Below, one piece after another: positions 1 to 64,000 of a DNA stretch of 64,000 nt (within the stretch, counting starts at the first letter, position 1; each line of letters begins with the position of its first letter). The DNA is from SAR202 cluster bacterium bin90 (GTDB lineage: Bacteria; Chloroflexota; Dehalococcoidia; Lucifugimonadales; JADFKI01), in the NCBI GenBank assembly GCA_002238855.1, contig MPND01000011.1:1-64000 (forward strand), written 5' to 3'. The notes beneath the pieces were generated by a model. That model searched no databases. It was not told the DNA's origin and saw only the letters and a program-made list of their open reading frames with translations. Both the position numbers and the translations under genes were made by a program.

Positions 1-129
1 GGCGGCGGCGAGCATGGAAGTGGCAGCGGCGGTGAAGCAGGCGGCAGTGAGTCGGGCGGCGAACACAGTGGCAGTAGGGAATCCGGCGGCGAGCACGGTG
101 GTCGCGGTGAGCGCCGCGGAGGTGGCTAA
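1..129 (+). CDS. C-terminal end of a Gly/Ser/Glu/His-rich protein (partial)
   Basis: Frame 1 is open from the window edge to a TAA at 127-129 and encodes 42 residues made almost only of Gly, Ser, Glu, His and Arg. A loose GGEHGS / ESGGEHGG unit recurs about three times. This composition is typical of a low-complexity, flexible tail on a larger protein whose folded part lies before the window. I do not recognise the protein. A long hairpin 70 bases downstream probably ends its transcript. The reading frame is supported by the repeating composition and the stop; the function is unknown. Confidence 0.55.
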   Translation, partial: GGGEHGSGSGGEAGGSESGGEHSGSRESGGEHGGRGERRGGG

Positions 130-200
130 ACCAGTCGAAGTCTATGGAAAGGAGATGCAAGAATGTCAAGTGATGTAAGCTGACCGCAAGACTACCCCCA

Positions 201-242
201 GAGATGGACGCGATGCCTGAATATAGGCACCGCGTCCATCTC
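201..242. terminator. Long hairpin, probable terminator after the Gly-rich gene
   Basis: A 12-bp perfect stem (201-212 with 231-242) continues, after one mismatch, into a 5-bp stem (214-218 with 225-229) closing a six-base loop. There is only a weak T run after it. It sits 70 bases after the Gly-rich gene stop. Because it is symmetrical it could act in both directions, but the facing minus-strand genes stop well above it. Confidence 0.55.
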
Positions 243-444
243 TGCTATCAGAAGGCTCTGACATTCGCAATCTAGGTTCCTGTGGAATCTGGCTTTCCCG
301 TGCATGTTGGCGCGCCGATACCTGACCTGCTTTACTACTCATAAGTGACCGATATGGCTGAAAGCCGCCGGCCGCTACTCCTGCCGACAGCGCACACCTC
401 GGCAGAAGAAGGAACAGCTTTATCTGTCGTCTATCGGGCAGTCT

Positions 445-585
445 CTACTGGGCTACGTTGAAGTTACCGCCGGTGGCGTCGGCCCAGTTCTTCAGCAACA
501 CCTTGTCGGCATGCATTCTGCAAGCCACGACATCCAGAATAGCGTCGTTGTCTATGTATTGACTTAGCTTGGAATCCCGCTCACC
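445..585 (-). pseudogene. Remnant of a VWA-domain gene, 3' end
   Basis: Read on the minus strand this gives about 45 residues, including NDAILDVVACRMHADKV and DATGGNFNVAQ, followed by TAG at 445-447. It matches the C-terminal end of the intact VWA domain encoded at 2031-3023 (NGVILDVVAFRSHADRV ... GGNFNVTQ) with only a few substitutions. No start or N-terminal part is joined to it: the glycosyltransferase at 620-1807 lies directly upstream. It is best explained as the tail of a second, broken copy of the VWA gene. The other end of the copy is at 1804-1890. Confidence 0.75.
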
Positions 586-619
586 TCCAGAGGGCTGAGA
601 GGGTCAGATTATTGACGAA

Positions 620-1807
620 TCAGATGCGATGGTTACGCAACTCCGAAAGTGGAATCGGTTCTCCACCCCACGCGATTCCACGGGTCATGGCGACAATCAT
701 TGATCGCCACATAGCGAATACGGAGACCAGCACCCCCAGCGGAAACAGCAGCGCATTCCACACCTCATATCTCGCCTCGCGCATCATCCCTGCCACTAAC
801 AGCAAGCTCAAACAGGCTGATGCCGCCAGCAGCGTGGTCGGCAGGATGCCCTCTCCCATCAACACCAGAAGCGGCGTCAGCACAAACGGAGAAACACCCA
901 GCCACAACCCGACAACAGTCCACGCCAGCACTTTCAAGACGCTGTATTCCAGAGAGGCGAAAAAGTTCTTGGTGTATCCTCTTACAAGGCCCCGAGTAGA
1001 AGGCATCCACTCGTATTTCACTTCTGCAATCCCTGCTAACAAGTCCGCCCGCAGTCCCGAGCGTTTCGCCAGCTTGCCCAACTGCACATCTTCATCAGGG
1101 CGCAGCGCAATCCGACTGTGTCCGCCTATGCTGTGGTATGAGTCGGCTCGGAACATTATGAAGGGACCCACGCCGAAATATGCCGAACTATCAGGATCGC
1201 GCATCTTCCAAGGTCTGAATCTTAGATACAGCCACAATCCCGCCGCCGTAATGCTTGCCTTAAGCAGCGCACCGGACGCGATCATTCCAGGGACCACGCC
1301 AAGGAATTGCAGATTTTCGCCGATGAGATAGTTAACGGCACGCGAAAGAGCATCCGGAGCAATAATCACATCCGCATCCGTAAACAGAATAATCTCGCCA
1401 CTCGCCGCTTGCGCGCCGCACCAAGCCGCATGATTTTTCCCGAACCAGCCCGGCGGCAGCTCCTCGATATGAATCACCTTGAGACGTTTATCCTTCGCGA
1501 CGAATTCCTCTGCAATATCGCCCGTGCGGTCGATTGAGCGGTCGTTGACGAATATCACCTCATAGTCCTGGTAGTCCATACTCAGCAGCGACCGAAGGGA
1601 TTCCGCTATGCCGCGTTCTTCGTTGTGAGCAGGCACGATGACTGATACGCGCGGTGGCGGGGACAGCAGCTGAGAGTCGTCCGAGCTAGCCTCGTCCACG
1701 GCACCCAGTTTGGGCAACAGTCCGACGCGGACTACAAGAACGAGTATCGCTGTCCAAGCCATGAAGGTTAATAGGGCGAATGCGGACAAGACAGTTGCAA
1801 TGGTCAT
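620..1807 (-). CDS. Membrane-anchored family 2 glycosyltransferase (HpnB-like)
   Basis: The 395-residue protein has an N-terminal membrane segment (about residues 5-28), a GT2 domain and two or three C-terminal membrane segments (about 285-375). GT2 motifs are visible in order: VSVIVPAHNEE near residue 55, VNDRSIDRT near 86, the metal/nucleotide-sugar binding FTDAD near 142, and a PDEDVQLG acceptor/catalytic-base region near 237. Layout and length resemble the hopanoid-associated glycosyltransferase HpnB and carotenoid-type glycosyltransferases, so transfer of a sugar to a lipid at the cytoplasmic membrane is likely; the substrate cannot be told. Its ATG overlaps the stop of a 44-residue ORF (ATGA), which suggests translational coupling. 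Remnants of a VWA gene lie on both sides. Confidence 0.85.
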   Translation of the reverse strand: MTIATVLSAFALLTFMAWTAILVLVVRVGLLPKLGAVDEASSDDSQLLSPPPRVSVIVPAHNEERGIAESLRSLLSMDYQDYEVIFVNDRSIDRTGDIAEEFVAKDKRLKVIHIEELPPGWFGKNHAAWCGAQAASGEIILFTDADVIIAPDALSRAVNYLIGENLQFLGVVPGMIASGALLKASITAAGLWLYLRFRPWKMRDPDSSAYFGVGPFIMFRADSYHSIGGHSRIALRPDEDVQLGKLAKRSGLRADLLAGIAEVKYEWMPSTRGLVRGYTKNFFASLEYSVLKVLAWTVVGLWLGVSPFVLTPLLVLMGEGILPTTLLAASACLSLLLVAGMMREARYEVWNALLFPLGVLVSVFAMWRSMIVAMTRGIAWGGEPIPLSELRNHRI

Positions 1808-1938
1808 AAATCACCGTCTGCCAAGAAGATAACTTTCTTAAGGCCGGCGGCGTCCGCGTCTATCAGCGCATTTGCGGAACGCAATACGATCAGCAGGGCG
1901 ATGTACAGTCCCAATCTTGCTGTGGCGGTCAGAATCAC
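1804..1938 (-). CDS. Small ORF (44 aa): hydrophobic start fused to a VWA fragment
   Basis: A GTG start at 1936-1938 is preceded at 7 bases by a strong ribosome site (AAAGGAGG, 1946-1953). The product begins with a hydrophobic stretch (LGLYIALLIVL) and then reads SANALIDADAAGLKKVIFLADG, which matches SAKRLLDGDSADVKKVIFMTD of the VWA protein at 2031-3023. Its TGA overlaps the ATG of the glycosyltransferase by the ATGA arrangement. So a truncated VWA fragment seems to have become a leader ORF coupled to translation of the glycosyltransferase. It may equally be a decaying remnant that happens to have kept a ribosome site. Confidence 0.5.
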   Translation of the reverse strand: MILTATARLGLYIALLIVLRSANALIDADAAGLKKVIFLADGDL

Positions 1939-2030
1939 GGGCACACCTCCTTTTCGGATCAGACTCATTTACGCAGCGCGAAGAGGGTCGGTTTCCGTCT
2001 ACCAGACAGTTCCTGACTTTCCCCCACTCT

Positions 2031-3023
2031 CTACTCTTCCTCTTCCGGCTCCCACACCCACTCAGACGTCAACTGGGTCACATTGAAGTTCCCGCCCGTA
2101 GCGTCGGCCAGGTTCTTCAGCAACACCCGGTCTGCATGCGAGCGAAAGGCCACGACATCCAGAATCACGCCGTTGTCGCTGTATAGGTCCAGTGTGGAAT
2201 CCCGCACTTCTACGGTGATTCCGTCGGAAATCAGCACCACGCGCTTGTTCGTGGCGGTTACACCTTTGTCCGAGATGGTCTTATAGGCCTCCCGCAGCGC
2301 GTAGTCTATGTTCGTGCCCGCTTGAAGTCTGCCGCTCGAAGGGTCACTCAGGGACGAGGAACCGATGGCGTTGACAAGCTCATATTTCTTGACGCTCTCT
2401 CCGGAGAATTTCGCCATTCCGACCTGTGCGTCGGTGGAGGTTCCTGCTTTTGTCGCCGCCGCGGTCAACGCCTCTCCCCTCGGGTCATCCCCGAGACCTA
2501 CCAAGAAAATTGAGATTGAAGTGTCGAACAAGAACAGCGTCGCCGTGTTGTCGCCAACCGAATCCTTCAGAATATCCGACATGTCCCTCGCCGTCACCGC
2601 AGGGTCGTTGGTAGTGCCGTTTATCGATTTCCACACCATTCGAGCTTCCCCGCCCGTTCCGGTCGCAATGCTCTCAAGAGATTCAAACCCGACCAAGGAA
2701 TGAATGCCCAGACCAATGGTGTCTGCGACTATGCCTGCTTCTGCCAGCGAGTCGATCGTGCCATCCAGATCCTGGTGAAGGTTTATTGACAAGGCGTCCG
2801 TCATGAAGATGACTTTCTTAACGTCGGCGGAGTCCCCGTCCAGTAATCTCTTTGCGCTCGACAGCACTGTCCAGTTCGTATAGACCCCCTGTGTTCCGCT
2901 GAATGAATCAATGTGATCGTTCCAGGGCGCAGACGAGTGATCGGTAAGTCCGAAGAGTTTTGTTGAATTACTTCCGAACTTGAAAAGCGCCACCTTGGTG
3001 TCTGCCATCTGTGTATCTCGCAC
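2031..3023 (-). CDS. VWA-domain protein, distal part of an amber-interrupted gene
   Basis: The 330 residues hold the rest of a first von Willebrand A domain (KVALFKFGS, then VIFMTDALS) and a complete second one: MIDAS loop FLFDTSIS near residue 167, GTNIDYAL near 240 and VVLISDG near 265. The first domain lacks its own MIDAS loop here because that loop (VYVVDDSLT) lies at the end of the upstream ORF 3030-4163. The two ORFs are in the same frame, separated by TAG, CAA, GAT. The apparent GTG start at 3021-3023 has no ribosome site, so this is not an independent gene but the 3' part of one gene of about 710 codons. Expected role: an exported adhesion or sensing protein. Confidence 0.75.
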   Translation of the reverse strand: MRDTQMADTKVALFKFGSNSTKLFGLTDHSSAPWNDHIDSFSGTQGVYTNWTVLSSAKRLLDGDSADVKKVIFMTDALSINLHQDLDGTIDSLAEAGIVADTIGLGIHSLVGFESLESIATGTGGEARMVWKSINGTTNDPAVTARDMSDILKDSVGDNTATLFLFDTSISIFLVGLGDDPRGEALTAAATKAGTSTDAQVGMAKFSGESVKKYELVNAIGSSSLSDPSSGRLQAGTNIDYALREAYKTISDKGVTATNKRVVLISDGITVEVRDSTLDLYSDNGVILDVVAFRSHADRVLLKNLADATGGNFNVTQLTSEWVWEPEEEE

Positions 3024-3029
3024 ATCTTG

Positions 3030-4163
3030 CTACGCCCTCCGCACCTCGTGGAAGTCGCCGTCCAATGTCAATGAGTCGTCAACGACATAGACGATGCTGG
3101 TAGTCGTGGAGGTCGCCGTAGCAGTCTCCGACTGTCTTGTCTGGCGGGATGTCCTCGCCGCGCTCTCTCCAGCAGCCTCCTGTGCAGGTCTCCGCAGGCT
3201 CAGCTCTACAAACGCCCTCCCTAGCTCTCCGCGATAGGTGCGTTCACCGGACTCCGGAGTTGGCGTGACAGTAGGCGTAGCCGTAGCTGTGGCGGTAGCT
3301 GTTGGAGTAGCCGTAGCTGTGGCGGTAGGCGCCGGTGTAGCCGTAGGTGTGGTGGTAGGAGTCGGAGTAGCGGTAGCAGTAGGCACCAGATTGACCGCAA
3401 ATCTTCGCGCAGCCCCCGGACCGCATCCCGCGCTGTTGCAGGCTTCCACGCGCACCACCCACTCCCCGTAGTCCGCAACGGTTATGCCCGCATCAGATGA
3501 CTGCGCCTCCATTCCTTCGTTCAGCGAGTTGCCGAACCCTGCCACCCGCCAGTACACCTTGTATTGAGTTGCACCGGAGGCATCGTCCCAATCCACAGCC
3601 ACATTCAGAGAACCCGCTTCAATGGATGCCTGCAACCCGGTAGGTGCAGCAGGAATCCTGATTGACGGTGTTGGCGTAACGGTAAGGGTGGGAGTAGGTG
3701 TCGGCACCGGCGCGACTGCAAACCTCCGCGCGGCAGCTGCCCCGCAGCCCGCGCTATTGCAAGCCTGCACGCGCACGACCCACTCGCCGTAGTCTGCAAC
3801 AGTGATCGAGGCGGCGGAGGACTGCGCCTCAACTCCCTCGTTCAGCGAATTGCCGAACCCTGCCACCCGCCAGCGCACTTTGTAATGTGTTGCGCCGGAA
3901 GTGTCGTCCCAATCCACAACCGCATCAAGCGAGCCGGGTGTCGTGGAAACCGACAACCCATCGGGCTTGGCAGGAACTCCAGTCTCGCCATCGGCGCGCG
4001 CCTGACCTCCTCGGGTCTGGGACAAGACCAGCAACAGTGCGAACACCAGGAGCGCCGCCCCCAGAACGGACAGCATACGGCTGCGCCCGCTCAAGCGCGG
4101 CTCCGTTCTCTCCTGGAAAGATGGGAGGTGTGAACTCGAGAGCTTCCGAATCCAATCTGGCAT
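3030..4163 (-). CDS. FN3/VWA surface protein, proximal part ending at an in-frame TAG
   Basis: I take the ATG at 4161-4163, because a good ribosome site (AAAGGGG) lies 8 bases before it; an open frame continues to a TTG at 4211 without one. The product has a membrane/signal segment at about residues 32-50, two near-identical fibronectin-type-III-like domains (each with WRVAGFGNSLNEG and ACNSAGCG), two Thr-Pro-rich linkers and, at its very end, the MIDAS strand of a VWA domain (IVYVVDDSLTLDGDF). It stops at a TAG (3030-3032) inside that domain, where a leucine is expected, and the same frame continues through 2031. This is a single secreted, membrane-anchored surface protein with a nonsense change, or a sequencing error. 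Confidence 0.75.
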   Translation of the reverse strand: MPDWIRKLSSSHLPSFQERTEPRLSGRSRMLSVLGAALLVFALLLVLSQTRGGQARADGETGVPAKPDGLSVSTTPGSLDAVVDWDDTSGATHYKVRWRVAGFGNSLNEGVEAQSSAASITVADYGEWVVRVQACNSAGCGAAAARRFAVAPVPTPTPTLTVTPTPSIRIPAAPTGLQASIEAGSLNVAVDWDDASGATQYKVYWRVAGFGNSLNEGMEAQSSDAGITVADYGEWVVRVEACNSAGCGPGAARRFAVNLVPTATATPTPTTTPTATPAPTATATATPTATATATATPTVTPTPESGERTYRGELGRAFVELSLRRPAQEAAGESAARTSRQTRQSETATATSTTTSIVYVVDDSLTLDGDFHEVRRA

Positions 4164-4399
4164 TCCTATTCCCCTTTCGCAAGCTTTGTACTGCCAACAC
4201 TTGCGGAACAAGACTATTTATGAGTGCAACTTACCTGATTGCATATAGTTTACAGCAATAGCCATAAATAAGGTGTAATAACTAGATGAAACTTATAAAC
4301 ATTTCCATACAGTTTCGCATGGCAATGCCTAAGTATGGCAATGTCGTTCAGTCGCACGGAAGAAAGGTGAAGGGCCAGGAACGCGACTCCGGACGGAGG

Positions 4400-4640
4400 C
4401 AGTACGACGCTTGGCTGAAGATCAAGCGGCTGGAAGCTACCCAGTTCGGCAGGAATGGAGCCGCTCAACCGGTTCTGCTCAGGTCGAGATCAGCCAGTTC
4501 GGACAGTTCTCCATCATCAACCAGGTCGGCGAGCAGCGTAATGCCTCTCTCCAACTGGTAGTCTACGAGTAAGTGTAGGTAGTAAACGTTAGTGATCTTG
4601 CCGAGGTCCAGCGCCAATACCCTTATCGAAGCGGCGCCCA
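4400..4640 (-). pseudogene. Frameshifted leucine-rich-repeat remnant
   Basis: On the minus strand one frame reads VLALDLGKITNVYYLHLL ... LADLDLSR and hits a stop; shifting frame at that point continues NRLSGSIPAELGSFQPLDL, which is the same LRR unit as in the gene at 4641-6581 (LSGSIPAALGNL). No start codon or signal peptide belongs to it. It is a decayed fragment of an LRR protein lying just after the stop of the intact LRR gene, so it may be the former C-terminal part of that gene or of a neighbouring copy. Confidence 0.6.
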
Positions 4641-6581
4641 CTACTCGCAGAAACCCAGACCGGTAGCGCCCAGGTCATGGTACTGGGCATCACTCAGCCC
4701 CTTTGGGATACAGCCGGTCAGGTTGTTGCGACTAAGGTACAAGAATTGCAGATTGTCCAAGTTGCCCAGCGCGGCGGGTATTGAGCCGCTCAACTCGTTG
4801 TGACTGAGACCCAGGTGTTCCAGCTTCGACAGGTTGCCCAGATCGGCCGGAATTGAGCCGCTCAATTCATTGAGATAGATGTCCAACGTCGCCAGCTTCG
4901 ACAGATTGCCAAGTGCGGCCGGTATGGGGCCGCTCAACTCATTGGCCCTGAGGGCCAGGTATTCCAGATTGGAAAGGTTACCAAGTGCGGCGGGAATGGA
5001 GCCGCTCAACTCATTGTGATGGAGGTCCAGTTGAATCATCTCCGTCAAGTTGCCTAGCTGAGTGGGAATAGAGCCGGTCAAATTGTTGTTTATGAGCTGC
5101 AGATTCCTTACCCTGCCGTTATATATGTGCGTTATCACACCGTCCCATTCGCCTAACGGCCTGTTGCTCAGCCATTTGTCCTTGCGCGTCCAGTTCGCCC
5201 CGCCTGTGCTGTTGTACAGCGCGACCAGCGCGGCTCTGTCACCCGCACTCGGCGGTGTAGGCACGGGCGTGGGTGTCGCCGCCGGCAACAGGTGCAAACG
5301 GGAGCGCGCGGGTGTCGCCGTAGGTTCAAGTGTGGGTACGGTAGTAAGTGTAGGTTCAGGCCTGGGTGTCGCCTGCTGGCGCGTGGGCGGTTCGGGCGGA
5401 GTGGGAGTTGTCGTAGGCTCAGGTGTAGGTGCAGTAGTAGCCGTCTGTTCTGGCGTGGACATTGGAGTCGCCTGCTGACGTGTGGGAACGGCGGTTGAAG
5501 TCGCCGGCACTGTCGCAGACGTCGGTTCGGGTATGGGTGTGGACGTTGAATTCGCCGGTACTGCCGTGGGCGTCGGTTCGGAAGTGGGGTCAGGCGTGGG
5601 AATGGCGGCTGCAGTCGCCGGCACGGTAGTAGGTGTCGGCTCGGGTGTTGGGTTCGATGCCGCTAAGTCGATGCCGGCTACGGTCAGTGTGAACTCCCCC
5701 GTCGCCTCCGCAGAGTAGGTGGTCGCTTCTATCGTATAGTCGCCGGGGTCGAGCGTCACCCGTATCCGCGAGTCGAAGTCGCCGCCGTCCCTGTCGATAT
5801 CGTCGTTCTCAGCCACCACATCGCCATCGCCGTCTAGCAGGTAGAGATAAGTGTCCGTATCAGACTCCAGCGTTACGGTCACATCCGACCGCTCGACGAG
5901 CGTGAACGAGTAGAATCGGGCGTAAGCGGCCTCGTGGTTCCGCGAGGAGCATTCATCAGTCCAACTGCCCCCCGTGGTCTCGCTCGTAAGCGTACTCACG
6001 CACTCGTCAGCCAATGGCGTCTGTGTGGGAGTGGGCTGCGCTTCCTCTGCAGCATGCAGTCCGCTAAGCGTGAGTGTGAAGTCCCCTGTCGCCTCCCTGG
6101 AGTAGGTCGTTGCCTCAATGGTGTAGTCGCCGGCGGCGAGCGTCTGCCGAATCTGCGAGTTGTAATTGCCGCCACTCGTGCTGATGTCGTCATTCTCGCG
6201 CAGGACATCTCCATCGCCGTCAAGCAGAAAGAGATACGGGTCCGTCTCCGACTCCAGCGTAATGGTTACATCAGCCTGCTCTGTGAGAGAGAACGAGTAG
6301 AAGCGGGCGTACCGGGTTCCCGGCGGGGGATCGGTCGGCCCAGTAGGTGTGCTCTCGGAGAGACAGTCGCCAGTCCATGAACCGCTGACGGCGCTATTGC
6401 CGTCCAGGGACTGAACGCACTCAGACTGTGCTGCCGCGACACTGAGGAATGCGAAGACGCCCAGCACTGCGATGGCCAGCAGTATGACGGATACTGACCT
6501 GGAGCTCAACCTTGGGGATGTAAGTCTGAACATCAATCTGCAATCTATCTCGTCGAAACTGTTTGCATAGATTGAGGACAT
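4641..6581 (-). CDS. Secreted protein with two PPC-type domains, Pro-Thr linker and LRRs
   Basis: The 646 residues begin with a signal peptide (hydrophobic run at about 30-50 ending AAAQS). Two homologous beta-sandwich domains of the bacterial pre-peptidase C-terminal (PPC) type follow at about 55-175 and 190-300, each with YARFYSFxL, DGDGDVxxENDD and GDYTIEATTYS. Next comes a long Pro/Thr/Ala-rich linker (about 310-430), then an LRR domain that starts with ALVALYNSTGGANW and carries about five plant-type repeats of the LSGSIPAALGNL kind. The two Asp-rich loops suggest calcium binding. A cell-surface binding or adhesion role is likely. An inner ATG (residue 17) is an alternative start; neither has a strong ribosome site. 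Confidence 0.8.
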   Translation of the reverse strand: MSSIYANSFDEIDCRLMFRLTSPRLSSRSVSVILLAIAVLGVFAFLSVAAAQSECVQSLDGNSAVSGSWTGDCLSESTPTGPTDPPPGTRYARFYSFSLTEQADVTITLESETDPYLFLLDGDGDVLRENDDISTSGGNYNSQIRQTLAAGDYTIEATTYSREATGDFTLTLSGLHAAEEAQPTPTQTPLADECVSTLTSETTGGSWTDECSSRNHEAAYARFYSFTLVERSDVTVTLESDTDTYLYLLDGDGDVVAENDDIDRDGGDFDSRIRVTLDPGDYTIEATTYSAEATGEFTLTVAGIDLAASNPTPEPTPTTVPATAAAIPTPDPTSEPTPTAVPANSTSTPIPEPTSATVPATSTAVPTRQQATPMSTPEQTATTAPTPEPTTTPTPPEPPTRQQATPRPEPTLTTVPTLEPTATPARSRLHLLPAATPTPVPTPPSAGDRAALVALYNSTGGANWTRKDKWLSNRPLGEWDGVITHIYNGRVRNLQLINNNLTGSIPTQLGNLTEMIQLDLHHNELSGSIPAALGNLSNLEYLALRANELSGPIPAALGNLSKLATLDIYLNELSGSIPADLGNLSKLEHLGLSHNELSGSIPAALGNLDNLQFLYLSRNNLTGCIPKGLSDAQYHDLGATGLGFCE

Positions 6582-6599
6582 TCTCTATAAGGCAGACCA

Positions 6600-7256
6600 T
6601 GTTAGCACGATAGCAACCATGAATGTGTGTCAATCGCATATGAAATACCCTGTTTTTATATGAATATACATAAGAATCTTCGAAACTGTTGAAACATGCA
6701 AATTTTTGACTTAGCCGTGCTTATGGAAGAGGGAGTCCGGTGCATCTGCGAAATAGCCCAACTCCAGTCATCCGCGCATGCCGATTAGGCCGTCCCGTGC
6801 CGCTAGGCATCCCATCCACTGAAGGGATTAGAGCTGAGCGCGGCCATTCTCCTCCCCTGTCACTCTGAGCACAGCCATTCTCCTCCCTTGTCATTCTGAA
6901 CGCAGCGAAGCGGAGTGAAGAATCTCAAAGCGCTGTACGCCTGAGCCTGTGAATTCAGGATTCCTAGCCGCACTATCAACGACAGAGTTGAGCCGCTCGA
7001 AACGCCCAGAATACTCTCCGGCGCGTCGCAACTCACTTCAGACTTCAAGCGCCACGCCATCGCCCCTGCGAACCCTTCAAGATGAGAAGCGGAGAAGTGT
7101 TAAAGCCTCTGCTGCCCCTTTGTCCGTCCTTTTCTGCTATCATCCGTCCCATCCCATAGACCCACGTATTCGGTCGTTCAATGCGAACTCGTCGCATCGC
7201 ATTTCACAACCACACTCGCTACTGGCAACTGACAACTAATCACAGGAGGCAACCCA
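6600..7256. other. Intergenic region with a short dispersed repeat
   Basis: No convincing gene is seen in this 650-base stretch; the open frames lack coding character. At about 6847-6930 there are two partial copies of a unit (CATTCTCCTCCC followed by TGTCA(C/T)TCTGA), the second running on into CGCAGCGAAGCGGAGTGAAGAATCTC, which has the look of a dispersed intergenic repeat. The end of the region carries the ribosome site of the gamma-glutamyltransferase gene (AGGAGG at 7243-7248). Confidence 0.5.
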
Positions 7257-9056
7257 ATGCCAGCATTCACCACCCGACCCGTCGTCATGAGCGCCAGGGG
7301 CGTAGTTACCTCCGGCCACTACCTCGTATCCTCTGTCGGATTCCAGATGCTCGCGCGCGGCGGCAACGCCATAGACGCAGCGGCAGCGATGGGCATCTGC
7401 GAGACACTGCTTGAGCCGCAGTCCTGCGGCATCGGCGGCGAAGTCCCCACGCTGGTATATATCGCGAAGGAGCGCCGCACATATTCTGTATCCGGCATGG
7501 GCTGGTCCGCCGAGGCGTTCACCATCGACTGGTGCCGCCAGAATGGTATAGACCTCATTCCGGGAGACGGCTACCTGCCCGCCTGCGTCCCAGCGGTAGT
7601 CGGCACATGGACGACCGCGCTCGCTCGCTGGGGCACCATGAGCTTCGCCGAGATAGTGCAGCCCACGATAGACCTCGCAGAGAACGGATTCCCGCTCTAC
7701 GACGGCCTCCGGCAGCGCCTCGCCTCCGACTATGCCAAGTACACCGAGCTGTACCCCACAACCGGCGAGATATACTTCCGCAACGGCACCGCCCCGCAAA
7801 CGGGCGAGCTAATCCGCAATCCCGACTTTGGCGCGATGCTGCGCTCCCTCTGCGCCGCCGAGAAGCAGGCGCAGGGCAAGGGACGCATCGCCGGCATCGA
7901 AGCCGCCTGCGACGAATACTACAAAGGCGCGGTCGCCGAGACGATCATCCGCTTCATCAACGACAACCCCGTCGAGGACGCGAGCGGCATGGCGCACAAG
8001 GGCATGCTGACCGCCGAAGACTTCGCCGAATGGCACGCCACCGTCGAGCAGCCCGTATCCCTCGAATACAACGGCTTGGACGTCCACAAATGCTCCACAT
8101 GGACACAGGGCCCCCTCTTCCTTCAGCAGCTTGCCATCCTGAATACGATGGATGTCGGCGCGCTCGGCCACAATTCCGCCGACTACCTGCACACATGGGT
8201 GGAATCCGCCAAGCTCGCATTCGCTGACCGCGAAGCCTACTACGGCGACCCCGCCTTCGACGAAGTGCCCATCGACCTGCTGCTCTCCGACGACTACGCC
8301 CAGAAGCGCGCAGGGCAGATCGGCGCAATCGCATCGCGCGAGCTCCGCCCCGGCGACCTCGGCGGCGGAGCGCCTGACTACACCGCAATCGGCGTCGCAG
8401 AGGACAACCGCGCCGCCCTAGGCGTAGCCGCCCGTGAAGTACGCGATCTCGGCCTCGGCCACGCCCACATCGGCGACACCACACACCTCGATGCAATGGA
8501 CGCCGAGGGCAACATGGTCGCGGCAACTCCCAGCGGCGGATGGCTCGGCACCTCCCCCGTCATCAAGGGGCTTGGCTTCCCGCTCGGCACGCGCGGCCAG
8601 ATGTTTTACCTGAACTCCGACCGCCCCAACGCGCTCCAGCCGCGCAAACGCCCGCGCGCCACCCTGACGCCAACAATGGTCACGCGAAATGGCGAGCCGT
8701 ACATGGCTTTCGGCACACCCGGCGGCGACTCGCAGGAACAGTGGACGCTCCAGTTCTTCCTGAACCACATCGAATTCGGCATGAACCTGCAGGAGTCCCT
8801 CGACGCGCCCACCGTCCACTCCACGCACTTCCCATCGTCCTTCTACCCGCGCGCAGCATACCCAGCCCGCGTCGTCGCGGAGTCCCGCATCCCAGCGGAT
8901 GTGCGCCGCGAACTCGAACGTCGCGGCCACGAAATCGAGCTGACCGGAGACTGGGCTAACGGCAAGGTCATGGGCATCCGCTGGCACGCCGACAAGGGCG
9001 TCATCGCAGGCGCAGCATCCGCCAAGAACTCCATAGGCTACGCGATGGCACTTTAA
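7257..9056 (+). CDS. Gamma-glutamyltransferase family protein (Ntn hydrolase)
   Basis: The 599-residue protein matches the whole length of the gamma-glutamyltranspeptidase family. It opens with the family start ARGVVTSGHYLVSSVG, ARGGNAIDAAAA and SCGIGGE, and has the autoprocessing site GDTTHLDAMD, where Thr408 would become the N-terminal nucleophile of the small subunit. The segment PRATLTPTMV and GTPGGDSQEQ follow as expected. No signal peptide is visible, so a cytoplasmic enzyme cleaving or transferring gamma-glutamyl (or a related acyl) group is likely. A strong ribosome site lies 8 bases before the ATG. The gene stands alone. The family is certain, the substrate is not. Confidence 0.88.
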   Translation: MPAFTTRPVVMSARGVVTSGHYLVSSVGFQMLARGGNAIDAAAAMGICETLLEPQSCGIGGEVPTLVYIAKERRTYSVSGMGWSAEAFTIDWCRQNGIDLIPGDGYLPACVPAVVGTWTTALARWGTMSFAEIVQPTIDLAENGFPLYDGLRQRLASDYAKYTELYPTTGEIYFRNGTAPQTGELIRNPDFGAMLRSLCAAEKQAQGKGRIAGIEAACDEYYKGAVAETIIRFINDNPVEDASGMAHKGMLTAEDFAEWHATVEQPVSLEYNGLDVHKCSTWTQGPLFLQQLAILNTMDVGALGHNSADYLHTWVESAKLAFADREAYYGDPAFDEVPIDLLLSDDYAQKRAGQIGAIASRELRPGDLGGGAPDYTAIGVAEDNRAALGVAAREVRDLGLGHAHIGDTTHLDAMDAEGNMVAATPSGGWLGTSPVIKGLGFPLGTRGQMFYLNSDRPNALQPRKRPRATLTPTMVTRNGEPYMAFGTPGGDSQEQWTLQFFLNHIEFGMNLQESLDAPTVHSTHFPSSFYPRAAYPARVVAESRIPADVRRELERRGHEIELTGDWANGKVMGIRWHADKGVIAGAASAKNSIGYAMAL

Positions 9057-9103
9057 TCTCTCTGTTATTCCTGACAAAGTATCGATGAGTTTTGGAGGAA
9101 GCC

Positions 9104-9835
9104 TTGAAGAAACTAGAGGCAATTGGCAAAGCAGGTAGGGAAGATTGTGATTTTCCAATATACAAGGATTTGCAACTTTCAATGGTAATGCTGCAAGGCT
9201 GGTTTAACGACCAACACGACTGCTTCAAACTATTCTTCAATGCTATGACTTGTGAGGAGAAGACTTATCTGTTCACGAATAAGAGCTATCGTGACTCAGT
9301 AAAGGCGAAATATAGAGAGTTTTGGGACACCGGCAAATTTGATAGAAACTTGAACTCAGAAAGAGGAGTGCATAAACGCCCGAATCTGCTCAAGTACGGA
9401 TTCGCATACTGGATTGCTTGTGTATTCAATGCAGTAAAGGAAGCTGGCAATCTTCAGGCGGTGGTTAAACAGTTAAATTCTGTCGAGAATGCTCACGATA
9501 AGTTCAAGCCCTGGTACAGAGTTAAGCGAGTTCGCGGCTTGAACGCCGCCGATGCAGCACGAATTCTCGCAAGATACGGCTATCTGAAACCAGAGTCAAG
9601 ACCACTTCTTGCAAGAGGTGCCTTGAGGGGTGCAGCAATAATATTGAACGACGAACAATCTTATAAAACCGTCGATATGCTGGAATACGAATATGCAGAA
9701 GAGACTAAGCGCATTGCCCTGGAACAGAAGGCGGCCGAATATATCGTCAAGCATTTTCCCTTCTCAGGTGAGTTCCAAATGGAAATGGGCGAGAGTTGGT
9801 TCTGCAACGACGTGCATAAGAATCACAGTTCCTGA
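9104..9835 (+). CDS. AT-rich orphan protein of unknown function
   Basis: I do not recognise this protein. I chose the TTG at 9104 because GGAGGA lies 4-5 bases upstream; the frame opens from a TTG at 9092. The product is about 243 residues, basic and aromatic-rich, with no signal peptide or membrane segment. The stretch VRGLNAADAARILARYGYL near residue 145 has the feel of a helix-hairpin-helix or small DNA-binding helix pair, but that is a guess. Base composition and codon use are clearly more AT-rich than both neighbours, which suggests recent transfer. It lies between two ordinary housekeeping-type genes with no mobile element visible beside it. Confidence 0.65.
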   Translation: MKKLEAIGKAGREDCDFPIYKDLQLSMVMLQGWFNDQHDCFKLFFNAMTCEEKTYLFTNKSYRDSVKAKYREFWDTGKFDRNLNSERGVHKRPNLLKYGFAYWIACVFNAVKEAGNLQAVVKQLNSVENAHDKFKPWYRVKRVRGLNAADAARILARYGYLKPESRPLLARGALRGAAIILNDEQSYKTVDMLEYEYAEETKRIALEQKAAEYIVKHFPFSGEFQMEMGESWFCNDVHKNHSS

Positions 9836-9856
9836 TAATCAGGCTAATAGCTTTCA

Positions 9857-11041
9857 ATGCTTCCCGAAGCCTTCGCAGACAACGCAGCATTTGCGCTCTT
9901 CTACGCGCTCGGCGTTATTGCGGCGTCCTGCACAATCGCCTTCCTCGCAAACCTGATTCTCGGTCAGGTGCTTAACCTGCTCGTTAAGCGCCACGAGAGC
10001 CCTCTCAGGTCAATCGAGATTCGCATCATCGGGGCGCTCCGCCTTCCGGCCGCACTCGTGATCATCCTCATCGGCACGCGGCTCGCCCTTACCTCGCTCT
10101 CGCAGGCGTCAACGCGATCACTCGGCTTCATATCGAATCTGGATCAACTGGGACATACCGCGTGGCTCGTCGCCGTCGCCGCGCTGGTCTGCTACGCAAT
10201 ATCCCGCCTAATCAGGGCGATAATGCGCTGGTACAGCGCCCGCGTCCCCCACGACACCCGCACCGCGCTCAACACCGCCATCTGGCCCATCCTCATCCGA
10301 ATATCGTCCATATTCGTCTTCGCCCTCGGCACGCTCGTCGTACTCGACATTCTCGGCATCCCGATTACCCCGCTGCTCGCAGGTCTGGGCATCGGCGGAT
10401 TGGCGGTCGCCCTTGCAATCAGCCCCACCATCGCCAGCTTCATCGCCGGAACCTATGTCGTTGCCGAGGGAAACATCAGTGAAGGCGATTATGTGGAAAT
10501 CGATGCAGAGAGGGCAGGCTTCGTCACGAGCATCGGATGGCGCAGCACAGTCCTTCGCAGCAGGTTCAACAACATGATTGTCGTCCCCAACAACCTGATT
10601 ACCGAGAGCATCGTAACCAACTACACCACGCCAACGCCCGCCATTACCGGCATCGTGGAGTGCGGCGTCAGCTACGATTCAGACTTGAAGAAAGTCGAGC
10701 AGGTCTCCCTGGAAGTGGCGCGCCAGGTTGTCGAGGAATCCGACGACGCGAACAAGGAATTCGAGCCGCTCTTCCGCTTCTTCGAGTTCGCCGACTCCAA
10801 CATCAACTTCCGCATCATCTTCCAGGGCGCCGACCGCGTCGCAATGTTCGCAATCCAGCACGAAATCATCATGAGACTCCACGCACGCTTCAACGAAGAA
10901 GGTATCGAAATCAACTACCCCGTGAGAAAACTGACGACGGTCCTGCCGGACGAAGACCTGCCATCACCATTGAAGGAAGCGGGCGAACTCGACAGTCAGG
11001 CTGAATCCGTGCCCGCGGCAAGCACCACTGACGACTGTTAA
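9857..11041 (+). CDS. MscS-family mechanosensitive channel
   Basis: The 394 residues hold several N-terminal membrane helices (about 12-35, 58-78, 95-125) and the MscS core: the pore-lining helix region PLLAGLGIGGLAVALAISPTIASFIAG (about 172-200; quoted in parts, Gly/Ala-packed), then the beta domain with EGDYVEID, GFVTSIGWRSTVLRSR and VVPNNLI. A cytoplasmic alpha-beta domain ends at about residue 355, followed by a short polar tail. It should release solutes on hypo-osmotic shock. The ribosome site before the ATG is weak. It converges on the minus-strand gene at 11060. Confidence 0.9.
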   Translation: MLPEAFADNAAFALFYALGVIAASCTIAFLANLILGQVLNLLVKRHESPLRSIEIRIIGALRLPAALVIILIGTRLALTSLSQASTRSLGFISNLDQLGHTAWLVAVAALVCYAISRLIRAIMRWYSARVPHDTRTALNTAIWPILIRISSIFVFALGTLVVLDILGIPITPLLAGLGIGGLAVALAISPTIASFIAGTYVVAEGNISEGDYVEIDAERAGFVTSIGWRSTVLRSRFNNMIVVPNNLITESIVTNYTTPTPAITGIVECGVSYDSDLKKVEQVSLEVARQVVEESDDANKEFEPLFRFFEFADSNINFRIIFQGADRVAMFAIQHEIIMRLHARFNEEGIEINYPVRKLTTVLPDEDLPSPLKEAGELDSQAESVPAASTTDDC

Positions 11042-11059
11042 CTGACAACTGTAAACTCG

Positions 11060-11476
11060 TCAGCACTCCCCAATCACGGTCACAATCTCGCCCGTGCCCT
11101 CATACAGCCGCCAGAAGTTGTCGGTCGGCGCGTGAATCACCGTCCACTCCTTCTTGCCTCGCACGTGATGATCGTCGGTAACAGGCGAGTTCATGAAGAC
11201 AGCGGTAAATTGAGGATCGCCCTCCAGGTACGCGGGACCATTACTGCACCCCGTCCGCAGAAACTCGCGCACTCGCTCGATAGCCTGCGCCCTCGAAAGC
11301 GTCGGCGCATTTGCGGTAGCGTTAGCGTCGCGCGTCTCCTTCGACACCGCTATCTGTCGCTCGATCCCCGGCACGCGCACGCCAGAGCCCACAAGCACCA
11401 GGAAGATAGCGCCGCCAATGAACAACACCCACAGCAGCGGGTATCGGATGCTGTATATCTCTTCCAGCAGTCTCAT
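11060..11476 (-). CDS. Small single-pass membrane protein, unknown
   Basis: A longer open frame overlaps the permease gene upstream, so I take the ATG at 11474-11476, which gives 138 residues and leaves 29 bases after the permease stop. One membrane helix lies at about residues 14-33 (PLLWVLFIGGAIFLVLVGSG); the remainder (about 100 residues) is soluble, with a Cys in RTGCSNGPAYLEG and a terminal GEC. I do not recognise the family. Its place as the last gene after the ABC permeases suggests co-transcription, but nothing in it points to a transport role. Confidence 0.6.
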   Translation of the reverse strand: MRLLEEIYSIRYPLLWVLFIGGAIFLVLVGSGVRVPGIERQIAVSKETRDANATANAPTLSRAQAIERVREFLRTGCSNGPAYLEGDPQFTAVFMNSPVTDDHHVRGKKEWTVIHAPTDNFWRLYEGTGEIVTVIGEC

Positions 11477-11505
11477 AGCCACAGAGATAACCCGGCTGAT
11501 GACGG

Positions 11506-12486
11506 CTATATCTGGCGCAGGCGCGGGTCCCAGCGGTCGCGCAGCCAGTCGCCGATGAAGTTGAAGGAAAGAACCGTCAGGAAGATTGCCATTCCGGGGA
11601 AGAACGCCACCCACCATGCCGATCCGAGGTACTCGCGTCCATTAGATATGTCAGCGCCCCATGATGGCGTAGGCGGCGGAACTCCCGCGCCCAGGAAGGA
11701 AAGAATGCTCTCGGAAAGGATGGTGCTGCCCACCTGCAGCGTCGTCGCCACTACCACAGTGTTTGCGACCGCAGGCAGCAGGTGCTTAACCATAATGCGG
11801 AATGTTGAAGCCCCCGCAATCGTCGCAAGCGCAATGAAGTCGAAGTTCCGCACTTGTAGCGTCTGACCGCGCACCAGACGAGCAATTCCCGCCCATGAGC
11901 CTAGCGCGAGCACGAACGCGACCACAACGAAACTCTGACCCAGCACGAACACAAGCGCAATCGCCAGCAGAATATACGGGATCGCATTGAACACATCCAC
12001 CACGCGCATAATGCTCTCGTCGATTATGCCGCCGTAGTAGCCGGCTACCAACCCGACTGTGGTGCCGAAGAGCGTTCCGATTGCGATGGCGATGGCAGCG
12101 AGACTGAGCGACAGCCGCGCCCCAAAGATTATCCTGCTTAGCAGGTCGCGCCCAAGCTGGTCCGCTCCAATGATGAAGTAATAAACCTCACTATCCCGCC
12201 CCAGGGGAATGCCATTCGTGTTGCAGGTTTCGAACTTGTTCGTAAGCTGCCCCTCTTCGCATGCCGGGTACCATGCAGGAGACGCAAGAACTGCGCGCAG
12301 CTGGTCCTCTTCCGGTTCGTATGGCGCAATCTGCGGCGCAAATACCGCGCATATTGCCAATACGGAAAGTATGATTATCGGGATTAGGGGCCAACGCCGG
12401 AACACATAGAAGGCTCGAGCAAGCGTTGACTCTCTATTGCTGGCCTCGAGGTCAGCGATGGTCATCTGTTGTACTGGTGTAGTCAA
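11506..12486 (-). CDS. Peptide/solute ABC transporter permease, DppC/OppC type
   Basis: The 326-residue protein has the OppC N-terminal helix (about 30-50), a periplasmic loop with GADQLGRDLLSRIIFGAR that is the family hallmark, and the binding-protein-dependent permease domain with five more helices. The EAA loop that docks the ATPase appears as GIARLVRGQTLQVRNFDFI. The C-terminal NFIGDWLRDRWDPRL is typical. The periplasmic insert (about 60-105) has two Cys and is longer than usual. It lies downstream of the DppB-type permease (75 bases) in an operon whose first gene is the binding protein. No ATPase subunit is encoded here. Confidence 0.92.
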   Translation of the reverse strand: MTTPVQQMTIADLEASNRESTLARAFYVFRRWPLIPIIILSVLAICAVFAPQIAPYEPEEDQLRAVLASPAWYPACEEGQLTNKFETCNTNGIPLGRDSEVYYFIIGADQLGRDLLSRIIFGARLSLSLAAIAIAIGTLFGTTVGLVAGYYGGIIDESIMRVVDVFNAIPYILLAIALVFVLGQSFVVVAFVLALGSWAGIARLVRGQTLQVRNFDFIALATIAGASTFRIMVKHLLPAVANTVVVATTLQVGSTILSESILSFLGAGVPPPTPSWGADISNGREYLGSAWWVAFFPGMAIFLTVLSFNFIGDWLRDRWDPRLRQI

Positions 12487-12561
12487 TGCCGGGTCCTCAG
12501 AAAATTCCTCAGGTCAGTTTCTTAGGCCCAGGTCCTTAGGCCAAGTTCTTATGCCAAGTTC

Positions 12562-13509
12562 TTAGGAATAACGAATCCGCGGGTCTATGAATGCGTACAG
12601 TATGTCAATCAGGAAGATCGCAAACACATAGAGCAGCGTGAACACTAGAACCGCCCCCGTCATCAGAGGGAAGTCGTTATTGATAATGGCTGTGTAAGTC
12701 ATCTGACCCAGGCCTGGCCACGCGAACACAGTTTCTGTCACGACCGTGCCCCCGATGAATCCGACCAGGATCAACCCCGCGAAAGTGAGGGGCGGTATCA
12801 GCGCGTTCCTGAACGCATGCTTCCAGATGACCTTGTTCGTGCTGACGCCCTTTGCCCTCGCAAGTTTCACGAACTCCGAGTCAAGCACCTCCAGCATCGA
12901 CGACCGCACCAGGCGCATCAGCCCGGCTGATGCCAGCCACCCAAGTGTTACCGCCGGCATGGGGAAATACTTCAGACGCTCATAGAAGTTGGTCGCATCG
13001 TGCCCACGCGTTCCTGAAGGTAGCCAGTCAAGGGTTACCGAGAACACGAGAATCAGCATGATGCCTAGCCAGAACGGGGGCAGCGCCTGTCCGAATACGG
13101 CAAATGTCCTGCCGATCACATCCCAGATTGTGCCGCGCTTCACCGCGGACAGTATTCCAAGCGGGATGCCTGTGATGAGCACGAACAGCACAGCGGACAG
13201 GCCCAATTGCAAGCTGGCGGGCGCGAACCCTGCCACCATCTGCATCACCGGCTTGCCGGTCTTCAGCGAATCGCCGAAGTCTCCTTGGAAGAAGCCTTTG
13301 CCTATCCAGATGGCATACTGCACGATCACCGGCTTGTCGAGGTGGAACTGCTGGCCCCAAGCATCCCACTGCTCAGGAGAAACATACCCCACATTCAGCA
13401 TCACGTTGCGCGGGTCGCCTTGTAGCCTGGACAGCGCGAACACCACCAGTGTCGCTGCGAATATCGCAAACACCAGAAAGAGCAGCCGTCTCAGAATAAA
13501 GACCTTCAT
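12562..13509 (-). CDS. Peptide/solute ABC transporter permease, DppB/OppB type
   Basis: The 315-residue protein starts with the usual MKVFILRRLLFLVF helix and has six membrane segments, the LDKPVIVQYAIWIG loop and the EAA motif (VKLARAKGVSTNKVIWKHAFRNAL, cited as LARAKG). It ends with the FIDPRIRYS signature of OppB-type permeases. It pairs with the DppC-type subunit downstream. The 147-base gap after the binding-protein gene contains a stable hairpin at 13572-13611. Confidence 0.92.
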   Translation of the reverse strand: MKVFILRRLLFLVFAIFAATLVVFALSRLQGDPRNVMLNVGYVSPEQWDAWGQQFHLDKPVIVQYAIWIGKGFFQGDFGDSLKTGKPVMQMVAGFAPASLQLGLSAVLFVLITGIPLGILSAVKRGTIWDVIGRTFAVFGQALPPFWLGIMLILVFSVTLDWLPSGTRGHDATNFYERLKYFPMPAVTLGWLASAGLMRLVRSSMLEVLDSEFVKLARAKGVSTNKVIWKHAFRNALIPPLTFAGLILVGFIGGTVVTETVFAWPGLGQMTYTAIINNDFPLMTGAVLVFTLLYVFAIFLIDILYAFIDPRIRYS

Positions 13510-13571
13510 TGTGTTCGAACCCCGGGGATGCCGTTAGGCACAGTAGTAAATTCGGTGTCGATATAGTGCTT

Positions 13572-13611
13572 CGCGGCGTCCCACTAACAATACATTAGGC
13601 AGGACGCCGCG
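13572..13611 (-). terminator. Intercistronic hairpin between binding protein and permease genes
   Basis: A perfect 10-bp GC-rich stem (13572-13581 with 13602-13611) closes a 20-base loop. No T run follows on the minus strand. Such a hairpin after a binding-protein gene commonly protects the upstream message or partly stops transcription, so that binding protein is made in excess over permease; that use here is inferred. Confidence 0.6.
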
Positions 13612-13656
13612 TCTAATTTCAGTAATCTGTCAATCCAATTATGGACAGGAACAGTC

Positions 13657-15900
13657 TTAGTTCCTGTTCGCCGGCACGATCGTCTCGAACGAGTTAGGAA
13701 GCTCATACGGAGCGAGGTTCCAGCTCTCAACCGTGTCCGGATTGAACCCGATGAGAACAGGTACTTCAACAGTACCGGTAGACAGTGTCATGTCGTACGC
13801 CCAGTCAAGGATCCCCTGGCGCGTGGCGAGGTTCTCGTCCGAACCCTTCTGCTGCACGCGAGTATCCTCGCGGTTCTGCCACCAGCGGTTGTCCTCGATG
13901 CCAGGGTTCCAGCCACCGGCGGGAAGCGGCCACAGACCACCACCCGGCAGCGTGCCGCCACCCTCGCCAAGCCTACCCTGCTTGCTCGTCGGGCCCCAAC
14001 GCGTCATCCACGGCACGTGTATCTCGCGACCCAGCATTGTCGGGCGGCGCGATGAATACTGTGTGCTGTCAATGTAAGGCTCAAGATCAAGGTTCTCTTT
14101 CCACTGTCCTACGACGGCTTCGCAGACCTCAAGCGATGTGCCATTGCCCTGTGAGCAGAAGAACTCGAACTCGAAGCCGGGCTCCACGCCTGACTCTGCA
14201 AGAAGCGCCCGCGCCTTCTCCGGATCGAATGCGTAACTCCAGCGGTCCTGATACTCAGGGTGCGTCTGGTGATACGTCTGGCCGGGGAACGCCCCGCCAT
14301 AGACCGCGCCACCGTAACCACCTGTAACCGACGACGCGATAAGCTCGCGGTCGATCGCGAAAGCGAGTGCCTGGCGGAATGCCTTGGCGCTCTGCATACG
14401 AGGCGTATCGTAGGAGAACCGGTCCGTGTCGGTGTAGTCGAAGCCTACAGCGCCCTCTTCAAACCGGGAATCGAAACCGTCAAATTCGTACATGCCGCTG
14501 AAGTTGGCAACCTCGCAACCCGCGCCAGGCGTGTCCTGGATAGCGGGGTCGCTGCGGTCAATACCCACGCACTCCAGGCGGGGGTCGCCAATCCACGGGT
14601 ACTTGTCGGAGGGTATGAAACCCTTCCGCATTATCGGCTGACCGGACAGATCTTGCTCGCCAAGTGTCGAGTTCGGCGGGTATTTGAACGCCCATAGGTT
14701 GCCGGAGAAGTAGTAGAAGTTTCCGTTAATTGCGTCAAGGCCCTCGTGGAACTTGAAGCCCTCGTCCTCTAGCCGTCCTACGTCCTGAATGGACGCCATT
14801 GCGATGTCCGCCGCCCCTGTCTGGAGCATCGCGGAACGCTGCTGCGCCTCATTCGCCTGTACAAAGATCAGCCTCTGGAACGGGGCAGACTGCCTCCAGT
14901 GGTCAACACGGGCTACCGAGTTTATGCGCTCAGCGGGCAGCCACTCTTCGACTACGAAGGGACCTGAGCCGTGCGGGAATCCAAAAGATCCGTCCGCATT
15001 GCCTGCAGCTTCCAACTCATCGTTGTATGCCTTGGACTGCATCCAAATAGCATCCTGGCAAATCGATGAAGCGTCCTGCAAACCGTCCGAGCGGAACGCC
15101 CGGTTCTCGGCTACTACCACATAGTCGCTCTCTGCGCGCCACGGCTTGTAGTACTCATAAGCCTGCGACGAGTTGGAGTGCGCGGAGTTCGTGTTCTCCG
15201 AACCTGCGTCATTGAAGGACCACGCAACATCCTCGGCGGTCAGAGGACCCATCTTCACGAGTCCGTCCGGCTCTGCGCGATAGAAGTCGATGCCCTCCTG
15301 GATGAACACCCTGATGATGCCCTGGTCGTCCGGATTGGACAGGTCCGCATCGTCGAAGTTCTCCAGTGCCTTTCCGTCCATCTTCACCGTGCTGCCGTCC
15401 TTGCCCGGAAGCTCCCACTCCCAGCCGGTTGCGACGAACGGCGCGTGGCAAGCCTCACCCGTCGAGCGGATCGGGTTGCCCTGGTCGTCATATGTAGGTT
15501 CCCAGCCCAGCAGCGGCTCCTGGAAGCCGAAGAAGCCGTGGAACAGAACGTCGGGCCATGTGCCCTTCACATTGCGGAACTGAGGCGTGCCAACATTGTC
15601 GAACGCCACAGTGATAGTTATTGCTGCCTGCTCCGTAGGAATGGCAGGTGCGGGCGTGGGCTGCACCGGTGCAGCGGTTGCTGCCGGAGCCGCCGCCTGT
15701 CCGGATGGTGCTGCCGTGGCAGCCGGTGCCGGTGCTGCGGGTGCTGGCGCTGCCGGAGCGGGTGCTGCAGGTGCGGGTGCCGCCGGCGCGGGTGCCGCCG
15801 GCGCGGGTGCTGCAGGCGTTTCATCTGCGCCACCGCATGCCACCAGTACCATCGCCACTACCGCGACCAGTCCCAACAGCCAAAAGGCTTTACTCTTCAT
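13657..15900 (-). CDS. ABC transporter substrate-binding lipoprotein (SBP_bac_5 type)
   Basis: I start at the ATG 15898-15900, which has a G-rich ribosome site just upstream; an ATG four codons earlier lies inside that site. The product is 747 residues: lipoprotein signal with LVAC (Cys22), a tether of about ten Ala-Pro repeats (about 28-80), then a large extracellular solute-binding domain of family 5. It is 150-200 residues longer than DppA/OppA, a size seen in other uncultured-lineage relatives. Features of the family include AEDVAWSFNDA and FRQALAFAIDRELI. First gene of an operon with two permeases, so it should deliver a peptide-like or other organic solute to them. Confidence 0.9.
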   Translation of the reverse strand: MKSKAFWLLGLVAVVAMVLVACGGADETPAAPAPAAPAPAAPAPAAPAPAAPAPAAPAPAATAAPSGQAAAPAATAAPVQPTPAPAIPTEQAAITITVAFDNVGTPQFRNVKGTWPDVLFHGFFGFQEPLLGWEPTYDDQGNPIRSTGEACHAPFVATGWEWELPGKDGSTVKMDGKALENFDDADLSNPDDQGIIRVFIQEGIDFYRAEPDGLVKMGPLTAEDVAWSFNDAGSENTNSAHSNSSQAYEYYKPWRAESDYVVVAENRAFRSDGLQDASSICQDAIWMQSKAYNDELEAAGNADGSFGFPHGSGPFVVEEWLPAERINSVARVDHWRQSAPFQRLIFVQANEAQQRSAMLQTGAADIAMASIQDVGRLEDEGFKFHEGLDAINGNFYYFSGNLWAFKYPPNSTLGEQDLSGQPIMRKGFIPSDKYPWIGDPRLECVGIDRSDPAIQDTPGAGCEVANFSGMYEFDGFDSRFEEGAVGFDYTDTDRFSYDTPRMQSAKAFRQALAFAIDRELIASSVTGGYGGAVYGGAFPGQTYHQTHPEYQDRWSYAFDPEKARALLAESGVEPGFEFEFFCSQGNGTSLEVCEAVVGQWKENLDLEPYIDSTQYSSRRPTMLGREIHVPWMTRWGPTSKQGRLGEGGGTLPGGGLWPLPAGGWNPGIEDNRWWQNREDTRVQQKGSDENLATRQGILDWAYDMTLSTGTVEVPVLIGFNPDTVESWNLAPYELPNSFETIVPANRN

Positions 15901-16218
15901 CTTTCCCCCCATATTTTACCTGCGACCATCACCGCCGAATCCCAGATATGGCTCACATTGCCCATCATTAGATGATGTCGCGAAATCTGTTCGCATCCTA
16001 GTAATGATATTCGGCAATTTCTAATGGTATTCAAGCGTATCAAGAAAGTCAATGAATTATTTCACAAAGTCCAATACACCGCATCGTATCGCCCTTCTTG
16101 CCACTTCCGCAATGATTTCATTAGGCAATAGATAGACATCCAGAACTACCCCGTCATGTATCACCTCATGCATCGCCTATAGATAGACCTTATGCCGCAC
16201 GAATGCTAATATTAAGGC
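15901..16218. promoter_or_regulatory. Divergent intergenic region between the ABC operon and lepA
   Basis: This 318-base gap separates two divergently transcribed units, so it must hold at least two promoters. It is more AT-rich than its flanks. I see no convincing operator repeat or riboswitch and cannot place a promoter with confidence. The G-rich ribosome site of the binding-protein gene is at 15901-15910. Confidence 0.35.
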
Positions 16219-18036
16219 ATGGACGCACAGCACATCCGCAACTTCTGCATCATCGCCCACATCGACCACGGCAAGTCCACGCTCGCCGACCGTCTCATGC
16301 AGCAGACTGGCGCCGTTGACGAGCGAGAAATGGTCGAGCAGCTCCTCGACAGCATGGACCTCGAGCGCGAGCGTGGCATCACCATCAAGGCGCAGGCAGT
16401 ACGCCTCACACACACGGCGGCGGATGGACAAGACTACCAGCTCAACCTGATAGACACGCCCGGCCATGTGGACTTTTCCTACGAAGTATCCCGCAGCCTG
16501 GCAGCCTGCGAAGGCGCGCTGCTGGTTGTGGACGCCTCGCAGGGCATACAGGCACAGACGCTCGCGAATGTCTATCTCGCCCTCGATAACGACCTCGAAA
16601 TCATCCCCGTCATCAACAAGATCGACCTCGATGTAGCAGAGCCGGAGCGCGTAGCCCAAGAAGTCCAGCAGGCATTCGGATTCCTCGATGACGAGATCGT
16701 CTTCGTCTCCGCGAAGGACGGCACTGGCATCCCCGAAATCCTCGAAGCCATCGTGCAGCGCGTCCCACCGCCGTCCGGCGACGAAGATTCGCCACTGCGC
16801 GCCCTCATATTCGACTCCAAGTACGACCCCTACAAGGGCGCGATTGCCTATGTGCGCGTGATGGACGGGCAGGTGCCCTCCGGCAGCCGCGTCAAGATTA
16901 TGTCCAACGGCAGCGCGAGCGAAGTCCTCGAAGTCGGCGTATTCGCCCCCGAGCCAACAAGCGTTGGTCGCCTTGGCGTCGGCGAAGTCGGCTACATCGC
17001 GACCGGCCTGAAGAGTGTCGGCGACGCCCCCGTCGGCGACACCGTTACGCTCGCCAACGCCGCCGCCGCCGAGCCTCTGAAAGGCTACCAGCCGCTCAAG
17101 CCCATGGTCTTCGCCGGCCTCTACCCCGCCGACGGCGAAGACTACCTCGAAATGCGCACCGCCCTGGAAAAGCTCCAGCTCAACGACGCCGCTCTCAGCT
17201 TCCAGCCCGAAAACTCCATCGCGCTCGGCTCCGGCTTCCGCTGCGGCTTCCTAGGCTTGCTCCACATGGACGTAGTGCAGGAACGCTTGGAGCGCGAGTA
17301 CGACCTCAATCTCCTCGCCACATCCCCAAGCGTCGCCTACGAAGTCCTGATGACCGACGGCGAAATCCTGCAGATCGATAGCCCCGCGCACCTGCCGGAG
17401 TCGTCCCGCATCGACGAGATCCAAGAACCGTGGCTCGACCTCAGCATCGTCGCGCCCGCCAACTACATCGGCCCCGTCATGGAGCTGGTCCGCAACCGGC
17501 GCGGCGAGTACAAGCGCCTCGAATACCTGCAGAGCGAGGGCGCAAACACCACGCCGCGCGTCCTCATGGAGTTCGACGTCCCCCTCGCCGAAGTGCTCAT
17601 AGACTTCTACGACAACCTTAAGGCGCACACCCAGGGCTACGCCTCCATGGACTACTCCCTCTCCGGCTACCGCGCTGGCAAGCTCGCAAAGGTGGACATT
17701 CTCGTCAACAGCGAGCCCGTGGACGCCCTGTCCATCATCACCCACCGCGACAACGCCTACTACCAGGGCCGCGAGCTCACAAAGAAGCTGCGCGAACTCA
17801 TCCCCAGGCAGCTCTTCGAGGTGCCCGTGCAGGCAGCAATCGGCAGGAAGATCATCGCCCGAGAGACCATCCGCGCGCTGCGCAAAGACGTCCTCGCGAA
17901 ATGCTACGGCGGCGACGTAACCCGCAAGCGCAAGCTCCTCCAGCAGCAGGCTGAGGGCAAAAAGCGCATGAAGCGCGTCGGCAGCGTCGAAATCCCACAG
18001 GAAGCCTTCCTCAGCATCCTCAAAGTCAGCCGCTAG
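16219..18036 (+). CDS. lepA: Elongation factor 4 (LepA) GTPase
   Basis: The 605 residues match LepA from end to end. The G1 loop [14 protein letters not shown] is at about 13-26, followed by [10 protein letters not shown] (G2), DTPGHVDF (G3) and NKIDL (G4). The C-terminal LepA-specific domain is present, including [19 protein letters not shown] (cited as PVDALS) and [17 protein letters not shown] near the end. It is a ribosome-associated GTPase that back-translocates or remodels stalled ribosomes. The SRP RNA gene begins about 50 bases after its stop. Confidence 0.97.
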
Positions 18037-18088
18037 CAGTCCCCTTCTCGTTGACACCCCTACGCCATGCGCCTACCATGAACTCATG

Positions 18089-18328
18089 GTCGTGCTAAGC
18101 GGGGAGATAGCGGTGCCCTGTACTCGCAATCCGCTCTAGCGAGGCTGAACTCCTCTTGGAGGTTTGCCATTCGGAGCCTCTAGCACCGGTTGGTCGGTGT
18201 TGATAGCTGGGTCCTGCGCGGCGGAAAGCCGTGAACCCCGTCAGGTCTGGAAGGAAGCAGCGGTAAGCGGTGTCTTCCGGGTGCCGCAGGGTCGCCTGGC
18301 TTGAGCTGTCACCGTGGCTATGCTCTCG
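18089..18328 (+). ncRNA. ffs: Signal recognition particle RNA (long bacterial form)
   Basis: The invariant apical core is present at about 18235-18268: GTCAGGTCTGGAAGGAAGCAG with the asymmetric loop and GGAA tetraloop region that bind Ffh. The 5' part has the CGTGCTAAGCGGGGAG and GGTGCCCTGTA elements seen in long SRP RNAs with an Alu-like 5' domain. The 5' segment near 18106-18115 can pair with about 18308-18326 (TAGC..GGTG with CACC..GCTA), which sets the approximate ends. Length is about 240 nt. The ends are estimates, the identity of the core is firm. The RNA lies between lepA and a protease gene. Confidence 0.9.
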
Positions 18329-18416
18329 AACGGGAATCGAATAGAGGTGCACGACCTAATTCAATATTTCAGTTGATTTGGTTTTTCGTAGCGGCGACCC
18401 ACAAACGGAGACTCCC

Positions 18417-18782
18417 ATGGGATTGTTCAACGTAGAGATTGACGTTGCCAATCAAGAACACAAGGAACGCCACATTACCATTGATGCACTTGTGGACACA
18501 GGAGCATTCTTGAGTGCAGTTCCGGCGTCCTTACTGCACGAGCTTGATGTGACTCCTACCAGACGTCAGACGGTCCGCTTCGCTGACGGTAGCACCCGAC
18601 GGATGGAGTTAGGGCTAGTCTGGATGCAGATCGACGGCAGAGAGACCGTTACCCAGGTGATGTTCAATGAAGAAGGCACTCAGCCACTCTTGGGCGCATT
18701 GACGCTTGAGGAGCTCTTCTTGGTCGTTGATCCTGTTGAACAGAAACTGGCTCCAATGGGCGCGATAATGTGGGGACGATAA
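18417..18782 (+). CDS. Retropepsin-like aspartic protease family protein
   Basis: The ATG at 18417 has a GGAG ribosome site about 7 bases upstream; an open frame from a TTG at 18378 does not. The 121-residue product has the aspartic-protease signature ALVDTGAFLSAVP near residue 24 and the second hydrophobic block PLLGALTLEELFLVVDP near residue 92, the arrangement of single-domain retropepsin-like (clan AA) proteins that work as dimers. No signal peptide is visible. Small cytoplasmic members of this family are common in bacteria and little studied. It follows the SRP RNA on the same strand. Confidence 0.8.
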   Translation: MGLFNVEIDVANQEHKERHITIDALVDTGAFLSAVPASLLHELDVTPTRRQTVRFADGSTRRMELGLVWMQIDGRETVTQVMFNEEGTQPLLGALTLEELFLVVDPVEQKLAPMGAIMWGR

Positions 18783-18825
18783 CAGGACAGCATGACAGAT
18801 TACTTTCGCCGGTAGGAACAATCCA

Positions 18826-19668
18826 GTGTCCCATCACACCCCCGCCAAAAAATCCCTCGGCCAGAACTTCCTCGTTGACCGCCGCATCGTCTCCCGCATC
18901 CTCTCCGCAGCCGACCTCACACCTGGCGACACCGTCCTCGAAATCGGCCCCGGCAGAGGCATCCTCACCCGCCCCCTCGCCGAGCGCACCTCCGCCCTCA
19001 CAGCCATCGAACTCGACGACAACCTCGCCAGCACATTAACCACCGAATTCGCATCTCTTCCCCATGTCCGCATCGTCCACGCCGACGCCCGCGAAGTTGA
19101 TATATCTTCCGTGGTTGCGCCTGACATCGCCTACAAGCTCATCGCCAATCTGCCCTACTACGCCGCACAACCCATCATCCGCCGCTTCCTCGAAGCCGCG
19201 CACAAGCCCACCCTCATGGTCGTCATGGTCCAGCGCGAAGTCGCACGCACCATGACCGCCGCACCCGGCGACATGTCCCTGCTCTCTGTCGCCACCCAGC
19301 TCTACGGCAGGCCGCGCATCGTCGCCAGCGTACCACCCCGCTCATTTCGCCCTGCGCCAAAAGTAACATCAGCCATCGTCCGCATCGAAGTGTACCCGCA
19401 GCCCGCGCTCCCTCTAGACTCCATAGATGCCTTCTTCACGCTCGTCCGCGCCGGATTCTCCGCCCCCCGCAAGCAGGTACACAACTGCCTGCAGCAAGGA
19501 TTGTCTGTAACAAGGGACGCGGCGGAAACGATGCTGTCCGACGCCGGCATTGACCCCAAACGCCGCCCACAGACGCTCAGCCTCTACGACTGGGGCAGCC
19601 TTTACGCTGCTTGGCGGCTGCGCTATCCTGAAACGGATGCTCACCCTCAAAGCCTACGCCAAAATTAA
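18826..19668 (+). CDS. rsmA: 16S rRNA dimethyladenosine transferase (RsmA/KsgA)
   Basis: A GTG start at 18826 preceded by AGGA gives 280 residues. N-terminal KKSLGQNFLVDRRI is the family start; SAM-binding motif I is LEIGPGRGILTRPL near residue 45; the catalytic NLPYY is at about 110; and the C-terminal PPRSFRPAPKVTSAIVRI block is present. It dimethylates two adjacent adenines near the 3' end of 16S rRNA. Its last 32 bases overlap the start of ispE, a common rsmA-ispE pairing. Confidence 0.96.
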   Translation: MSHHTPAKKSLGQNFLVDRRIVSRILSAADLTPGDTVLEIGPGRGILTRPLAERTSALTAIELDDNLASTLTTEFASLPHVRIVHADAREVDISSVVAPDIAYKLIANLPYYAAQPIIRRFLEAAHKPTLMVVMVQREVARTMTAAPGDMSLLSVATQLYGRPRIVASVPPRSFRPAPKVTSAIVRIEVYPQPALPLDSIDAFFTLVRAGFSAPRKQVHNCLQQGLSVTRDAAETMLSDAGIDPKRRPQTLSLYDWGSLYAAWRLRYPETDAHPQSLRQN

Positions 19669-20548
19669 CCTCACTCTGGAAGTTCTCGGCCGCCGCGACG
19701 ACGGCTACCACGAAGTCGCCACCATCATGCAGACCGTTGACCTGCACGACACCGTGAGCCTCACACCCGCCGCCGACATCACCCTGTCCTGCGACGACCC
19801 TGCCCTGGAATCCCCCGACAATCTGGCACACAAGGCAGCGCAGCTCCTTCAGGATGAAAGCGGATACAATGGCGGCGCTCACATCGCCATCGAAAAGGCA
19901 ATTCCCGTGTCCGCAGGACTAGGCGGCGGCAGCAGCGACGCGGCGGCAACCCTGCGCGGACTCAACGACCTCTGGCAACTCAACATGTCCACCGCGCAAT
20001 TGCAGACCCTTGCCGCGAAGCTCGGCTCCGATGTGCCATTCCTCCTGCAAGGCGGCACTGCCATCGCACTCGGCAGAGGAGAGCGCGTCCGCCACCTCCC
20101 ACCCGCCGACATTCAGTGGATGGTCGTGCTCACTCCCGATGTGAGCCACACCGGTGCTGTCGCCGGCGGTGCAGTTGAAAGTAAGACGGCAGCCCTTTAC
20201 GGCAAGCTCACGCCAGCGAACTACACTAGGGGCTTTCTCACACGAAAGCTAGAAGCGCGCATACGAGGCGGCCACGACCTGCCCGCGCAGTTCCTGTTCA
20301 ACGCATTCGACGACGTGGCATTCGATGGCTACCCCGGCATAGAACAATGCTGGAATACATTCACTGAACTCGGCGCGCGCGAAATACACCTATCCGGCAG
20401 CGGCCCGTCAATGTACGCCCTGATGCCCCGCCGCGAAGTCGGAACCGCCATCCACCTCCTACTGCGCCACAAGCACGGCATGAACGCACACCTTGTGCAA
20501 GCAATCCAACCCGACCAAGTGTCCCCTCTCCCCGGGGGAGAGGGTTAG
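19637..20548 (+). CDS. ispE: 4-diphosphocytidyl-2-C-methyl-D-erythritol kinase (IspE)
   Basis: The ATG at 19637 begins MLTLKAYAKINLTLEVLG, the conserved GHMP-kinase start of IspE; a longer frame runs back inside rsmA. The ATP-binding glycine loop PVSAGLGGGSSDAA is at about residue 90. The enzyme phosphorylates CDP-methylerythritol in the MEP pathway to isoprenoids, so the organism uses MEP. The last eight or so residues (VSPLPGGEG) and the stop codon come from a dispersed palindromic repeat at 20522-20556, which has replaced the original end of the gene. This should not harm the fold. Confidence 0.95.
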   Translation: MLTLKAYAKINLTLEVLGRRDDGYHEVATIMQTVDLHDTVSLTPAADITLSCDDPALESPDNLAHKAAQLLQDESGYNGGAHIAIEKAIPVSAGLGGGSSDAAATLRGLNDLWQLNMSTAQLQTLAAKLGSDVPFLLQGGTAIALGRGERVRHLPPADIQWMVVLTPDVSHTGAVAGGAVESKTAALYGKLTPANYTRGFLTRKLEARIRGGHDLPAQFLFNAFDDVAFDGYPGIEQCWNTFTELGAREIHLSGSGPSMYALMPRREVGTAIHLLLRHKHGMNAHLVQAIQPDQVSPLPGGEG

Positions 20549-20556
20549 GGTGAGGG
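20522..20556 (+). repeat. Palindromic repeat, family A
   Basis: TCCCCTCTCC-CCGGGGGAGAGG followed by TTAGGGTGAGGG. The first 20 bases form a self-complementary stem. The same unit recurs at 30196-30232, 30322-30358 and 30737-30772, with a looser sub-family at 22373-22414 and 25852-25893. This copy forms the 3' end of ispE. Confidence 0.85.
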
Positions 20557-20656
20557 CAAACGATCCCTTCCTACAAAAGGGAGAAGGTCAGAGCCATCGC
20601 CTGCATAGGAAGTAGATGGGAGTGATACGAATGATGCTCATCCCCCGGGACAAAGA

Positions 20657-21076
20657 ATGTTAATCGAAAGATTCATAGACGGCGCAGTACTCGGTATGCT
20701 CATGGCATCCGTATTCATCACCGTCTCCATGATCAGCCTCTTCCTCGTGCTCAAGAATCGCCGCGAGCGGATGATGCCCGTCATGGAAAAATACCCGCCC
20801 ATGACTCTTGCAATGGGCATCGTCGCCCTGTCATACCCGACATGGGCAGTCCTTGGAGGCACCTTCGCCCTGCTCTACCGCGTAAGCCTTGAGCAAGCGC
20901 CCGGCGGCGGCATCGGCAGTCCAAATATGACGTACACGCTCGCCATTCTCGGCATGGCAATATTGTTGGCGGCTCCCCTCGCGATCCTCTTTCGCCGCAT
21001 GCTGCTTGGAGTGCTCGCAATCACGCTCACTTTCGTCGTAGTCTTTGGCTGGTTCCTCCCATACTTCGCCGTCTGA
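20657..21076 (+). CDS. Four-helix membrane protein, unknown
   Basis: The 139-residue protein has four hydrophobic helices (about 8-32, 50-72, 90-108, 113-137) and a basic loop KNRRERMMP after the first. I do not recognise a family. It starts at ATG 20657 with little ribosome-site support, 108 bases after ispE. It may be a Chloroflexota-specific inner-membrane protein; no role can be assigned. Confidence 0.65.
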   Translation: MLIERFIDGAVLGMLMASVFITVSMISLFLVLKNRRERMMPVMEKYPPMTLAMGIVALSYPTWAVLGGTFALLYRVSLEQAPGGGIGSPNMTYTLAILGMAILLAAPLAILFRRMLLGVLAITLTFVVVFGWFLPYFAV

Positions 21077-21190
21077 CCACGCCGAATTGACCCGACCGCA
21101 CTTGCAAGGCTAGAATCCAATGGGCTGAACGCTTCCTGCAGGAACGCTTCCGGCTGCCCGTTTGATTCTGAAAGCGACAGGATAGAAGAC

Positions 21191-21904
21191 TTGGCAATAT
21201 TCGACCTACACCTCCACACCGTTCGCGGCAGCAGCGACAGCGGACTAAGCCCGGAGCAGCTTATAGAGGAAGCGCATCGCATCGGACTCGACGGCGTATG
21301 CCTCACCGAACACTCCGGCGGCTGGGAAGAACGAGAAATGGCTGACACATTCGGTGATTCCGGCTTGACCGTCATCAGGGCGCTCGAAGTCAACACCGAC
21401 ATGGGACACATCCTCGTATTCGGCTTGAATCGCTATACCGACGGCATGCACACCGCGGCAGGCCTGAGAAAGGCAGTTGACGCCGCAGGTGGCGTGATGA
21501 TTGCGGCGCACCCGTTTCGCAATTTCTTCAACCGCCCGCCCTACAACGTCAACCTCCTCTTCAAGAACTTCAACGGCAACCGTCCCACAACTTCTACGGC
21601 AGCATCCAAGCATCCTCTATTCGAGCTTGTGGACGACGTCGAAGTCGCCAACGGCAGCAACACCGATCAGGAGAACCACTTCACGCTCGAAGTCGCAAGG
21701 CACATCGGCTTCAAGGGAACAGGCGGCAGCGACGCCCACTCCACGCACGGCATCGGCAAGTGTGTAACCCTCTTCGACGGCGACATCCGCAACGAATCCG
21801 ACCTCATCGAAGCCCTCAAAGCAAAGACATTCACCCCCGCCGAAGGCCTGCACATCGGAGACTTAAAGCCATTTCAGGAAATCGAAGTTCCCATTATTCG
21901 CTGA
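21191..21904 (+). CDS. PHP-domain metal-dependent phosphoesterase
   Basis: A TTG start at 21191 (AGGAT about 8 bases upstream) gives 237 residues opening AIFDLHLHTVRGSSDSG, the first metal-binding motif of PHP domains. GLDGVCLTEHSGG near residue 38 and GVMIAAHPFRN near 102 give further ligands, and GTGGSDAHSTHGIG near 178 the last. It should be a phosphodiesterase or phosphatase of the YciV/RNase AM-like single-domain group. A paralogue of similar length is at 40835-41482. Confidence 0.85.
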   Translation: MAIFDLHLHTVRGSSDSGLSPEQLIEEAHRIGLDGVCLTEHSGGWEEREMADTFGDSGLTVIRALEVNTDMGHILVFGLNRYTDGMHTAAGLRKAVDAAGGVMIAAHPFRNFFNRPPYNVNLLFKNFNGNRPTTSTAASKHPLFELVDDVEVANGSNTDQENHFTLEVARHIGFKGTGGSDAHSTHGIGKCVTLFDGDIRNESDLIEALKAKTFTPAEGLHIGDLKPFQEIEVPIIR

Positions 21905-21916
21905 TATAGCAGAGCC

Positions 21917-21973
21917 CGTCCCATCATTCCCGCGAAGCATGTCCCTGCGAATGAGGAGAGCAGGAATCCAGTG
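21917..21973. repeat. Degenerate copy of palindromic repeat, family B
   Basis: The segment contains CATCATTCCCGCGAA and, 25 bases on, GCAGGAATCCAG, the two arms of the family B palindrome (compare 30696-30723), separated by an extra segment. It appears to be a decayed or rearranged copy. Confidence 0.5.
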
Positions 21974-22050
21974 CTGTTGAACTGGCACAATGGGATAAAT
22001 CGACCAACGAGATATAGCTGTCGATTGTAGCAAGCGCTACGGAGATCGCA

Positions 22051-22338
22051 ATGAATCCACTATTGAAACGCATATCCATCGACCCCAATGTATGCTCTGG
22101 CAGGCCCTGTATCAAAGGAACTCGAATATGGGTATCCCTCATACTTGGCCTACTCACTGATGGAATGACAACCGACGAAATCATCGCAGAATATCCTTAT
22201 CTAGTGGAGGACGACATCCGCGCCGCAATCGCCTTTGATCATGAAATCGAAAACAAGGAATGGGCAAACTTGACCGCGCGGCAATTTCTCGCCGGCTACT
22301 CCGATTCCGATGCCATCTACGACAAACACTATAAATAG
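22051..22338 (+). CDS. DUF433 protein (VapB45-type antitoxin-like)
   Basis: The 95-residue protein has the DUF433 core: RISIDPNVCSGRPCIKGTRI, then LILGLLTDGMTTDEIIAEYPYL and EDDIRAAIAF. This domain often works as the antitoxin of a small PIN-like (DUF5615) toxin encoded immediately downstream. Here no toxin follows: there is a palindromic repeat and then the acetyl-CoA synthetase gene. The C-terminal 25 residues (ENKEWANLTARQFL...) are not like the usual end. It may be a solitary regulator or the survivor of a broken pair. Confidence 0.8.
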   Translation: MNPLLKRISIDPNVCSGRPCIKGTRIWVSLILGLLTDGMTTDEIIAEYPYLVEDDIRAAIAFDHEIENKEWANLTARQFLAGYSDSDAIYDKHYK

Positions 22339-22372
22339 GAAACGAATGCGTATCCTTTAACGTGGCGGAAAA

Positions 22373-22414
22373 GTCCCTTCCCCTCGATGGGGGAAGGTTA
22401 GGATGGGGGTGAAG
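22373..22414 (+). repeat. Palindromic repeat, family A variant
   Basis: TCCCTTCCCCTCGATGGGGG followed by AAGGTTAGGATGGGGGTGAAG. Arms CTTCCCC and GGGGAAG pair around CTCGATG. Nearly identical to 25852-25893. Confidence 0.8.
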
Positions 22415-22477
22415 TAAATTTGCCGCCTCTGAACTTAGACCACGCAGGCTGAAATTTGTAGGAAGGCAGGACATACC

Positions 22478-24391
22478 ATGCAGACAGTCAACCCAATCGC
22501 AAACCAGTGGCGCCGCGAAGCCTCCGAAGACCCAGTAGCCTTCTGGGAGCGCGCCGCCGATGGCATCCCCTGGTTCCGCAAGTGGGACGAGGTCTTCGAC
22601 TGGCAGCCGCCCGCCTTCAGGTGGTTCAGCGGCGCGAAGACCAACCTCGCCTACAACTGCATCGACCACCATGTCAACCGTGGCTGGGGCGGCCATGCAG
22701 CCCTCGTCTATGCCAACGAGCGCGGCGAGCGCCAGGTCTTCACCTACGCCCAACTCAGGCACGAAGTCGAGCGCATAGCCGCAGCCCTGCGCGCCATGGG
22801 CATCGAGAAGGGCGACCGCATCACCATCTACATGCCCATCAGCGCAGAGGCGATCATGCTCATGCTCGCCACCGTCCGCATAGGCGCAATCCACAGCGTC
22901 GTATTCGCCGGTTTCGGTGCCGGCGCGCTCGGCGACCGCATACAGGCAAGCGGCTCCCGCCTCGTCTTCGCCACCGACATCACATACCGTGCCGGACGCG
23001 ACATCCCCCTGAAGCACATCGTTGACGCATCACTCGAAATCGGCGGCGAGTCCGTCGAGCATCTCGTAGTGCTCAGAAGAGACCCGGACACCCCCATGAC
23101 CGAAGGCCGCGATGTTGACTGGAACGACTTCCTTGCGCAGGGCGCAGGTCACGACGGAAGTCATGTCGAGATGGAGTCCAACGAACCCGCCTACATCCTC
23201 GCCACATCCGGCACCACCGCAAAGCCCAAGCTCGTAGTCCACGCGCACGGCGGCTATCAGGTCGGCATCCACAGCATGGGCAAGTGGTGCTTCGGCCTCC
23301 GCGACACCGACGTCTGGTGGTCCACCTCCGACATCGGCTGGGTAGTCGGCCACTCCTACATCGTCTATGCTCCCCTGCTCGCAGGTGCGACCACCATCGC
23401 CTTCGAGGGCGCAATCAACCATCCCGATCCCGACCTCATCTGGCAGATAACCGACGAGTTCGGCGTAACCGGCCTGTTCACCTCTCCCACCGCCGTCCGC
23501 CTCCTGATGCGCTTCGGCGACGAAGGCAAGCCCAAGACCAACCTCCCCTCCCTCGAGCGAGTCTTCTGCGCCGGCGAAGTCCTCAACCCGCCCGCCTGGG
23601 AGTGGCTGCAAAACGAAGCCCTCGAAAACAGAGTCCCCGTCATCGACCACTACTGGCAGACCGAGACTGGCGGCCCCCTCGTCGGCAACCCTTACGGCCT
23701 CGCCATGCTCCCCATCAAGCCTGGCTCCAGCGGCACACCAATGCCCGGCATCGAAGCCGCCATCATGACCCCCGAAGGCGAGCCCTGTGACACCAACGAA
23801 AAGGGCATCCTCGTCGTCAAGCGCCCCTTCCCAAGTCTCACCCCAACCCTCTGGGGCGAGCCAGACCGCTACGGCGAAGACTACTGGGGCCGCGTCCCCG
23901 ACCAGCAGGTCTACTTCACCGGCGACTCCGCCCACATGGACGAGGACGGCTACATCTGGTTCGCCGGCCGCGCCGACGAAATCATCAAGATCGCCGCGCA
24001 CCGCCTCGGCACCATCGAAGTCGAGTCCGCCTTCCTCACCCACCCCGCCGTCGCCGAAGCAGGCGTAACCGGCCGCCCCGACGAACTCCGCGGCGAGGTC
24101 ATATCCGCCTTCATCGTCCTGCGCAACAACTACGAGCCCTCCGACGAGCTCAAGGGCGAACTCCTCCAGGCAGTCCGCCGCGAACTCGGCCCCATCGCAG
24201 TCATCAGCGAGATTAACTTCGTTGACCTGCTACCCAAGACCCGCAGCGGCAAGATCATGCGCCGCGTCTTCAAGGCAGTCGTCCTAGACCAGGACCCCGG
24301 CGACATCACCACCATCGAAGAAGAAGGCTCCGTCGAAGAAGCCCGACAAGCCTGGCAAGACATGCTAGCCAGCATCCGCACCAACGAATAG
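22478..24391 (+). CDS. Acetyl-CoA synthetase-like acyl-CoA ligase (AMP-forming)
   Basis: The 637 residues match acetyl-CoA synthetase in length and order. An N-terminal ACAS_N region (NQWRREASEDPVAFWERAA) leads to the P-loop ILATSGTTAKPKLVVHAHGGY near residue 228 (cited as TSGTTAKPK), WWSTSDIGWVVGHSYIVYAPL, YWQTETGG near 390, the hinge YFTGDSAHMDEDGY and WFAGRADEIIK, and the adenylation Lys in KTRSGKIMRR near residue 590. The P-loop Gly that usually precedes Lys-Pro-Lys is Ala. It likely activates acetate or propionate to the CoA ester. The gene stands alone, ending at a strong bidirectional terminator. Confidence 0.9.
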   Translation: MQTVNPIANQWRREASEDPVAFWERAADGIPWFRKWDEVFDWQPPAFRWFSGAKTNLAYNCIDHHVNRGWGGHAALVYANERGERQVFTYAQLRHEVERIAAALRAMGIEKGDRITIYMPISAEAIMLMLATVRIGAIHSVVFAGFGAGALGDRIQASGSRLVFATDITYRAGRDIPLKHIVDASLEIGGESVEHLVVLRRDPDTPMTEGRDVDWNDFLAQGAGHDGSHVEMESNEPAYILATSGTTAKPKLVVHAHGGYQVGIHSMGKWCFGLRDTDVWWSTSDIGWVVGHSYIVYAPLLAGATTIAFEGAINHPDPDLIWQITDEFGVTGLFTSPTAVRLLMRFGDEGKPKTNLPSLERVFCAGEVLNPPAWEWLQNEALENRVPVIDHYWQTETGGPLVGNPYGLAMLPIKPGSSGTPMPGIEAAIMTPEGEPCDTNEKGILVVKRPFPSLTPTLWGEPDRYGEDYWGRVPDQQVYFTGDSAHMDEDGYIWFAGRADEIIKIAAHRLGTIEVESAFLTHPAVAEAGVTGRPDELRGEVISAFIVLRNNYEPSDELKGELLQAVRRELGPIAVISEINFVDLLPKTRSGKIMRRVFKAVVLDQDPGDITTIEEEGSVEEARQAWQDMLASIRTNE

Positions 24392-24410
24392 CAGCATAGG
24401 CAATACGCCA

Positions 24411-24446
24411 AGAGGGGCTGACTCAAAATAAGCCAGCCCCTCTTTC
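24411..24446. terminator. Bidirectional terminator between convergent genes
   Basis: A perfect 10-bp GC-rich stem (24411-24420 with 24434-24443) with a 13-base loop, followed by TTCT on the plus strand and flanked by A residues that give a T run on the minus strand. It lies between the convergent acyl-CoA ligase and Nudix genes. Confidence 0.8.
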
Positions 24447-24473
24447 TATCACAATAGTCCTGTCAGCCCCCGC

Positions 24474-24923
24474 TCACACCACCGCCCCCAGCAACACCTC
24501 CCCGATCGCCGCCGTCACATCGCCCCGCAAGTACGTCCGCGCCCTCCGCATCCTCTCCGGCAGCTCCCCCAGTGGAACCCACACGCACAAGTCGATGTTC
24601 TCCGACAGATCCGGCGCCAGCCTATCCTCCAGCGACCCCGCATACTCCATCACAAACCAGTCAACCGTCTTGTTCACAGCCCTGCTCGAATAATACGTGA
24701 TGTAGCTCGACCGGCACAGCTTCCCCTTCACCGACAGCAGCTTCCTATCCAGCCCCGTCTCCTCCGACACCTCCCGCAGCGCGCACCGCTCCGCCCGCTC
24801 CTTCTTCTTCCGCTTCCCCTTCGGTATATCCCATTGACCGTGCTTGCGAATCAGTAACGCCCTGCCGCCGCAAAGCACAAGCCCTCCGGCGGCAGCCATC
24901 TGTGGCAGTTCATTATTAGGCAT
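24474..24923 (-). CDS. Nudix hydrolase
   Basis: The 149 residues carry a perfect Nudix box: G-x5-E-x7-REVSEETGL, starting at about residue 36 (GKRKKKERAERCAL then REVSEETGL). Upstream are AAAGGLVL and WDIPKGK, as in Ap4A/diphosphoinositol-type Nudix enzymes. It would hydrolyse a nucleoside diphosphate linked to another group. It overlaps the end of the PPK2 gene by 8 bases, so the two are co-transcribed and probably linked through polyphosphate or nucleotide metabolism. Confidence 0.9.
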   Translation of the reverse strand: MPNNELPQMAAAGGLVLCGGRALLIRKHGQWDIPKGKRKKKERAERCALREVSEETGLDRKLLSVKGKLCRSSYITYYSSRAVNKTVDWFVMEYAGSLEDRLAPDLSENIDLCVWVPLGELPERMRRARTYLRGDVTAAIGEVLLGAVV

Positions 24924-25824
24924 GTATCATTATCCGCTCGAGCACCGACACCTGCTCCGGCGTCATCTCCCTGAAAAGCACACCATCCACCACCACATTC
25001 CGCGGCCTGTCATTCCGCTCCGCGTGCGCCTCAATCGCCTTCAGGTTCAAGTCCTTCCCTTCGTACTCGAAGCTGCTCAGGATGTAATGTATCGCGTTCA
25101 GCCGCGCCTGGTGCTTATTGTCCGAATCGATAATCCTCCACGGCGCATAATCCGTCGAAGTCACCGCAAACATGCGCTCCTTGAAGTATGTCAGCAACTG
25201 CCACCGCTCCGCAACCCTGCGGTCCGTCGGCGAATACTTCCAGTACTGCAAGTCGCTATCCTGCCGTATCCGGAACCGCAAATCCTGCGCCTCCTTCGAC
25301 ACCGACAGGTACACCTTCAGCAAATGCACCCCCTCGTCCATCAGCCGCCGCTCCCAGTCATTCACATGCGTCATGAAGTAGCTGTACTGCCGCATCGAGC
25401 AGAACCCCAGCGCCGGCTGCACAATCGCCCGCGAGTACCACGATCGGTCGAAAATCGTGATATTCCCCGGCTCCGGCATCAGCCTGTAATAGGTCCCAAG
25501 CCAGTTCCGCATCTCCTTCGCGCTCGGCACGCCCTGCGCAATCACCCGCGCCGACCTCGGATTCAGGTAATGCGTAATCCCCGACGCCGTCGAACCCTTC
25601 CCCGCCGCATCTCGACCCTCCAGCACCACCGCCACCCGCAGCCCCTCCTGCACAACCCACTCCTGCATCATCAGCAGCTGCAGCCGCAACTCCCGCAACT
25701 CCGCCCGGTACGCGCTGTAATTCACATCACGGAACGCACGGACATCATACCGCCGCGCCTCCGTATGCGGCAGAATCCCGTCTCTCGTATGCGTATAGTG
25801 GTTCGCCTGCGTCATAGCCATCAA
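24916..25824 (-). CDS. ppk2: Polyphosphate kinase 2 (PPK2) family protein
   Basis: The 302-residue protein has the PPK2 fold markers: Walker A EGRDAAGKGS near residue 69, the following ITHYLNPRSARV, lid-region GVPSAKEMRNW, Walker B DRSWYSR near 130 and WKYSPTDRR near 195. PPK2 transfers phosphate between polyphosphate and a nucleoside mono- or diphosphate, making ATP or GTP from stored polyphosphate. It is the first gene of a two-gene unit with the overlapping Nudix hydrolase. Confidence 0.93.
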   Translation of the reverse strand: MMAMTQANHYTHTRDGILPHTEARRYDVRAFRDVNYSAYRAELRELRLQLLMMQEWVVQEGLRVAVVLEGRDAAGKGSTASGITHYLNPRSARVIAQGVPSAKEMRNWLGTYYRLMPEPGNITIFDRSWYSRAIVQPALGFCSMRQYSYFMTHVNDWERRLMDEGVHLLKVYLSVSKEAQDLRFRIRQDSDLQYWKYSPTDRRVAERWQLLTYFKERMFAVTSTDYAPWRIIDSDNKHQARLNAIHYILSSFEYEGKDLNLKAIEAHAERNDRPRNVVVDGVLFREMTPEQVSVLERIMIHA

Positions 25825-25851
25825 AAAACACCGCGCGAACTACTTCAGATG

Positions 25852-25893
25852 TCCCTTCCCCCTCGATGGGGGAAGGTCAGGATGGGGGTGAAG
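25852..25893 (+). repeat. Palindromic repeat, family A variant
   Basis: TCCCTTCCCCCTCGATGGGG followed by GAAGGTCAGGATGGGGGTGAAG, almost the same as the copy at 22373-22414. It lies upstream of PPK2. The next 200 bases to 26093 hold nothing I recognise. Confidence 0.8.
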
Positions 25894-26093
25894 TGAACAA
25901 ATTACGCTCATACCCGAACCCACCCAATCTGCCATCATTTCTAGGCTCTACTACGAAGCCCTACACCCCCAATTATACCAGCACCCCAACCACAGACAAC
26001 ACGCTCACAACCCCAGTTCCCACGGGAACAGCCTCACCGATTCGGCCAGACTTACTTCCAAGAAGTAACCATACCCGTCAACTTGTCACTGCC

Positions 26094-28583
26094 TCACCCC
26101 TTCGCACTGCATGCCGAATTCGTGTCTGCCGGCCCATGGGTAGGAAATGCAAATTGTGCTTCACATTTATCGTGATAGCAGATTGGTTTCCAAGTTGTGT
26201 CTCTCTTGAAACGACGTCGACAGCAAGATGGGCACTTAAAGAGGTCCCTGAAGTACTTAAATTCCTTCCACCTCGCTCGCTCGTCTCCGATGGATTCGGT
26301 CCTGTGAGGGTTATCATCAAAGTGACTCGCTAGATTCTCGACTACGCCTTTCTGCAAGCTGCTCAGAAATGTGTTTGAGACTCCGGGAACTAATGGAGGA
26401 ATGATTCTGCGGTCCTTTAGAAAACTCTCCAAAGAACTTGCCAATTCACTTCGGTCGTATTGAAAAGCCCTTTCGATAGTACGAATAATTATTCTGGTTC
26501 CGAAACCTCTGCAAATATCCAGCAGCCATTCCTCCTCCGCTTGACGTATTTCTCTGGCCGCACTCTTACCAGAATCAAGCCTCTTTTCGATGACTTCATC
26601 CCGTGTCCGATGATCATTAAATACTGGACCGAAACCGTCCCTTACTTCAGTAATTCGCTTGAAATCCCAACGGTTTTGAGGCAACTGATCCTTCAAAAAA
26701 TAGAAGAACTGTTCATCATGTGTAACTATGATGACCTGAAAGTCCGCGAAGTGCTTACTCAGGACTCCTGTGATCGTCCTTCGGTGGTCGGCATCATAAG
26801 ATGTCACCACATCATCCAAGACAATCATGGGAACTCTCTCATTAAACATGAGCATCGCCGCCAATCGATGAGCCAGAGCCAACGTATGCACCTGTGAATC
26901 ACTGAGATAGCCACTGGGTGCAACTTCCTTGCGGTTTTCAGCAAAATCAATTCTCAACTGAGCCTGCCGTTGATTGACCTGACCTTGGTCAGACAGAACT
27001 AGGCGAATCTCTGGAATTTTCTCGTCCTCGCCCTGAATTTCGCTGTACAGCAGATTAACTCTTTTTTGGAGTTTGTCGATGAGATTCCTGATATGATCGG
27101 CAACGCTTTCACTGATCGCCATTGATTGCTTATCTAGTTCTTTGCTCAGTCGTCCGAGCTCACTCTTGACACGTTCAATCCTCTCCAAGTCAGTCTTTAC
27201 TACGATCAACTCTCGCACCTTGTCGGACGCTTTGGAGTAAGTATGTTCGCCTTGCGATTGTTCAATCTTTACGATTTCACTTCCTATCGAAGTGCTCAAT
27301 TCTAACAATTCAGCTCGAGTCTTCTCGTCCTTGGGTGCGTTATCCTCGATTTTCCAAGTACCCAGAAGCTCTAAGAATGCAATTGACTCATGGCACGTAT
27401 AGCCATTGTCTCTTAGGGAAGTAGTTGCGAGGTTGAGAGCACTCTTGAGCTTCTCTTTACTGTTCCTCACTTCCACCGATGAGTCCCTAAGCTTCTTTTC
27501 CGCCTTCTGGTAATTACCTAGTTCCGATAATTTCTTAACTAAGTTGATGTGCACCTCATTCCTGGAACCATGCGGGCTTGATGGGAATTCTGTATCACAG
27601 ATTGGACAATTGACAATTTCAAAGTCTTTCGCAAGCAGCTTTTGGGCTTCCGACCAAACCTGAAGAAATATCGAGTTGCTCTCCTTAGACCGCTCGTTAG
27701 CTTCAGCAGACACTGCCTTCCGATATTCTGAAACTGAGCTGGCAAAGGAAACCAAACTCCCCGAAAGTTCCTCTTCATCCTGAGCAAATACAGTTCCGAC
27801 CTGGCCTTTGATTGTTCTAAGTTGGCTGAGTCCTAATTGCTCTTGCTCTGTTTTGCTTCGAGCCTCAAGTTCCAAGAATCCCGGATCTTGTTCCGACAGC
27901 TCACTAAGTTTGAGTGAATTATCTAACTTGCCAAGCACCTTTTCGTTGAACCAGTTGCACAGTTTCGCTTCATCAAATTGCGACACCATACCATCGGTCA
28001 CACGAGTAAGGTCTCGATTCCTGACGTTGACTTGATCCGTAGACCTGATGCTTTTGTTGAGGAGGTCTCGTAACTGCTTCAGATTTTCCTGCACCACTAA
28101 CAGTGGTTCGAACGCAAACCAGGTGGCCAATTCTTTGTACTGATCCCCTGGGCTCGTGTCTTCTACAAATTTCCTTAGTTCATGTCCACGAATGATGAAT
28201 GGCACCTTTGCCAGGGATAGGACTTCCTCCGCCTCCTTAGGGAGTGCATGGCCTAGTGGCCGCGCGGCGTCAAACTGCTTTGCCCCTCGTTGAAACCAGA
28301 AATGGACATATGGCGAGATGTCTGTATCTTCGGCGTCTACGTGTTCTAGGGCATGAGGTCCGGCATTGGTGTTCGCGGCAATTCTGCCCAATCGCTTCAA
28401 AGTACCGTCAGAAGAAAAAAAGTACTCGAACGCATCTATCAGGCTTGATTTTCCTTTGGCGTTAGGCGCGAAAATGGCTAGGCTGCGAGGTGTCTTACCA
28501 GTTCCGAGTTCTATGGTCTGCGGTTGAAGATAAGCCCGAAAGCCTTCGAGCTGAATTTGCTCAATGATTATGGGTTGATTCAA
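26094..28583 (-). CDS. Rad50/SMC-like ABC ATPase with zinc-binding C-terminal extension
   Basis: The TTG start has a strong GGAGG site 7 bases upstream. The 829 residues open with a RecF/Rad50-type N-lobe (QLEGFRAYLQP) and a Walker A with Ala for the first Gly (APNAKGKSS near 39). A coiled-coil arm follows with one zinc-hook-like CPICD near residue 325. The C-lobe has the signature LSDSQVHTLALAHRLA near 567, Walker B MIVLDDVVTSYD near 593 and H-loop VIIVTHDE. About 200 residues more follow, ending with CPSCC ... CYHDKC, a probable zinc ribbon. The gene is AT-rich against its surroundings. It forms an operon with the 71-residue gene upstream. Likely a DNA-end or foreign-DNA sensing ATPase; a defence role is inferred only. 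Confidence 0.82.
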   Translation of the reverse strand: MNQPIIIEQIQLEGFRAYLQPQTIELGTGKTPRSLAIFAPNAKGKSSLIDAFEYFFSSDGTLKRLGRIAANTNAGPHALEHVDAEDTDISPYVHFWFQRGAKQFDAARPLGHALPKEAEEVLSLAKVPFIIRGHELRKFVEDTSPGDQYKELATWFAFEPLLVVQENLKQLRDLLNKSIRSTDQVNVRNRDLTRVTDGMVSQFDEAKLCNWFNEKVLGKLDNSLKLSELSEQDPGFLELEARSKTEQEQLGLSQLRTIKGQVGTVFAQDEEELSGSLVSFASSVSEYRKAVSAEANERSKESNSIFLQVWSEAQKLLAKDFEIVNCPICDTEFPSSPHGSRNEVHINLVKKLSELGNYQKAEKKLRDSSVEVRNSKEKLKSALNLATTSLRDNGYTCHESIAFLELLGTWKIEDNAPKDEKTRAELLELSTSIGSEIVKIEQSQGEHTYSKASDKVRELIVVKTDLERIERVKSELGRLSKELDKQSMAISESVADHIRNLIDKLQKRVNLLYSEIQGEDEKIPEIRLVLSDQGQVNQRQAQLRIDFAENRKEVAPSGYLSDSQVHTLALAHRLAAMLMFNERVPMIVLDDVVTSYDADHRRTITGVLSKHFADFQVIIVTHDEQFFYFLKDQLPQNRWDFKRITEVRDGFGPVFNDHRTRDEVIEKRLDSGKSAAREIRQAEEEWLLDICRGFGTRIIIRTIERAFQYDRSELASSLESFLKDRRIIPPLVPGVSNTFLSSLQKGVVENLASHFDDNPHRTESIGDERARWKEFKYFRDLFKCPSCCRRRFKRDTTWKPICYHDKCEAQFAFPTHGPADTNSACSAKG

Positions 28584-28586
28584 CGA

Positions 28587-28802
28587 TTAACCTCCACACT
28601 CTGCCCTCTTATCCGCAAGCGCCTCAATCTCTTTTAGCGCCTGGACTACAGCATTCTCGTTGGGTGATAGTTTCACAACGGACTTGCTCAATATCGTGAG
28701 CAATTGCGAGTCCGTTTCGTCGTCCATCTCAAGCGAAGAAACGCATTCGTCTAATACAGACTGAAAATCAGATTCAGTGCTATCCATATCTTGCTCGGTC
28801 AT
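28587..28802 (-). CDS. Small acidic protein upstream of the Rad50-like ATPase
   Basis: The 71-residue, strongly acidic protein (start MTEQDMDSTESDF, end DKRAECGG) is predicted all-helical. It ends 3 bases before the TTG of the ATPase, and its last codons supply that gene's GGAGG ribosome site, so the two are translated as a pair. I do not recognise a family. It could be a regulatory or middle component for the ATPase. AT-rich like its partner. Confidence 0.7.
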   Translation of the reverse strand: MTEQDMDSTESDFQSVLDECVSSLEMDDETDSQLLTILSKSVVKLSPNENAVVQALKEIEALADKRAECGG

Positions 28803-29171
28803 TTCAGTTACTCCTGAATTGATCTAAAACATCAGCTACATTGTACTGCTATCCACCGTCAATGGATATTCTATGAGCAAGAGATAGCTTTCGAACCTCG
28901 CTAATAAGTACATGAACGTATCTACACCGCCATCATCGGTACCCTCAGTTCTATCTGCTAAACCGCACCTATCGAGCGATTCCCCCGGACTTACACGCCG
29001 ACACGCCAATCTATTTCGTTACACCACCCCAATCCTTTCCATCCTGTAAATCCTGTCTGCCCCCTTGACAACTCAAACATCCGTGCGTATCATAGACAGC
29101 AATAAGGACAGTAGTTCTGTGTCTTCTGTGCCTTTTGTGGCTATCAAACCGATAACTCGGAACTCACACCT
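28803..29171. other. Intergenic region, no gene seen
   Basis: About 370 bases between divergent units. Open frames here have no coding character and I see no repeat or RNA. It should contain the promoter of the two-gene ATPase operon (minus) and of the gene at 29172 (plus), but neither can be placed safely. Confidence 0.4.
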
Positions 29172-30689
29172 ATGTGCATCAAAAGCGCCCTACAACGACA
29201 CATCGCCAAATTCACCAACGACGGTGAAGACATCGCGCGCTTCCTCGCCGAAACCGTGCAGGGGAAGCACGCCGACGCCAGGTACCACCACAAGCTCGAA
29301 GCCGCAAAGCTCCTCGAACGCTACGGCTCCTCAGACAACGACCATTCCCACGCCGGCCATTCCCAATTCTGGGGCCTAATCCCCACCCCCGAAGAACTAG
29401 CCATAGCGAAGCACCAAGACGACGAACAAAGTCCCCTCTACCCTCAATCCGCCCGTCATTCCTGCGAAAGCAGGAATCCAGAGGGGCAGGGCAGGGAGAC
29501 TGACAACTCAGAACTCACAACTGAAAACTCAACCGTAACCCACCTCGACATCCTAAACTACGACATCGCCCACCTAATCAGGCAGGAAACAGCCGAAGGC
29601 CACACCATCGCAGAGTTCCTATCCCACGTAATGACCCGAAGGGACCAACCCTTCACACCCAAGAAACTCCGCATCAAGCACACAGACCGCATGGCAGCAG
29701 CCAAAGAAATCCTGCGCCGAGGCCACGGTCACTGGGGCAGAAAGCCCAAGCTCAAAGTCTATGCCGACGATGTGGAAGACGCCAACGACTACGACACCCT
29801 GCACACCGACCTCGCCAAGAGAATGCGAGAATACAACGAGCACGGCACAGACGCCATCCGCTTCCTATTGGACGTAATGAACGACACCAGCCTAGACTCC
29901 GAGGAAGGCTACACCTGGCATCACAAAATGTCCGCAGCCCACGAGCTAACCCGTCGCGGCTGGGACACCAACTACGACAAAATCACCCCGGAAATGCTGC
30001 AAGCCTACTGGCAAGACCAGCAATCCACCCGCCTCAGCATCGGCCAGAAAAAACAACTAGCCGGCCTCCCCACATTCCTCGACGAATACAACCACTACGA
30101 CACCACCGACTACCAAGCCATAGCCGACGCCATCCGCGACCAGGAAGACCGCGCAGAAGCCGCAGACCTCGAAGTAGCCTCTGCCCCCGGAAAAAGTCCC
30201 CTCTCCCCAGGGGAGAGGGTTAGGGTGAGGGGAAACGCCCCTGCATCAAGCCCGTCCGAGAACAACGAGGCTACCATTGATCGTCATTCCCGTAAAAACG
30301 GGAATCCAGCGGCGTCAAAAAGTCCCCTCTCCCCGCGGGAGAGGGCTAGGGTGAGGGGCTCCGAAGAACCTCAACTATCCCAATCCTCCCCATCCCATAC
30401 ACCAATATCAACCCCCACCAACGATGAAACCACCTTCATCGACGACCTAGACTGCTACTACGAACCCCTAACCCCCGAAGAACAGGCAATCTTCAACTAC
30501 AACTCACTAATCGAATCCGGCGAATTCGAAGAAAGCGAAATCACCTTCGTCCCCCCATCAGAAGCAGCCCACCACGACTACGCCATCGCCCTAAAGCAAA
30601 TGCAGGAAGCCGCCAAAGCCGAAGGCATCCCCCTCCTACCCAACCCCCTAGCCGGCACCCTCACGCGACCACCCATCCGCAGCCCATAA
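29172..30689 (+). CDS. Protein with three ~45-residue helical repeats and in-frame palindromic repeats
   Basis: The 505 residues are of unknown function. Three related units can be aligned at about residues 18-52, 138-182 and 224-270, each with a pattern like DIxRFLxE(T/V) followed by H(H/T)KxxAAxELxRRG (KLEAAKLLERYG, RMAAAKEILRRG, KMSAAHELTRRG). Between and after them, palindromic DNA repeats have been inserted without breaking the frame: family B gives RHSCESRNPEG and RHSRKNGNPAA, family A gives KSPLSPGERVRVRG and KSPLSPRERARVRG. No signal peptide. The start ATG at 29172 has no clear ribosome site. The ORF stays open across all four insertions, which argues for selection on the frame. Confidence 0.7.
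   Translation: MCIKSALQRHIAKFTNDGEDIARFLAETVQGKHADARYHHKLEAAKLLERYGSSDNDHSHAGHSQFWGLIPTPEELAIAKHQDDEQSPLYPQSARHSCESRNPEGQGRETDNSELTTENSTVTHLDILNYDIAHLIRQETAEGHTIAEFLSHVMTRRDQPFTPKKLRIKHTDRMAAAKEILRRGHGHWGRKPKLKVYADDVEDANDYDTLHTDLAKRMREYNEHGTDAIRFLLDVMNDTSLDSEEGYTWHHKMSAAHELTRRGWDTNYDKITPEMLQAYWQDQQSTRLSIGQKKQLAGLPTFLDEYNHYDTTDYQAIADAIRDQEDRAEAADLEVASAPGKSPLSPGERVRVRGNAPASSPSENNEATIDRHSRKNGNPAASKSPLSPRERARVRGSEEPQLSQSSPSHTPISTPTNDETTFIDDLDCYYEPLTPEEQAIFNYNSLIESGEFEESEITFVPPSEAAHHDYAIALKQMQEAAKAEGIPLLPNPLAGTLTRPPIRSP
29454..29482 (+). repeat. Palindromic repeat, family B, inside a gene
   Basis: CGTCATTCCTGCGAAAGCAG followed by GAATCCAG; arms ATTCCTGC and GCAGGAAT pair. It is translated in frame as RHSCESRNPE within the 29172-30689 gene. 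Confidence 0.85.
30196..30232 (+). repeat. Palindromic repeat, family A, inside a gene
   Basis: TCCCCTCTCCCCAGGGGAGA followed by GGGTTAGGGTGAGGGG; translated in frame as SPLSPGERVRVRG. Confidence 0.85.
30282..30309 (+). repeat. Palindromic repeat, family B, inside a gene
   Basis: CGTCATTCCCGTAAAAACGG followed by GAATCCAG; arms ATTCCCGT and ACGGGAAT pair with compensating changes against the copy at 29454. Translated as RHSRKNGNPA. Confidence 0.85.
30322..30358 (+). repeat. Palindromic repeat, family A, inside a gene
   Basis: TCCCCTCTCCCCGCGGGAGA followed by GGGCTAGGGTGAGGGG; translated as SPLSPRERARVRG. Confidence 0.85.
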
Positions 30690-30695
30690 CCAATT

Positions 30696-30723
30696 CGTCA
30701 TTCCCGCGAAAGCAGGAATCCAG
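30696..30723 (+). repeat. Palindromic repeat, family B
   Basis: CGTCATTCCCGCGAAAGCAG followed by GAATCCAG, six bases after the stop of the preceding gene. Confidence 0.85.
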
Positions 30724-30736
30724 CCTTGGGATAAAC

Positions 30737-30772
30737 TCCCCTCTCCCCGCGGGAGAGGGTTAGGGTGAGGGG
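30737..30772 (+). repeat. Palindromic repeat, family A
   Basis: TCCCCTCTCCCCGCGGGAGA followed by GGGTTAGGGTGAGGGG. It lies in the gap between convergent genes, 13 bases after a family B copy; the A-B neighbour order is also seen inside the gene upstream. Confidence 0.85.
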
Positions 30773-30784
30773 AAAGCCCCACAC

Positions 30785-31831
30785 CTACCGGAACTGCAAC
30801 TCCCGCTTCGGGTTCTCCAGATCCAGCCAGTCCGCGTCCACCGCGACCGACTCCTTCTGGTAAATCTGCAGCCGGTGCCGGCTAGTGTCCGTAATGAAAA
30901 TACGGTCCTCCGAGTCCACCTGCACCGAGTTCGGCCGCCATAGGCTCCGCTCCGGCTCCAGCGTCGCCCTATGCCGCTCCCGCGCAAAATCCGGGCTCCC
31001 CAGGATAATCTCCAGCCCCCACTTCGACAGCGAAGCATCCCCCGTGAACTTCAGCTGGTACACCCCCTTCGGATCGAACACCTGCACCCTATCGTTCCCC
31101 CAGTCCGCCACATAGATGTCCCCACCCCGGTCCACCGCCACCCCCGACGGCCTCCGGAACTGGCCATCGCCATCACCCGCCTCCCCGAACCCCATCATGA
31201 ACTCGCCGTCCGAGGAAAACTTCTGCACCCGGTTATTCCCCCAGTCCGACACATACACATTCCCCTCCCCGTCCAGCGCAATCCCCCACGGCAAGTTGAA
31301 CTCACCCTCCCCGCTCCCATGACCACCCCAGCCCATGATGTGCCTGCCGTCCTTGGTGAACTTCTGCACCCGGTGGTTCCCCGCATCCGCCATGTACATG
31401 TTGTCGTCCCCGTCGAACACGATCCCCGTCGGCTCCTTGAACTCGCCGCGCTCGCTCCCATACCGCCCCCACCGCTCGATCAGCCCACCGGCCTCGTCGT
31501 ACACGTTTACCTTCTGCGTATGCTGCTCCGTAATGTACACCCGGTCGCTGCTGTCGATCGCGATGCCGCCCGGCCACCTCAGCTGCCCGTCGCCCCCAAT
31601 ACTCGGAGTGCCGAATTCGCCGTGGAAGTTCTCGTCGAGGTCGATGATCGTGACACGCGGCGTAGTCTCCGCCCGCCCAGCCACATAGATCAGCCCCTTC
31701 GAGTTGAACGCCGTATCCACCGGGCACTCGAAGCTCCGCCCCCCAAGCACACCGTGACACCCTATCGTCTTCACATAGTGGTGCCCCACCCGGATATATA
31801 CCTGCTGCTTAGTCTCTTCTGCCGTGGTCAT
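30785..31831 (-). CDS. NHL-repeat beta-propeller protein
   Basis: The 348 residues contain about six NHL blades of the form GxxxPxGIAxDxxGNxYVxDxxNNRVQKF, for example LPWGIALDGEGNVYVSDWGN near residue 182. No signal peptide is visible, so it may be cytoplasmic or exported by another route. NHL propellers usually bind proteins or ligands. It is the third gene of a minus-strand set DUF1800 - DUF1501 - NHL. A paralogue at 60014-61036 sits after the second DUF1800 gene. Function unknown. Confidence 0.85.
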   Translation of the reverse strand: MTTAEETKQQVYIRVGHHYVKTIGCHGVLGGRSFECPVDTAFNSKGLIYVAGRAETTPRVTIIDLDENFHGEFGTPSIGGDGQLRWPGGIAIDSSDRVYITEQHTQKVNVYDEAGGLIERWGRYGSERGEFKEPTGIVFDGDDNMYMADAGNHRVQKFTKDGRHIMGWGGHGSGEGEFNLPWGIALDGEGNVYVSDWGNNRVQKFSSDGEFMMGFGEAGDGDGQFRRPSGVAVDRGGDIYVADWGNDRVQVFDPKGVYQLKFTGDASLSKWGLEIILGSPDFARERHRATLEPERSLWRPNSVQVDSEDRIFITDTSRHRLQIYQKESVAVDADWLDLENPKRELQFR

Positions 31832-31876
31832 GCTTCACCCGCCCATTGACTGCTGAATGCTGATCGATGAGTGCTT

Positions 31877-33007
31877 CTACTGCAGGAAGGAAATCTGCTC
31901 GTATGTCCCGTCCACGATCGGCGCCGCGTCCAGCCCCAACCACTGATCGAGTATGCTGGAATACAACCCGCGATAGTCGTAGTTGAAGCGAAGGTCGCCG
32001 TCAAGCTGCCTCTCCGGCGCCAGCGACGGGTACTCCGCGTACATTCCGCCCTTTACCCGGTCACCGATGAGGAACGAGCCTCCGCCCGAGCCGTGGTCGG
32101 TGCCATTGCCATTGTCCCGCACTCGCCGCCCGAACTCCGTGAACACCAGCATTACCACGTTCTCCGATGCGTCGTGCTCTCGCAGGTCTGCAAAGAAGTC
32201 CGATATCGCGCCCGACACATCCAGCCACAGCCTGTTCTGCGTCTCCACTTCGTTCGCATGCACATCGAACCCGCCATACTGCGTGTAGAATACGCGCGTC
32301 CCCAGATCTGCCAGGTGAACCTGCGCCACGCCCCTGAGCGCCTGTGCGATGGAGTTGTCGGCGTATTCGATGGTTGATGAGTACCGCTGAGGCGCGACCT
32401 TAATGATGTCTGCGCCCTTCATGGCATCCATGCCCGTCTGCCGGATATAATCGTTCACAGGCCCGCTGCCTATCGCCTGCCCGTATATCTTCTGGAAGAC
32501 ATCCAACGCTGCACTTCGCTGCGACTCCGCCTCCATACTGTTAAGCAGGCCGTACGACTCAAGGTCTGATACCGAAGTCACGGGCACGCCCGGCTTCACC
32601 ATCGCGCGCGGCAGCCCATTGCCGAAGTTCACGGCAGTCAGCACGTTCTCCTTGTGGGGATCAAGATCCTGTATCGCCTTGCCCAGCCATCCCTCAGTCG
32701 CCACCTCGTCCGGCTCGCAGGTGTGCCAGATATCCATCGAGCGGAAGTGTGAGCGGTTCGGATTCGGATAACCCACGCCCGCCACGATCGCCATGTCGCC
32801 CGCGTCCCACATCGGCTTGATAGCGCCCAGATGAGGATGGAAACCGAATTTGTCGTCAATCGGCAGCACCCTGTCCTGCGGCACATTCACCGTCTGCCTG
32901 AAGTCGTAGTAGAGCGGATTGCTGTACGGCACCACCGTGTGCATGAAGTCATTCCCGCCGCTTAGCTGCAACACCACCAGAACCGAATCTTTCTCTTTAG
33001 TCGCCAT
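31877..33007 (-). CDS. DUF1501 family protein
   Basis: The ATG at 33005-33007 has an ideal GGAGG site 7-8 bases upstream, so I prefer it to a longer frame from 33064. The 376-residue product opens with VLVVLQLSGGNDFMHTVVPY, the first motif of DUF1501 (sulfatase/alkaline-phosphatase-like superfamily), and has VFTEFGRRVRDNGNGTDHGSGG near residue 290 (cited as EFGRRV and DHGSGG), the second. DUF1501 proteins are nearly always encoded beside DUF1800 proteins, as here. Biochemical role is unproven. The usual twin-arginine signal is missing. Confidence 0.92.
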   Translation of the reverse strand: MATKEKDSVLVVLQLSGGNDFMHTVVPYSNPLYYDFRQTVNVPQDRVLPIDDKFGFHPHLGAIKPMWDAGDMAIVAGVGYPNPNRSHFRSMDIWHTCEPDEVATEGWLGKAIQDLDPHKENVLTAVNFGNGLPRAMVKPGVPVTSVSDLESYGLLNSMEAESQRSAALDVFQKIYGQAIGSGPVNDYIRQTGMDAMKGADIIKVAPQRYSSTIEYADNSIAQALRGVAQVHLADLGTRVFYTQYGGFDVHANEVETQNRLWLDVSGAISDFFADLREHDASENVVMLVFTEFGRRVRDNGNGTDHGSGGGSFLIGDRVKGGMYAEYPSLAPERQLDGDLRFNYDYRGLYSSILDQWLGLDAAPIVDGTYEQISFLQ

Positions 33008-33076
33008 TACTATTCCTCCGTAGGGGGTTTGGCAGAGAGGAAATCCTTCCTTCTCTCCCATCAATGTCAGTCCAGG

Positions 33077-34495
33077 TTATTCTGATTGATACTCCGGTGT
33101 TGCCACTATAAGCTGCATCATCTCGGTGGCGCGCTCCTCGAACCTACCACGGTCTTCAGCAGAGTCAGCCCGCAGCGCTCCGCTGCCAGCCGCATGCTGC
33201 ACAAGCGCCTCGTGTGTATCCTCTTCAAGCTCTATGTCGCCCATAAGTCGCAGGCAGCCGTCAACCAACCCTTCCGGTGACATGCTCGCATCGTCACTGG
33301 CCAGTCGGTCGAGTATCATCCGCACGCCCGGCATTTCCGCATCCCCGACCTGGTCCGCGGCGAAGTTCACCCGTTGAACGAGCGCCCCGCTGTCGATCCA
33401 CTCCTTGCCGGTGTGCCACCCTTCAACGCTCGGTGGATTGAATATCTGCTGTCCCATGAAGCCGACGGTATTGGCAAGACCCGTCAGCCCATGCTTCGGG
33501 AATGTGCCCATCTCCACATTGTAGTCGCCAGTCATTCGCACTGTATTGGACACCAGCTCCAAGGGGCTCTTCACCTTCTTGAAGCGAGCCTCCTTGAAGA
33601 AGTCCGACTTGAACAGCGTCTCCAGCACCGGCTTCATTTCGTAGCCGGAATCTATGTAAGCCTGCGCCAGCGTGTTCACAGCATCAGGGTCGTTCGGCGG
33701 CGTGTACGGCCACGCCGGCACCTGCGGCTCGTCCGCCACGAAGAAGTTGTAAAGGTGCCTGCCCAGGAACTGCCCGGTCGCAGGCTGCTTCACGATGATG
33801 TCTATGATGTCCTCACCGTTAAAGTTTCCCTTTTCGCCCAAGAACGTCTTCTCGCTGTCGTCGTGGTCCCAGTCACGGTACTCGAAGCTCGGATGATAGA
33901 ACAGATATGGCACTCTTGGCAGCGGATCGGTGTATGTCCAGCCCGTGAATGCACGAGCCGCCATCTTCACATCGTCCTCGGTGTAGTTGCCGATGCCCAT
34001 CGAGAACAGCTCCATCAGCTCGCGACCGTAATTCTCGTTCGGCGTGCCGTCGTGGTTGTCGCAGTTGTCCAGCCAGTAGATCATCGCTGGGTCCCTGGAA
34101 ATCTGCAGCAGCAGTTCGCGGAAGTTCCCCATCGCATGGGCGTGCAGCATTTCGTAGTGCCGCCACATCGCCGTCCCGGAGTTCAACTTGGAGAATCCCG
34201 TAGCGAGCACGCAGTGCCAGAACAGCGTCATCTTCTCTTCCAGAGGACGCTTCGTATTAAGGATGCGATACAGCCAGCGGCTAGCGGGGCCGACAAATCC
34301 CTGCGGCTCCACATGCATTGGCGTGAACCGCAGGGTAATGTCATCGTCCGTCTCCGGCTCGCCCACCGGATTCAGCAGCCAGTCAACGGTCGCGTCATAT
34401 CCCCGTTCTGCCAGCGCCTCGATCTCGTCATACCTTGCACCAAATCCCGTTCGTCTCATCAGGTGCGCTATCAAGGCAGTATCATTCGTTGACAT
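33077..34495 (-). CDS. DUF1800 family protein
   Basis: The 472 residues start at an ATG with GGAGGA 7 bases upstream. DUF1800 hallmarks are LMRRTGFGARYDEIEALAERG at the start, MTLFWHCVLATGFSK near 95, LSRDPAMIYWLDNCDNHDGTPNENYGRELMELFSMG (cited as NENYGRELMELFS) near 150 and NPPSVEGWHTGKEWI near 355. The family is found with DUF1501 and is thought to act at the cell surface, but its reaction is unknown. First gene of a three-gene unit. Confidence 0.93.
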   Translation of the reverse strand: MSTNDTALIAHLMRRTGFGARYDEIEALAERGYDATVDWLLNPVGEPETDDDITLRFTPMHVEPQGFVGPASRWLYRILNTKRPLEEKMTLFWHCVLATGFSKLNSGTAMWRHYEMLHAHAMGNFRELLLQISRDPAMIYWLDNCDNHDGTPNENYGRELMELFSMGIGNYTEDDVKMAARAFTGWTYTDPLPRVPYLFYHPSFEYRDWDHDDSEKTFLGEKGNFNGEDIIDIIVKQPATGQFLGRHLYNFFVADEPQVPAWPYTPPNDPDAVNTLAQAYIDSGYEMKPVLETLFKSDFFKEARFKKVKSPLELVSNTVRMTGDYNVEMGTFPKHGLTGLANTVGFMGQQIFNPPSVEGWHTGKEWIDSGALVQRVNFAADQVGDAEMPGVRMILDRLASDDASMSPEGLVDGCLRLMGDIELEEDTHEALVQHAAGSGALRADSAEDRGRFEERATEMMQLIVATPEYQSE

Positions 34496-34822
34496 GTGCC
34501 GCTCCTCCGAGTTTCTCTATGCGTCTGCGTCTCTACCACGGGCTTTGCGCGGCAGCCTGACCATTAAGCCTTGCAATACTAATTATCTTCTCTATTTTCA
34601 ACGCATTTTAACTCACATCAGACCCAATCACAACGCGCCACATACACAGGAGTCGCTGGCATCTTCCATCCACTCGGTTCACTGCTTCCAAGCCCTATGA
34701 ATAGCCGCTAACCACCGATTTTCGCTATGCAAACCACTTGTGCGGTGTTATAGTTGGCTGATTAGAACAGAATTGAGACAGCCCCTTTATCGGTGACGAG
34801 AGCTAAGGGAGGCATCTGGCCC
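34496..34822. other. Divergent intergenic region, no gene seen
   Basis: About 330 bases between the DUF1800 unit (minus) and the MFS gene (plus). It is AT-rich and probably holds both promoters. No repeat, RNA or ORF with coding character is seen. The ribosome site of the MFS gene (GGGAGG) is at 34807-34812. Confidence 0.4.
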
Positions 34823-36373
34823 ATGAAGTTAGGCGCGCTCGCCCCTTTGCTGACTACGCCTCAGCGGCGCGCAGTTCTCATTGCACTCTCATCCGCCTAC
34901 ATGCTGGTGCAGCTCTCCAGCCTGCCAGTCGCCCTGTCTCTTCCCACACTTGCCAACCATTTCAATCGCGGAGTTGACGACGCCGCGTGGATGGTTGTTA
35001 TGTACCTGCTCACGCTGGGCGCATTCGTCATGTTTGGCGCAAGGCTTGGCGACAGGTATGGACACGCCCGCGTATTCTTCATTGGGCTTGTCATTTCCAC
35101 GCTCGGCTCAATTCTCATTGCCGTTTCCACATCTCTCTTGCAGGTCATTATCTGGCGCGGATTAACAGGCTTGGGTTCTGCCCTCATTATGGGCAACGCC
35201 AATGCCATCCTCGCAGCAGCGTTCCCACCTGAAGAGCGCGGCAGAGCGTTCTCCGTACCCATCGTTGGTGCCCGCTTCGGAACGCTAATTGGACTCGCCC
35301 TCTTTGCGCTATTCCTGCAATACCTCAGTTGGCGGCTGGTGTTCCTCACCTTCGTACCGATGGGCATTCTTGCAATCGCCGTCTCAAGGCCAATGCTCCT
35401 AATGCTCAAGGACGAGCCTCGAACGAACACAAACCCTGTTGACCTCCCCGGCGGCTTGCTGCTGGTTGTAACTTCTGTCGTCTTCCTGCTCGCAGGAGCG
35501 CATCTCCACGGCGGCGAAGAGTCATACACAAGCTCGCAAGGCAGCGTATATCACATCGGAATGTATGCGCTCTCAGCCGTGCTTTTGGGCGCGTTCATAC
35601 TTCTCGAACGTCGCATGAGTAACCCCCTCGTGGACTTGCAGCACTTCAAGCAGAAGTATTTCTCCCTGTCACTGGTGTCCAACGTGACATTCCACTTCTC
35701 CATGCTGGCGACAATGACGCTCGTACCCATCATTGTGGAACTTGGCTACAACAAGTCGCCGATCTGGGTGCCGCTCGTGCTGCTGCCCAACCAGATCATC
35801 GGCTTGGTGATGACATTCACCGCAGGCTGGATATACGACAAGTACCAGCCAAAGTTACTGCGCCCCGCATCGATGGTCAGCATTGCCTCCGGATTCCTGT
35901 TACTTGGCATATTTATAGGCGGTGTATCTACCGGCGGAATATCATTAGGCGGGCTGGAAATCCCCGCCATGTCAATCGGCGGAGGCGTACCTATCTGGTA
36001 CATTCCTCTGCTGATGCTGCCAATATCATTCGGCACGGCGTTCTTCAACCCGGTCAACAACGCCATGATAATGAGTTCGCTCCCGCTCAGGCACCGGGGC
36101 TTCGCGTCCGGCATGCTCGAAACTACACGCGAGCTAGGGCACGCATTCGGCTCCACCGTATCGGCGACTGCGCTCGCAATGGTGCTGCCCGCCGGAATCG
36201 CCCTGCTCACAGCGGAACAGGTCGGACCATTTTATCTCGAAGGTTTCAAGACCGCTGCAATGCTCGTCGTGCTGACCATGCTCACCGGTGGCGTAATCGC
36301 ATTCTTCCACAAGCCTTATGCTGAAACCCAGGCGGCATCCGCTCCCGCCGCGGCATCCGCAGGTGACGACTAA
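34823..36373 (+). CDS. MFS drug/solute exporter, 14-helix (DHA2) type
   Basis: I use the ATG at 34823, which follows GGGAGG by 10 bases; a GTG ten codons earlier is possible. The product has 516 residues and about 14 hydrophobic helices, with the MFS loop motif GARLGDRYGHARVFF between helices 2 and 3. EmrB/QacA-type order and length fit, and helix-5 sequence begins PIVGARFGTLIGLALF. It probably exports an amphipathic organic compound by proton exchange. It stands at the head of a catabolic cluster. Confidence 0.87.
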   Translation: MKLGALAPLLTTPQRRAVLIALSSAYMLVQLSSLPVALSLPTLANHFNRGVDDAAWMVVMYLLTLGAFVMFGARLGDRYGHARVFFIGLVISTLGSILIAVSTSLLQVIIWRGLTGLGSALIMGNANAILAAAFPPEERGRAFSVPIVGARFGTLIGLALFALFLQYLSWRLVFLTFVPMGILAIAVSRPMLLMLKDEPRTNTNPVDLPGGLLLVVTSVVFLLAGAHLHGGEESYTSSQGSVYHIGMYALSAVLLGAFILLERRMSNPLVDLQHFKQKYFSLSLVSNVTFHFSMLATMTLVPIIVELGYNKSPIWVPLVLLPNQIIGLVMTFTAGWIYDKYQPKLLRPASMVSIASGFLLLGIFIGGVSTGGISLGGLEIPAMSIGGGVPIWYIPLLMLPISFGTAFFNPVNNAMIMSSLPLRHRGFASGMLETTRELGHAFGSTVSATALAMVLPAGIALLTAEQVGPFYLEGFKTAAMLVVLTMLTGGVIAFFHKPYAETQAASAPAAASAGDD

Positions 36374-36457
36374 GGCGATTCTCGCCAGCCTGACGAAGTT
36401 GGAAAGTCAGATGCAGTAGTTCTTAACTGAATACTCAGAACTGAAAACAGCTTACCT

Positions 36458-37153
36458 ATGACTCAAGACAACGACGAACTATCAATACAGATAGAAGATG
36501 TCAGCCGCTGGACTCCTCACGAGGACCAGCCGGGAAATGGCATCCTGCTCCACACCACGCGCGGCGACGTCCACACCATCGTCCACAGCAACCCTGACCC
36601 TGATTACCGCACCAACAAGGCGATAGTCTTCGTTTGGGGGGCACGTGGTGGATTTGACGGTCCTGCAGGTGGCATCTACGCCAGGCTTGCGGAAGATCTG
36701 AAATACGTGGCAACTTCAATTCGCATCGACTACCGTCTGCCAAACGTCATCCCCGAATGCGTACTCGACACGATGGCGGGATTGTCCTTCCTTAGCGCCA
36801 CCGGACACACAGAAATCGCGCTTGTCGGCCACTCATTCGGTGGAGCGGTAGTCATAGCCGCCGCTCCATTCAGCCCGATGGTGAAGGCAGTCGTCGCCCT
36901 CTCCTCCCAAACTTATGGTGCATCCAACGCGGGCGCAGTATCCCCCCGACCGCTCCTTCTCGCACACGGAGGCGCAGACACACGCCTACCTCCAAGCTGC
37001 TCTGAGCAGATATACGAATGGGCGAACGAGCCGAAAGAGATGGTCATCTTTCCCGGCGCCGAGCACGGACTCGTAGAGTGCCAAGACGAGCTCGATGCCA
37101 TGCTCAAAGGCTGGCTCGTTGACAGACTGAATGAGGGAAGCGCAGACTCCTAG
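36458..37153 (+). CDS. Alpha/beta hydrolase (dienelactone hydrolase-like)
   Basis: The 231-residue protein has the nucleophile elbow LVGHSFGGAVV near residue 127 (Ser), the acid-region LLAHGGADTRLP near 170 and the catalytic His in FPGAEHGLVE near 208, a complete triad. No signal peptide. Members of this fold cleave esters, lactones or peptides; the substrate is unknown. It precedes the SDR gene by 115 bases on the same strand. Confidence 0.85.
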   Translation: MTQDNDELSIQIEDVSRWTPHEDQPGNGILLHTTRGDVHTIVHSNPDPDYRTNKAIVFVWGARGGFDGPAGGIYARLAEDLKYVATSIRIDYRLPNVIPECVLDTMAGLSFLSATGHTEIALVGHSFGGAVVIAAAPFSPMVKAVVALSSQTYGASNAGAVSPRPLLLAHGGADTRLPPSCSEQIYEWANEPKEMVIFPGAEHGLVECQDELDAMLKGWLVDRLNEGSADS

Positions 37154-37268
37154 CGTCCTCATTTACAGACTCCGCTCTCAACGATATACTCTCTTCGCAA
37201 CGGCATACATTTGGCTGCCGCATTGTTACCATAGCCACACAACTCTTACTGAAGGAAGGATATTGTAA

Positions 37269-38078
37269 ATGGGTGACCTTGATGGAAAAGTCGCAATAGT
37301 TACAGGGGCGGGCCGACTCCGTGGTATTGGCAGGGCGGCCGCAGTAGAACTCGCCAGTATGGGAGCGGATGTCGTCATTACAGGTACCGGACGCAGTCCT
37401 GATCGTTATCCCCCGGACGAGAAAGCGGTCGGCTGGCGAGATGTTGAGAGCACCGCAGACCAGGTTCGCGAGCAGGGAACGCGCGCGCTGACCCTGACGG
37501 TGGATGTCTCCAGCGCAGACGATGTGCAGATGATGATCGACCGTACTATTGAAGAGTTCGGCAGGCTGGACGTGCTCATCAACAACGCAGCTTACGCACG
37601 CGGCCCGGACCGCGTGCCCATCCTCGACCTGCCACAGGACATCTTCCAGCGCGTCGTGGACATCAAGATCACCGGGACATATCTCTGCACCAAGGCGGCG
37701 ATACCGCACCTGATTGAGGCGGGTGGCGGCAAGATCGTCAACATCTCCTCGACGGCAGGGAAGCGTGGCAGCGCCAATACTCTTGCCTATAATGCCTCCA
37801 ACTTCGCGCTGGTCGGTATGACCCAGTCGATGGCACACGAGCTTGGACCGCATGGCATAAATGTCAACTGCGTCTGCCCGGGGGCCGTAGATACCCACCG
37901 CATGGACGACATCGACCGCGATGTGCGATGGATTGAGATGGCTGCAAACACGCCAATCCGCAGGAACGGCACCGACGACGAGGTGGGCGCGTTCGTCGCG
38001 TACCTGTGCTCTGATGCTGCAGGCTGGATTCACGGGCAGTCCATCAACATCAACGGCGGCTCCGTAATGGAGCACTAA
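37269..38078 (+). CDS. SDR-family protein with the catalytic Lys replaced by Asn
   Basis: The 269 residues have the NAD(P)-binding TGAGRLRGIGRAAAVE at the start, VDVSSADD near 77, NNAAYARG near 103, NISS (catalytic Ser) near 157 and the PGAV block near 210. At the active site the usual Tyr-x-x-x-Lys reads Tyr-Asn-Ala-Ser-Asn, so the Lys that lowers the Tyr pKa is absent. A paralogue at 38976-39785 has Cys at that position. An extra stretch GRSPDRYPPDEKAVGWRD near residue 42 is shared by both and unusual in SDRs. So either a non-classical active site or a non-redox role. It starts behind GAAGGA. Confidence 0.88.
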   Translation: MGDLDGKVAIVTGAGRLRGIGRAAAVELASMGADVVITGTGRSPDRYPPDEKAVGWRDVESTADQVREQGTRALTLTVDVSSADDVQMMIDRTIEEFGRLDVLINNAAYARGPDRVPILDLPQDIFQRVVDIKITGTYLCTKAAIPHLIEAGGGKIVNISSTAGKRGSANTLAYNASNFALVGMTQSMAHELGPHGINVNCVCPGAVDTHRMDDIDRDVRWIEMAANTPIRRNGTDDEVGAFVAYLCSDAAGWIHGQSININGGSVMEH

Positions 38079-38091
38079 ACAGACCTCGCAA

Positions 38092-38583
38092 ATGGAGAAC
38101 TCTCGCAGCGCCCTGCTCATAATCGATGTGCAGATGGGATTCGTCAACGACGCCACCCGCCACATCCTGCCGAAAGTCGAGGCGCTTCAGAAGCAGTACA
38201 AGCATGTCTATGCGACCCGCTTCATTAACGCCGAGGGTTCTCCATATCGAAGACTGCTCGGCTGGCATCGCTTCTACGAGTCCTCTGCCGATGTGCCGCT
38301 CGCATTCGAGCCGGTCGATGGCGTGGAGGTAATAGACAAGCATGTGTACACCTGCGTCACTCCCGCATTCCTCGACGACTTGCGTAGCAAAGGAATCGAA
38401 GAGGTTGCAATCTGCGGAATAGACACCGACGCCTGCGTTGCGACCTGTGCAGTTGACCTCTTTGAGAACGGCTTCCGTCCAATTCTGCTCTCGGAAGCAT
38501 GCGCCAGTCACGCCGGCGCCGAGTACCATGAAGCCGCCATACGCATACTCACGCGCCTCATCGGGAAGAAGCAGATAGTATGA
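38092..38583 (+). CDS. Isochorismatase-like cysteine hydrolase
   Basis: The 163 residues carry the family triad: Asp in ALLIIDVQMGFV near residue 9, Lys in VIDKHVYTC near 81 and the nucleophile Cys in CGIDTDACVATCA near 115. The family includes nicotinamidases, N-carbamoylases and isochorismatases; short members such as this usually cleave amide or carbamoyl groups. It begins 13 bases after the SDR gene and its TGA overlaps the next ATG (ATGA), so the set is one operon. Confidence 0.87.
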   Translation: MENSRSALLIIDVQMGFVNDATRHILPKVEALQKQYKHVYATRFINAEGSPYRRLLGWHRFYESSADVPLAFEPVDGVEVIDKHVYTCVTPAFLDDLRSKGIEEVAICGIDTDACVATCAVDLFENGFRPILLSEACASHAGAEYHEAAIRILTRLIGKKQIV

Positions 38584-38948
38584 CGACACCGCCCGCGGAC
38601 TCTGATTCCGCGAACACTTCCCTTCGGTCTCCCACAGTGCAAGCCGCCCAGTGCGAGGCGGGCTTGCGGCGTGTACTGGCTTACATCTGCGCTCGACGCC
38701 ATCGCAGGCTGATTGCTGGCATAGTCGTTTTTCTGATGCTAAACATGGCGATTGGTCTTGTGACGTCAATCCCTTTCACGTTGTTGACTCCGTTTCTACC
38801 CCTAATTGGTGGGGGAAGCCTCTTTGAAACCATATACGAAAAGCCATTGATCTTAGCCCTATGGGTATTTGTAACCGATTTACTACTGCCTCTTGCTATA
38901 ACTCTAATGATGTTCGCTAGAATCAGAAGAATTTACAGAGGTTACTGA
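38580..38948 (+). CDS. Small two- or three-helix membrane protein, unknown
   Basis: The 122-residue product begins at an ATG overlapping the stop of the preceding gene. After a polar N-terminal 45 residues it has hydrophobic helices at about 46-75 and 88-112 and a basic end (ARIRRIYRGY). I do not recognise it. Its 3' half is more AT-rich than its neighbours. Translational coupling suggests it is expressed, perhaps as an accessory membrane protein of the catabolic operon. Confidence 0.6.
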   Translation: MTTPPADSDSANTSLRSPTVQAAQCEAGLRRVLAYICARRHRRLIAGIVVFLMLNMAIGLVTSIPFTLLTPFLPLIGGGSLFETIYEKPLILALWVFVTDLLLPLAITLMMFARIRRIYRGY

Positions 38949-38975
38949 CCAATTCAACCACCCTGGAGCGTAAAC

Positions 38976-39785
38976 ATGCCAGAACTCGACGGCAAAGTGG
39001 CGATCGTAACCGGCGCTGGGCGTCTGCGCGGCATCGGCAGGGGTGCGGCAGTAGCGTTCGCTCGCCTTGGCGCGGATGTTGTGGTGACCGGCACAGGCAG
39101 AAGCCCCGACCGCTACCCGCCTGACGAGAAGGCGGTCGGATGGCGCGACATCGAAAGCACCGCCGACCAGGTACGCGCCGAGGGCACGCACGCCCTGCCG
39201 CTCGTCGTGGATGTCGCGGACGCCGCCAGTGTGCAGCAGATGGTCGAGCGCACCATCGACGAATTCGGCAGAATCGACATCCTCGTCAACAACGCCGCCT
39301 ACGCGCGCGGTCCCGACCGGGTGCCCATCACGGAAGTCCCGGAGAATATATTCCAGAGGGTGCTTGACGTGAAGATTACCGGCACATACCTCTGCACTAA
39401 GGCAGTCATAGAGCCGATGATAGCGCAGGGTGGCGGCAAGATAGTCAACATCTCGTCCGGAGCGGGCAAGACGGGCGGCGCCAACAATCTAGCCTACACC
39501 GCCGCCTGCTTCGCGCAAGTCGGCATGACGCAGTCAATGGCGCACGAACTGGGTCCGCATAACATCAACGTCAACTGTGTCTGCCCCGGCGCGGTTGACA
39601 CCTCACGCGTGGACGATGTCGGTAGGGGCGATGCGTGGCAGTCGATTGCCGACAGTTTGCCCATTCGAAGGACCGGCACAGACGACGAAGTTGGCGCAAT
39701 CGTCGCATATCTATGCACTCCAGCCGCCTCGTGGATACATGGCCAGTCCATCAATGTGGACGGCGGCGGAATGATGGTCCATTAG
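38976..39785 (+). CDS. SDR-family protein with the catalytic Lys replaced by Cys
   Basis: The 269-residue paralogue of 37269-38078, same length and about two-thirds identical by eye. TGAGRLRGIGRGAAVA, NNAAYARG and NISS are present, but Tyr-x-x-x-Lys reads Tyr-Thr-Ala-Ala-Cys. The same GRSPDRYPPDEKAVGWRD insert follows the nucleotide loop. Two closely spaced copies suggest a hetero-oligomer or successive steps on related substrates. Last plus-strand gene before two convergent MaoC genes. Confidence 0.88.
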   Translation: MPELDGKVAIVTGAGRLRGIGRGAAVAFARLGADVVVTGTGRSPDRYPPDEKAVGWRDIESTADQVRAEGTHALPLVVDVADAASVQQMVERTIDEFGRIDILVNNAAYARGPDRVPITEVPENIFQRVLDVKITGTYLCTKAVIEPMIAQGGGKIVNISSGAGKTGGANNLAYTAACFAQVGMTQSMAHELGPHNINVNCVCPGAVDTSRVDDVGRGDAWQSIADSLPIRRTGTDDEVGAIVAYLCTPAASWIHGQSINVDGGGMMVH

Positions 39786-39834
39786 ATCGTGGTTCTGGTA
39801 AAACGCAGGAAGGACTGTGTAGGGTGAAGCAAGG

Positions 39835-40269
39835 CTAGTCGCCCCGCATCGGCAGCACGACAATCGCGTTGCCGATCACGAGCCGTGTGCCTTCTTCGTT
39901 CTGAAGGAATACATCGCACTCAAGGCGCGGCTCACCGCCCACGACATCTTTGTCCGTGATGATGCCACTCAGTGTCAGTGGACTGTTGTGCGGCACCATT
40001 CCCCGAAAGACCACATCGAGTTTCCTCAGGCGCACCGTATCCGCCCATCCAGTCAGTAGCTGCGACAGAATTGTGATGTTCATCGCACCGGGGACTATCG
40101 CGCCTGCAAGCCCCTCTTTCTTGGCGTACTCGTCGCTAGTGAATCGGCTCTCGCCCGGCGTCCCACCGCGCACGCTCATAAAGCGCCGCACTTGCGCCAC
40201 ATCCACCACCCGTTCCCGCGGACCTATATCGTCGCCGATCTCAACATCTTCGAAATAAAGTTCCTTCAT
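39835..40269 (-). CDS. MaoC-like hot-dog dehydratase (smaller half)
   Basis: I take the ATG at 40267-40269 (KELYFEDVEIGD follows, the usual MaoC start); a start six codons earlier is possible. The 144 residues form one hot-dog domain, with GLAGAIVPGAMN near 57 and VVFRGMVPHNSPLTLSG near 88. The His and Asp of the R-specific hydratase motif are not in their standard pattern. It follows the second MaoC gene by 34 bases; the pair probably makes a heterodimer that hydrates or dehydrates an acyl-CoA-type substrate. Confidence 0.82.
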   Translation of the reverse strand: MKELYFEDVEIGDDIGPRERVVDVAQVRRFMSVRGGTPGESRFTSDEYAKKEGLAGAIVPGAMNITILSQLLTGWADTVRLRKLDVVFRGMVPHNSPLTLSGIITDKDVVGGEPRLECDVFLQNEEGTRLVIGNAIVVLPMRGD

Positions 40270-40303
40270 CCCAGTCCTGTCCTGCACATCCTGTTTATAG
40301 ATG

Positions 40304-40774
40304 TTAGCTTGCTCGCCTGCTGTTACGCCTCACGTAAGACTCGTCAACCAGCGCGACCGTCTCGCCATCCTGATTGTCGAACTTCGTCTCCCAGACCGCG
40401 AACACCATTGTGCCTGAGCGCCCAGTTTTCGCATACACCTCTTTCAATCGGGAGGTTACCTCGACCGTATCTCCCGGACGAATCGGCGCGATGCTTTCGA
40501 TTGCCTGGCCGGCGAAGAACCCGATATCTCCGAACTCCAGCTTGATGTCCGGCTTCTCACCACCATTGACGAACAGGTTGCAGAATGTCGGCGGCGCGAT
40601 GATGTCTCCGTACTCCGACTCCGCGGCCTGCGCCTCATCGACATATATCGGATTCACCTCGCCTGACGCCTGAGAAAACTCCAGAATCATCTCGCGGCTA
40701 ATCTCGAAAGTCCCAATAGGGAACTCCTTGTCCAGGTAGCTCCTGTCGTAGTTGATGCCCTCGTCCGTAGTCAT
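40304..40774 (-). CDS. MaoC-like dehydratase, N-terminal type (FAS1-like)
   Basis: The 156 residues begin YLDKEFPIGTFEISREMILEFSQASGEVNPIY (cited as FSQASGEVNPIYVDE), matching the MaoC_dehydrat_N hot-dog domain. IIAPPTFCNLF near residue 58, IRPGDTVEV near 98 and a C-terminal beta hairpin follow. Such domains pair with the smaller MaoC unit encoded directly downstream. Substrate unknown, likely an enoyl or hydroxyacyl thioester of the same pathway as the SDR genes. Confidence 0.85.
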   Translation of the reverse strand: MTTDEGINYDRSYLDKEFPIGTFEISREMILEFSQASGEVNPIYVDEAQAAESEYGDIIAPPTFCNLFVNGGEKPDIKLEFGDIGFFAGQAIESIAPIRPGDTVEVTSRLKEVYAKTGRSGTMVFAVWETKFDNQDGETVALVDESYVRRNSRRAS

Positions 40775-40834
40775 CGCGTAGCTCCTGCCCGATTATCTTG
40801 AAAATCCCATTAATCTATAGAGTTCATTGAAAGT

Positions 40835-41482
40835 TCATACCGTGGCTTCATCCAGCCGCACCGCGCGAAAGGCGCCGGCACGCAGCAATGCCACCACATC
40901 CGACTCGCTTCGCACTTCGCCGTCAAACTCGGTCATGCAGCTTCCAATCGCGCTCACTACATGGGCATCGCTTCCGCCGGTGCCCATGTAGCCTCGTTCA
41001 TTGATGAGCGCATCCGCGCGCTCCTGCTCGCCAGGCCTGTTGCTTCCATTCAGGCGCTCGACGATCTGCACTCCGTCGAATCCTGCTGTTTCGCCAACAT
41101 ATTCGCAGAACCCGATGCCGAACCTTCCTGGATGAGCGGGAACCGCGATCGCGCCGCACTCTTCGGCAACTCGCACTAGCTCCGTCGCGTCCATCTGCAC
41201 ATTACCAAAGTCAATGCGGCTTGTGAGCGCCTCGGTAACGCCGTAAACGAGAAAGTGCCCGCAGTTCGTGTCCAACTCTGAGCCTTTCAGGACGAGAACA
41301 TCGTTTTCTGAAGCAAGTGAGCTGTAATCCTTGTCAAAGTCGAACTTGCGATGCTCGGTTAATACGAAGCCATCCATACGGTAGCCCTTGCGTCGCAGGA
41401 CACCCACCCATTTCACATACTGCTCCACCGTGGCGCGCGAGTCGTCAGAGGAAACCGAGTGCGTATGCAGATCAATAAACAT
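40835..41482 (-). CDS. PHP-domain metal-dependent phosphoesterase (paralogue)
   Basis: The ATG at 41480-41482 gives MFIDLHTHSVSSDDS, the first metal motif, and 215 residues; a longer frame upstream has no support. MDGFVLTEHRKFDF near 36, AIAVPAHPGRFG near 111 and GTGGSDAHVVSAIG near 166 complete the set of ligands. It is related to the gene at 21191-21904 in all four motifs. Likely a small-molecule or oligonucleotide phosphoesterase. Confidence 0.85.
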   Translation of the reverse strand: MFIDLHTHSVSSDDSRATVEQYVKWVGVLRRKGYRMDGFVLTEHRKFDFDKDYSSLASENDVLVLKGSELDTNCGHFLVYGVTEALTSRIDFGNVQMDATELVRVAEECGAIAVPAHPGRFGIGFCEYVGETAGFDGVQIVERLNGSNRPGEQERADALINERGYMGTGGSDAHVVSAIGSCMTEFDGEVRSESDVVALLRAGAFRAVRLDEATV

Positions 41483-41793
41483 CACCAGAATACTAGGCGA
41501 GACTATGCCAAGCGTCAAGGGAAACATTGGATGCCGCCTGCTACGGCGCATTCCTTGTTCAACTGGGTCGCTAGCAGCACCGACGTTTGCTCATTCGCTG
41601 GGGAATTGCCCCGACGCGTCCGAGTTCCATAACGGACGGACGGGGCCAAGTGTTCATCTGGCCCGGAGAAAGACTTACTGTCCAAACACCTAAACAAATT
41701 CCAACTAAAGTACCAAACTCTACTTGAGCATCTTCCCAAGCTTGTGTTGTCCTTATGTCTAGCACATAAGGCACAAGTGGAAGGAGCATAAAC
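41483..41793. other. Intergenic region, possible coding remnant
   Basis: About 310 bases between divergent genes. One plus-strand frame at about 41576-41727 is open and reads SSITDGRGQVFIWPGERLTV near 41630, which looks protein-like, but it has no start with a ribosome site and I cannot match it. It may be a decayed gene end. The ribosome site of the next gene (AAGGAG) is at 41781-41786. Confidence 0.3.
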
Positions 41794-42771
41794 ATGCGAC
41801 TACTCATTATTCCGATCATGGCCCTTATTCTGGCATCTCTCGCCTGCTCGTCCGTGGCCGAACCAATAGTGTTCACCTCGAACATTGACGGCAACCGTGA
41901 GATATTCTCCCTTGATCCGGAAAAGGCAGAGCTCGTCAACCTAACCAATAGCTCAGGCAGCGAGTACGCGCCTTCTATTTCGCCGGACGGATCGCATCTC
42001 GCGTTCCTCGCGGGCGACGACAAGCACAATGTCCTTGAGGTCATCTCTCTGAACGAAGAGGCTACCGACCGCACCGCGGTGAGCAGGATTGACGGCGGGC
42101 ACCGCGACCACAGATGGTCGCCTTCTGGAGACCGCCTGGCTTACCTTGTGCAGAATGGAGGCGACCCTTCAACGCATGTTGCCGATTACGACGGCTCCGG
42201 CTCGATGGAACTCACGACCATCGTCGCCCACGAGGTTGGTGGATGGTCCTATGACGGCTCCAGCGTCGTATTCACGGTGCGTGGCGGGCCCGGTCAGGGC
42301 ATTTATGTCCGCAATCCGGACGGGGTGAACGAAGTCCGCCTCACTGATCAGGCCGACTACAATCCCTGCTGGTCGCCTAACTCTCACAAGATTGCCTTCA
42401 TCTCTGAGCGTGACGGCAACCCTGAGATATATGTCATGAATTCGGATGCAACCGAACTGAAGCGCATCACGGAGACGGCAGGCACCGAGTACAACATAGC
42501 CTGGTCCCCGGACGGCAGGAAGATTGCCTTCGCCAGCGACAACGACGGTAGCCCCGAGATATATGTCGTGGACATTCGCGACGGCGAGGTGCATAGGCTC
42601 ACCCGCAACAGCGTCCGCGACGATCAGCCAGTCTGGTCCCGTGACGGTAAGCGCATCGCATTCGTCTCATACTTAGATGGCGACGGTGAAATTGTAATGA
42701 TGGACGCCGACGGCAAGAATCAGCAGCGTCTCACAAACAACGGCTACGACGACTACTCACCCTCCTGGTAA
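41794..42771 (+). CDS. TolB-like beta-propeller lipoprotein
   Basis: The 325 residues have a lipoprotein signal (ILASLAC, Cys18) and about six PD40/TolB blades with recurring SPDGxxIAFxS(D/E) and GNxEIYVM motifs, e.g. WSPDGRKIAFASDNDGSPEI (near 233). Such proteins are envelope scaffolds or substrate-binding surfaces. There is no Tol-Pal locus nearby and Chloroflexota usually have a single membrane, so a true TolB role is unlikely. The gene ends at a strong terminator. Confidence 0.86.
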   Translation: MRLLIIPIMALILASLACSSVAEPIVFTSNIDGNREIFSLDPEKAELVNLTNSSGSEYAPSISPDGSHLAFLAGDDKHNVLEVISLNEEATDRTAVSRIDGGHRDHRWSPSGDRLAYLVQNGGDPSTHVADYDGSGSMELTTIVAHEVGGWSYDGSSVVFTVRGGPGQGIYVRNPDGVNEVRLTDQADYNPCWSPNSHKIAFISERDGNPEIYVMNSDATELKRITETAGTEYNIAWSPDGRKIAFASDNDGSPEIYVVDIRDGEVHRLTRNSVRDDQPVWSRDGKRIAFVSYLDGDGEIVMMDADGKNQQRLTNNGYDDYSPSW

Positions 42772-42804
42772 GACTCTTCGGACTTCTGGATTCCAGACGA
42801 ATAC

Positions 42805-42835
42805 ATCGGGGCTGCCGTTATCCGGCAGCCCCGAT
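42805..42835. terminator. Strong hairpin terminator between convergent genes
   Basis: A perfect 13-bp stem (42805-42817 with 42823-42835) with a five-base loop, followed by TTGCT. It lies between the convergent TolB-like and amidase genes. Confidence 0.8.
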
Positions 42836-42898
42836 TTGCTAGCAGACAGTTTTCAGTCCACCACTTGGCTATTATTCACTGGTTAGTATTCCAAGGAA

Positions 42899-44302
42899 TC
42901 AGGGCTGAAGTCCGGACGGATGCTGCTCATGCCAGTTGGTGAGTGACTGGTACGCCCGCGCCACCGCAAGAATTCGATTCTCGTCGTATGCCCGCCCCAT
43001 AAACTGAATGCCGGTGGGCAGCCCTTCGTCAGAAAATCCGCTTGGTACGCTGATCGCTGGCAGTCCTGCACTGTTTCCCACCGCGCCCATAGTGTCACGC
43101 GCCGTACCTGCCACTACCCCGCGGAAGTCCTGGTCGATTGGCGTTGCCGTAACCGCACGTGTAGGCCCTACCATGGCGTCATAGCCCGCCATCACTTCGT
43201 CCGCGATACGCGCAACCTTCCCTCTTATTCGTAAAGCCCTGATATAGTCCTGCGCCGGAATCATCAGCCGTGCATGCGGATGGTGGCACTCAGGCGCGGT
43301 CAGCCCAGAAACAGCGCCGCTCTCAATGAAATCCTCGAACGCGCTCGCCGATTCCGCATTAAGAATAGTACGAGTAACAGCCTCGTATGGCATTTCGGGA
43401 AACTCTATCTCCTCGATGTCCGCCACAGCCTCCAGTTCTCGCAACGCCTGCTCGAAGTTCGCCGCAACTTCCGCCTGCACTCCTTCTGTAACATCCTTCA
43501 ATACTGCGAGCTTAAATCTACGTCCAACCCAGGCATTTATGTCATAGACATACGGCCTGTCCGTTGTTGACGGGTCATCGGCGTCCCTGCCCGCAATCGC
43601 CTCCAGGACGATACCGCAGTCATCGGCAGTCAGGCAGAGCGGCCCGAGCTTGTCCAGCGTCCACGACAGCACCATCGCACCCTGGCGGCTCACTCGCCCA
43701 TAGGTGGGACGCAACCCCGCCAATCCGCAGTTATTGGCAGGCGACAGAATAGATCCCCAGGTTTCTGAACCTATGGCGAAGGGCACCAGACCCGCCGCAA
43801 CGGATGCCCCTGAGCCGCTCGACGATCCGCCAGACCATGCGTCCTTGCCCCAGGGCGTCATGCCCGGCCCGGTGAAGGACGCGTTGGGTTGCCGGTACCC
43901 CATTCCGCCCGCTATTTCGACCATCGCCAGTTTCGCCGCTAATGGGGCGCCCGCGTCCTCCAGGCTGCGAACCACTGCAGCATCATAGTCGAAGACCTGC
44001 TCACGGAACGGCGCCGCGCCCCAGGTGGTCGGGATGCCGCCGGATGTCGCAAGCAAGTCCTTAGCCCCGTATGGAATGCCGTGCAGAGGACCCTTGTAAT
44101 TCCCCGATGCAATCTCCCCTTCGGCGCGGCGTGCCTGTTCCATGGCCCGCTCGTGCGTAACCGTAACTACGGCGTTGTAACGGGGCCCGATGGTCTCAAG
44201 ACGACCCAGGAATGTCTCGGTGATGTCAACGGGCGAAACCTGACGGGTCCGCACGAGTTCTGCCAGGTCGCGAATTGGCATGAATACGGAGTTCGCCGTC
44301 AT
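42899..44302 (-). CDS. Amidase (GatA/AtzE type, amidase-signature family)
   Basis: The 467 residues contain the amidase-signature Ser-cisSer-Lys triad: Lys in PYGAKDLLAT near residue 80, and the Ser-rich loop SGGSSSGSGASVAAG near 155 with GSETWGSI near 178. An AAGGAGA site precedes the ATG. The enzyme hydrolyses an amide; the substrate is unknown. A 67-residue partner is encoded 45 bases upstream, and such small helical partners are known from AtzE-AtzG and GatA-GatC pairs. Not likely to be GatA of the tRNA amidotransferase because gatB is absent. Confidence 0.9.
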   Translation of the reverse strand: MTANSVFMPIRDLAELVRTRQVSPVDITETFLGRLETIGPRYNAVVTVTHERAMEQARRAEGEIASGNYKGPLHGIPYGAKDLLATSGGIPTTWGAAPFREQVFDYDAAVVRSLEDAGAPLAAKLAMVEIAGGMGYRQPNASFTGPGMTPWGKDAWSGGSSSGSGASVAAGLVPFAIGSETWGSILSPANNCGLAGLRPTYGRVSRQGAMVLSWTLDKLGPLCLTADDCGIVLEAIAGRDADDPSTTDRPYVYDINAWVGRRFKLAVLKDVTEGVQAEVAANFEQALRELEAVADIEEIEFPEMPYEAVTRTILNAESASAFEDFIESGAVSGLTAPECHHPHARLMIPAQDYIRALRIRGKVARIADEVMAGYDAMVGPTRAVTATPIDQDFRGVVAGTARDTMGAVGNSAGLPAISVPSGFSDEGLPTGIQFMGRAYDENRILAVARAYQSLTNWHEQHPSGLQP

Positions 44303-44347
44303 AGCATCTCCTTCATCCGGTCCAACAGTGTCAGCCTACTTCCAGCT

Positions 44348-44551
44348 TCAGTCTTTGCGATACGGCGGTACACTGAACGGTGAATCACCATGCCCCAGGC
44401 TTACGGCGCGCATGTCATCGGCTGCCTGCACGATTGCCTTCGCAGTTTCCGAAACTTCTTCGAGTTCCTGTTCGTCAAGGCGGTCACCGTACCTCTGTCG
44501 CAGCACAGCCATCATCTGCTCGGCTCGCTCATTTGTCTCGTTTGTCTCCAT
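44348..44551 (-). CDS. Small helical partner of the amidase (AtzG/GatC-like role)
   Basis: The 67-residue acidic protein (METNETNERAEQMM ... PFSVPPYRKD) has two predicted helices and a C-terminal arm ending PPYRKD. It has a good GGAGG ribosome site that lies in the end of the DUF3179 gene and is followed by the amidase. By place and size it should wrap around the amidase as AtzG does with AtzE; sequence similarity to those is not obvious, so the role is inferred from context. Confidence 0.65.
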   Translation of the reverse strand: METNETNERAEQMMAVLRQRYGDRLDEQELEEVSETAKAIVQAADDMRAVSLGHGDSPFSVPPYRKD

Positions 44552-44552
44552 G

Positions 44553-46100
44553 TCAGCCCTCCGTCGCCCCGTATAATAGCGTATCCGGGTAGGTTATGTA
44601 CCAGCCGAACCAGAACGACACATTCGCGGGATGCAGCGGCAAAGTCTGCGCCGGATCGGCGTCTTTCCACAACCTGTCCCGCTCTACATGCCAGACAGCG
44701 CCCTCTTCATCGAGCAGTGTTTCCGGAAGGCTGTTGGGCGCGTCATCCGGAAGGGTGAATTGTATTCCTTCGCTTCGGAACGCCAGCGCGTCCGCGGACA
44801 GGGATGATGCCACTACCACCAAGTCAGTGCCACCCACGCTGTCGTTGACAAGGCGTGATTCCCTCATCGCATCTATGGAGTACGCCTTGAACGCCCCATC
44901 AGCCACTACCCCAAGCACCAGTTGTTTGGGCGCAAGCTGCTCATCCCTGTTCCAAATTGGAAACATCGTCTCCGGGTCTTCGCGATAAGCGAAATAGATG
45001 GCGCGGTGGTCGTCCTCGCGCTCATAGCTTCTCGGAGGGTAATAGCCCGTCTCGCGCGACTGCACCTTGGTATCAGGATGCTCGTCCAGCCACTCGCCCC
45101 ATGTGGTGAGCGCTACCGGGAAGTATTCGAGCTTTATGCCACTGCCTACAAGTTCGCCAACAATCGGCTCGCCCCGGAGCTGGCTCCACAGCGTCTCCGT
45201 CTTGCGGTCGTACATCACCTTGTTGCTGCGATATAGCATTCCGGATGTGCCGAATGTGGTTGGTTCTCCATTGATTTTCGCGGAATACACGATCCCGCTG
45301 TTGCACAACGTTCACCACGCAAGCGAAATCGGTTCGCCTCCCACCGTGTCATTGACCATCTCGTGGCCATTGATTATGCGCAGCGGGTATGCGCGGGTAT
45401 CGCCATTGATGGATACGCCGAAAACGCGCTCATCGTCATCAAGGAAGTCAGCCTCGTCGGGGGTCAGCATTTTCGGGTCGCGGATGTCCGGTATGCCGTC
45501 CGGCAATACGCCACCCCAGACGATTTCCGTCAGATCAACCGTGACTTCGCCATTGCGCGCCGGATACAGGAACGAGGCAAAGCGCGGGTGAAGCTGGGAC
45601 ATGAAGTTTATCTTCCATTCCAGATACCCGGACGGCGGCGGATATTCGTCGCTGTGGTTGCCGAGCCATTCCATCCACCCCTTCCAGTCATCGCCGCCGT
45701 AGCGTTCACCGGTGAGTTCGCCCAGGACGTACGCCGTAGCGTCCCTCGCATTCGCGGTGGACTGGTAGCGCATGGACTCTACCAGCACAGGGACCATAGA
45801 CTTGTCCTTGTTCATCCGGACTTCGTCCAGCGCATCGTATGTGACATTGCTGGTTCGACCAAAGCCCGGAAACACCTTGTACATCGCGTCGTTGGAGTCG
45901 TAGGGTATTGAGGTGGGTTCGGGCGTGGATGTGGCTGCCACTTGCGTCGTTGCCGTTGCGGCAGGCGGCATGGTCGGCGGTGCCATTGTTGGTGGGAGTG
46001 ATGTTGCAGTTGGCGGCGGCGCGGGCTCAGACGCACAGGCGGCTAACACGGTCGCCGAAATAACCAAGACACCAATTGGCAGGTAGCGAAAAAACAGCAT
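44553..46100 (-). CDS. DUF3179 lipoprotein with in-frame UGA, candidate selenoprotein
   Basis: Start ATG 46098-46100 has AGGAGG 8 bases upstream. Residues 1-262 include a lipoprotein signal (TVLAAC), a Pro-Thr linker and the first part of DUF3179 (INGHEMVNDTVGGEPISLAW). At 45312-45314 a TGA follows and the same frame goes on TLCNSGIVYSAKINGE and through the rest of the domain to 44553, 515 residues in all. In this family the motif after the Val-Gly-Gly segment is normally Cys-x-x-Cys; here it reads U263-T-L-C266. A 7-bp hairpin with loop CGUGU begins 13 bases after the UGA. The downstream part has no start with a ribosome site. Most likely a Sec-containing redox lipoprotein outside the membrane; a nonsense mutation is the alternative. 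Confidence 0.78.
45280..45298 (-). promoter_or_regulatory. SECIS-like hairpin of the DUF3179 gene
   Basis: In the mRNA, bases 14-32 after the UGA fold into a 7-bp stem (45292-45298 with 45280-45286, one G-U pair) with loop CGUGU (45287-45291). The loop begins 20 nt after the UGA and has G in its second position. That fits the bacterial SECIS pattern as I know it: 16-37 nt spacing and a G in the first two loop bases. Confidence 0.6.
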
Positions 46101-46197
46101 TAATATGTCCTCCTAACCAATTGGATGCAGACTGCAGGACGGCGGTTCATTCAGAACAGAGCGTTCCGGTGATAATACACTAATGGGAGGTTTCACA
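46101..46197. promoter_or_regulatory. Divergent promoter region of the two UGA-containing genes
   Basis: Only 97 bases separate the two start codons, so both promoters lie here and shared control is likely. Ribosome sites are at 46109-46114 (minus, AGGAGG) and 46185-46190 (plus, GGGAGG). GATAAT at 46171-46176 could be a plus-strand -10 box with TTCATT at 46146-46151 as a loosely spaced -35; this is weak. Confidence 0.45.
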
Positions 46198-46545
46198 GTG
46201 GCAGAAGTCGGATTCTACACATGGGCTCGTTGAAGCACCTGCCGCAAGGTGAAGGCGTCGCTTTCACAAGATGGCGTGGTTCTGAACGAACGGGACTTCT
46301 TCAAGGACAGCTTCACGGAAGCGGAGTTGCGTGAACTGCTCGGAGACACACATCCGGCGGATGTATTCTCCTGGCGCAGCCCATCGGCGCGCAAGCTCGG
46401 GCTGGACAAGGATACAGTATCGCCTGACGAGTTGATCGGCCTGATGGTGGAAGAGCCGCGCCTCATCCGCCGCCCGCTCCTTCAGGTTGATGGGCATCTC
46501 GTTGTCGGCACCGACAAAAAGGCGATGGCGGAGGCGTTCGGCTAG
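46198..46545 (+). CDS. ArsC/Spx-family protein with in-frame UGA, candidate selenoprotein
   Basis: GTG at 46198 follows an ideal GGGAGG by 7 bases. The first 11 residues read VAEVGFYTWAR, the first beta strand of an ArsC/Spx thioredoxin-like fold, then a TGA at 46231-46233, then STCRKVKASL. The family motif Cys-x-x-Cys-Arg-Lys thus becomes U12-S-T-C15-R-K. The rest (VVLNERDFFKDSFT, RRPLLQVDGHLVVG) is typical through to the TAG at 46543, 115 residues in total. Without readthrough the protein would lack its redox centre, and the inner GTG at 46249 has no ribosome site. A 7-bp hairpin with loop CGUCG sits 15-33 bases after the UGA. Probable selenium-dependent thiol reductase. Confidence 0.8.
46249..46267 (+). 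promoter_or_regulatory. SECIS-like hairpin of the ArsC-like gene
   Basis: Stem 46249-46255 with 46261-46267 (7 bp, one G-U pair) and loop CGUCG (46256-46260). The loop starts 22 nt after the UGA and has G in its second position. It has the same stem length, loop length and CGU loop start as the hairpin in the divergent DUF3179 gene. Confidence 0.6.
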
Positions 46546-46556
46546 AGCGTCGTCGC

Positions 46557-48158
46557 TTACGGTCTCACCGCCCGCTTCTCGCGCTGCGCCAGTTTGTGCA
46601 GCATCGGCTGCGCCAGCTTGACGAAAGTGCAGGCAAGGCGGCGCGTCTCGCGCGGGTCTATCAGGTCAACGACATCGCCACGGAAGGCAGCGCGGAATGG
46701 TGAGCGCAGCTTCAGCAGGCGCTCTTCTATCATCGCGCGGTGCGCCTCCGGGTCGGGAGCATTGTCAATTTCGCGGCGATACGCGGCTGCGACTCCACCC
46801 TCGATGGGTATGCCACCCCACTCGCCTGCGGGCCAGCCGAAGCGAAGGTTCAGGCCGTCAGGGTGACCGAGACTGTGCGCGGCATCCGCCGCGACGCCGT
46901 ACGCCTTGCGAACATTGAACTCGATCTTCGGCACCTTCGCTTCGGCGCTTGCAATCAGCGCACGCACACCTCGACGCATCGTTGCGATGCGCTCCGCGTG
47001 CGAGCCAAGCATGAAGCCGGGCATGTCCAGGAATATGACGACCGGCAGGTTGAAGGCATCGCACAGGTCAACGAAGTGCGCGTACTTCTCTGCTGCCCAG
47101 CCATCCATCGCACCCGCGAGACGCATCGGATCGCTGCCGATGATGCCCACGCTGTAACCGTCGAGGCGTGCAAATCCAGTTATAATCGAGCCTGCCCAGT
47201 GCCTCCGCATCTCGAAGAACTCGCCATTGTCCACGACCAGCTTGATAAGCTTTCGCGGATCGTAGCCGCGCCGACGATTCGGCGGGATGATGTTGAGCAG
47301 CTCCTCAGGGCGGCGGCCTGGCGGGTCACCCGTCTCCACGCGAGGCGCTACATCGTTGGTCGTGTTCGGCAGATAGGATATGAAGGTCTTGATCTGCTCG
47401 AAGGCATCCTCTTCAGATTCGGCTTCATTGTCCACCTGCCCGCTCTCGTGGACATGCCGCTTGTACCCGCCCAACTCCTCTTTGTCCATGTCCTCCCCAA
47501 TGGCACGGCGCACGACGGGCGGTCCCGAAGGAAATATCTGGGACTGATCTTTTACCATAACGGTGAAGTGCGACATGAGCGCAAACGCTGCGGGCGCGCC
47601 CGCTACTGAGCCCATGATCCCCGCGGCAACAGGGACCTTCTTCATCAACTCAACGCCCTTCCACCACAGGTCGCCGCCCGGCAAGCCCATGTGCCCGGAT
47701 GCCTCATCGGCTTTCGCGCTATGTCCTACGCCCTCGACAAGCTGTATGTACGGGATGCCGTACTGCGTGGCGAGCGGCTGTGTGAACTGCCGCGAGTGCT
47801 TGCGAACATTGTGCGGACTGCCGCCTGATATGGTGAAGTCGTCGCCACCGATGGCTACCGGACGACCGTCAATCTCCGCGAGTCCCATCACATAAGCGCC
47901 GGGGGTAAACTCGACCATGTTGCCTTCGTCGTCGAACTCGGCAGCGCCCACCATAGGGCCGGCCTCAAGGAAACTACCGGGGTCCACCATCTTCTCGATT
48001 CGCTCGCGCACGGTGTGGCGACCGCCCGCATGCTGGCGTTTGACGCGCTCTGGACCACCTAACTCGGCGGCGAGACCGCGCACGTAGTTCATATCGTCTA
48101 TTGCCTGCTCCCAGGGCATTCCCGGCTTCCACATATCTCGGTCTTTGTCGATTGGCAT
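46557..48158 (-). CDS. Acyl-CoA carboxylase, carboxyltransferase subunit
   Basis: The 533 residues form one carboxyltransferase (MmdA/PccB-type) polypeptide with both crotonase-fold halves: N-half GRHTVRERIEKMVDPGSF near 46-63 and GHSAKADEASGH near 145, and C-half VVIFLDMPGFMLGSHAE near 375 with KAYGVAADAA. A GGGAGG site precedes the ATG. It moves CO2 from carboxybiotin to an acyl-CoA. It is the last gene of the unit bioY - CoA transferase - BCCP - biotin carboxylase - carboxyltransferase. Which acyl-CoA is used cannot be told. Confidence 0.92.
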   Translation of the reverse strand: MPIDKDRDMWKPGMPWEQAIDDMNYVRGLAAELGGPERVKRQHAGGRHTVRERIEKMVDPGSFLEAGPMVGAAEFDDEGNMVEFTPGAYVMGLAEIDGRPVAIGGDDFTISGGSPHNVRKHSRQFTQPLATQYGIPYIQLVEGVGHSAKADEASGHMGLPGGDLWWKGVELMKKVPVAAGIMGSVAGAPAAFALMSHFTVMVKDQSQIFPSGPPVVRRAIGEDMDKEELGGYKRHVHESGQVDNEAESEEDAFEQIKTFISYLPNTTNDVAPRVETGDPPGRRPEELLNIIPPNRRRGYDPRKLIKLVVDNGEFFEMRRHWAGSIITGFARLDGYSVGIIGSDPMRLAGAMDGWAAEKYAHFVDLCDAFNLPVVIFLDMPGFMLGSHAERIATMRRGVRALIASAEAKVPKIEFNVRKAYGVAADAAHSLGHPDGLNLRFGWPAGEWGGIPIEGGVAAAYRREIDNAPDPEAHRAMIEERLLKLRSPFRAAFRGDVVDLIDPRETRRLACTFVKLAQPMLHKLAQREKRAVRP

Positions 48159-48175
48159 TCTTGTCCCTCCCCGGA

Positions 48176-49510
48176 TTACGGCAGGCTTTCAATTAGCCCA
48201 GTAGAGTATCGCCCCGCAGCGAAGTCAGCATGATGCAGCGCTGCCTGCAGCGTGGGTATATTCGTGGTAACACCGCTGACCTCAGTTGCGCTAAGCGCTT
48301 TCTCCATCAGTTGGATCGCCTCGTCCCTGCTCTCTCCCCACGCGATGAATTTGGCGAGAAGCGGGTCAAAGTAAGGCGTTACGGCATCACCCTTTCGGTA
48401 GCCGCCGTCGATTCGCAGGTCTGCTATCTCAGGCAGGTCAAAGGTGTCAAGCGTGCCCGGCGACGGCATGAAGGTCTTCGGGTCTTCGGCATAAATCCTG
48501 CATTCGACTGCGTAGCCCCTTACGGCAGCGTTGCCGTCCACGGAAAGCGGCAATCCAGCGGCAGCGAGCAGTTGCTGCTCCACCAGGTCAACGCCGGTTA
48601 TCATTTCGGTGACGCCGTGCTCCACCTGCAGCCGGGTGTTCGCCTCCAGGAAATACGCAGACCCACACCCATCGACAATGAATTCGAAAGTTCCGGCTCC
48701 AACATATCCGGTCTCGCGCGCCGCCATCACTGCCATCTCGGCTAGCGACTCCCGCAATCCTTCCGGCAGACAGGGCGCCGGCGCTTCTTCGATTACCTTC
48801 TGATGCCTGCGCTGGGCTGAGCATTCGCGCTCCCAAAGATGGCGCACATTTCCCAACTGGTCGGCGATAACCTGCACTTCGATATGCCGGGCGGGACTCA
48901 CGAGCTTTTCGATATAGACTTCAGCGCTTCCGAATGCGCGGAAGGCCGATGAACTCGCCCTTCGGAGTGCTCGCTGCAATCGAGCTTCGCTCTCCACGAC
49001 CTGCATTCCAATTCCGCCGCCGCCATCCGTAGCCTTGACCATCAGGGGCAAGCCGACGGCTTCCAATGCAGTCTTCGCGGAGCCCTCGTCACCGGCATCC
49101 ACACTTGCGCCCGGAAGAACAGGTACGCCCAGAGACGCCATCTGCTTTCGCGCTTCCCACTTGTCCGCCATCAGACGCGCCATATCGGGGCGGGGACCCA
49201 CGAATACGATGCCCCGGTCGGCGCAGCGGTCTGCAAACACAGGTGATTCGGACAGGAAGCCATATCCCGGATGAATGGCATTCGCGCCGCTCTCGGCAGC
49301 TATGCCAGCGATCGCCTCGGCGTCCAAATACGACCCTGCGGGCGTTGCACTCTCAGGCAGATCGAAGGCTTCATCTGCTAGCTCGGCATGCAGAGGGGTG
49401 CCTTCCGCCTTCGCATAGACTGCCACGGTGCTGATGCCCAACTTGCGGCAGGTCTTAATGATACGACAGGCTATCTCGCCCCTGTTTGCGATGAGAACTT
49501 TATCGAACAC
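48176..49510 (-). CDS. accC: Biotin carboxylase subunit
   Basis: The 444 residues are a standard biotin carboxylase: FDKVLIANRGEIACRII at the start, HPGYGFLSESPVFADRC near 78, the ATP-grasp loop KATDGGGGIGM near 158, ECSAQRRHQKVIEEAPAP near 225 and FLEANTRLQVEHGVTEM near 280 (usual NPRIQVEHTVTE; here Asn-Thr-Arg-Leu). The His-Thr to His-Gly change next to the catalytic Glu is minor. It charges biotin on the BCCP encoded 7 bases upstream, using ATP and bicarbonate. Confidence 0.95.
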   Translation of the reverse strand: MFDKVLIANRGEIACRIIKTCRKLGISTVAVYAKAEGTPLHAELADEAFDLPESATPAGSYLDAEAIAGIAAESGANAIHPGYGFLSESPVFADRCADRGIVFVGPRPDMARLMADKWEARKQMASLGVPVLPGASVDAGDEGSAKTALEAVGLPLMVKATDGGGGIGMQVVESEARLQRALRRASSSAFRAFGSAEVYIEKLVSPARHIEVQVIADQLGNVRHLWERECSAQRRHQKVIEEAPAPCLPEGLRESLAEMAVMAARETGYVGAGTFEFIVDGCGSAYFLEANTRLQVEHGVTEMITGVDLVEQQLLAAAGLPLSVDGNAAVRGYAVECRIYAEDPKTFMPSPGTLDTFDLPEIADLRIDGGYRKGDAVTPYFDPLLAKFIAWGESRDEAIQLMEKALSATEVSGVTTNIPTLQAALHHADFAAGRYSTGLIESLP

Positions 49511-49517
49511 TTACCGC

Positions 49518-49742
49518 TCACTCCACAACGAGTACAATCATCGGGTCTTCCTGCGATATGTTCTGGTTTTGACGAATGAGAATTTCCTTGACCGTTCCAT
49601 CGTACTCGGACAGGATTTCGTTTTCCATTTTCATGGATTCTATGACGACGAGCAGATCGCCGTCGCTCACTTCTTCTCCTACCGAGACGCTTATTTCCAC
49701 TATCACTCCGGTAATCGGAGATTCAACTGCTACTTCTGCCAA
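49518..49742 (-). CDS. Biotin carboxyl carrier protein (short)
   Basis: The biotinyl domain is complete: VESPITGVIVEISVSVGEEV (cited in part), then the biotinylation site VIESMKMENEI with the target Lys, and the closing strand. The frame is open back to 49853 inside the CoA-transferase gene. I choose the TTG at 49740-49742, because AAAGGTG lies 7-8 bases before it and the ORF then starts just before the first beta strand, giving 74 residues. The start is uncertain, the domain is not. It carries carboxybiotin between the two enzymes encoded downstream. Confidence 0.85.
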   Translation of the reverse strand: MAEVAVESPITGVIVEISVSVGEEVSDGDLLVVIESMKMENEILSEYDGTVKEILIRQNQNISQEDPMIVLVVE

Positions 49743-49771
49743 CCCACTTTCACCTTTCAAGAAAATTATGC

Positions 49772-52177
49772 CTACTGGGACAATGGTGCGCGTCCCAATA
49801 ACTCGCTTAGAATCTGTTCGTTGTGCGCCCCCAAGGGTGCCGACGGTCTCCAATTCTGCTTGGGTAGCCCATCAGTGATGATCGCCTGTCCCGGATAAGT
49901 CTTTCGACCTACATCGGGTTCGTCCAGCGTCACAAAGAAGTCTCGCCCGCGCAGATGCGGATCGTCCAGCATATCTATGCTCCTGTGGACCGCACCCGCC
50001 GGTACGCCCACTGCCTGCAAGGCATTCATAGCCTCAATGGCATCCTCTTCCTTCGTCCATGACGCGATTATGCCATTAAGTTCGGCCTCGTTCTGCTGAC
50101 GGGACAACTCTTCGCGGAAACGTCTATCTGTTGCCAGTCCCGGCGTACCCATGACTCCGCATAGCGCTTGCCATTGCTCATCACAGGTTACGGCAATTGC
50201 CAGCCATCTGTCATCACCCAGACAGGGATAGACGCCGTGCGGGGCGTGCCGGTAGTGGCTGTTGCCCTTGCGGTCCGGCTGCACTCCGTTGTGGGCGTAT
50301 GCGCCGATGAACTCACCAATCTGACAGACAGGCCCCTCCGCCAGGGCAATGTCGATGAACTGACCCTGCCCTGTTGTCGTCCGATGCTGCAGCGCGGTCA
50401 TTATAGCAGCGGCGGCATTCATTCCGGTCACAGGGTCCGGGTAGGCGATGCCGGATGTCATAGGCATTTCGCCATCATAGCCCATCAGACTGGGGATGCC
50501 GGTGATAGATTCTACCGATGTGCCATATGCGGGAAACTCCGCTGCCGCGCCCTCTGCGCCGTAGCCAGAGATGGAGCACATGACGATATCGGGGCGCACC
50601 TGCCGCAACGATTCATAGCCCAGCTTGAAATTTCGCATCACATGCGGACGGAAGCTCTCGATCACGATGTCGGACACGGACGCGAGTTCCAGGAAGGCAT
50701 CCCTACCCTCCGGAAGGTCAAGGCGAAGGGCAAGACTATCCTTATTTCTGTTGTGCTTGTTGTCAACACCCCTCGTGCGGTCGATCTGGACACGCGGATC
50801 AGAAACCTTGACCACATGCGCGCCGAAGTCAGCAAGTATGCGCGCCACCAGTGGCCCTGCCCAAACGCGAGTCAGATCTATAACACGAATGCCGGACAGC
50901 AGTCCGCGCTCCAGGTGCGGCTGCGCCTTTAGCGTACTTTTCTCGGGAGGCTCTTGCCCGTACGACGCAGGCGGAATCCTTGACCGCTCGCAAGCCTTTG
51001 ACACAAGCTTATTGTGCTCTCCGAGTGATGGCGCCGGCGAGAATCTGGGCTCTGTCGCGCTCATATGAAACGGCACGCGTGGGAACGTAACCGTGCCACC
51101 CTGCGGATGCTCGAATTCAGCGAACAGACTGCGCTCAAGGTACTGGCTGTCCTGCATAGTCTCACTGAGGTCAAATACGGGGGAGGCTGGTACCGAATAG
51201 ACGCCCGCGGCAAGCTCTACAATCTCCTGCCGCGTCTTATCGGCCACCCACTCCAGCAGTATCTCGTCTATCTCATCCGCAGCGTCCTTCAGGCTCTGGA
51301 ACACCGAAAAGCGCGGATCTATTAGCAGGTCTTCCCTGCCGATCATCGCGCACACGTAGTCCCACTGGTGGGGTGCCGATGCGGAGAAGGTGATGTAACC
51401 GTCCTTGCATGGCAGCGTGGTTATGGGATAGCCGCCGGTGCGCCTCCCGGTGGCGAGCCTAACTCCTGCGCGCTTGCGAATGATGCCGTCGTACTGGTGC
51501 GATACGAAGGTGAATTGGTGCAGCGCCGCCAACGCCTCCATTTCGGAAACTTCGACCTGCCGACCTCTGCCTGTAAGGGAGCGGGCGCGAAGTCCGAGCA
51601 TTGTGCCCGCGTATCCCTTCATCGCGGTAAGGCGCTGCGCCTGGTAGCCCGGAAGCATAAGGGGCTCGCGGCCTTCTTCGCCACTCAGGTACAGGTATCC
51701 GCCTAGAGCAAGGCTGACTAACGGGGTAGATTGCCAGTCCGCGTATGGTCCGCCAAGGCCGAAAGGCGTCAGCGACAGGTTCACTAGCAGAGGGTTGATG
51801 GACTGAAGTGTATCCGCATCCACTCCGAGCTCGCGCCTGGTCTGTGGCTGCCAGTCGTCTACCAGCACATCCGCGTCGCTCACCAGATTGAGCAGTTCTG
51901 ACATGCCGTTAGCACTTTTCCAGTCGAGAAGAACGCTTTCCTTGCCCATATTGTCGTACAGGAAGAGGGCACCGGCATCAGGAGCATCGTAGCCCTTCAT
52001 CTGCGGTTCAGCGTATCGTGTCCAACTGCCGAGAGGTGGTCGTTCAATCTTGATGACGCGCGCGCCGAATGCGGCCAGCATGCGACCGCAGAAAGCGCCC
52101 GCAACAGACTCCGCGACTTCAACTACTGTCAGGTCGGACAGAGGTGGGATACGTTGATAGGCTGGATCTTCGATCAT
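49772..52177 (-). CDS. Fused tandem CaiB/BaiF family III CoA transferase
   Basis: The 801 residues are two family III CoA-transferase domains joined head to tail: about 10-395 (LTVVEVAESVAGAFCGRMLA) and 425-795 (IRVIDLTRVWAGPLVARILA). In each half the position of the catalytic Asp of formyl-CoA transferase (after GQGQxxDxAL or GRGRQVEVSE) is Glu, which is frequent in the family. The two halves are only distantly alike, so the fusion is old. Such enzymes move CoA between carboxylic acids, here probably feeding the acyl-CoA to the carboxylase encoded downstream. A ribosome site is not obvious; the gene begins 15 bases after bioY. Confidence 0.9.
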   Translation of the reverse strand: MIEDPAYQRIPPLSDLTVVEVAESVAGAFCGRMLAAFGARVIKIERPPLGSWTRYAEPQMKGYDAPDAGALFLYDNMGKESVLLDWKSANGMSELLNLVSDADVLVDDWQPQTRRELGVDADTLQSINPLLVNLSLTPFGLGGPYADWQSTPLVSLALGGYLYLSGEEGREPLMLPGYQAQRLTAMKGYAGTMLGLRARSLTGRGRQVEVSEMEALAALHQFTFVSHQYDGIIRKRAGVRLATGRRTGGYPITTLPCKDGYITFSASAPHQWDYVCAMIGREDLLIDPRFSVFQSLKDAADEIDEILLEWVADKTRQEIVELAAGVYSVPASPVFDLSETMQDSQYLERSLFAEFEHPQGGTVTFPRVPFHMSATEPRFSPAPSLGEHNKLVSKACERSRIPPASYGQEPPEKSTLKAQPHLERGLLSGIRVIDLTRVWAGPLVARILADFGAHVVKVSDPRVQIDRTRGVDNKHNRNKDSLALRLDLPEGRDAFLELASVSDIVIESFRPHVMRNFKLGYESLRQVRPDIVMCSISGYGAEGAAAEFPAYGTSVESITGIPSLMGYDGEMPMTSGIAYPDPVTGMNAAAAIMTALQHRTTTGQGQFIDIALAEGPVCQIGEFIGAYAHNGVQPDRKGNSHYRHAPHGVYPCLGDDRWLAIAVTCDEQWQALCGVMGTPGLATDRRFREELSRQQNEAELNGIIASWTKEEDAIEAMNALQAVGVPAGAVHRSIDMLDDPHLRGRDFFVTLDEPDVGRKTYPGQAIITDGLPKQNWRPSAPLGAHNEQILSELLGRAPLSQ

Positions 52178-52192
52178 GCGCCGCCGGTGACT

Positions 52193-52861
52193 CTAGCTTC
52201 TCGAGCGGTTTCTGTGGTCGGCGATTGTCCAGCCTGCACCGATTACAATGGACGCGAGCATCAGCTTCACGAGATCGCCGGGAATGAAGGGATACACTGC
52301 GCCCGAGAACAACTCGCCTTGTGCAGGCCAGCCGAAATCGAAGACCGACAACCATATCAGCGCAGGCACATATATCCACAGGTTGCCAAGCAGCATCGTC
52401 CACAGGCTCTTGCCGCGTATCCAACCGCGCTCTGACATGAACCCGATGATTGGAACGGCAGTGATGAAACCGATCAGATAGCCGCCGGTAATGCCGGTCA
52501 CCGCGCTCAGTCCTCGGGTGATGTCCCACGCGAGTTCCCTGCTGGCAAACATCGGCGCGCCCACCATCCCGAGAAGGTAATAGACTACGATGGCAAGAAG
52601 TCCCCAACGAAGCCCCAGGAAGCCGCCCATCAGTAGCACGCCGGCGGTCTGGAATGTGATTGGAACGGGGTTATCGGGCAGGTAGAAGTGCATCTTGCCG
52701 CAGGCCGCGAGAACGACCACAGCCGCCAATGCGAGGAGTGCACGCTGAATCGTCGTAAGTGAGGGGAAGAGCGCGTCCATCAGGGATGGATTGCGCGTGC
52801 CAATCAGAGCCTCCCCCGACTCGCGCGCGAGCGATGCTCCTGAGCCTGTTGCCGTCTGCAT
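52193..52861 (-). CDS. bioY: BioY-family biotin transporter (ECF S-component)
   Basis: The ATG at 52859-52861 has GGAGG 9 bases upstream. The 222 residues have six membrane helices and the BioY motif PVPITFQTAGVLLMGGFLG near residue 68, then LGMVGAPMFA and GYLIGF, as in biotin-binding S-components. It lies first in an operon with a biotin-dependent carboxylase, which supports biotin as its substrate. No ECF ATPases are nearby; BioY can share a general energising module or act alone. Confidence 0.9.
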   Translation of the reverse strand: MQTATGSGASLARESGEALIGTRNPSLMDALFPSLTTIQRALLALAAVVVLAACGKMHFYLPDNPVPITFQTAGVLLMGGFLGLRWGLLAIVVYYLLGMVGAPMFASRELAWDITRGLSAVTGITGGYLIGFITAVPIIGFMSERGWIRGKSLWTMLLGNLWIYVPALIWLSVFDFGWPAQGELFSGAVYPFIPGDLVKLMLASIVIGAGWTIADHRNRSRS

Positions 52862-52944
52862 AGAATCTGCCTCCGTGTGCGTCTCAAGCCTTGCCGATAC
52901 TAGCAACGGCAGTCTGAGGGTGTCAAGGAAATGCGCGCCTTAGG

Positions 52945-54096
52945 CTAGGACCAGTTAGTCTGCTGCAACGAGGCAATGGTGCCGTCCGCAGGACGCCAGA
53001 CTGCCGCATCGTCGCGCCAGGGATTCGCCTTCAGCCAGTCTTCATCCATGCCGACGCCGAGGCCTGTTCCGGTTGGTAGCGGCAGGAATCCGTCCTTCTG
53101 CACGGGGAAGTCGCCGGTGCAGGCGTCCTGGAACCACGGGTGAATGCCGCCCTCCTGGATCATGAAGTTGGGCACGCAAGCATCGAGATGCAATGATGCT
53201 ATGGTGCAGAGTGGACCGTAGGGATTGTGGGGCTGGAAGCCGACATAGTGTGCCTCCGCCATCGCAGCGATCTTCTTAAGCTCGGATATGCCGCCGCCCT
53301 GCACGATGTCCGGCTGGATCATCTTCACAATCTGCCGCTGTAGCAGGTCGGTGTAATCCCACTTCGTGTAGAGGCGTTCGCCCGTCGCGAGAGGAATGTT
53401 CACCTGCTCGGCCACGCGCTGCATGGCATCCAGATTTTGCGGCGGCACAGGCTCCTCATATACGAACGGTCGATACGGCTCCATCGCGTTGCCGATGCGA
53501 ATGGCGTCTGCTGGGGCGAGCCTGCCATGAACTTCTACCAACAGCTCAACATCGTCGCCCACCGCCTCGCGCACGGCTTCAAGCTTCTTGATAGCGATGC
53601 GCTCCGCCTCTATAGGTATGAAAAGTCCGCGATGGTCGAAGGGGTCGCCTTTGAGCGCGGTCAGCCCTTGCTCAGTATGGCGCAGCGCGTTCTCAACCGC
53701 GTCCTCGACGGTCAAGCCGTCCCACCTGCCGTAGCACCAGAGCTTGTCGCGCATCGCGCCGCCAAGAAGCTGATACACCGGCACGCCGAGCGCCTGTCCC
53801 TTGATGTCCCACAGCGCAATTTCGATGCCGCTGATTGCCGACATCTGCACCACACCGCCTCGCACATGGAAGTGATGATACAGCGTCTGCCAGTGCTCCT
53901 CGATGCGGTGCGGGTCCTTGCCGATGAGTACCTGCCCGAACTCCTCGACCATCGAAGCGACTGCCAGCGGACCTGAAGTAGCCTCGCCCCAGCCGGTGAT
54001 GCCCTCGTCGGTCTCAATCTTCACGAACATATAGTTACGCGCCATACCGCGAGGGGCGGCAGCAGCGGGATGGGCGGTGACGGATGTGATTTTCAT
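52945..54096 (-). CDS. Mandelate racemase/galactonate dehydratase-type enolase-superfamily enzyme
   Basis: The 383 residues have the MR/MLE N-terminal capping domain (MKITSVTAHPA, VKIETDEGITGWGEA) and barrel. Metal ligands are Glu in LLVEVHGRL near 186, Glu in FVYEEPVPP near 212 and Glu in ATGERLYT near 238; catalytic His is in GFQPHNPYGP near 287. The layout fits sugar-acid dehydratases of the galactonate/gluconate group, which remove water from an aldonate to give a 2-keto-3-deoxy acid. Together with the hydroxyacid dehydrogenase and oxidoreductase encoded upstream this suggests a sugar-acid or related catabolic area. Confidence 0.9.
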   Translation of the reverse strand: MKITSVTAHPAAAAPRGMARNYMFVKIETDEGITGWGEATSGPLAVASMVEEFGQVLIGKDPHRIEEHWQTLYHHFHVRGGVVQMSAISGIEIALWDIKGQALGVPVYQLLGGAMRDKLWCYGRWDGLTVEDAVENALRHTEQGLTALKGDPFDHRGLFIPIEAERIAIKKLEAVREAVGDDVELLVEVHGRLAPADAIRIGNAMEPYRPFVYEEPVPPQNLDAMQRVAEQVNIPLATGERLYTKWDYTDLLQRQIVKMIQPDIVQGGGISELKKIAAMAEAHYVGFQPHNPYGPLCTIASLHLDACVPNFMIQEGGIHPWFQDACTGDFPVQKDGFLPLPTGTGLGVGMDEDWLKANPWRDDAAVWRPADGTIASLQQTNWS

Positions 54097-54217
54097 AGGT
54101 GGGGGTGCTCCTGCTTAAGTTTTGATGGAGACGCCTTGGTTCAACCGATATTCAACTTCACTTTGAACGCATTTCATGCAGTTCTACATCACTTCCAGAC
54201 TGCCGCGCTTCAAGCCA

Positions 54218-54457
54218 TCATTTGAACGACACTTCACATTCATCGGTCCGCCGAGACGCAAGGAGACTCTCGACGCTAATATCTTCGTCAAGGTCTTGCC
54301 AATGGATATGGCTGCTTTCGGCTTTAAGGTCCCAATTGTTCCGCTCACCTGGCGTGGCATGTAAAATTCTCGGATACCAGTCAGGTGGTAGGAACAAAAC
54401 GCGATCATATGTAAGTTCGGCCGTAAGAGGGTCATCATTAATCGTGATATTCTTCAA
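54218..54457 (-). CDS. DUF2442 family protein
   Basis: The 79-residue product has the DUF2442 signature WDLKAESSHIHWQDLDEDISVESLL at residues 42-66 (cited as IHWQDLDEDISVESLL). The start is a TTG with little ribosome-site support; an in-frame TGA a few codons upstream limits it. DUF2442 proteins are small, often found beside toxin-antitoxin modules, and of unknown role. Here it follows the HigBA pair on the same strand by 45 bases and may be co-transcribed. Confidence 0.65.
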   Translation of the reverse strand: MKNITINDDPLTAELTYDRVLFLPPDWYPRILHATPGERNNWDLKAESSHIHWQDLDEDISVESLLASRRTDECEVSFK

Positions 54458-54502
54458 CGTTAATCAATTCCAGAACTCTAATCCTGTGGAGGGAGTTCAT
54501 AA

Positions 54503-54796
54503 CTATCCCACCGTCAAAGTAAAGTCCTTGACCTCTACCTGTTCCGCGTGCTCGCGCAACTGCCAGAGATCGTATGCCATTTGCATCCCAAGCCAAGTCT
54601 CTGGCGAAGACCCGAAGGCTTTGGAGAGGCGAATTGCCATGTCAACCGAAATTCCAGACTTCTCATTCACCACGTCAAACAGATCTTGATTACTTACACC
54701 TAGACCTTCAGCCGCTTTCGCCACCGACAGATTCAGCGGCTCCAAGCACTGCCTCTTGACGATTCCGCCTGGATGCGGCGGGTTGTGCATAGGCAT
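54503..54796 (-). CDS. higA: HigA-type antitoxin (XRE helix-turn-helix)
   Basis: I take the ATG at 54794-54796, which has GGAGGT 7 bases upstream; a TTG six codons earlier would overlap the toxin stop. The 97 residues begin MPMHNPPHPGGIVKRQCLEP, the HigA start, with the helix-turn-helix SVAKAAEGLGVSNQDLFDVV and RLSKAFGSSPETWLGMQ following. It binds and neutralises the toxin and represses the operon. Toxin-first gene order is normal for higBA. Confidence 0.92.
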   Translation of the reverse strand: MPMHNPPHPGGIVKRQCLEPLNLSVAKAAEGLGVSNQDLFDVVNEKSGISVDMAIRLSKAFGSSPETWLGMQMAYDLWQLREHAEQVEVKDFTLTVG

Positions 54797-54810
54797 CTTA
54801 ATTACCTCCG

Positions 54811-55089
54811 TCAATGATAATCTATGTAATTCACATCAACTGCGTCCCCGTCTTCAAATCTGAAAGTAACGCGCCAATTCCCAGATACCGATACTGCGTA
54901 GTGTCCCCTAAGGTCGCCTCTGAGCCGATGAAAACGGAACCCTGGCAGATTCATGTCTTGTAGTGTACGGCTGTAGTCAAGGGCAGCAAGTATGTCCGTC
55001 AGCTTGGTGATATGCTCCGGCTGCAATCTTGCCGTGCCGCGTCCATTATAGAATGCCCTTAGCCCTCGATGCCTGAAAGACCTAATCAC
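54811..55089 (-). CDS. higB: HigB/RelE-type toxin
   Basis: The 92 residues match HigB-type mRNA interferases: IRSFRHRGLRAFYNGRGTA (cited as FRHRGLRAFY), LQDMNLPGFRFHRLRGDLRGHYAVSVSGNWRVTFRF (cited as FHRLRGDLRGHYAVSV) and YIDYH at the end, the last two giving the catalytic Arg/His set. It would cut ribosome-bound mRNA. The start is GTG; no ribosome site is clear. Confidence 0.92.
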   Translation of the reverse strand: MIRSFRHRGLRAFYNGRGTARLQPEHITKLTDILAALDYSRTLQDMNLPGFRFHRLRGDLRGHYAVSVSGNWRVTFRFEDGDAVDVNYIDYH

Positions 55090-55139
55090 TATGAAATTGT
55101 AAGATGCTTTTACCCTTCAATCAATGAGTCGGCACCTCT

Positions 55140-56105
55140 CTAATACCACTTCGTCTTGTCTACGACATTCGTCAGCTCTTCACCGGCGGCGAAGCGGCGG
55201 GCGTTGTCAAGGATTATCTCGAAGCGTCTTTCGGGGATGTTACCGGCATCTCTGACTGCGACGTGAGGTGTCATCAACACATTCGGCAAGCCCCACAGCT
55301 TGTGGTCGGACGGCAGCGGTTCCTGCTCGAACACGTCCAGGCCCGCACCCGCGATGACGCCGTTCTCGATGGCGTCCGCGAGGTCGTCTATCTTGCAGAC
55401 CATGCCCCTGCCGATGTTGATGAAGTATGCGCTGCTCTTCATCCGGCTGAACCGAGCGGCATCGAAGGTGAACTCCGTTTCCGGTGTGTGTGGCACCGTG
55501 GTTATCACGAAGTCCGCTCTCGGCAGCACATCGTCCAGTTCCTCAGGCGTGTGGAACTCCACATACGGCAGGTCGAACTCACGTCGCGGCTCGATTCCGA
55601 TGACTTCCATGCCAAGCTCTTTGCAAAGCCGCGCCGTCTCATGCCCGATGCCCCCGACGCCGTTGATGAGCGCAACCGCGCCTGCAAGGTCGATGTACGG
55701 CGACTTCCGCGCATCCTTGTCCCATTCCCTGCGCCTCTGAGCGTCCATATACCAGGGCAGTCCCCGTGACAGCGCTAGCAGGAACATCAGGATGTGGTGC
55801 GATATGTGATCGAAGTAGATGCCGCGCGGGTTGCATATCGTGAGCGGATGCTCGATCAGCTCCGGATAGTAGTATCCAAAGAATGGTCCTGCATCCGGAT
55901 TCTGCACCCAGCCTAGCTTCTCCGCGACCTTCAGCGCGTCCGGCGAGACCCATCCATAGACGCCGTCGGCGTCGCGGATCGCCTCCATTGCCTCCTCGTC
56001 GGTCTCGGGGGAGGCGACTTCCCAGTCTGCCTCGGTATCCGCGAGGCGGGCGGCGAACATTCGCCTGTCATCATCCTGCGGCGGCAGGAACACGAACTTT
56101 GGCAT
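55140..56105 (-). CDS. D-2-hydroxyacid dehydrogenase (NAD-dependent)
   Basis: The 321 residues have a catalytic domain, an NAD fold with VGGIGHETARL near 150, and the D-2-hydroxyacid dehydrogenase triad: Arg in INIGRGMV near 232, Glu in LDVFEQEPLP near 262 and His in LMTPHVAVRD near 280. An AGGAGAAT site precedes the ATG. It reduces or oxidises a 2-keto/2-hydroxy acid pair; with the dehydratase and LLM enzyme next to it, a sugar-acid or xenobiotic catabolic step is plausible. Confidence 0.9.
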   Translation of the reverse strand: MPKFVFLPPQDDDRRMFAARLADTEADWEVASPETDEEAMEAIRDADGVYGWVSPDALKVAEKLGWVQNPDAGPFFGYYYPELIEHPLTICNPRGIYFDHISHHILMFLLALSRGLPWYMDAQRRREWDKDARKSPYIDLAGAVALINGVGGIGHETARLCKELGMEVIGIEPRREFDLPYVEFHTPEELDDVLPRADFVITTVPHTPETEFTFDAARFSRMKSSAYFINIGRGMVCKIDDLADAIENGVIAGAGLDVFEQEPLPSDHKLWGLPNVLMTPHVAVRDAGNIPERRFEIILDNARRFAAGEELTNVVDKTKWY

Positions 56106-56218
56106 AAAGGATTCTCCTAAGTTTTCAATCGTCTGTAAACAGTCGTCAGTCTCTTGTTAGGATTCAGCCGTCAAGCAGACACACTGACGGCTGAACACTG
56201 ATATCCGTTGGCTAATCT

Positions 56219-57427
56219 CTAGTCGGCCGCCATCACCGCTTCCAGCTTGTCCTTCGCGCCATTGCGTGCCTTGGGGATGACATACTTGCCGAACATCTCG
56301 ATGGAACTCATTACCTTCTCATGAGGGATGGTCTCGGTCTGCATAATCATCAGCACCTGGTCCACGCCGATCTCTTCGTACATCTCGATGGTCTTCAGGC
56401 AGCTCTCCGGGTTGCCGGCGATAATCACGCCGCGATCGGCAAGAACATTGGCATCCAGTTCCGCGATAGCCGCTCTCGCTGCGCCCGGACCGGAGTCGAG
56501 CGAAATGCCAACCTCGGCGGCCTGCTGCTGATGTTCTTCGTCCGATTGCCGCAACCAGCGCCCGAAGTCGGCCTGCAGGTGGTCGGGCACGCCGCCCCAG
56601 TCCTCGAGAAGCTGCTCGTAAGCACCGATGCGTCCTTGGATGTACGGCTTGTCCGGCCCGAAGAAGGTCTTCATGGACTCGGCGGCAAGCTCTTTGGCAT
56701 ACTGGTCGTCTTCATCGCAGAAGCCATGCACATTGTTGCCCCAGAAGTTGGTGACGAACGCGCCCGCAGGCTCGACTTCCCCTACGGATTCGCGATAAAT
56801 CTTCAGCTTTTCCTTGAGGACATTGACTGCGTAGGACGCGGACGAAAGCACGCCGATGCCCTTCTGCGCAGCCAGACGGAAGCTGTCTTCCGACGTGCAA
56901 GCCAGGTACATGCGGGGGTGCGGCTTCTGGAAGGTCTTGGGCAGCACTCGCCGGGAGGGCACATTCCAGAACTTGCCCTCGTATTCAAACTCGTCCGACT
57001 GCCATATCTTGGGCAGCATGGATAGGGACTCGCTCCACATCTCTCGAGTGTCGCGCGGGTCAACACCCAGGCCCAGTTGCTCGTAGGCATTGGAGCGGCC
57101 TGTGCCGAACTCGACTCGTCCGTCTGTGAGCTGGTCAACCATCGCCACGCGCTCTGCGATTCGGACAGGATGCGCATGCGGCAGTATGGACACGCCATAG
57201 CCAATGCGAATCTGCTTCGTAATCTGGCTGAGCGCACCGAACAAGACCTCTGGGCACGGCGACCCTGAGAAGCCGGTCAGGAAGTGGTGCTCAACGAACC
57301 AGAGCGCATCGAAGCCCACCTGATCCGCAAGCTCACACTGCTCCAGGGTTTCCTTGTATAGGGTGTTCCAGTCTATCTCAGTGCCCTGGAATGGGCGCTG
57401 CGTCTCGTAGAGCAATCCGAACTGCAT
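56219..57427 (-). CDS. LLM-class flavin-dependent oxidoreductase (luciferase-like)
   Basis: The ATG at 57425-57427 has GAGGAG 8 bases upstream; a longer frame has none. The 402 residues form a bacterial-luciferase-like barrel: MQFGLLYETQRP at the start, DALWFVEHHFLTGFSG near 40, GYGVSILPHAHPVRIAE near 75 and DGRVEFGTGRSNAYEQ near 103. These enzymes use FMN (or F420) to oxygenate or reduce small organics and are very abundant in SAR202-type Chloroflexota. Substrate unknown. Confidence 0.9.
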   Translation of the reverse strand: MQFGLLYETQRPFQGTEIDWNTLYKETLEQCELADQVGFDALWFVEHHFLTGFSGSPCPEVLFGALSQITKQIRIGYGVSILPHAHPVRIAERVAMVDQLTDGRVEFGTGRSNAYEQLGLGVDPRDTREMWSESLSMLPKIWQSDEFEYEGKFWNVPSRRVLPKTFQKPHPRMYLACTSEDSFRLAAQKGIGVLSSASYAVNVLKEKLKIYRESVGEVEPAGAFVTNFWGNNVHGFCDEDDQYAKELAAESMKTFFGPDKPYIQGRIGAYEQLLEDWGGVPDHLQADFGRWLRQSDEEHQQQAAEVGISLDSGPGAARAAIAELDANVLADRGVIIAGNPESCLKTIEMYEEIGVDQVLMIMQTETIPHEKVMSSIEMFGKYVIPKARNGAKDKLEAVMAAD

Positions 57428-57741
57428 GGTAATGTCTCCTCTCGCCATGGGTTTAGCATCAATGGGTGGCGCTTCAGATGGGCGAATTATACTTGCATTC
57501 TTTAACAAGGTAAAACGGCGTGTACACTCGGTACAGAACCGAATCCAGTGGACTCCGCCCCTGAAGCCTATTGGCTACAAGATTCCAGTAAGCGGGTGTG
57601 TAAGACATCCTCGAAATGGCAGTTCGGCGATTGCCAACAGCACGCCTTCATGTGCTATACTGCGCCCATATTTAGTAGTGCGAGATTAAACCCTTCCAAG
57701 CCTTTATTAAGCGAGATGCAGTACACCCAAGGAGGGCAAAC
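57428..57741. other. Divergent intergenic region, no gene seen
   Basis: About 310 bases between the LLM gene (minus) and the second DUF1800 gene (plus). It should carry both promoters. No repeat, RNA or ORF with coding character is evident. The ribosome site of the DUF1800 gene (AAGGAGG) is at 57730-57736. Confidence 0.4.
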
Positions 57742-59196
57742 ATGGTCGTCGAGACAACGCAGGCAGTTGAACAGATAGCACACCTCATGCGCCGCGCCGG
57801 CTTTGGGGCAACACGAGATGAACTCGATGCCCTAGAGTCCAAGGGTTACGACTCAGTCGTCGCAGAGCTTATAAACCCAAGCGACACTTCGGCGATGCCG
57901 GACGACATCATCAGGCGCTACCATCACGAGCAGTCAGGCATGATGGGGCAGGTAAATCCCGCCGCCTACTGGCTGTACAAGATGATCTCCACAAAGGCGC
58001 CGCTCATAGAGAAGATGGCGCTCTTCTGGCACAGCGTGTTCGCCACGGGCTACCCGAAAATTACGCAGGGCAAGGTGCTCAACGACCAGATTCGCATGTT
58101 CCGCAGGTACGGCATGAGCAACTTCAAGACCTTGCTTGTCGAGTTGTCCAGGGACCCGGCGATGATTGTATGGCTGGACAACCACGACAATCATAAGGGC
58201 GCAATCAACGAGAACTACGGTCGCGAGCTGCTTGAGCTTTTCAGCATGGGCGTGGGCAACTACTCGGAGGAAGATATCAAGGAAGCATCGCGTGCATTCA
58301 CCGGCTGGACGCTTGGCAACACCGAGTACATGGCGCTTCGAGGCGAGCGGGACTCCATCTGGCCCTACGGCAGAATAGCCTGGCACTTTGAATACAAGCC
58401 GGAGGACCACGACGAGGGCGAAAAGACATTCCTCGGGCAGACTGGCAACTTCAACGGCGAGGACATCATCGACATCATCTGCCAGCAGGAAGCTACCGCT
58501 CGCTTTATAGCACGGCACTTGTACGACTTCTTCGTTGCAGAAGAGCCGCCTGTGCCCGCCTGGCCCTATTCGCCACCACGAGATGAAGACGCCATCCAGA
58601 CATTGGTGGACACCTACTTCGAGAGCGGTTACGAAATCTCCGCAATGCTCGAAACGCTCTTCACATCCGACTTCTTCAAGGACGACGAGGACATCCGCTT
58701 CATCAGGGTTAAGAGCCCTGCGGAGCTTATGGCCAGCACATTGAGGCTGACCGGCGAGTTCGCGAAGAGGCCTCGGCGCGAAATACTTGACCGGGCGATG
58801 CAGATGCAATACATGGGCCAGCAGCTCAACAACCCGCCCAGCGTAGAAGGCTGGCATCAGGGCATGGAGTGGATAGACACCGGAACGCTTGTTGAGCGAC
58901 TGAACTTCGCGACACAGCAGGTCGGCGATGTGAACATGCCGGGCGTCAGGTCTATGATTGATCGAGTTGCGGCCGAGAGCGACGGATTTATTTCATCAGC
59001 AAGGCTCGTGGACGCTTGCCTCGACGCGATGGGGGTGGTCGCAGTCTCGGAAGACACACGGGAGGTTCTGGAAACCTTCTCGGCGAAGCTCGGGGACCTT
59101 GAAGTCAGCGCGGATAATGTCAGCGAGGCGGCCGAGCAGCGTATTGCCCAGATGTTCCAGATGGTGGCCGCATCGCACGAGTTCCAGCGGGCGTAG
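57742..59196 (+). CDS. DUF1800 family protein (second copy)
   Basis: The 484 residues are a clear paralogue of the protein at 33077-34495: LMRRAGFGATRDELDALESKG, MALFWHSVFATGYPK, NENYGRELLELFSMG and NNPPSVEGWHQGMEWI. A strong AAGGAGG site precedes the ATG. Unlike the first locus, no DUF1501 gene follows; a Uma2-type gene and an NHL propeller come next. This suggests DUF1800 and NHL are the constant partners. Confidence 0.92.
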   Translation: MVVETTQAVEQIAHLMRRAGFGATRDELDALESKGYDSVVAELINPSDTSAMPDDIIRRYHHEQSGMMGQVNPAAYWLYKMISTKAPLIEKMALFWHSVFATGYPKITQGKVLNDQIRMFRRYGMSNFKTLLVELSRDPAMIVWLDNHDNHKGAINENYGRELLELFSMGVGNYSEEDIKEASRAFTGWTLGNTEYMALRGERDSIWPYGRIAWHFEYKPEDHDEGEKTFLGQTGNFNGEDIIDIICQQEATARFIARHLYDFFVAEEPPVPAWPYSPPRDEDAIQTLVDTYFESGYEISAMLETLFTSDFFKDDEDIRFIRVKSPAELMASTLRLTGEFAKRPRREILDRAMQMQYMGQQLNNPPSVEGWHQGMEWIDTGTLVERLNFATQQVGDVNMPGVRSMIDRVAAESDGFISSARLVDACLDAMGVVAVSEDTREVLETFSAKLGDLEVSADNVSEAAEQRIAQMFQMVAASHEFQRA

Positions 59197-59241
59197 CATC
59201 TCGATAATCTGTTCACAAAGCAGTAAATCAATGTACATCAA

Positions 59242-59283
59242 AACGGGCATCTCGCCTCGTAAATGGAAGACGAGATGCCCGTT
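59242..59283. terminator. Hairpin terminator after the second DUF1800 gene
   Basis: A perfect 13-bp stem (59242-59254 with 59271-59283) with a 16-base loop, 45 bases after the DUF1800 stop. Little T run follows. It separates that gene from the Uma2 gene 20 bases on. Confidence 0.7.
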
Positions 59284-59301
59284 ACGTAAAGCTTAAGTGA
59301 T

Positions 59302-59946
59302 ATGACGCAGACACTCACTCCCCCCGCAGAGGCATTGAAGGCGGTCGAAACCGAACCCTTCGTCATCAAGTTCAAGCCGCTCACCGAAATGACCGACGAG
59401 CAGTTTGAGCAGTTCTGCGCGCTCAATGACATTCTGCGTATCGAGCGTACGGCCAAAGGTGAAATCATACTTATGCCACCGACACACGCGGATACTGGAA
59501 ATCGTAATGCAGACATCACGATTGACTTGGGGGTCTGGGCGCGGGAAGACGGTACGGGCAGGTATTACGACTCATCCACCGGATTCAAGCTTCCAAATGG
59601 CGCGTTGCGCTCACCGGACGCTTCATGGATAAGCAATTCGCGCTTGGAAGCCCTGACACCGGACCAGCGCAGCGGATATTTGGACATTTGCCCGGACTTT
59701 GTGATTGAGCTGCGCTCAAGTTCCGACAGTATCAGTATGCTCCAGGACAAGATGCAGGAATACGCCGACAACGGCGCAAGGCTAGGCTGGCTGATAGACC
59801 CGCTGGCGAATCCAAAGTGCGTGTACATCTACCGCCCACAAGCCGAAGTTGGAGTCTTGGAAGACCCTGACGCCGTGTCAGGCGAGCCAGAGCTGTCCGG
59901 CTTCACTCTTAAACTGGAACGCATCTGGAACACGCCTATCAGTTGA
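59302..59946 (+). CDS. Uma2 family endonuclease-fold protein (DUF820)
   Basis: The 214 residues match Uma2: LTDEQFEQFC-type start, GEIILMPPTH near 62, the PD-(D/E)XK core with PDASWISNSRL near 103, then CPDFVIELRSSSDS near 127 and KMQEYADNGARLGWLIDP near 148. These small nuclease-fold proteins are abundant in Chloroflexota and Cyanobacteria and have no proven function. It may be a solitary copy; it sits between the DUF1800 and NHL genes. Confidence 0.9.
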   Translation: MTQTLTPPAEALKAVETEPFVIKFKPLTEMTDEQFEQFCALNDILRIERTAKGEIILMPPTHADTGNRNADITIDLGVWAREDGTGRYYDSSTGFKLPNGALRSPDASWISNSRLEALTPDQRSGYLDICPDFVIELRSSSDSISMLQDKMQEYADNGARLGWLIDPLANPKCVYIYRPQAEVGVLEDPDAVSGEPELSGFTLKLERIWNTPIS

Positions 59947-60013
59947 CGCCCTTGAGCCACAGTCAAAGTAACCGAGGTTTCTGAGGAACAGCCGAGATTT
60001 ACCGCGAGGTGCA

Positions 60014-61036
60014 ATGATGACTACTATGCAGAAGACCGACTTCCTGAACTACAGCCACTCAATCGGCCTCTCGACAATGACCGGTCGCGGATTCTACTAC
60101 CCTGTGGACACCGCATTCGATGACGAGGGCAAAATCTACACGGTAAGCCGCTCCCTCGATGGCGACAACCGTGGTCTGCGCGTCACCATTTACGACGCTG
60201 ACAGCAAATACTACGACATGTTCGGCGAGCACGGAGAAGGCGACGGGCAGTTCATATGGCCCACCGCAATAGCTAGAGACAGCGCCGACAATACATACGT
60301 CGCCTGTGAGTATCTGAATCGCATCGCGCGCTTCGACCCGTTAGGCAAGCCAATGTCAAGTTGGGGGACATTGGGCAGCGCCGAAGGCGAACTCGACGGC
60401 CCTTCCGGTCTGGCTGTTGACGGTGATGACAATATTCTTGTAGTTGACCACCATAACAACAGGGTTCAGAAGTTCACCACCGGCGGGCAGTTCATCAGTT
60501 CCTTCGGCTCCGCCGGAGAAGGCGACGGTCAGTTCAATCTCCCGTGGGGCATCGCAATCGACGGGGAAGGCGACATTTATGTAGCTGACTGGCGCAACGA
60601 CCGCATACAGAAGTTCACTCCCGGCGGCGAATTCATCGCCAGTTTCGGCGAATCCGGGCGCGGCGACGGGCAGTTCCACAGGCCGGCCAGCGTAACGGTA
60701 GATGACGACGGTTATATCTATGTCGCAGACTGGGGCAATGAACGCGTACAGGTACTGGATTCAGAGGGCAACTTCGTGCAGAGTCTCCGGGGCGAGGCTA
60801 CCGACTCCAAGTGGGCAGACGCCTTTCTGGAAATCAATATTGAGGAAGCCGCCGCACGCGCGAAGTCGGACCTGGCCAAGTCAAGCATTGAGTTCTTCAA
60901 CGACGACCCGCACGAGGAATCGTCCCACATCGAGAAGTTCTTCTGGGCGCCCACTTCGATTAAGCTCGACCGCGAGGGCCGTGTGTTAATCACCGAGAGC
61001 AATCGCCACCGCGTGCAGATTTATGTGCGCAGTTAG
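60014..61036 (+). CDS. NHL-repeat beta-propeller protein (second copy)
   Basis: The 340 residues parallel the protein at 30785-31831 in length and order. Blades carry FNLPWGIAIDGEGDIYVADW, FHRPASVTVDDDGYIYVADW and, at the end, APTSIKLDREGRVLITESNR. A helical insert at about 260-300 (EEAAARAKSDLAKSS) lies before the last blade in both. No signal peptide. It follows a DUF1800 gene like its paralogue, so the two families probably work together. Confidence 0.87.
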   Translation: MMTTMQKTDFLNYSHSIGLSTMTGRGFYYPVDTAFDDEGKIYTVSRSLDGDNRGLRVTIYDADSKYYDMFGEHGEGDGQFIWPTAIARDSADNTYVACEYLNRIARFDPLGKPMSSWGTLGSAEGELDGPSGLAVDGDDNILVVDHHNNRVQKFTTGGQFISSFGSAGEGDGQFNLPWGIAIDGEGDIYVADWRNDRIQKFTPGGEFIASFGESGRGDGQFHRPASVTVDDDGYIYVADWGNERVQVLDSEGNFVQSLRGEATDSKWADAFLEINIEEAAARAKSDLAKSSIEFFNDDPHEESSHIEKFFWAPTSIKLDREGRVLITESNRHRVQIYVRS

Positions 61037-61132
61037 CAACTGATGCAGTAGGGATCGCCAGCCTGTTCGGCACCACTAGACCAGTATGGGGTATAATTAG
61101 CCTGAACACTCAATAACAGTGCAGGACTAATC

Positions 61133-62800
61133 ATCACACAGTTTTCAGACTCGCTCCTAAAGGTTATACCCCTCGGCGGCCTTGGTGAAATCGGCCAGAA
61201 CATGATGGCGCTGGAGTACGATGACGACATCATCGTCATCGACGCTGGATTGCTCTTCCCCGAAGAAGATATGCCAGGCGTCGATCTTGGCATCCCGGAC
61301 ATCACTTACCTTGTCCAGAACAGGGAAAAAGTCCGCGCCATCCTCATCACGCATGGTCATGAAGACCACATCGGTGCCCTCCCCTTCGTCCTGCCGGAGC
61401 TGGATGTTCCAGTTTACGCCTCGCGCCTCGCGCATGGACTGATAACCGTAAAGCTGCGGGAGCGCCGCCTCATTAGAGACGCCCGGCTGAATGTTGTGGA
61501 GCCGCATTCCCCCTTCAGGCTAGGCCGCTTTCACATAGAGTTCTTCCGCGTCTGTCACTCCATTCCTGATGCGATGGGCATTGCGATCACCACGCCCATC
61601 GGAACGGTCATACACACCGGCGATTTCAAGATCGACCATACGCCCGCCGATGGTCACTCAATGGACCTGGCGGCAATCGCTAGGCTCGCTGGCGACGGCG
61701 CTCTGCTCCTTTGCTCGGACTCCACATACGCCGAGGTAAAGGGATATACCGCATCTGAGCAGGTGGTGGGCGAGGCGCTCGATCGTGTGATCTCAGAGGC
61801 GCCCGGACGGGTGATGATAGCGACATTCGCCTCCCTCATCTCTCGGATGCAGCAGGTCATAGACGCGGCTGTGCGGCACAATCGCAAGGTCACGGTGGTC
61901 GGTCGCAGCATGAGCAACAACGTCAAGATGGCGACGAACATGGGCTATCTCAGCGCCCCACCGGACACTATCGTGACGATGAACGAGGCCCGACGGCTTC
62001 CTCACGACCAAGTCATAATAATGGCCACTGGCAGCCAGGGCGAGCCTACATCGGCGCTTGTGCGAATAGCCAACGGCGTCCACCGCGACGTTGAGGTAGA
62101 GCAAGGCGATACGGTAGTCATATCCGCGTCACCAATCCCCGGCAACGAGAAGACTGTTGCCAAGACCATAGATAACCTTTTCCGGCAGGGCGCGAATGTC
62201 ATCTATAGCAGAGTGGCTACGGTGCATGTGCATGGCCACGCCAGCCAGGAAGAGCTGAAGACGATGCTGGGCCTCGTCAACCCGCGCTACTTCGTGCCGA
62301 TTCACGGAGAGCGGCGTCACCTCGTGGCGCATGCGAATCTTGCACGCTCAATGGGCATGCCGGAAGAGGACATCTTCGTGCTGGAAGACGGCGATGTATT
62401 GGCGCTGACTCCTGAAGAAGGCGTCGTCGTAGACAAGGTTGCGGCAGGGCACGTCTTTGTCGATGGAAAAACGTTCTGGGACATGGACAGTACCGTCTTC
62501 GCCGAACGAAGACGTCTTGCCAGAGAAGGTATTGTCGTTGTCGCCGCCACACTCAGCACGAGCACCTGCGAGGTTCTCACCGACCCTGAAATTGTCTCTT
62601 ATGGCTTTGTAGAATTGGACGAATCCTTAGAACTTTTTGAAAAAACGTCAAAAAAGGTACTGACTTTACTAGAAGAAATGGGTGCCTCGGTCTTAACTTT
62701 AGATAAGGCAAGGGCAAGGGTCAGGGATTCGATATCGAAGTTTCTACATTCAGAGACTGGCAGGCGTCCCACAGTTCTCACGGTAATCGAGTACATCTAG
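61133..62800 (+). CDS. rnj: Ribonuclease J
   Basis: The beta-lactamase-fold nuclease motif THGHEDHIGALP, CHSIPDAMG, HTGDFKID and the RNase J mark HVHGHASQEELKTML are all present, plus the C-terminal domain. The first usual start (ATG 61202) would cut off the conserved first strand: the frame upstream reads LLKVIPLGGLGEIGQN. No ATG, GTG or TTG occurs between 61202 and the in-frame stop at 61103. I place the start at the ATC 61133, 6 bases after AGGA; this is tentative. RNase J degrades and trims mRNA and matures rRNA. An FtsK-like gene follows. Confidence 0.9.
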   Translation: MTQFSDSLLKVIPLGGLGEIGQNMMALEYDDDIIVIDAGLLFPEEDMPGVDLGIPDITYLVQNREKVRAILITHGHEDHIGALPFVLPELDVPVYASRLAHGLITVKLRERRLIRDARLNVVEPHSPFRLGRFHIEFFRVCHSIPDAMGIAITTPIGTVIHTGDFKIDHTPADGHSMDLAAIARLAGDGALLLCSDSTYAEVKGYTASEQVVGEALDRVISEAPGRVMIATFASLISRMQQVIDAAVRHNRKVTVVGRSMSNNVKMATNMGYLSAPPDTIVTMNEARRLPHDQVIIMATGSQGEPTSALVRIANGVHRDVEVEQGDTVVISASPIPGNEKTVAKTIDNLFRQGANVIYSRVATVHVHGHASQEELKTMLGLVNPRYFVPIHGERRHLVAHANLARSMGMPEEDIFVLEDGDVLALTPEEGVVVDKVAAGHVFVDGKTFWDMDSTVFAERRRLAREGIVVVAATLSTSTCEVLTDPEIVSYGFVELDESLELFEKTSKKVLTLLEEMGASVLTLDKARARVRDSISKFLHSETGRRPTVLTVIEYI

Positions 62801-62913
62801 GCTGAATCGCTTCTAACTTGAGCGCGTTCAACCGTCTGCCAGGATGATGTTGTCGCCTGACTCACTCCCTATGAGACTTACTCCCTTGTTTCATCAGGTG
62901 AGGTCAGACACAA

Positions 62914-64000
62914 ATGGCAAATAGCACAATTTCTGCGTCGGCGAAGGCAGCGGGCGCTCCCTCCAGGGCAATGCACCTCCTTTCCAGGGTGACATGGTAC
63001 GAACTTCTGGCGGTCCCCGTTATAGCAGTCGTCGCGGCAGTCTTCTGGTTCAAGGAAGTTATCACCGAGGCATTCTGGGAAGCACAGGAGCGCACAACTA
63101 CCTCTCTCGGACTTGGCATGATGCCGCTTGGAATCTGGGCAGGCGTCTTCGTCGCGGCAATGATGATTAAGCCAAGTCTCTTCCGTCATTACAGGTACTG
63201 GTTAGGGTCGGCGCTGCTTGTTCTCCTTACGCTCGGCGTGCTGTCGATGTTCAGGCCCCTTGATGGAACACTCGCCTGGTTCACTCTTGACGGATACGTC
63301 TCGCTCGGAGGGACGTTCGGTGAAACGATAGCCGGACCCGTGCTTTGGCAGCAGATTCTCAGGCTCGGCGCACTGGCAATCGTTGCGGTTACCGTTCTGG
63401 CTCCGGCATTCGCGGCACTCATAGCTATTGCTACCGGGCGGCTGGTCACCTATGGCTGTATCGGCGTGTTGCTCCTTGCCAAAGGCGTCGGCAGTCAGTT
63501 CCAGCGCAAGAATCGGGACTCTGAGACTGAAGACGACCTAGCTGGCGGCGCGGCGTCCACAGAGCCTGACTACTCTTTAGATTACGCATCCTCGGGGACT
63601 GGGCCAGAAATCGAGGAGGCGGACGATCATTCTCAGCGTCCGGTGTCCAAATTCGCCATGGCCATCGCAACTGCCCCACTCTCGATCGACTCGACGATGA
63701 CAGAGACCGCGTCTGATCGTGCCTCGCCTGACGGTACCCTTACGGATGCTTCCGCAGCCGAACTACGAAAACGAGAGGAAACCGACATGCAAGCCAATAC
63801 GGACTTCGATTTTGGATTTTCCAGTGTAGCAACTGACACAGCACTTGCCGATGCCGACACGGACGAGTACGGCTTAGGGCGGGAGCAGGTGAACGGCTAT
63901 GGCTATGACGACCTTGACCCGCTGGATGATTACGATCTGCCTGACGAAGACATCGGCGGGGAATTCAAGGAGATTGAGAATCTAACAGTCAACCCGCCCT
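62914..64000 (+). CDS. ftsK: FtsK/SpoIIIE-type DNA translocase, N-terminal part (partial)
   Basis: An ATG at 62914 opens a frame that stays open to the window end (362 codons). Four hydrophobic helices lie at about residues 28-50, 68-90, 98-116 and 148-178, followed by a long acidic, low-complexity linker (about 185-360) rich in Asp, Glu, Ser and Thr. That is the plan of FtsK/SpoIIIE before its motor domain, and the gene after RNase J is often ftsK. The motor domain lies outside the window, so the call rests on layout and context. Confidence 0.62.
   Translation, partial: MANSTISASAKAAGAPSRAMHLLSRVTWYELLAVPVIAVVAAVFWFKEVITEAFWEAQERTTTSLGLGMMPLGIWAGVFVAAMMIKPSLFRHYRYWLGSALLVLLTLGVLSMFRPLDGTLAWFTLDGYVSLGGTFGETIAGPVLWQQILRLGALAIVAVTVLAPAFAALIAIATGRLVTYGCIGVLLLAKGVGSQFQRKNRDSETEDDLAGGAASTEPDYSLDYASSGTGPEIEEADDHSQRPVSKFAMAIATAPLSIDSTMTETASDRASPDGTLTDASAAELRKREETDMQANTDFDFGFSSVATDTALADADTDEYGLGREQVNGYGYDDLDPLDDYDLPDEDIGGEFKEIENLTVNPP

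Follow-up and report, generated by a model that had tools for sequence, protein, structure and literature searches.

Comparative analysis of a divergent gene pair in SAR202 cluster bacterium bin90 points to two genuine, separate selenocysteine (Sec) redox proteins, the genes of which probably lie side by side through a rearrangement at the level of the genus and not as a conserved joint system; we put the probability of this reading at about 0.8. The pair lies in the first 64,000 nucleotides of contig MPND01000011.1 (the whole stretch analysed, here called the window) and consists of a DUF3179 gene and an ArsC/Spx-like gene, each with one in-frame UGA that, as far as the sequence tells, is a Sec codon. 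The features concerned are as follows.

42899..44302, minus strand: amidase gene (PF01425, 278 bits), a neighbour of DUF3179 in the genus and the sister genus
44354..44551, minus strand: small gene of 66 aa downstream of DUF3179, no Pfam match
44553..46100, minus strand: DUF3179 gene (PF11376), 515 codons plus stop, one in-frame UGA
45280..45298, minus strand: SECIS hairpin of the DUF3179 gene, 7 bp, loop CGTGT
45312..45314, minus strand: in-frame UGA of the DUF3179 gene, predicted Sec in UTLC (AWUTLCNSG)
46101..46197, no strand: divergent intergenic region, 97 bases (alignment of four genus sequences)
46186..46190, plus strand: ribosome-binding site GGAGG of the ArsC-like gene, kept in 4/4 aligned genus sequences
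46198..46545, plus strand: ArsC/Spx-like gene (PF03960), GTG start, one in-frame UGA
46231..46233, plus strand: in-frame UGA of the ArsC-like gene, predicted Sec in USTC (RUSTCRK)
46249..46267, plus strand: SECIS hairpin of the ArsC-like gene, 7 bp, loop CGTCG

A preliminary description of this locus had reported two divergent genes starting 97 bases apart, a UGA at the first Cys of a CxxC in both (AWUTLC and RUSTC), and 7-bp stems with five-base loops beginning with CGU at a spacing of 20 to 22 nt, and all of these observations were borne out. An ATG at 46183 overlaps the GGAGG, and three relatives start at the codon aligned with 46198, which makes the gap 97 bases (46101-46197). From UGA to loop there are 20 nt in the DUF3179 gene (CGTGT) and 22 nt in the ArsC-like gene (CGTCG). 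Both family assignments lie above the gathering scores of the profiles: PF11376 gave 264.1 bits against the DUF3179 product (gathering score 27), and PF03960 gave 62.2 bits against the ArsC-like product (gathering score 24).

Across the order, the UGA stands at one codon in each family. All 30 of the closest DUF3179 loci, the window counted, have exactly one UGA, always in UTLC; one of them, in the sister genus G062, has a TAG besides. DUF3179 matches (E <= 1e-30, paralogues counted) were found in 152 of 250 genomes of the order, and 14 rows lower in that listing have no internal stop, so that the UGA is not universal among the wider DUF3179 relatives. Among 32 DUF3179 homologues, 30 have Cys aligned to the Sec; P0104 has Asp, and P0103 has Trp, perhaps from a UGA that its source translated as Trp. 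A second DUF3179 gene of the same genome (L009; G000 C61:31050-31988) has CPLC and no UGA. For the ArsC-like family, 76 of 81 loci (80 fetched plus the window; counted by reading) have the UGA, and Cys replaces Sec in the other five (L123, L137, L140, L150, and L157). Matches to this protein (E <= 1e-5) occur in 175 of the 250 genomes, 10 rows of the listing having no internal stop, and a motif search over ArsC-like loci, which misses some of them (e.g., L202), gave 99 distinct UGA sequences and 10 Cys sequences. Most of the named relatives are MAGs of the SAR202 cluster, Dehalococcoidia, or Chloroflexi. An ArsC-like protein of the Sec form, with a similar hairpin, was also seen in records whose titles give Syntrophaceae, Smithellaceae, Dehalococcoidaceae, Deltaproteobacteria, and, once, Flavobacteriales (L190, L193, L195, L200, L203, L205, L207, L212, L215, and L216). 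A plasmid search returned only distant ArsC relatives (18 records, all below 60% identity).

The hairpins carry much of the case for Sec. As set out in the portion available to us, the bacterial SECIS model of PMC13188914 has an apical loop of 3-9 nt, a stem of 4-16 bp, a G as the first or second loop base, a distance of 16-37 nt from UGA to loop, and a free energy at or below -7.5 kcal/mol; both hairpins fit it in loop size, stem length, loop G, and spacing. The free energy of the ArsC-like hairpin is -8.3 kcal/mol, and an 8-bp variant with loop GTC scores best there (22-23 nt range); the DUF3179 hairpin alone, at -7.3 kcal/mol, is just short of the limit, and a 46-nt stretch reaches -9.9. 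DUF3179 loops are CGTGT, CGGGT, or AGTGT in 30/30 loci, and G is first or second in all 96 listed of 99 ArsC-like loops and second in 95. Covariation had been proposed beforehand as a check, and both stems do covary beyond shuffles, the shuffle figures not being probabilities because shuffles ignore relatedness. In the ArsC-like stem (99 distinct sequences), 96.4% of cells are paired and 97 are double-change cells, against at most 88.0% and 47 in 500 shuffles. The DUF3179 stem (30 sequences) has 90.5% pairing and 15 double-change cells in three pairs (shuffle mean, 4.8); none of 500 shuffles reached the observed pairing or double changes, sliding the stem by 1-3 columns left at most 62.4% paired, and the outermost pair is a C-C mismatch in 17/30. 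This full set supersedes a smaller, partial one of 25 sequences that missed true loci (pairing of 88.6%; 23 double changes, with at most 14 in shuffles).

Purifying selection acts on the codons that follow each UGA. In eight comparisons within the genus, dN past the UGA was about 4 to 13 times below dS: for DUF3179, dN was 0.15-0.19 and dS 1.3-1.6 (dN/dS of about 0.10-0.14), and for the ArsC-like gene, dN was 0.10-0.12 and dS 0.75-1.6 (dN/dS of about 0.08-0.15). Selection on DUF3179 was no weaker after the UGA than before it in 4/4 comparisons. The genome also holds the means to decode Sec, namely a tRNA-Sec (63.8 bits, above the cut-off, and found by ARAGORN as well), SelB, SelA (547 bits), and SelD (393 bits, with a UGA of its own), with the reservation that it is a MAG with 6.3% contamination, so that any one Sec gene might come from another organism; all four genus mates tested have SelA and SelD too. 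The selD gene (L312; G000 C49:4997-5920) is itself a predicted selenoprotein gene and lies on another contig of this genome; in its hairpin, an 8-bp stem carries the 5-nt loop GGTTC, or alternatively a 9-bp stem carries GTT. In a test of 25 genomes, 22 had both SelA and SelD above the cut-offs, and three had neither. The three negative genomes (G244 with L140, G245 with L123, and G150 with L150) had been chosen for their Cys-type ArsC-like protein, and the lack of SelA and SelD in them fits a loss of Sec decoding. G072 and G073 have Cys in the ArsC-like protein yet retain SelA and SelD, so the link between the Cys form and lost machinery runs one way.

These results bear on two readings in which neither gene would be a selenoprotein gene. 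That these are decaying genes, with UGAs that come from ordinary nonsense mutation or from sequencing error, is hardly credible: nothing apart from the UGAs themselves speaks for decay, and the single codon kept across the order, the purifying selection past it, the covarying hairpins, and the Sec machinery all speak against it. The preliminary argument that two chance nonsense mutations would not produce this pattern thus holds, the UGA being fixed in 30/30 and 76/81 loci, with covariation and low dN/dS. Genome-wide reassignment of UGA, for example to Trp, would leave neither gene special and would agree with the Trp found in one of the 32 DUF3179 homologues (P0103), but it is extremely improbable, since the SelA and SelB frames of this genome have no internal stop, the DUF3179 gene itself terminates in UGA, and the residue aligned to Sec is Cys in 30/32 DUF3179 homologues and in three Cys-type ArsC-like members.

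The two products appear to belong to different compartments. The preliminary description had an exported DUF3179 protein and a cytoplasmic ArsC-like protein, and prediction agrees on both: the DUF3179 product is a predicted exported lipoprotein with an LAAC lipobox near its N terminus (read by eye), and the ArsC-like protein is predicted to be cytoplasmic. In the structure model of the DUF3179 product, the first 63 residues have low confidence and are followed by a helical part and then two beta domains. Rieske-type proteins are weak structural matches of both modelled beta domains (model residues 232-334 and 400-515); profile comparison gave no backing for this likeness. A long DUF3179 lipoprotein subfamily (about 515 aa, with UTLC and the helical N-terminal part) occurs across the order, and we did not see it described as a subfamily in the part of the literature covered.

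For the ArsC-like protein, the closest solved structures are Spx (E of 1e-22, by sequence match), and the best NCBIfam match is TIGR01617 (Spx/MgsR), at 62.8 against a curated cut-off of 75.05. It scores 38.2 against TIGR00014 (arsenate reductase, glutaredoxin type; curated cut-off, 106.05) and differs from the known seleno-ArsC model ArsC_rel_Se_1 (NF041106), against which it reaches only 28 of the curated 85. We take cd03032 to be the Spx-like ArsC group. In the accessible part of PMC2398784, Arsenate reductase 2 (cd03032, UxxC) has 42 sequences in the Global Ocean Sampling selenoproteome table; it shares the ArsC type and UxxC with the protein described here, a likeness drawn from its description and not from alignment. 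DUF3179 (UxxC/T) and arsenate reductase-like protein (UxxC) are both listed as selenoproteins in the available parts of PMC9312934 and PMC13188914, and both families are thus already catalogued as UxxC selenoproteins. The DUF3179 (seleno)protein (PF11376) is the same family as ours, and some public records already label its relatives "(seleno)protein."

Within the genus, the pair is stable. All four genus genomes in which the ArsC-like gene was found (that of the window, G056, G057, and G059) have the two genes head to head with both UGAs kept; in G058, the remaining one of five genus genomes searched, neither gene was found. DUF3179 identity among the four is 70-73%, so the pairing is no accident of very recent date. 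The 66-aa gene adjoins DUF3179 in all four and in the sister-genus locus L288. As far as the stretches reach, the whole block is collinear in all four (CoA transferase, biotin carboxylase, carboxyltransferase, ArsC, DUF3179, small gene, and amidase), and the pair is therefore kept no better than its neighbours. The region between the genes varies in length, from 97 bases here to roughly 155, 290, and 330 in three genus mates (by tblastn ends), and what the four sequences conserve is chiefly the ribosome-binding site and the start. A search of 46000-46600 gave no sigma-70-like site, and with conservation of this kind, a shared regulatory element between the genes was rejected. Elsewhere in the window, a bacterial large SRP RNA was found at 18090-18354 (196 bits).

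Outside the genus, the linkage is absent from the loci viewed: the flanks of the ArsC-like gene (up to 6 kb per side, shorter at contig ends) contain the orthologue of this DUF3179 gene in none of 77 non-genus loci. Conserved divergence, proposed beforehand as a check, is thus confined to the 4/4 genus genomes with an ArsC-like gene and is absent from the 77 loci beyond them. Where both genes share a contig, in 16 non-genus genomes, they are 26 kb to 2.5 Mb apart in linear distance, the shortest distances being 26 kb (G206) and 63 kb (G035). In the sister genus G062, DUF3179 keeps the small gene and the amidase (L288), and the ArsC-like gene is on another contig near a homoserine-dehydrogenase-like gene. 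In the loci fetched, frequent neighbours of the ArsC-like gene resemble MutS, MutL, a NuoG-like protein, or homoserine dehydrogenase, not DUF3179 (these neighbours were named by reading). A different DUF3179 paralogue lies downstream of the ArsC-like gene, in convergent orientation, in 5/77 non-genus loci, at about 160 bases (L082), 1.2 kb (L091), 2.2 kb (L086, broken frame), 2.2 kb (L095, a weak match of 62 bits), and about 5 kb (L124); all four with a readable motif are of the Cys type. By a rough hand estimate (about 2.6 copies per 2.7-Mb genome, 11 kb viewed), about one such case is expected by chance, and some of the five may descend from a single arrangement. Five of 77 against an expected one or so leaves a small chance for a functional link between the families.

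The preliminary description had gone further and proposed one co-controlled selenium redox system, with the ArsC-like and DUF3179 proteins in a single pathway, on the strength of the matching hairpins and the shared intergenic region. Neither ground found support. The likeness of the hairpins follows the general bacterial SECIS pattern (PMC13188914, in the part available) and recurs in the unlinked selD, so it is no evidence for a joint system; the intergenic region varies in length and sequence. A joint system would agree with the head-to-head arrangement and both UGAs in 4/4 genus genomes with the ArsC-like gene, with the joint absence from G058, and with the other DUF3179 paralogues near the ArsC-like gene in 5/77 loci, but the collinearity extends to the whole flanking block, the genes are unlinked elsewhere, and the absence from G058 (530 contigs) may come down to one missing contig; we consider a joint system distinctly unlikely. 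Genes that are not neighbours in relatives, together with hairpins lacking covariation, had been named as counting against the proposal, and the outcome was divided: the genes are not neighbours outside the genus, and the hairpins do covary. A related idea, that the ArsC-like protein is a Spx-type redox regulator with a Sec switch that controls the divergent DUF3179 gene, is very unlikely. Besides the nearest structures and the best NCBIfam match, it could draw on Sec or Cys at both CxxC switch positions and Arg at Spx R92 in 24/24 ArsC-like sequences and on Arg at Spx R60 in 16/24, the window among them. The TIGR01617 score, however, is below the cut-off, and the family departs from Spx elsewhere: R47 and M48 have no counterpart in 24/24, K62 is Pro in 23/24, and the position of G52 is Gly in only 2/24 and His in the window. 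In Spx, G52 is required for interaction with the RNA polymerase alpha-CTD (PMC2801614, as far as that source was available). Because G52 is mostly not kept, we infer an enzymatic role for the ArsC-like protein, as a reductase, rather than Spx-type regulation.

If the two genes do encode separate Sec redox proteins, as we prefer to read them, SelA, SelB, SelD, and tRNA-Sec would decode both UGAs, with Sec actually inserted at each, to yield an exported DUF3179 lipoprotein and a cytoplasmic ArsC/Spx-like protein. In each protein, Sec would attack the substrate, the Cys three residues on would resolve the intermediate as an Se-S bond, and a thiol donor would reduce that bond again; the Sec/Cys site of the DUF3179 protein would work outside the membrane. 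Neighbouring selenoprotein genes are known from grdA-grdB, SAO, Tso, and Prx/SelW pairs (PMC13188914 and PMC2398784, in the parts available); unlike those operons, the genes described here are divergent and form no operon, and their linkage was observed in one genus only. The claim that a link between DUF3179 and ArsC-like selenoproteins had not been described agrees with our finding no published coupling of the two in a literature of incomplete coverage; a literature search for SAR202 with selenoprotein found no paper. A two-sided selenium redox relay across the membrane in this genus, pairing the Sec-ArsC/Spx-like protein with the Sec-DUF3179 lipoprotein, is very unlikely; the hint of it is that Sec-ArsC genes lie near DUF3179 paralogues of different subfamilies, divergently in the genus and convergently elsewhere.

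The 120 public ArsC-like homologues listed, out of 640 found and with the window's own among them, measure 89-103 aa and span 75-85% of the query, a pattern consistent with gene callers that begin past the UGA, with loss of the active site. Order-wide selenoprotein genes of these bacteria are thus probably misread in public data, and the covarying hairpins provide a clean SECIS reference set for the lineage. Our results also call for caution with loci of this kind: two adjacent Sec genes with similar hairpins need not be one system, because an unlinked third gene, selD, has the same loop class.
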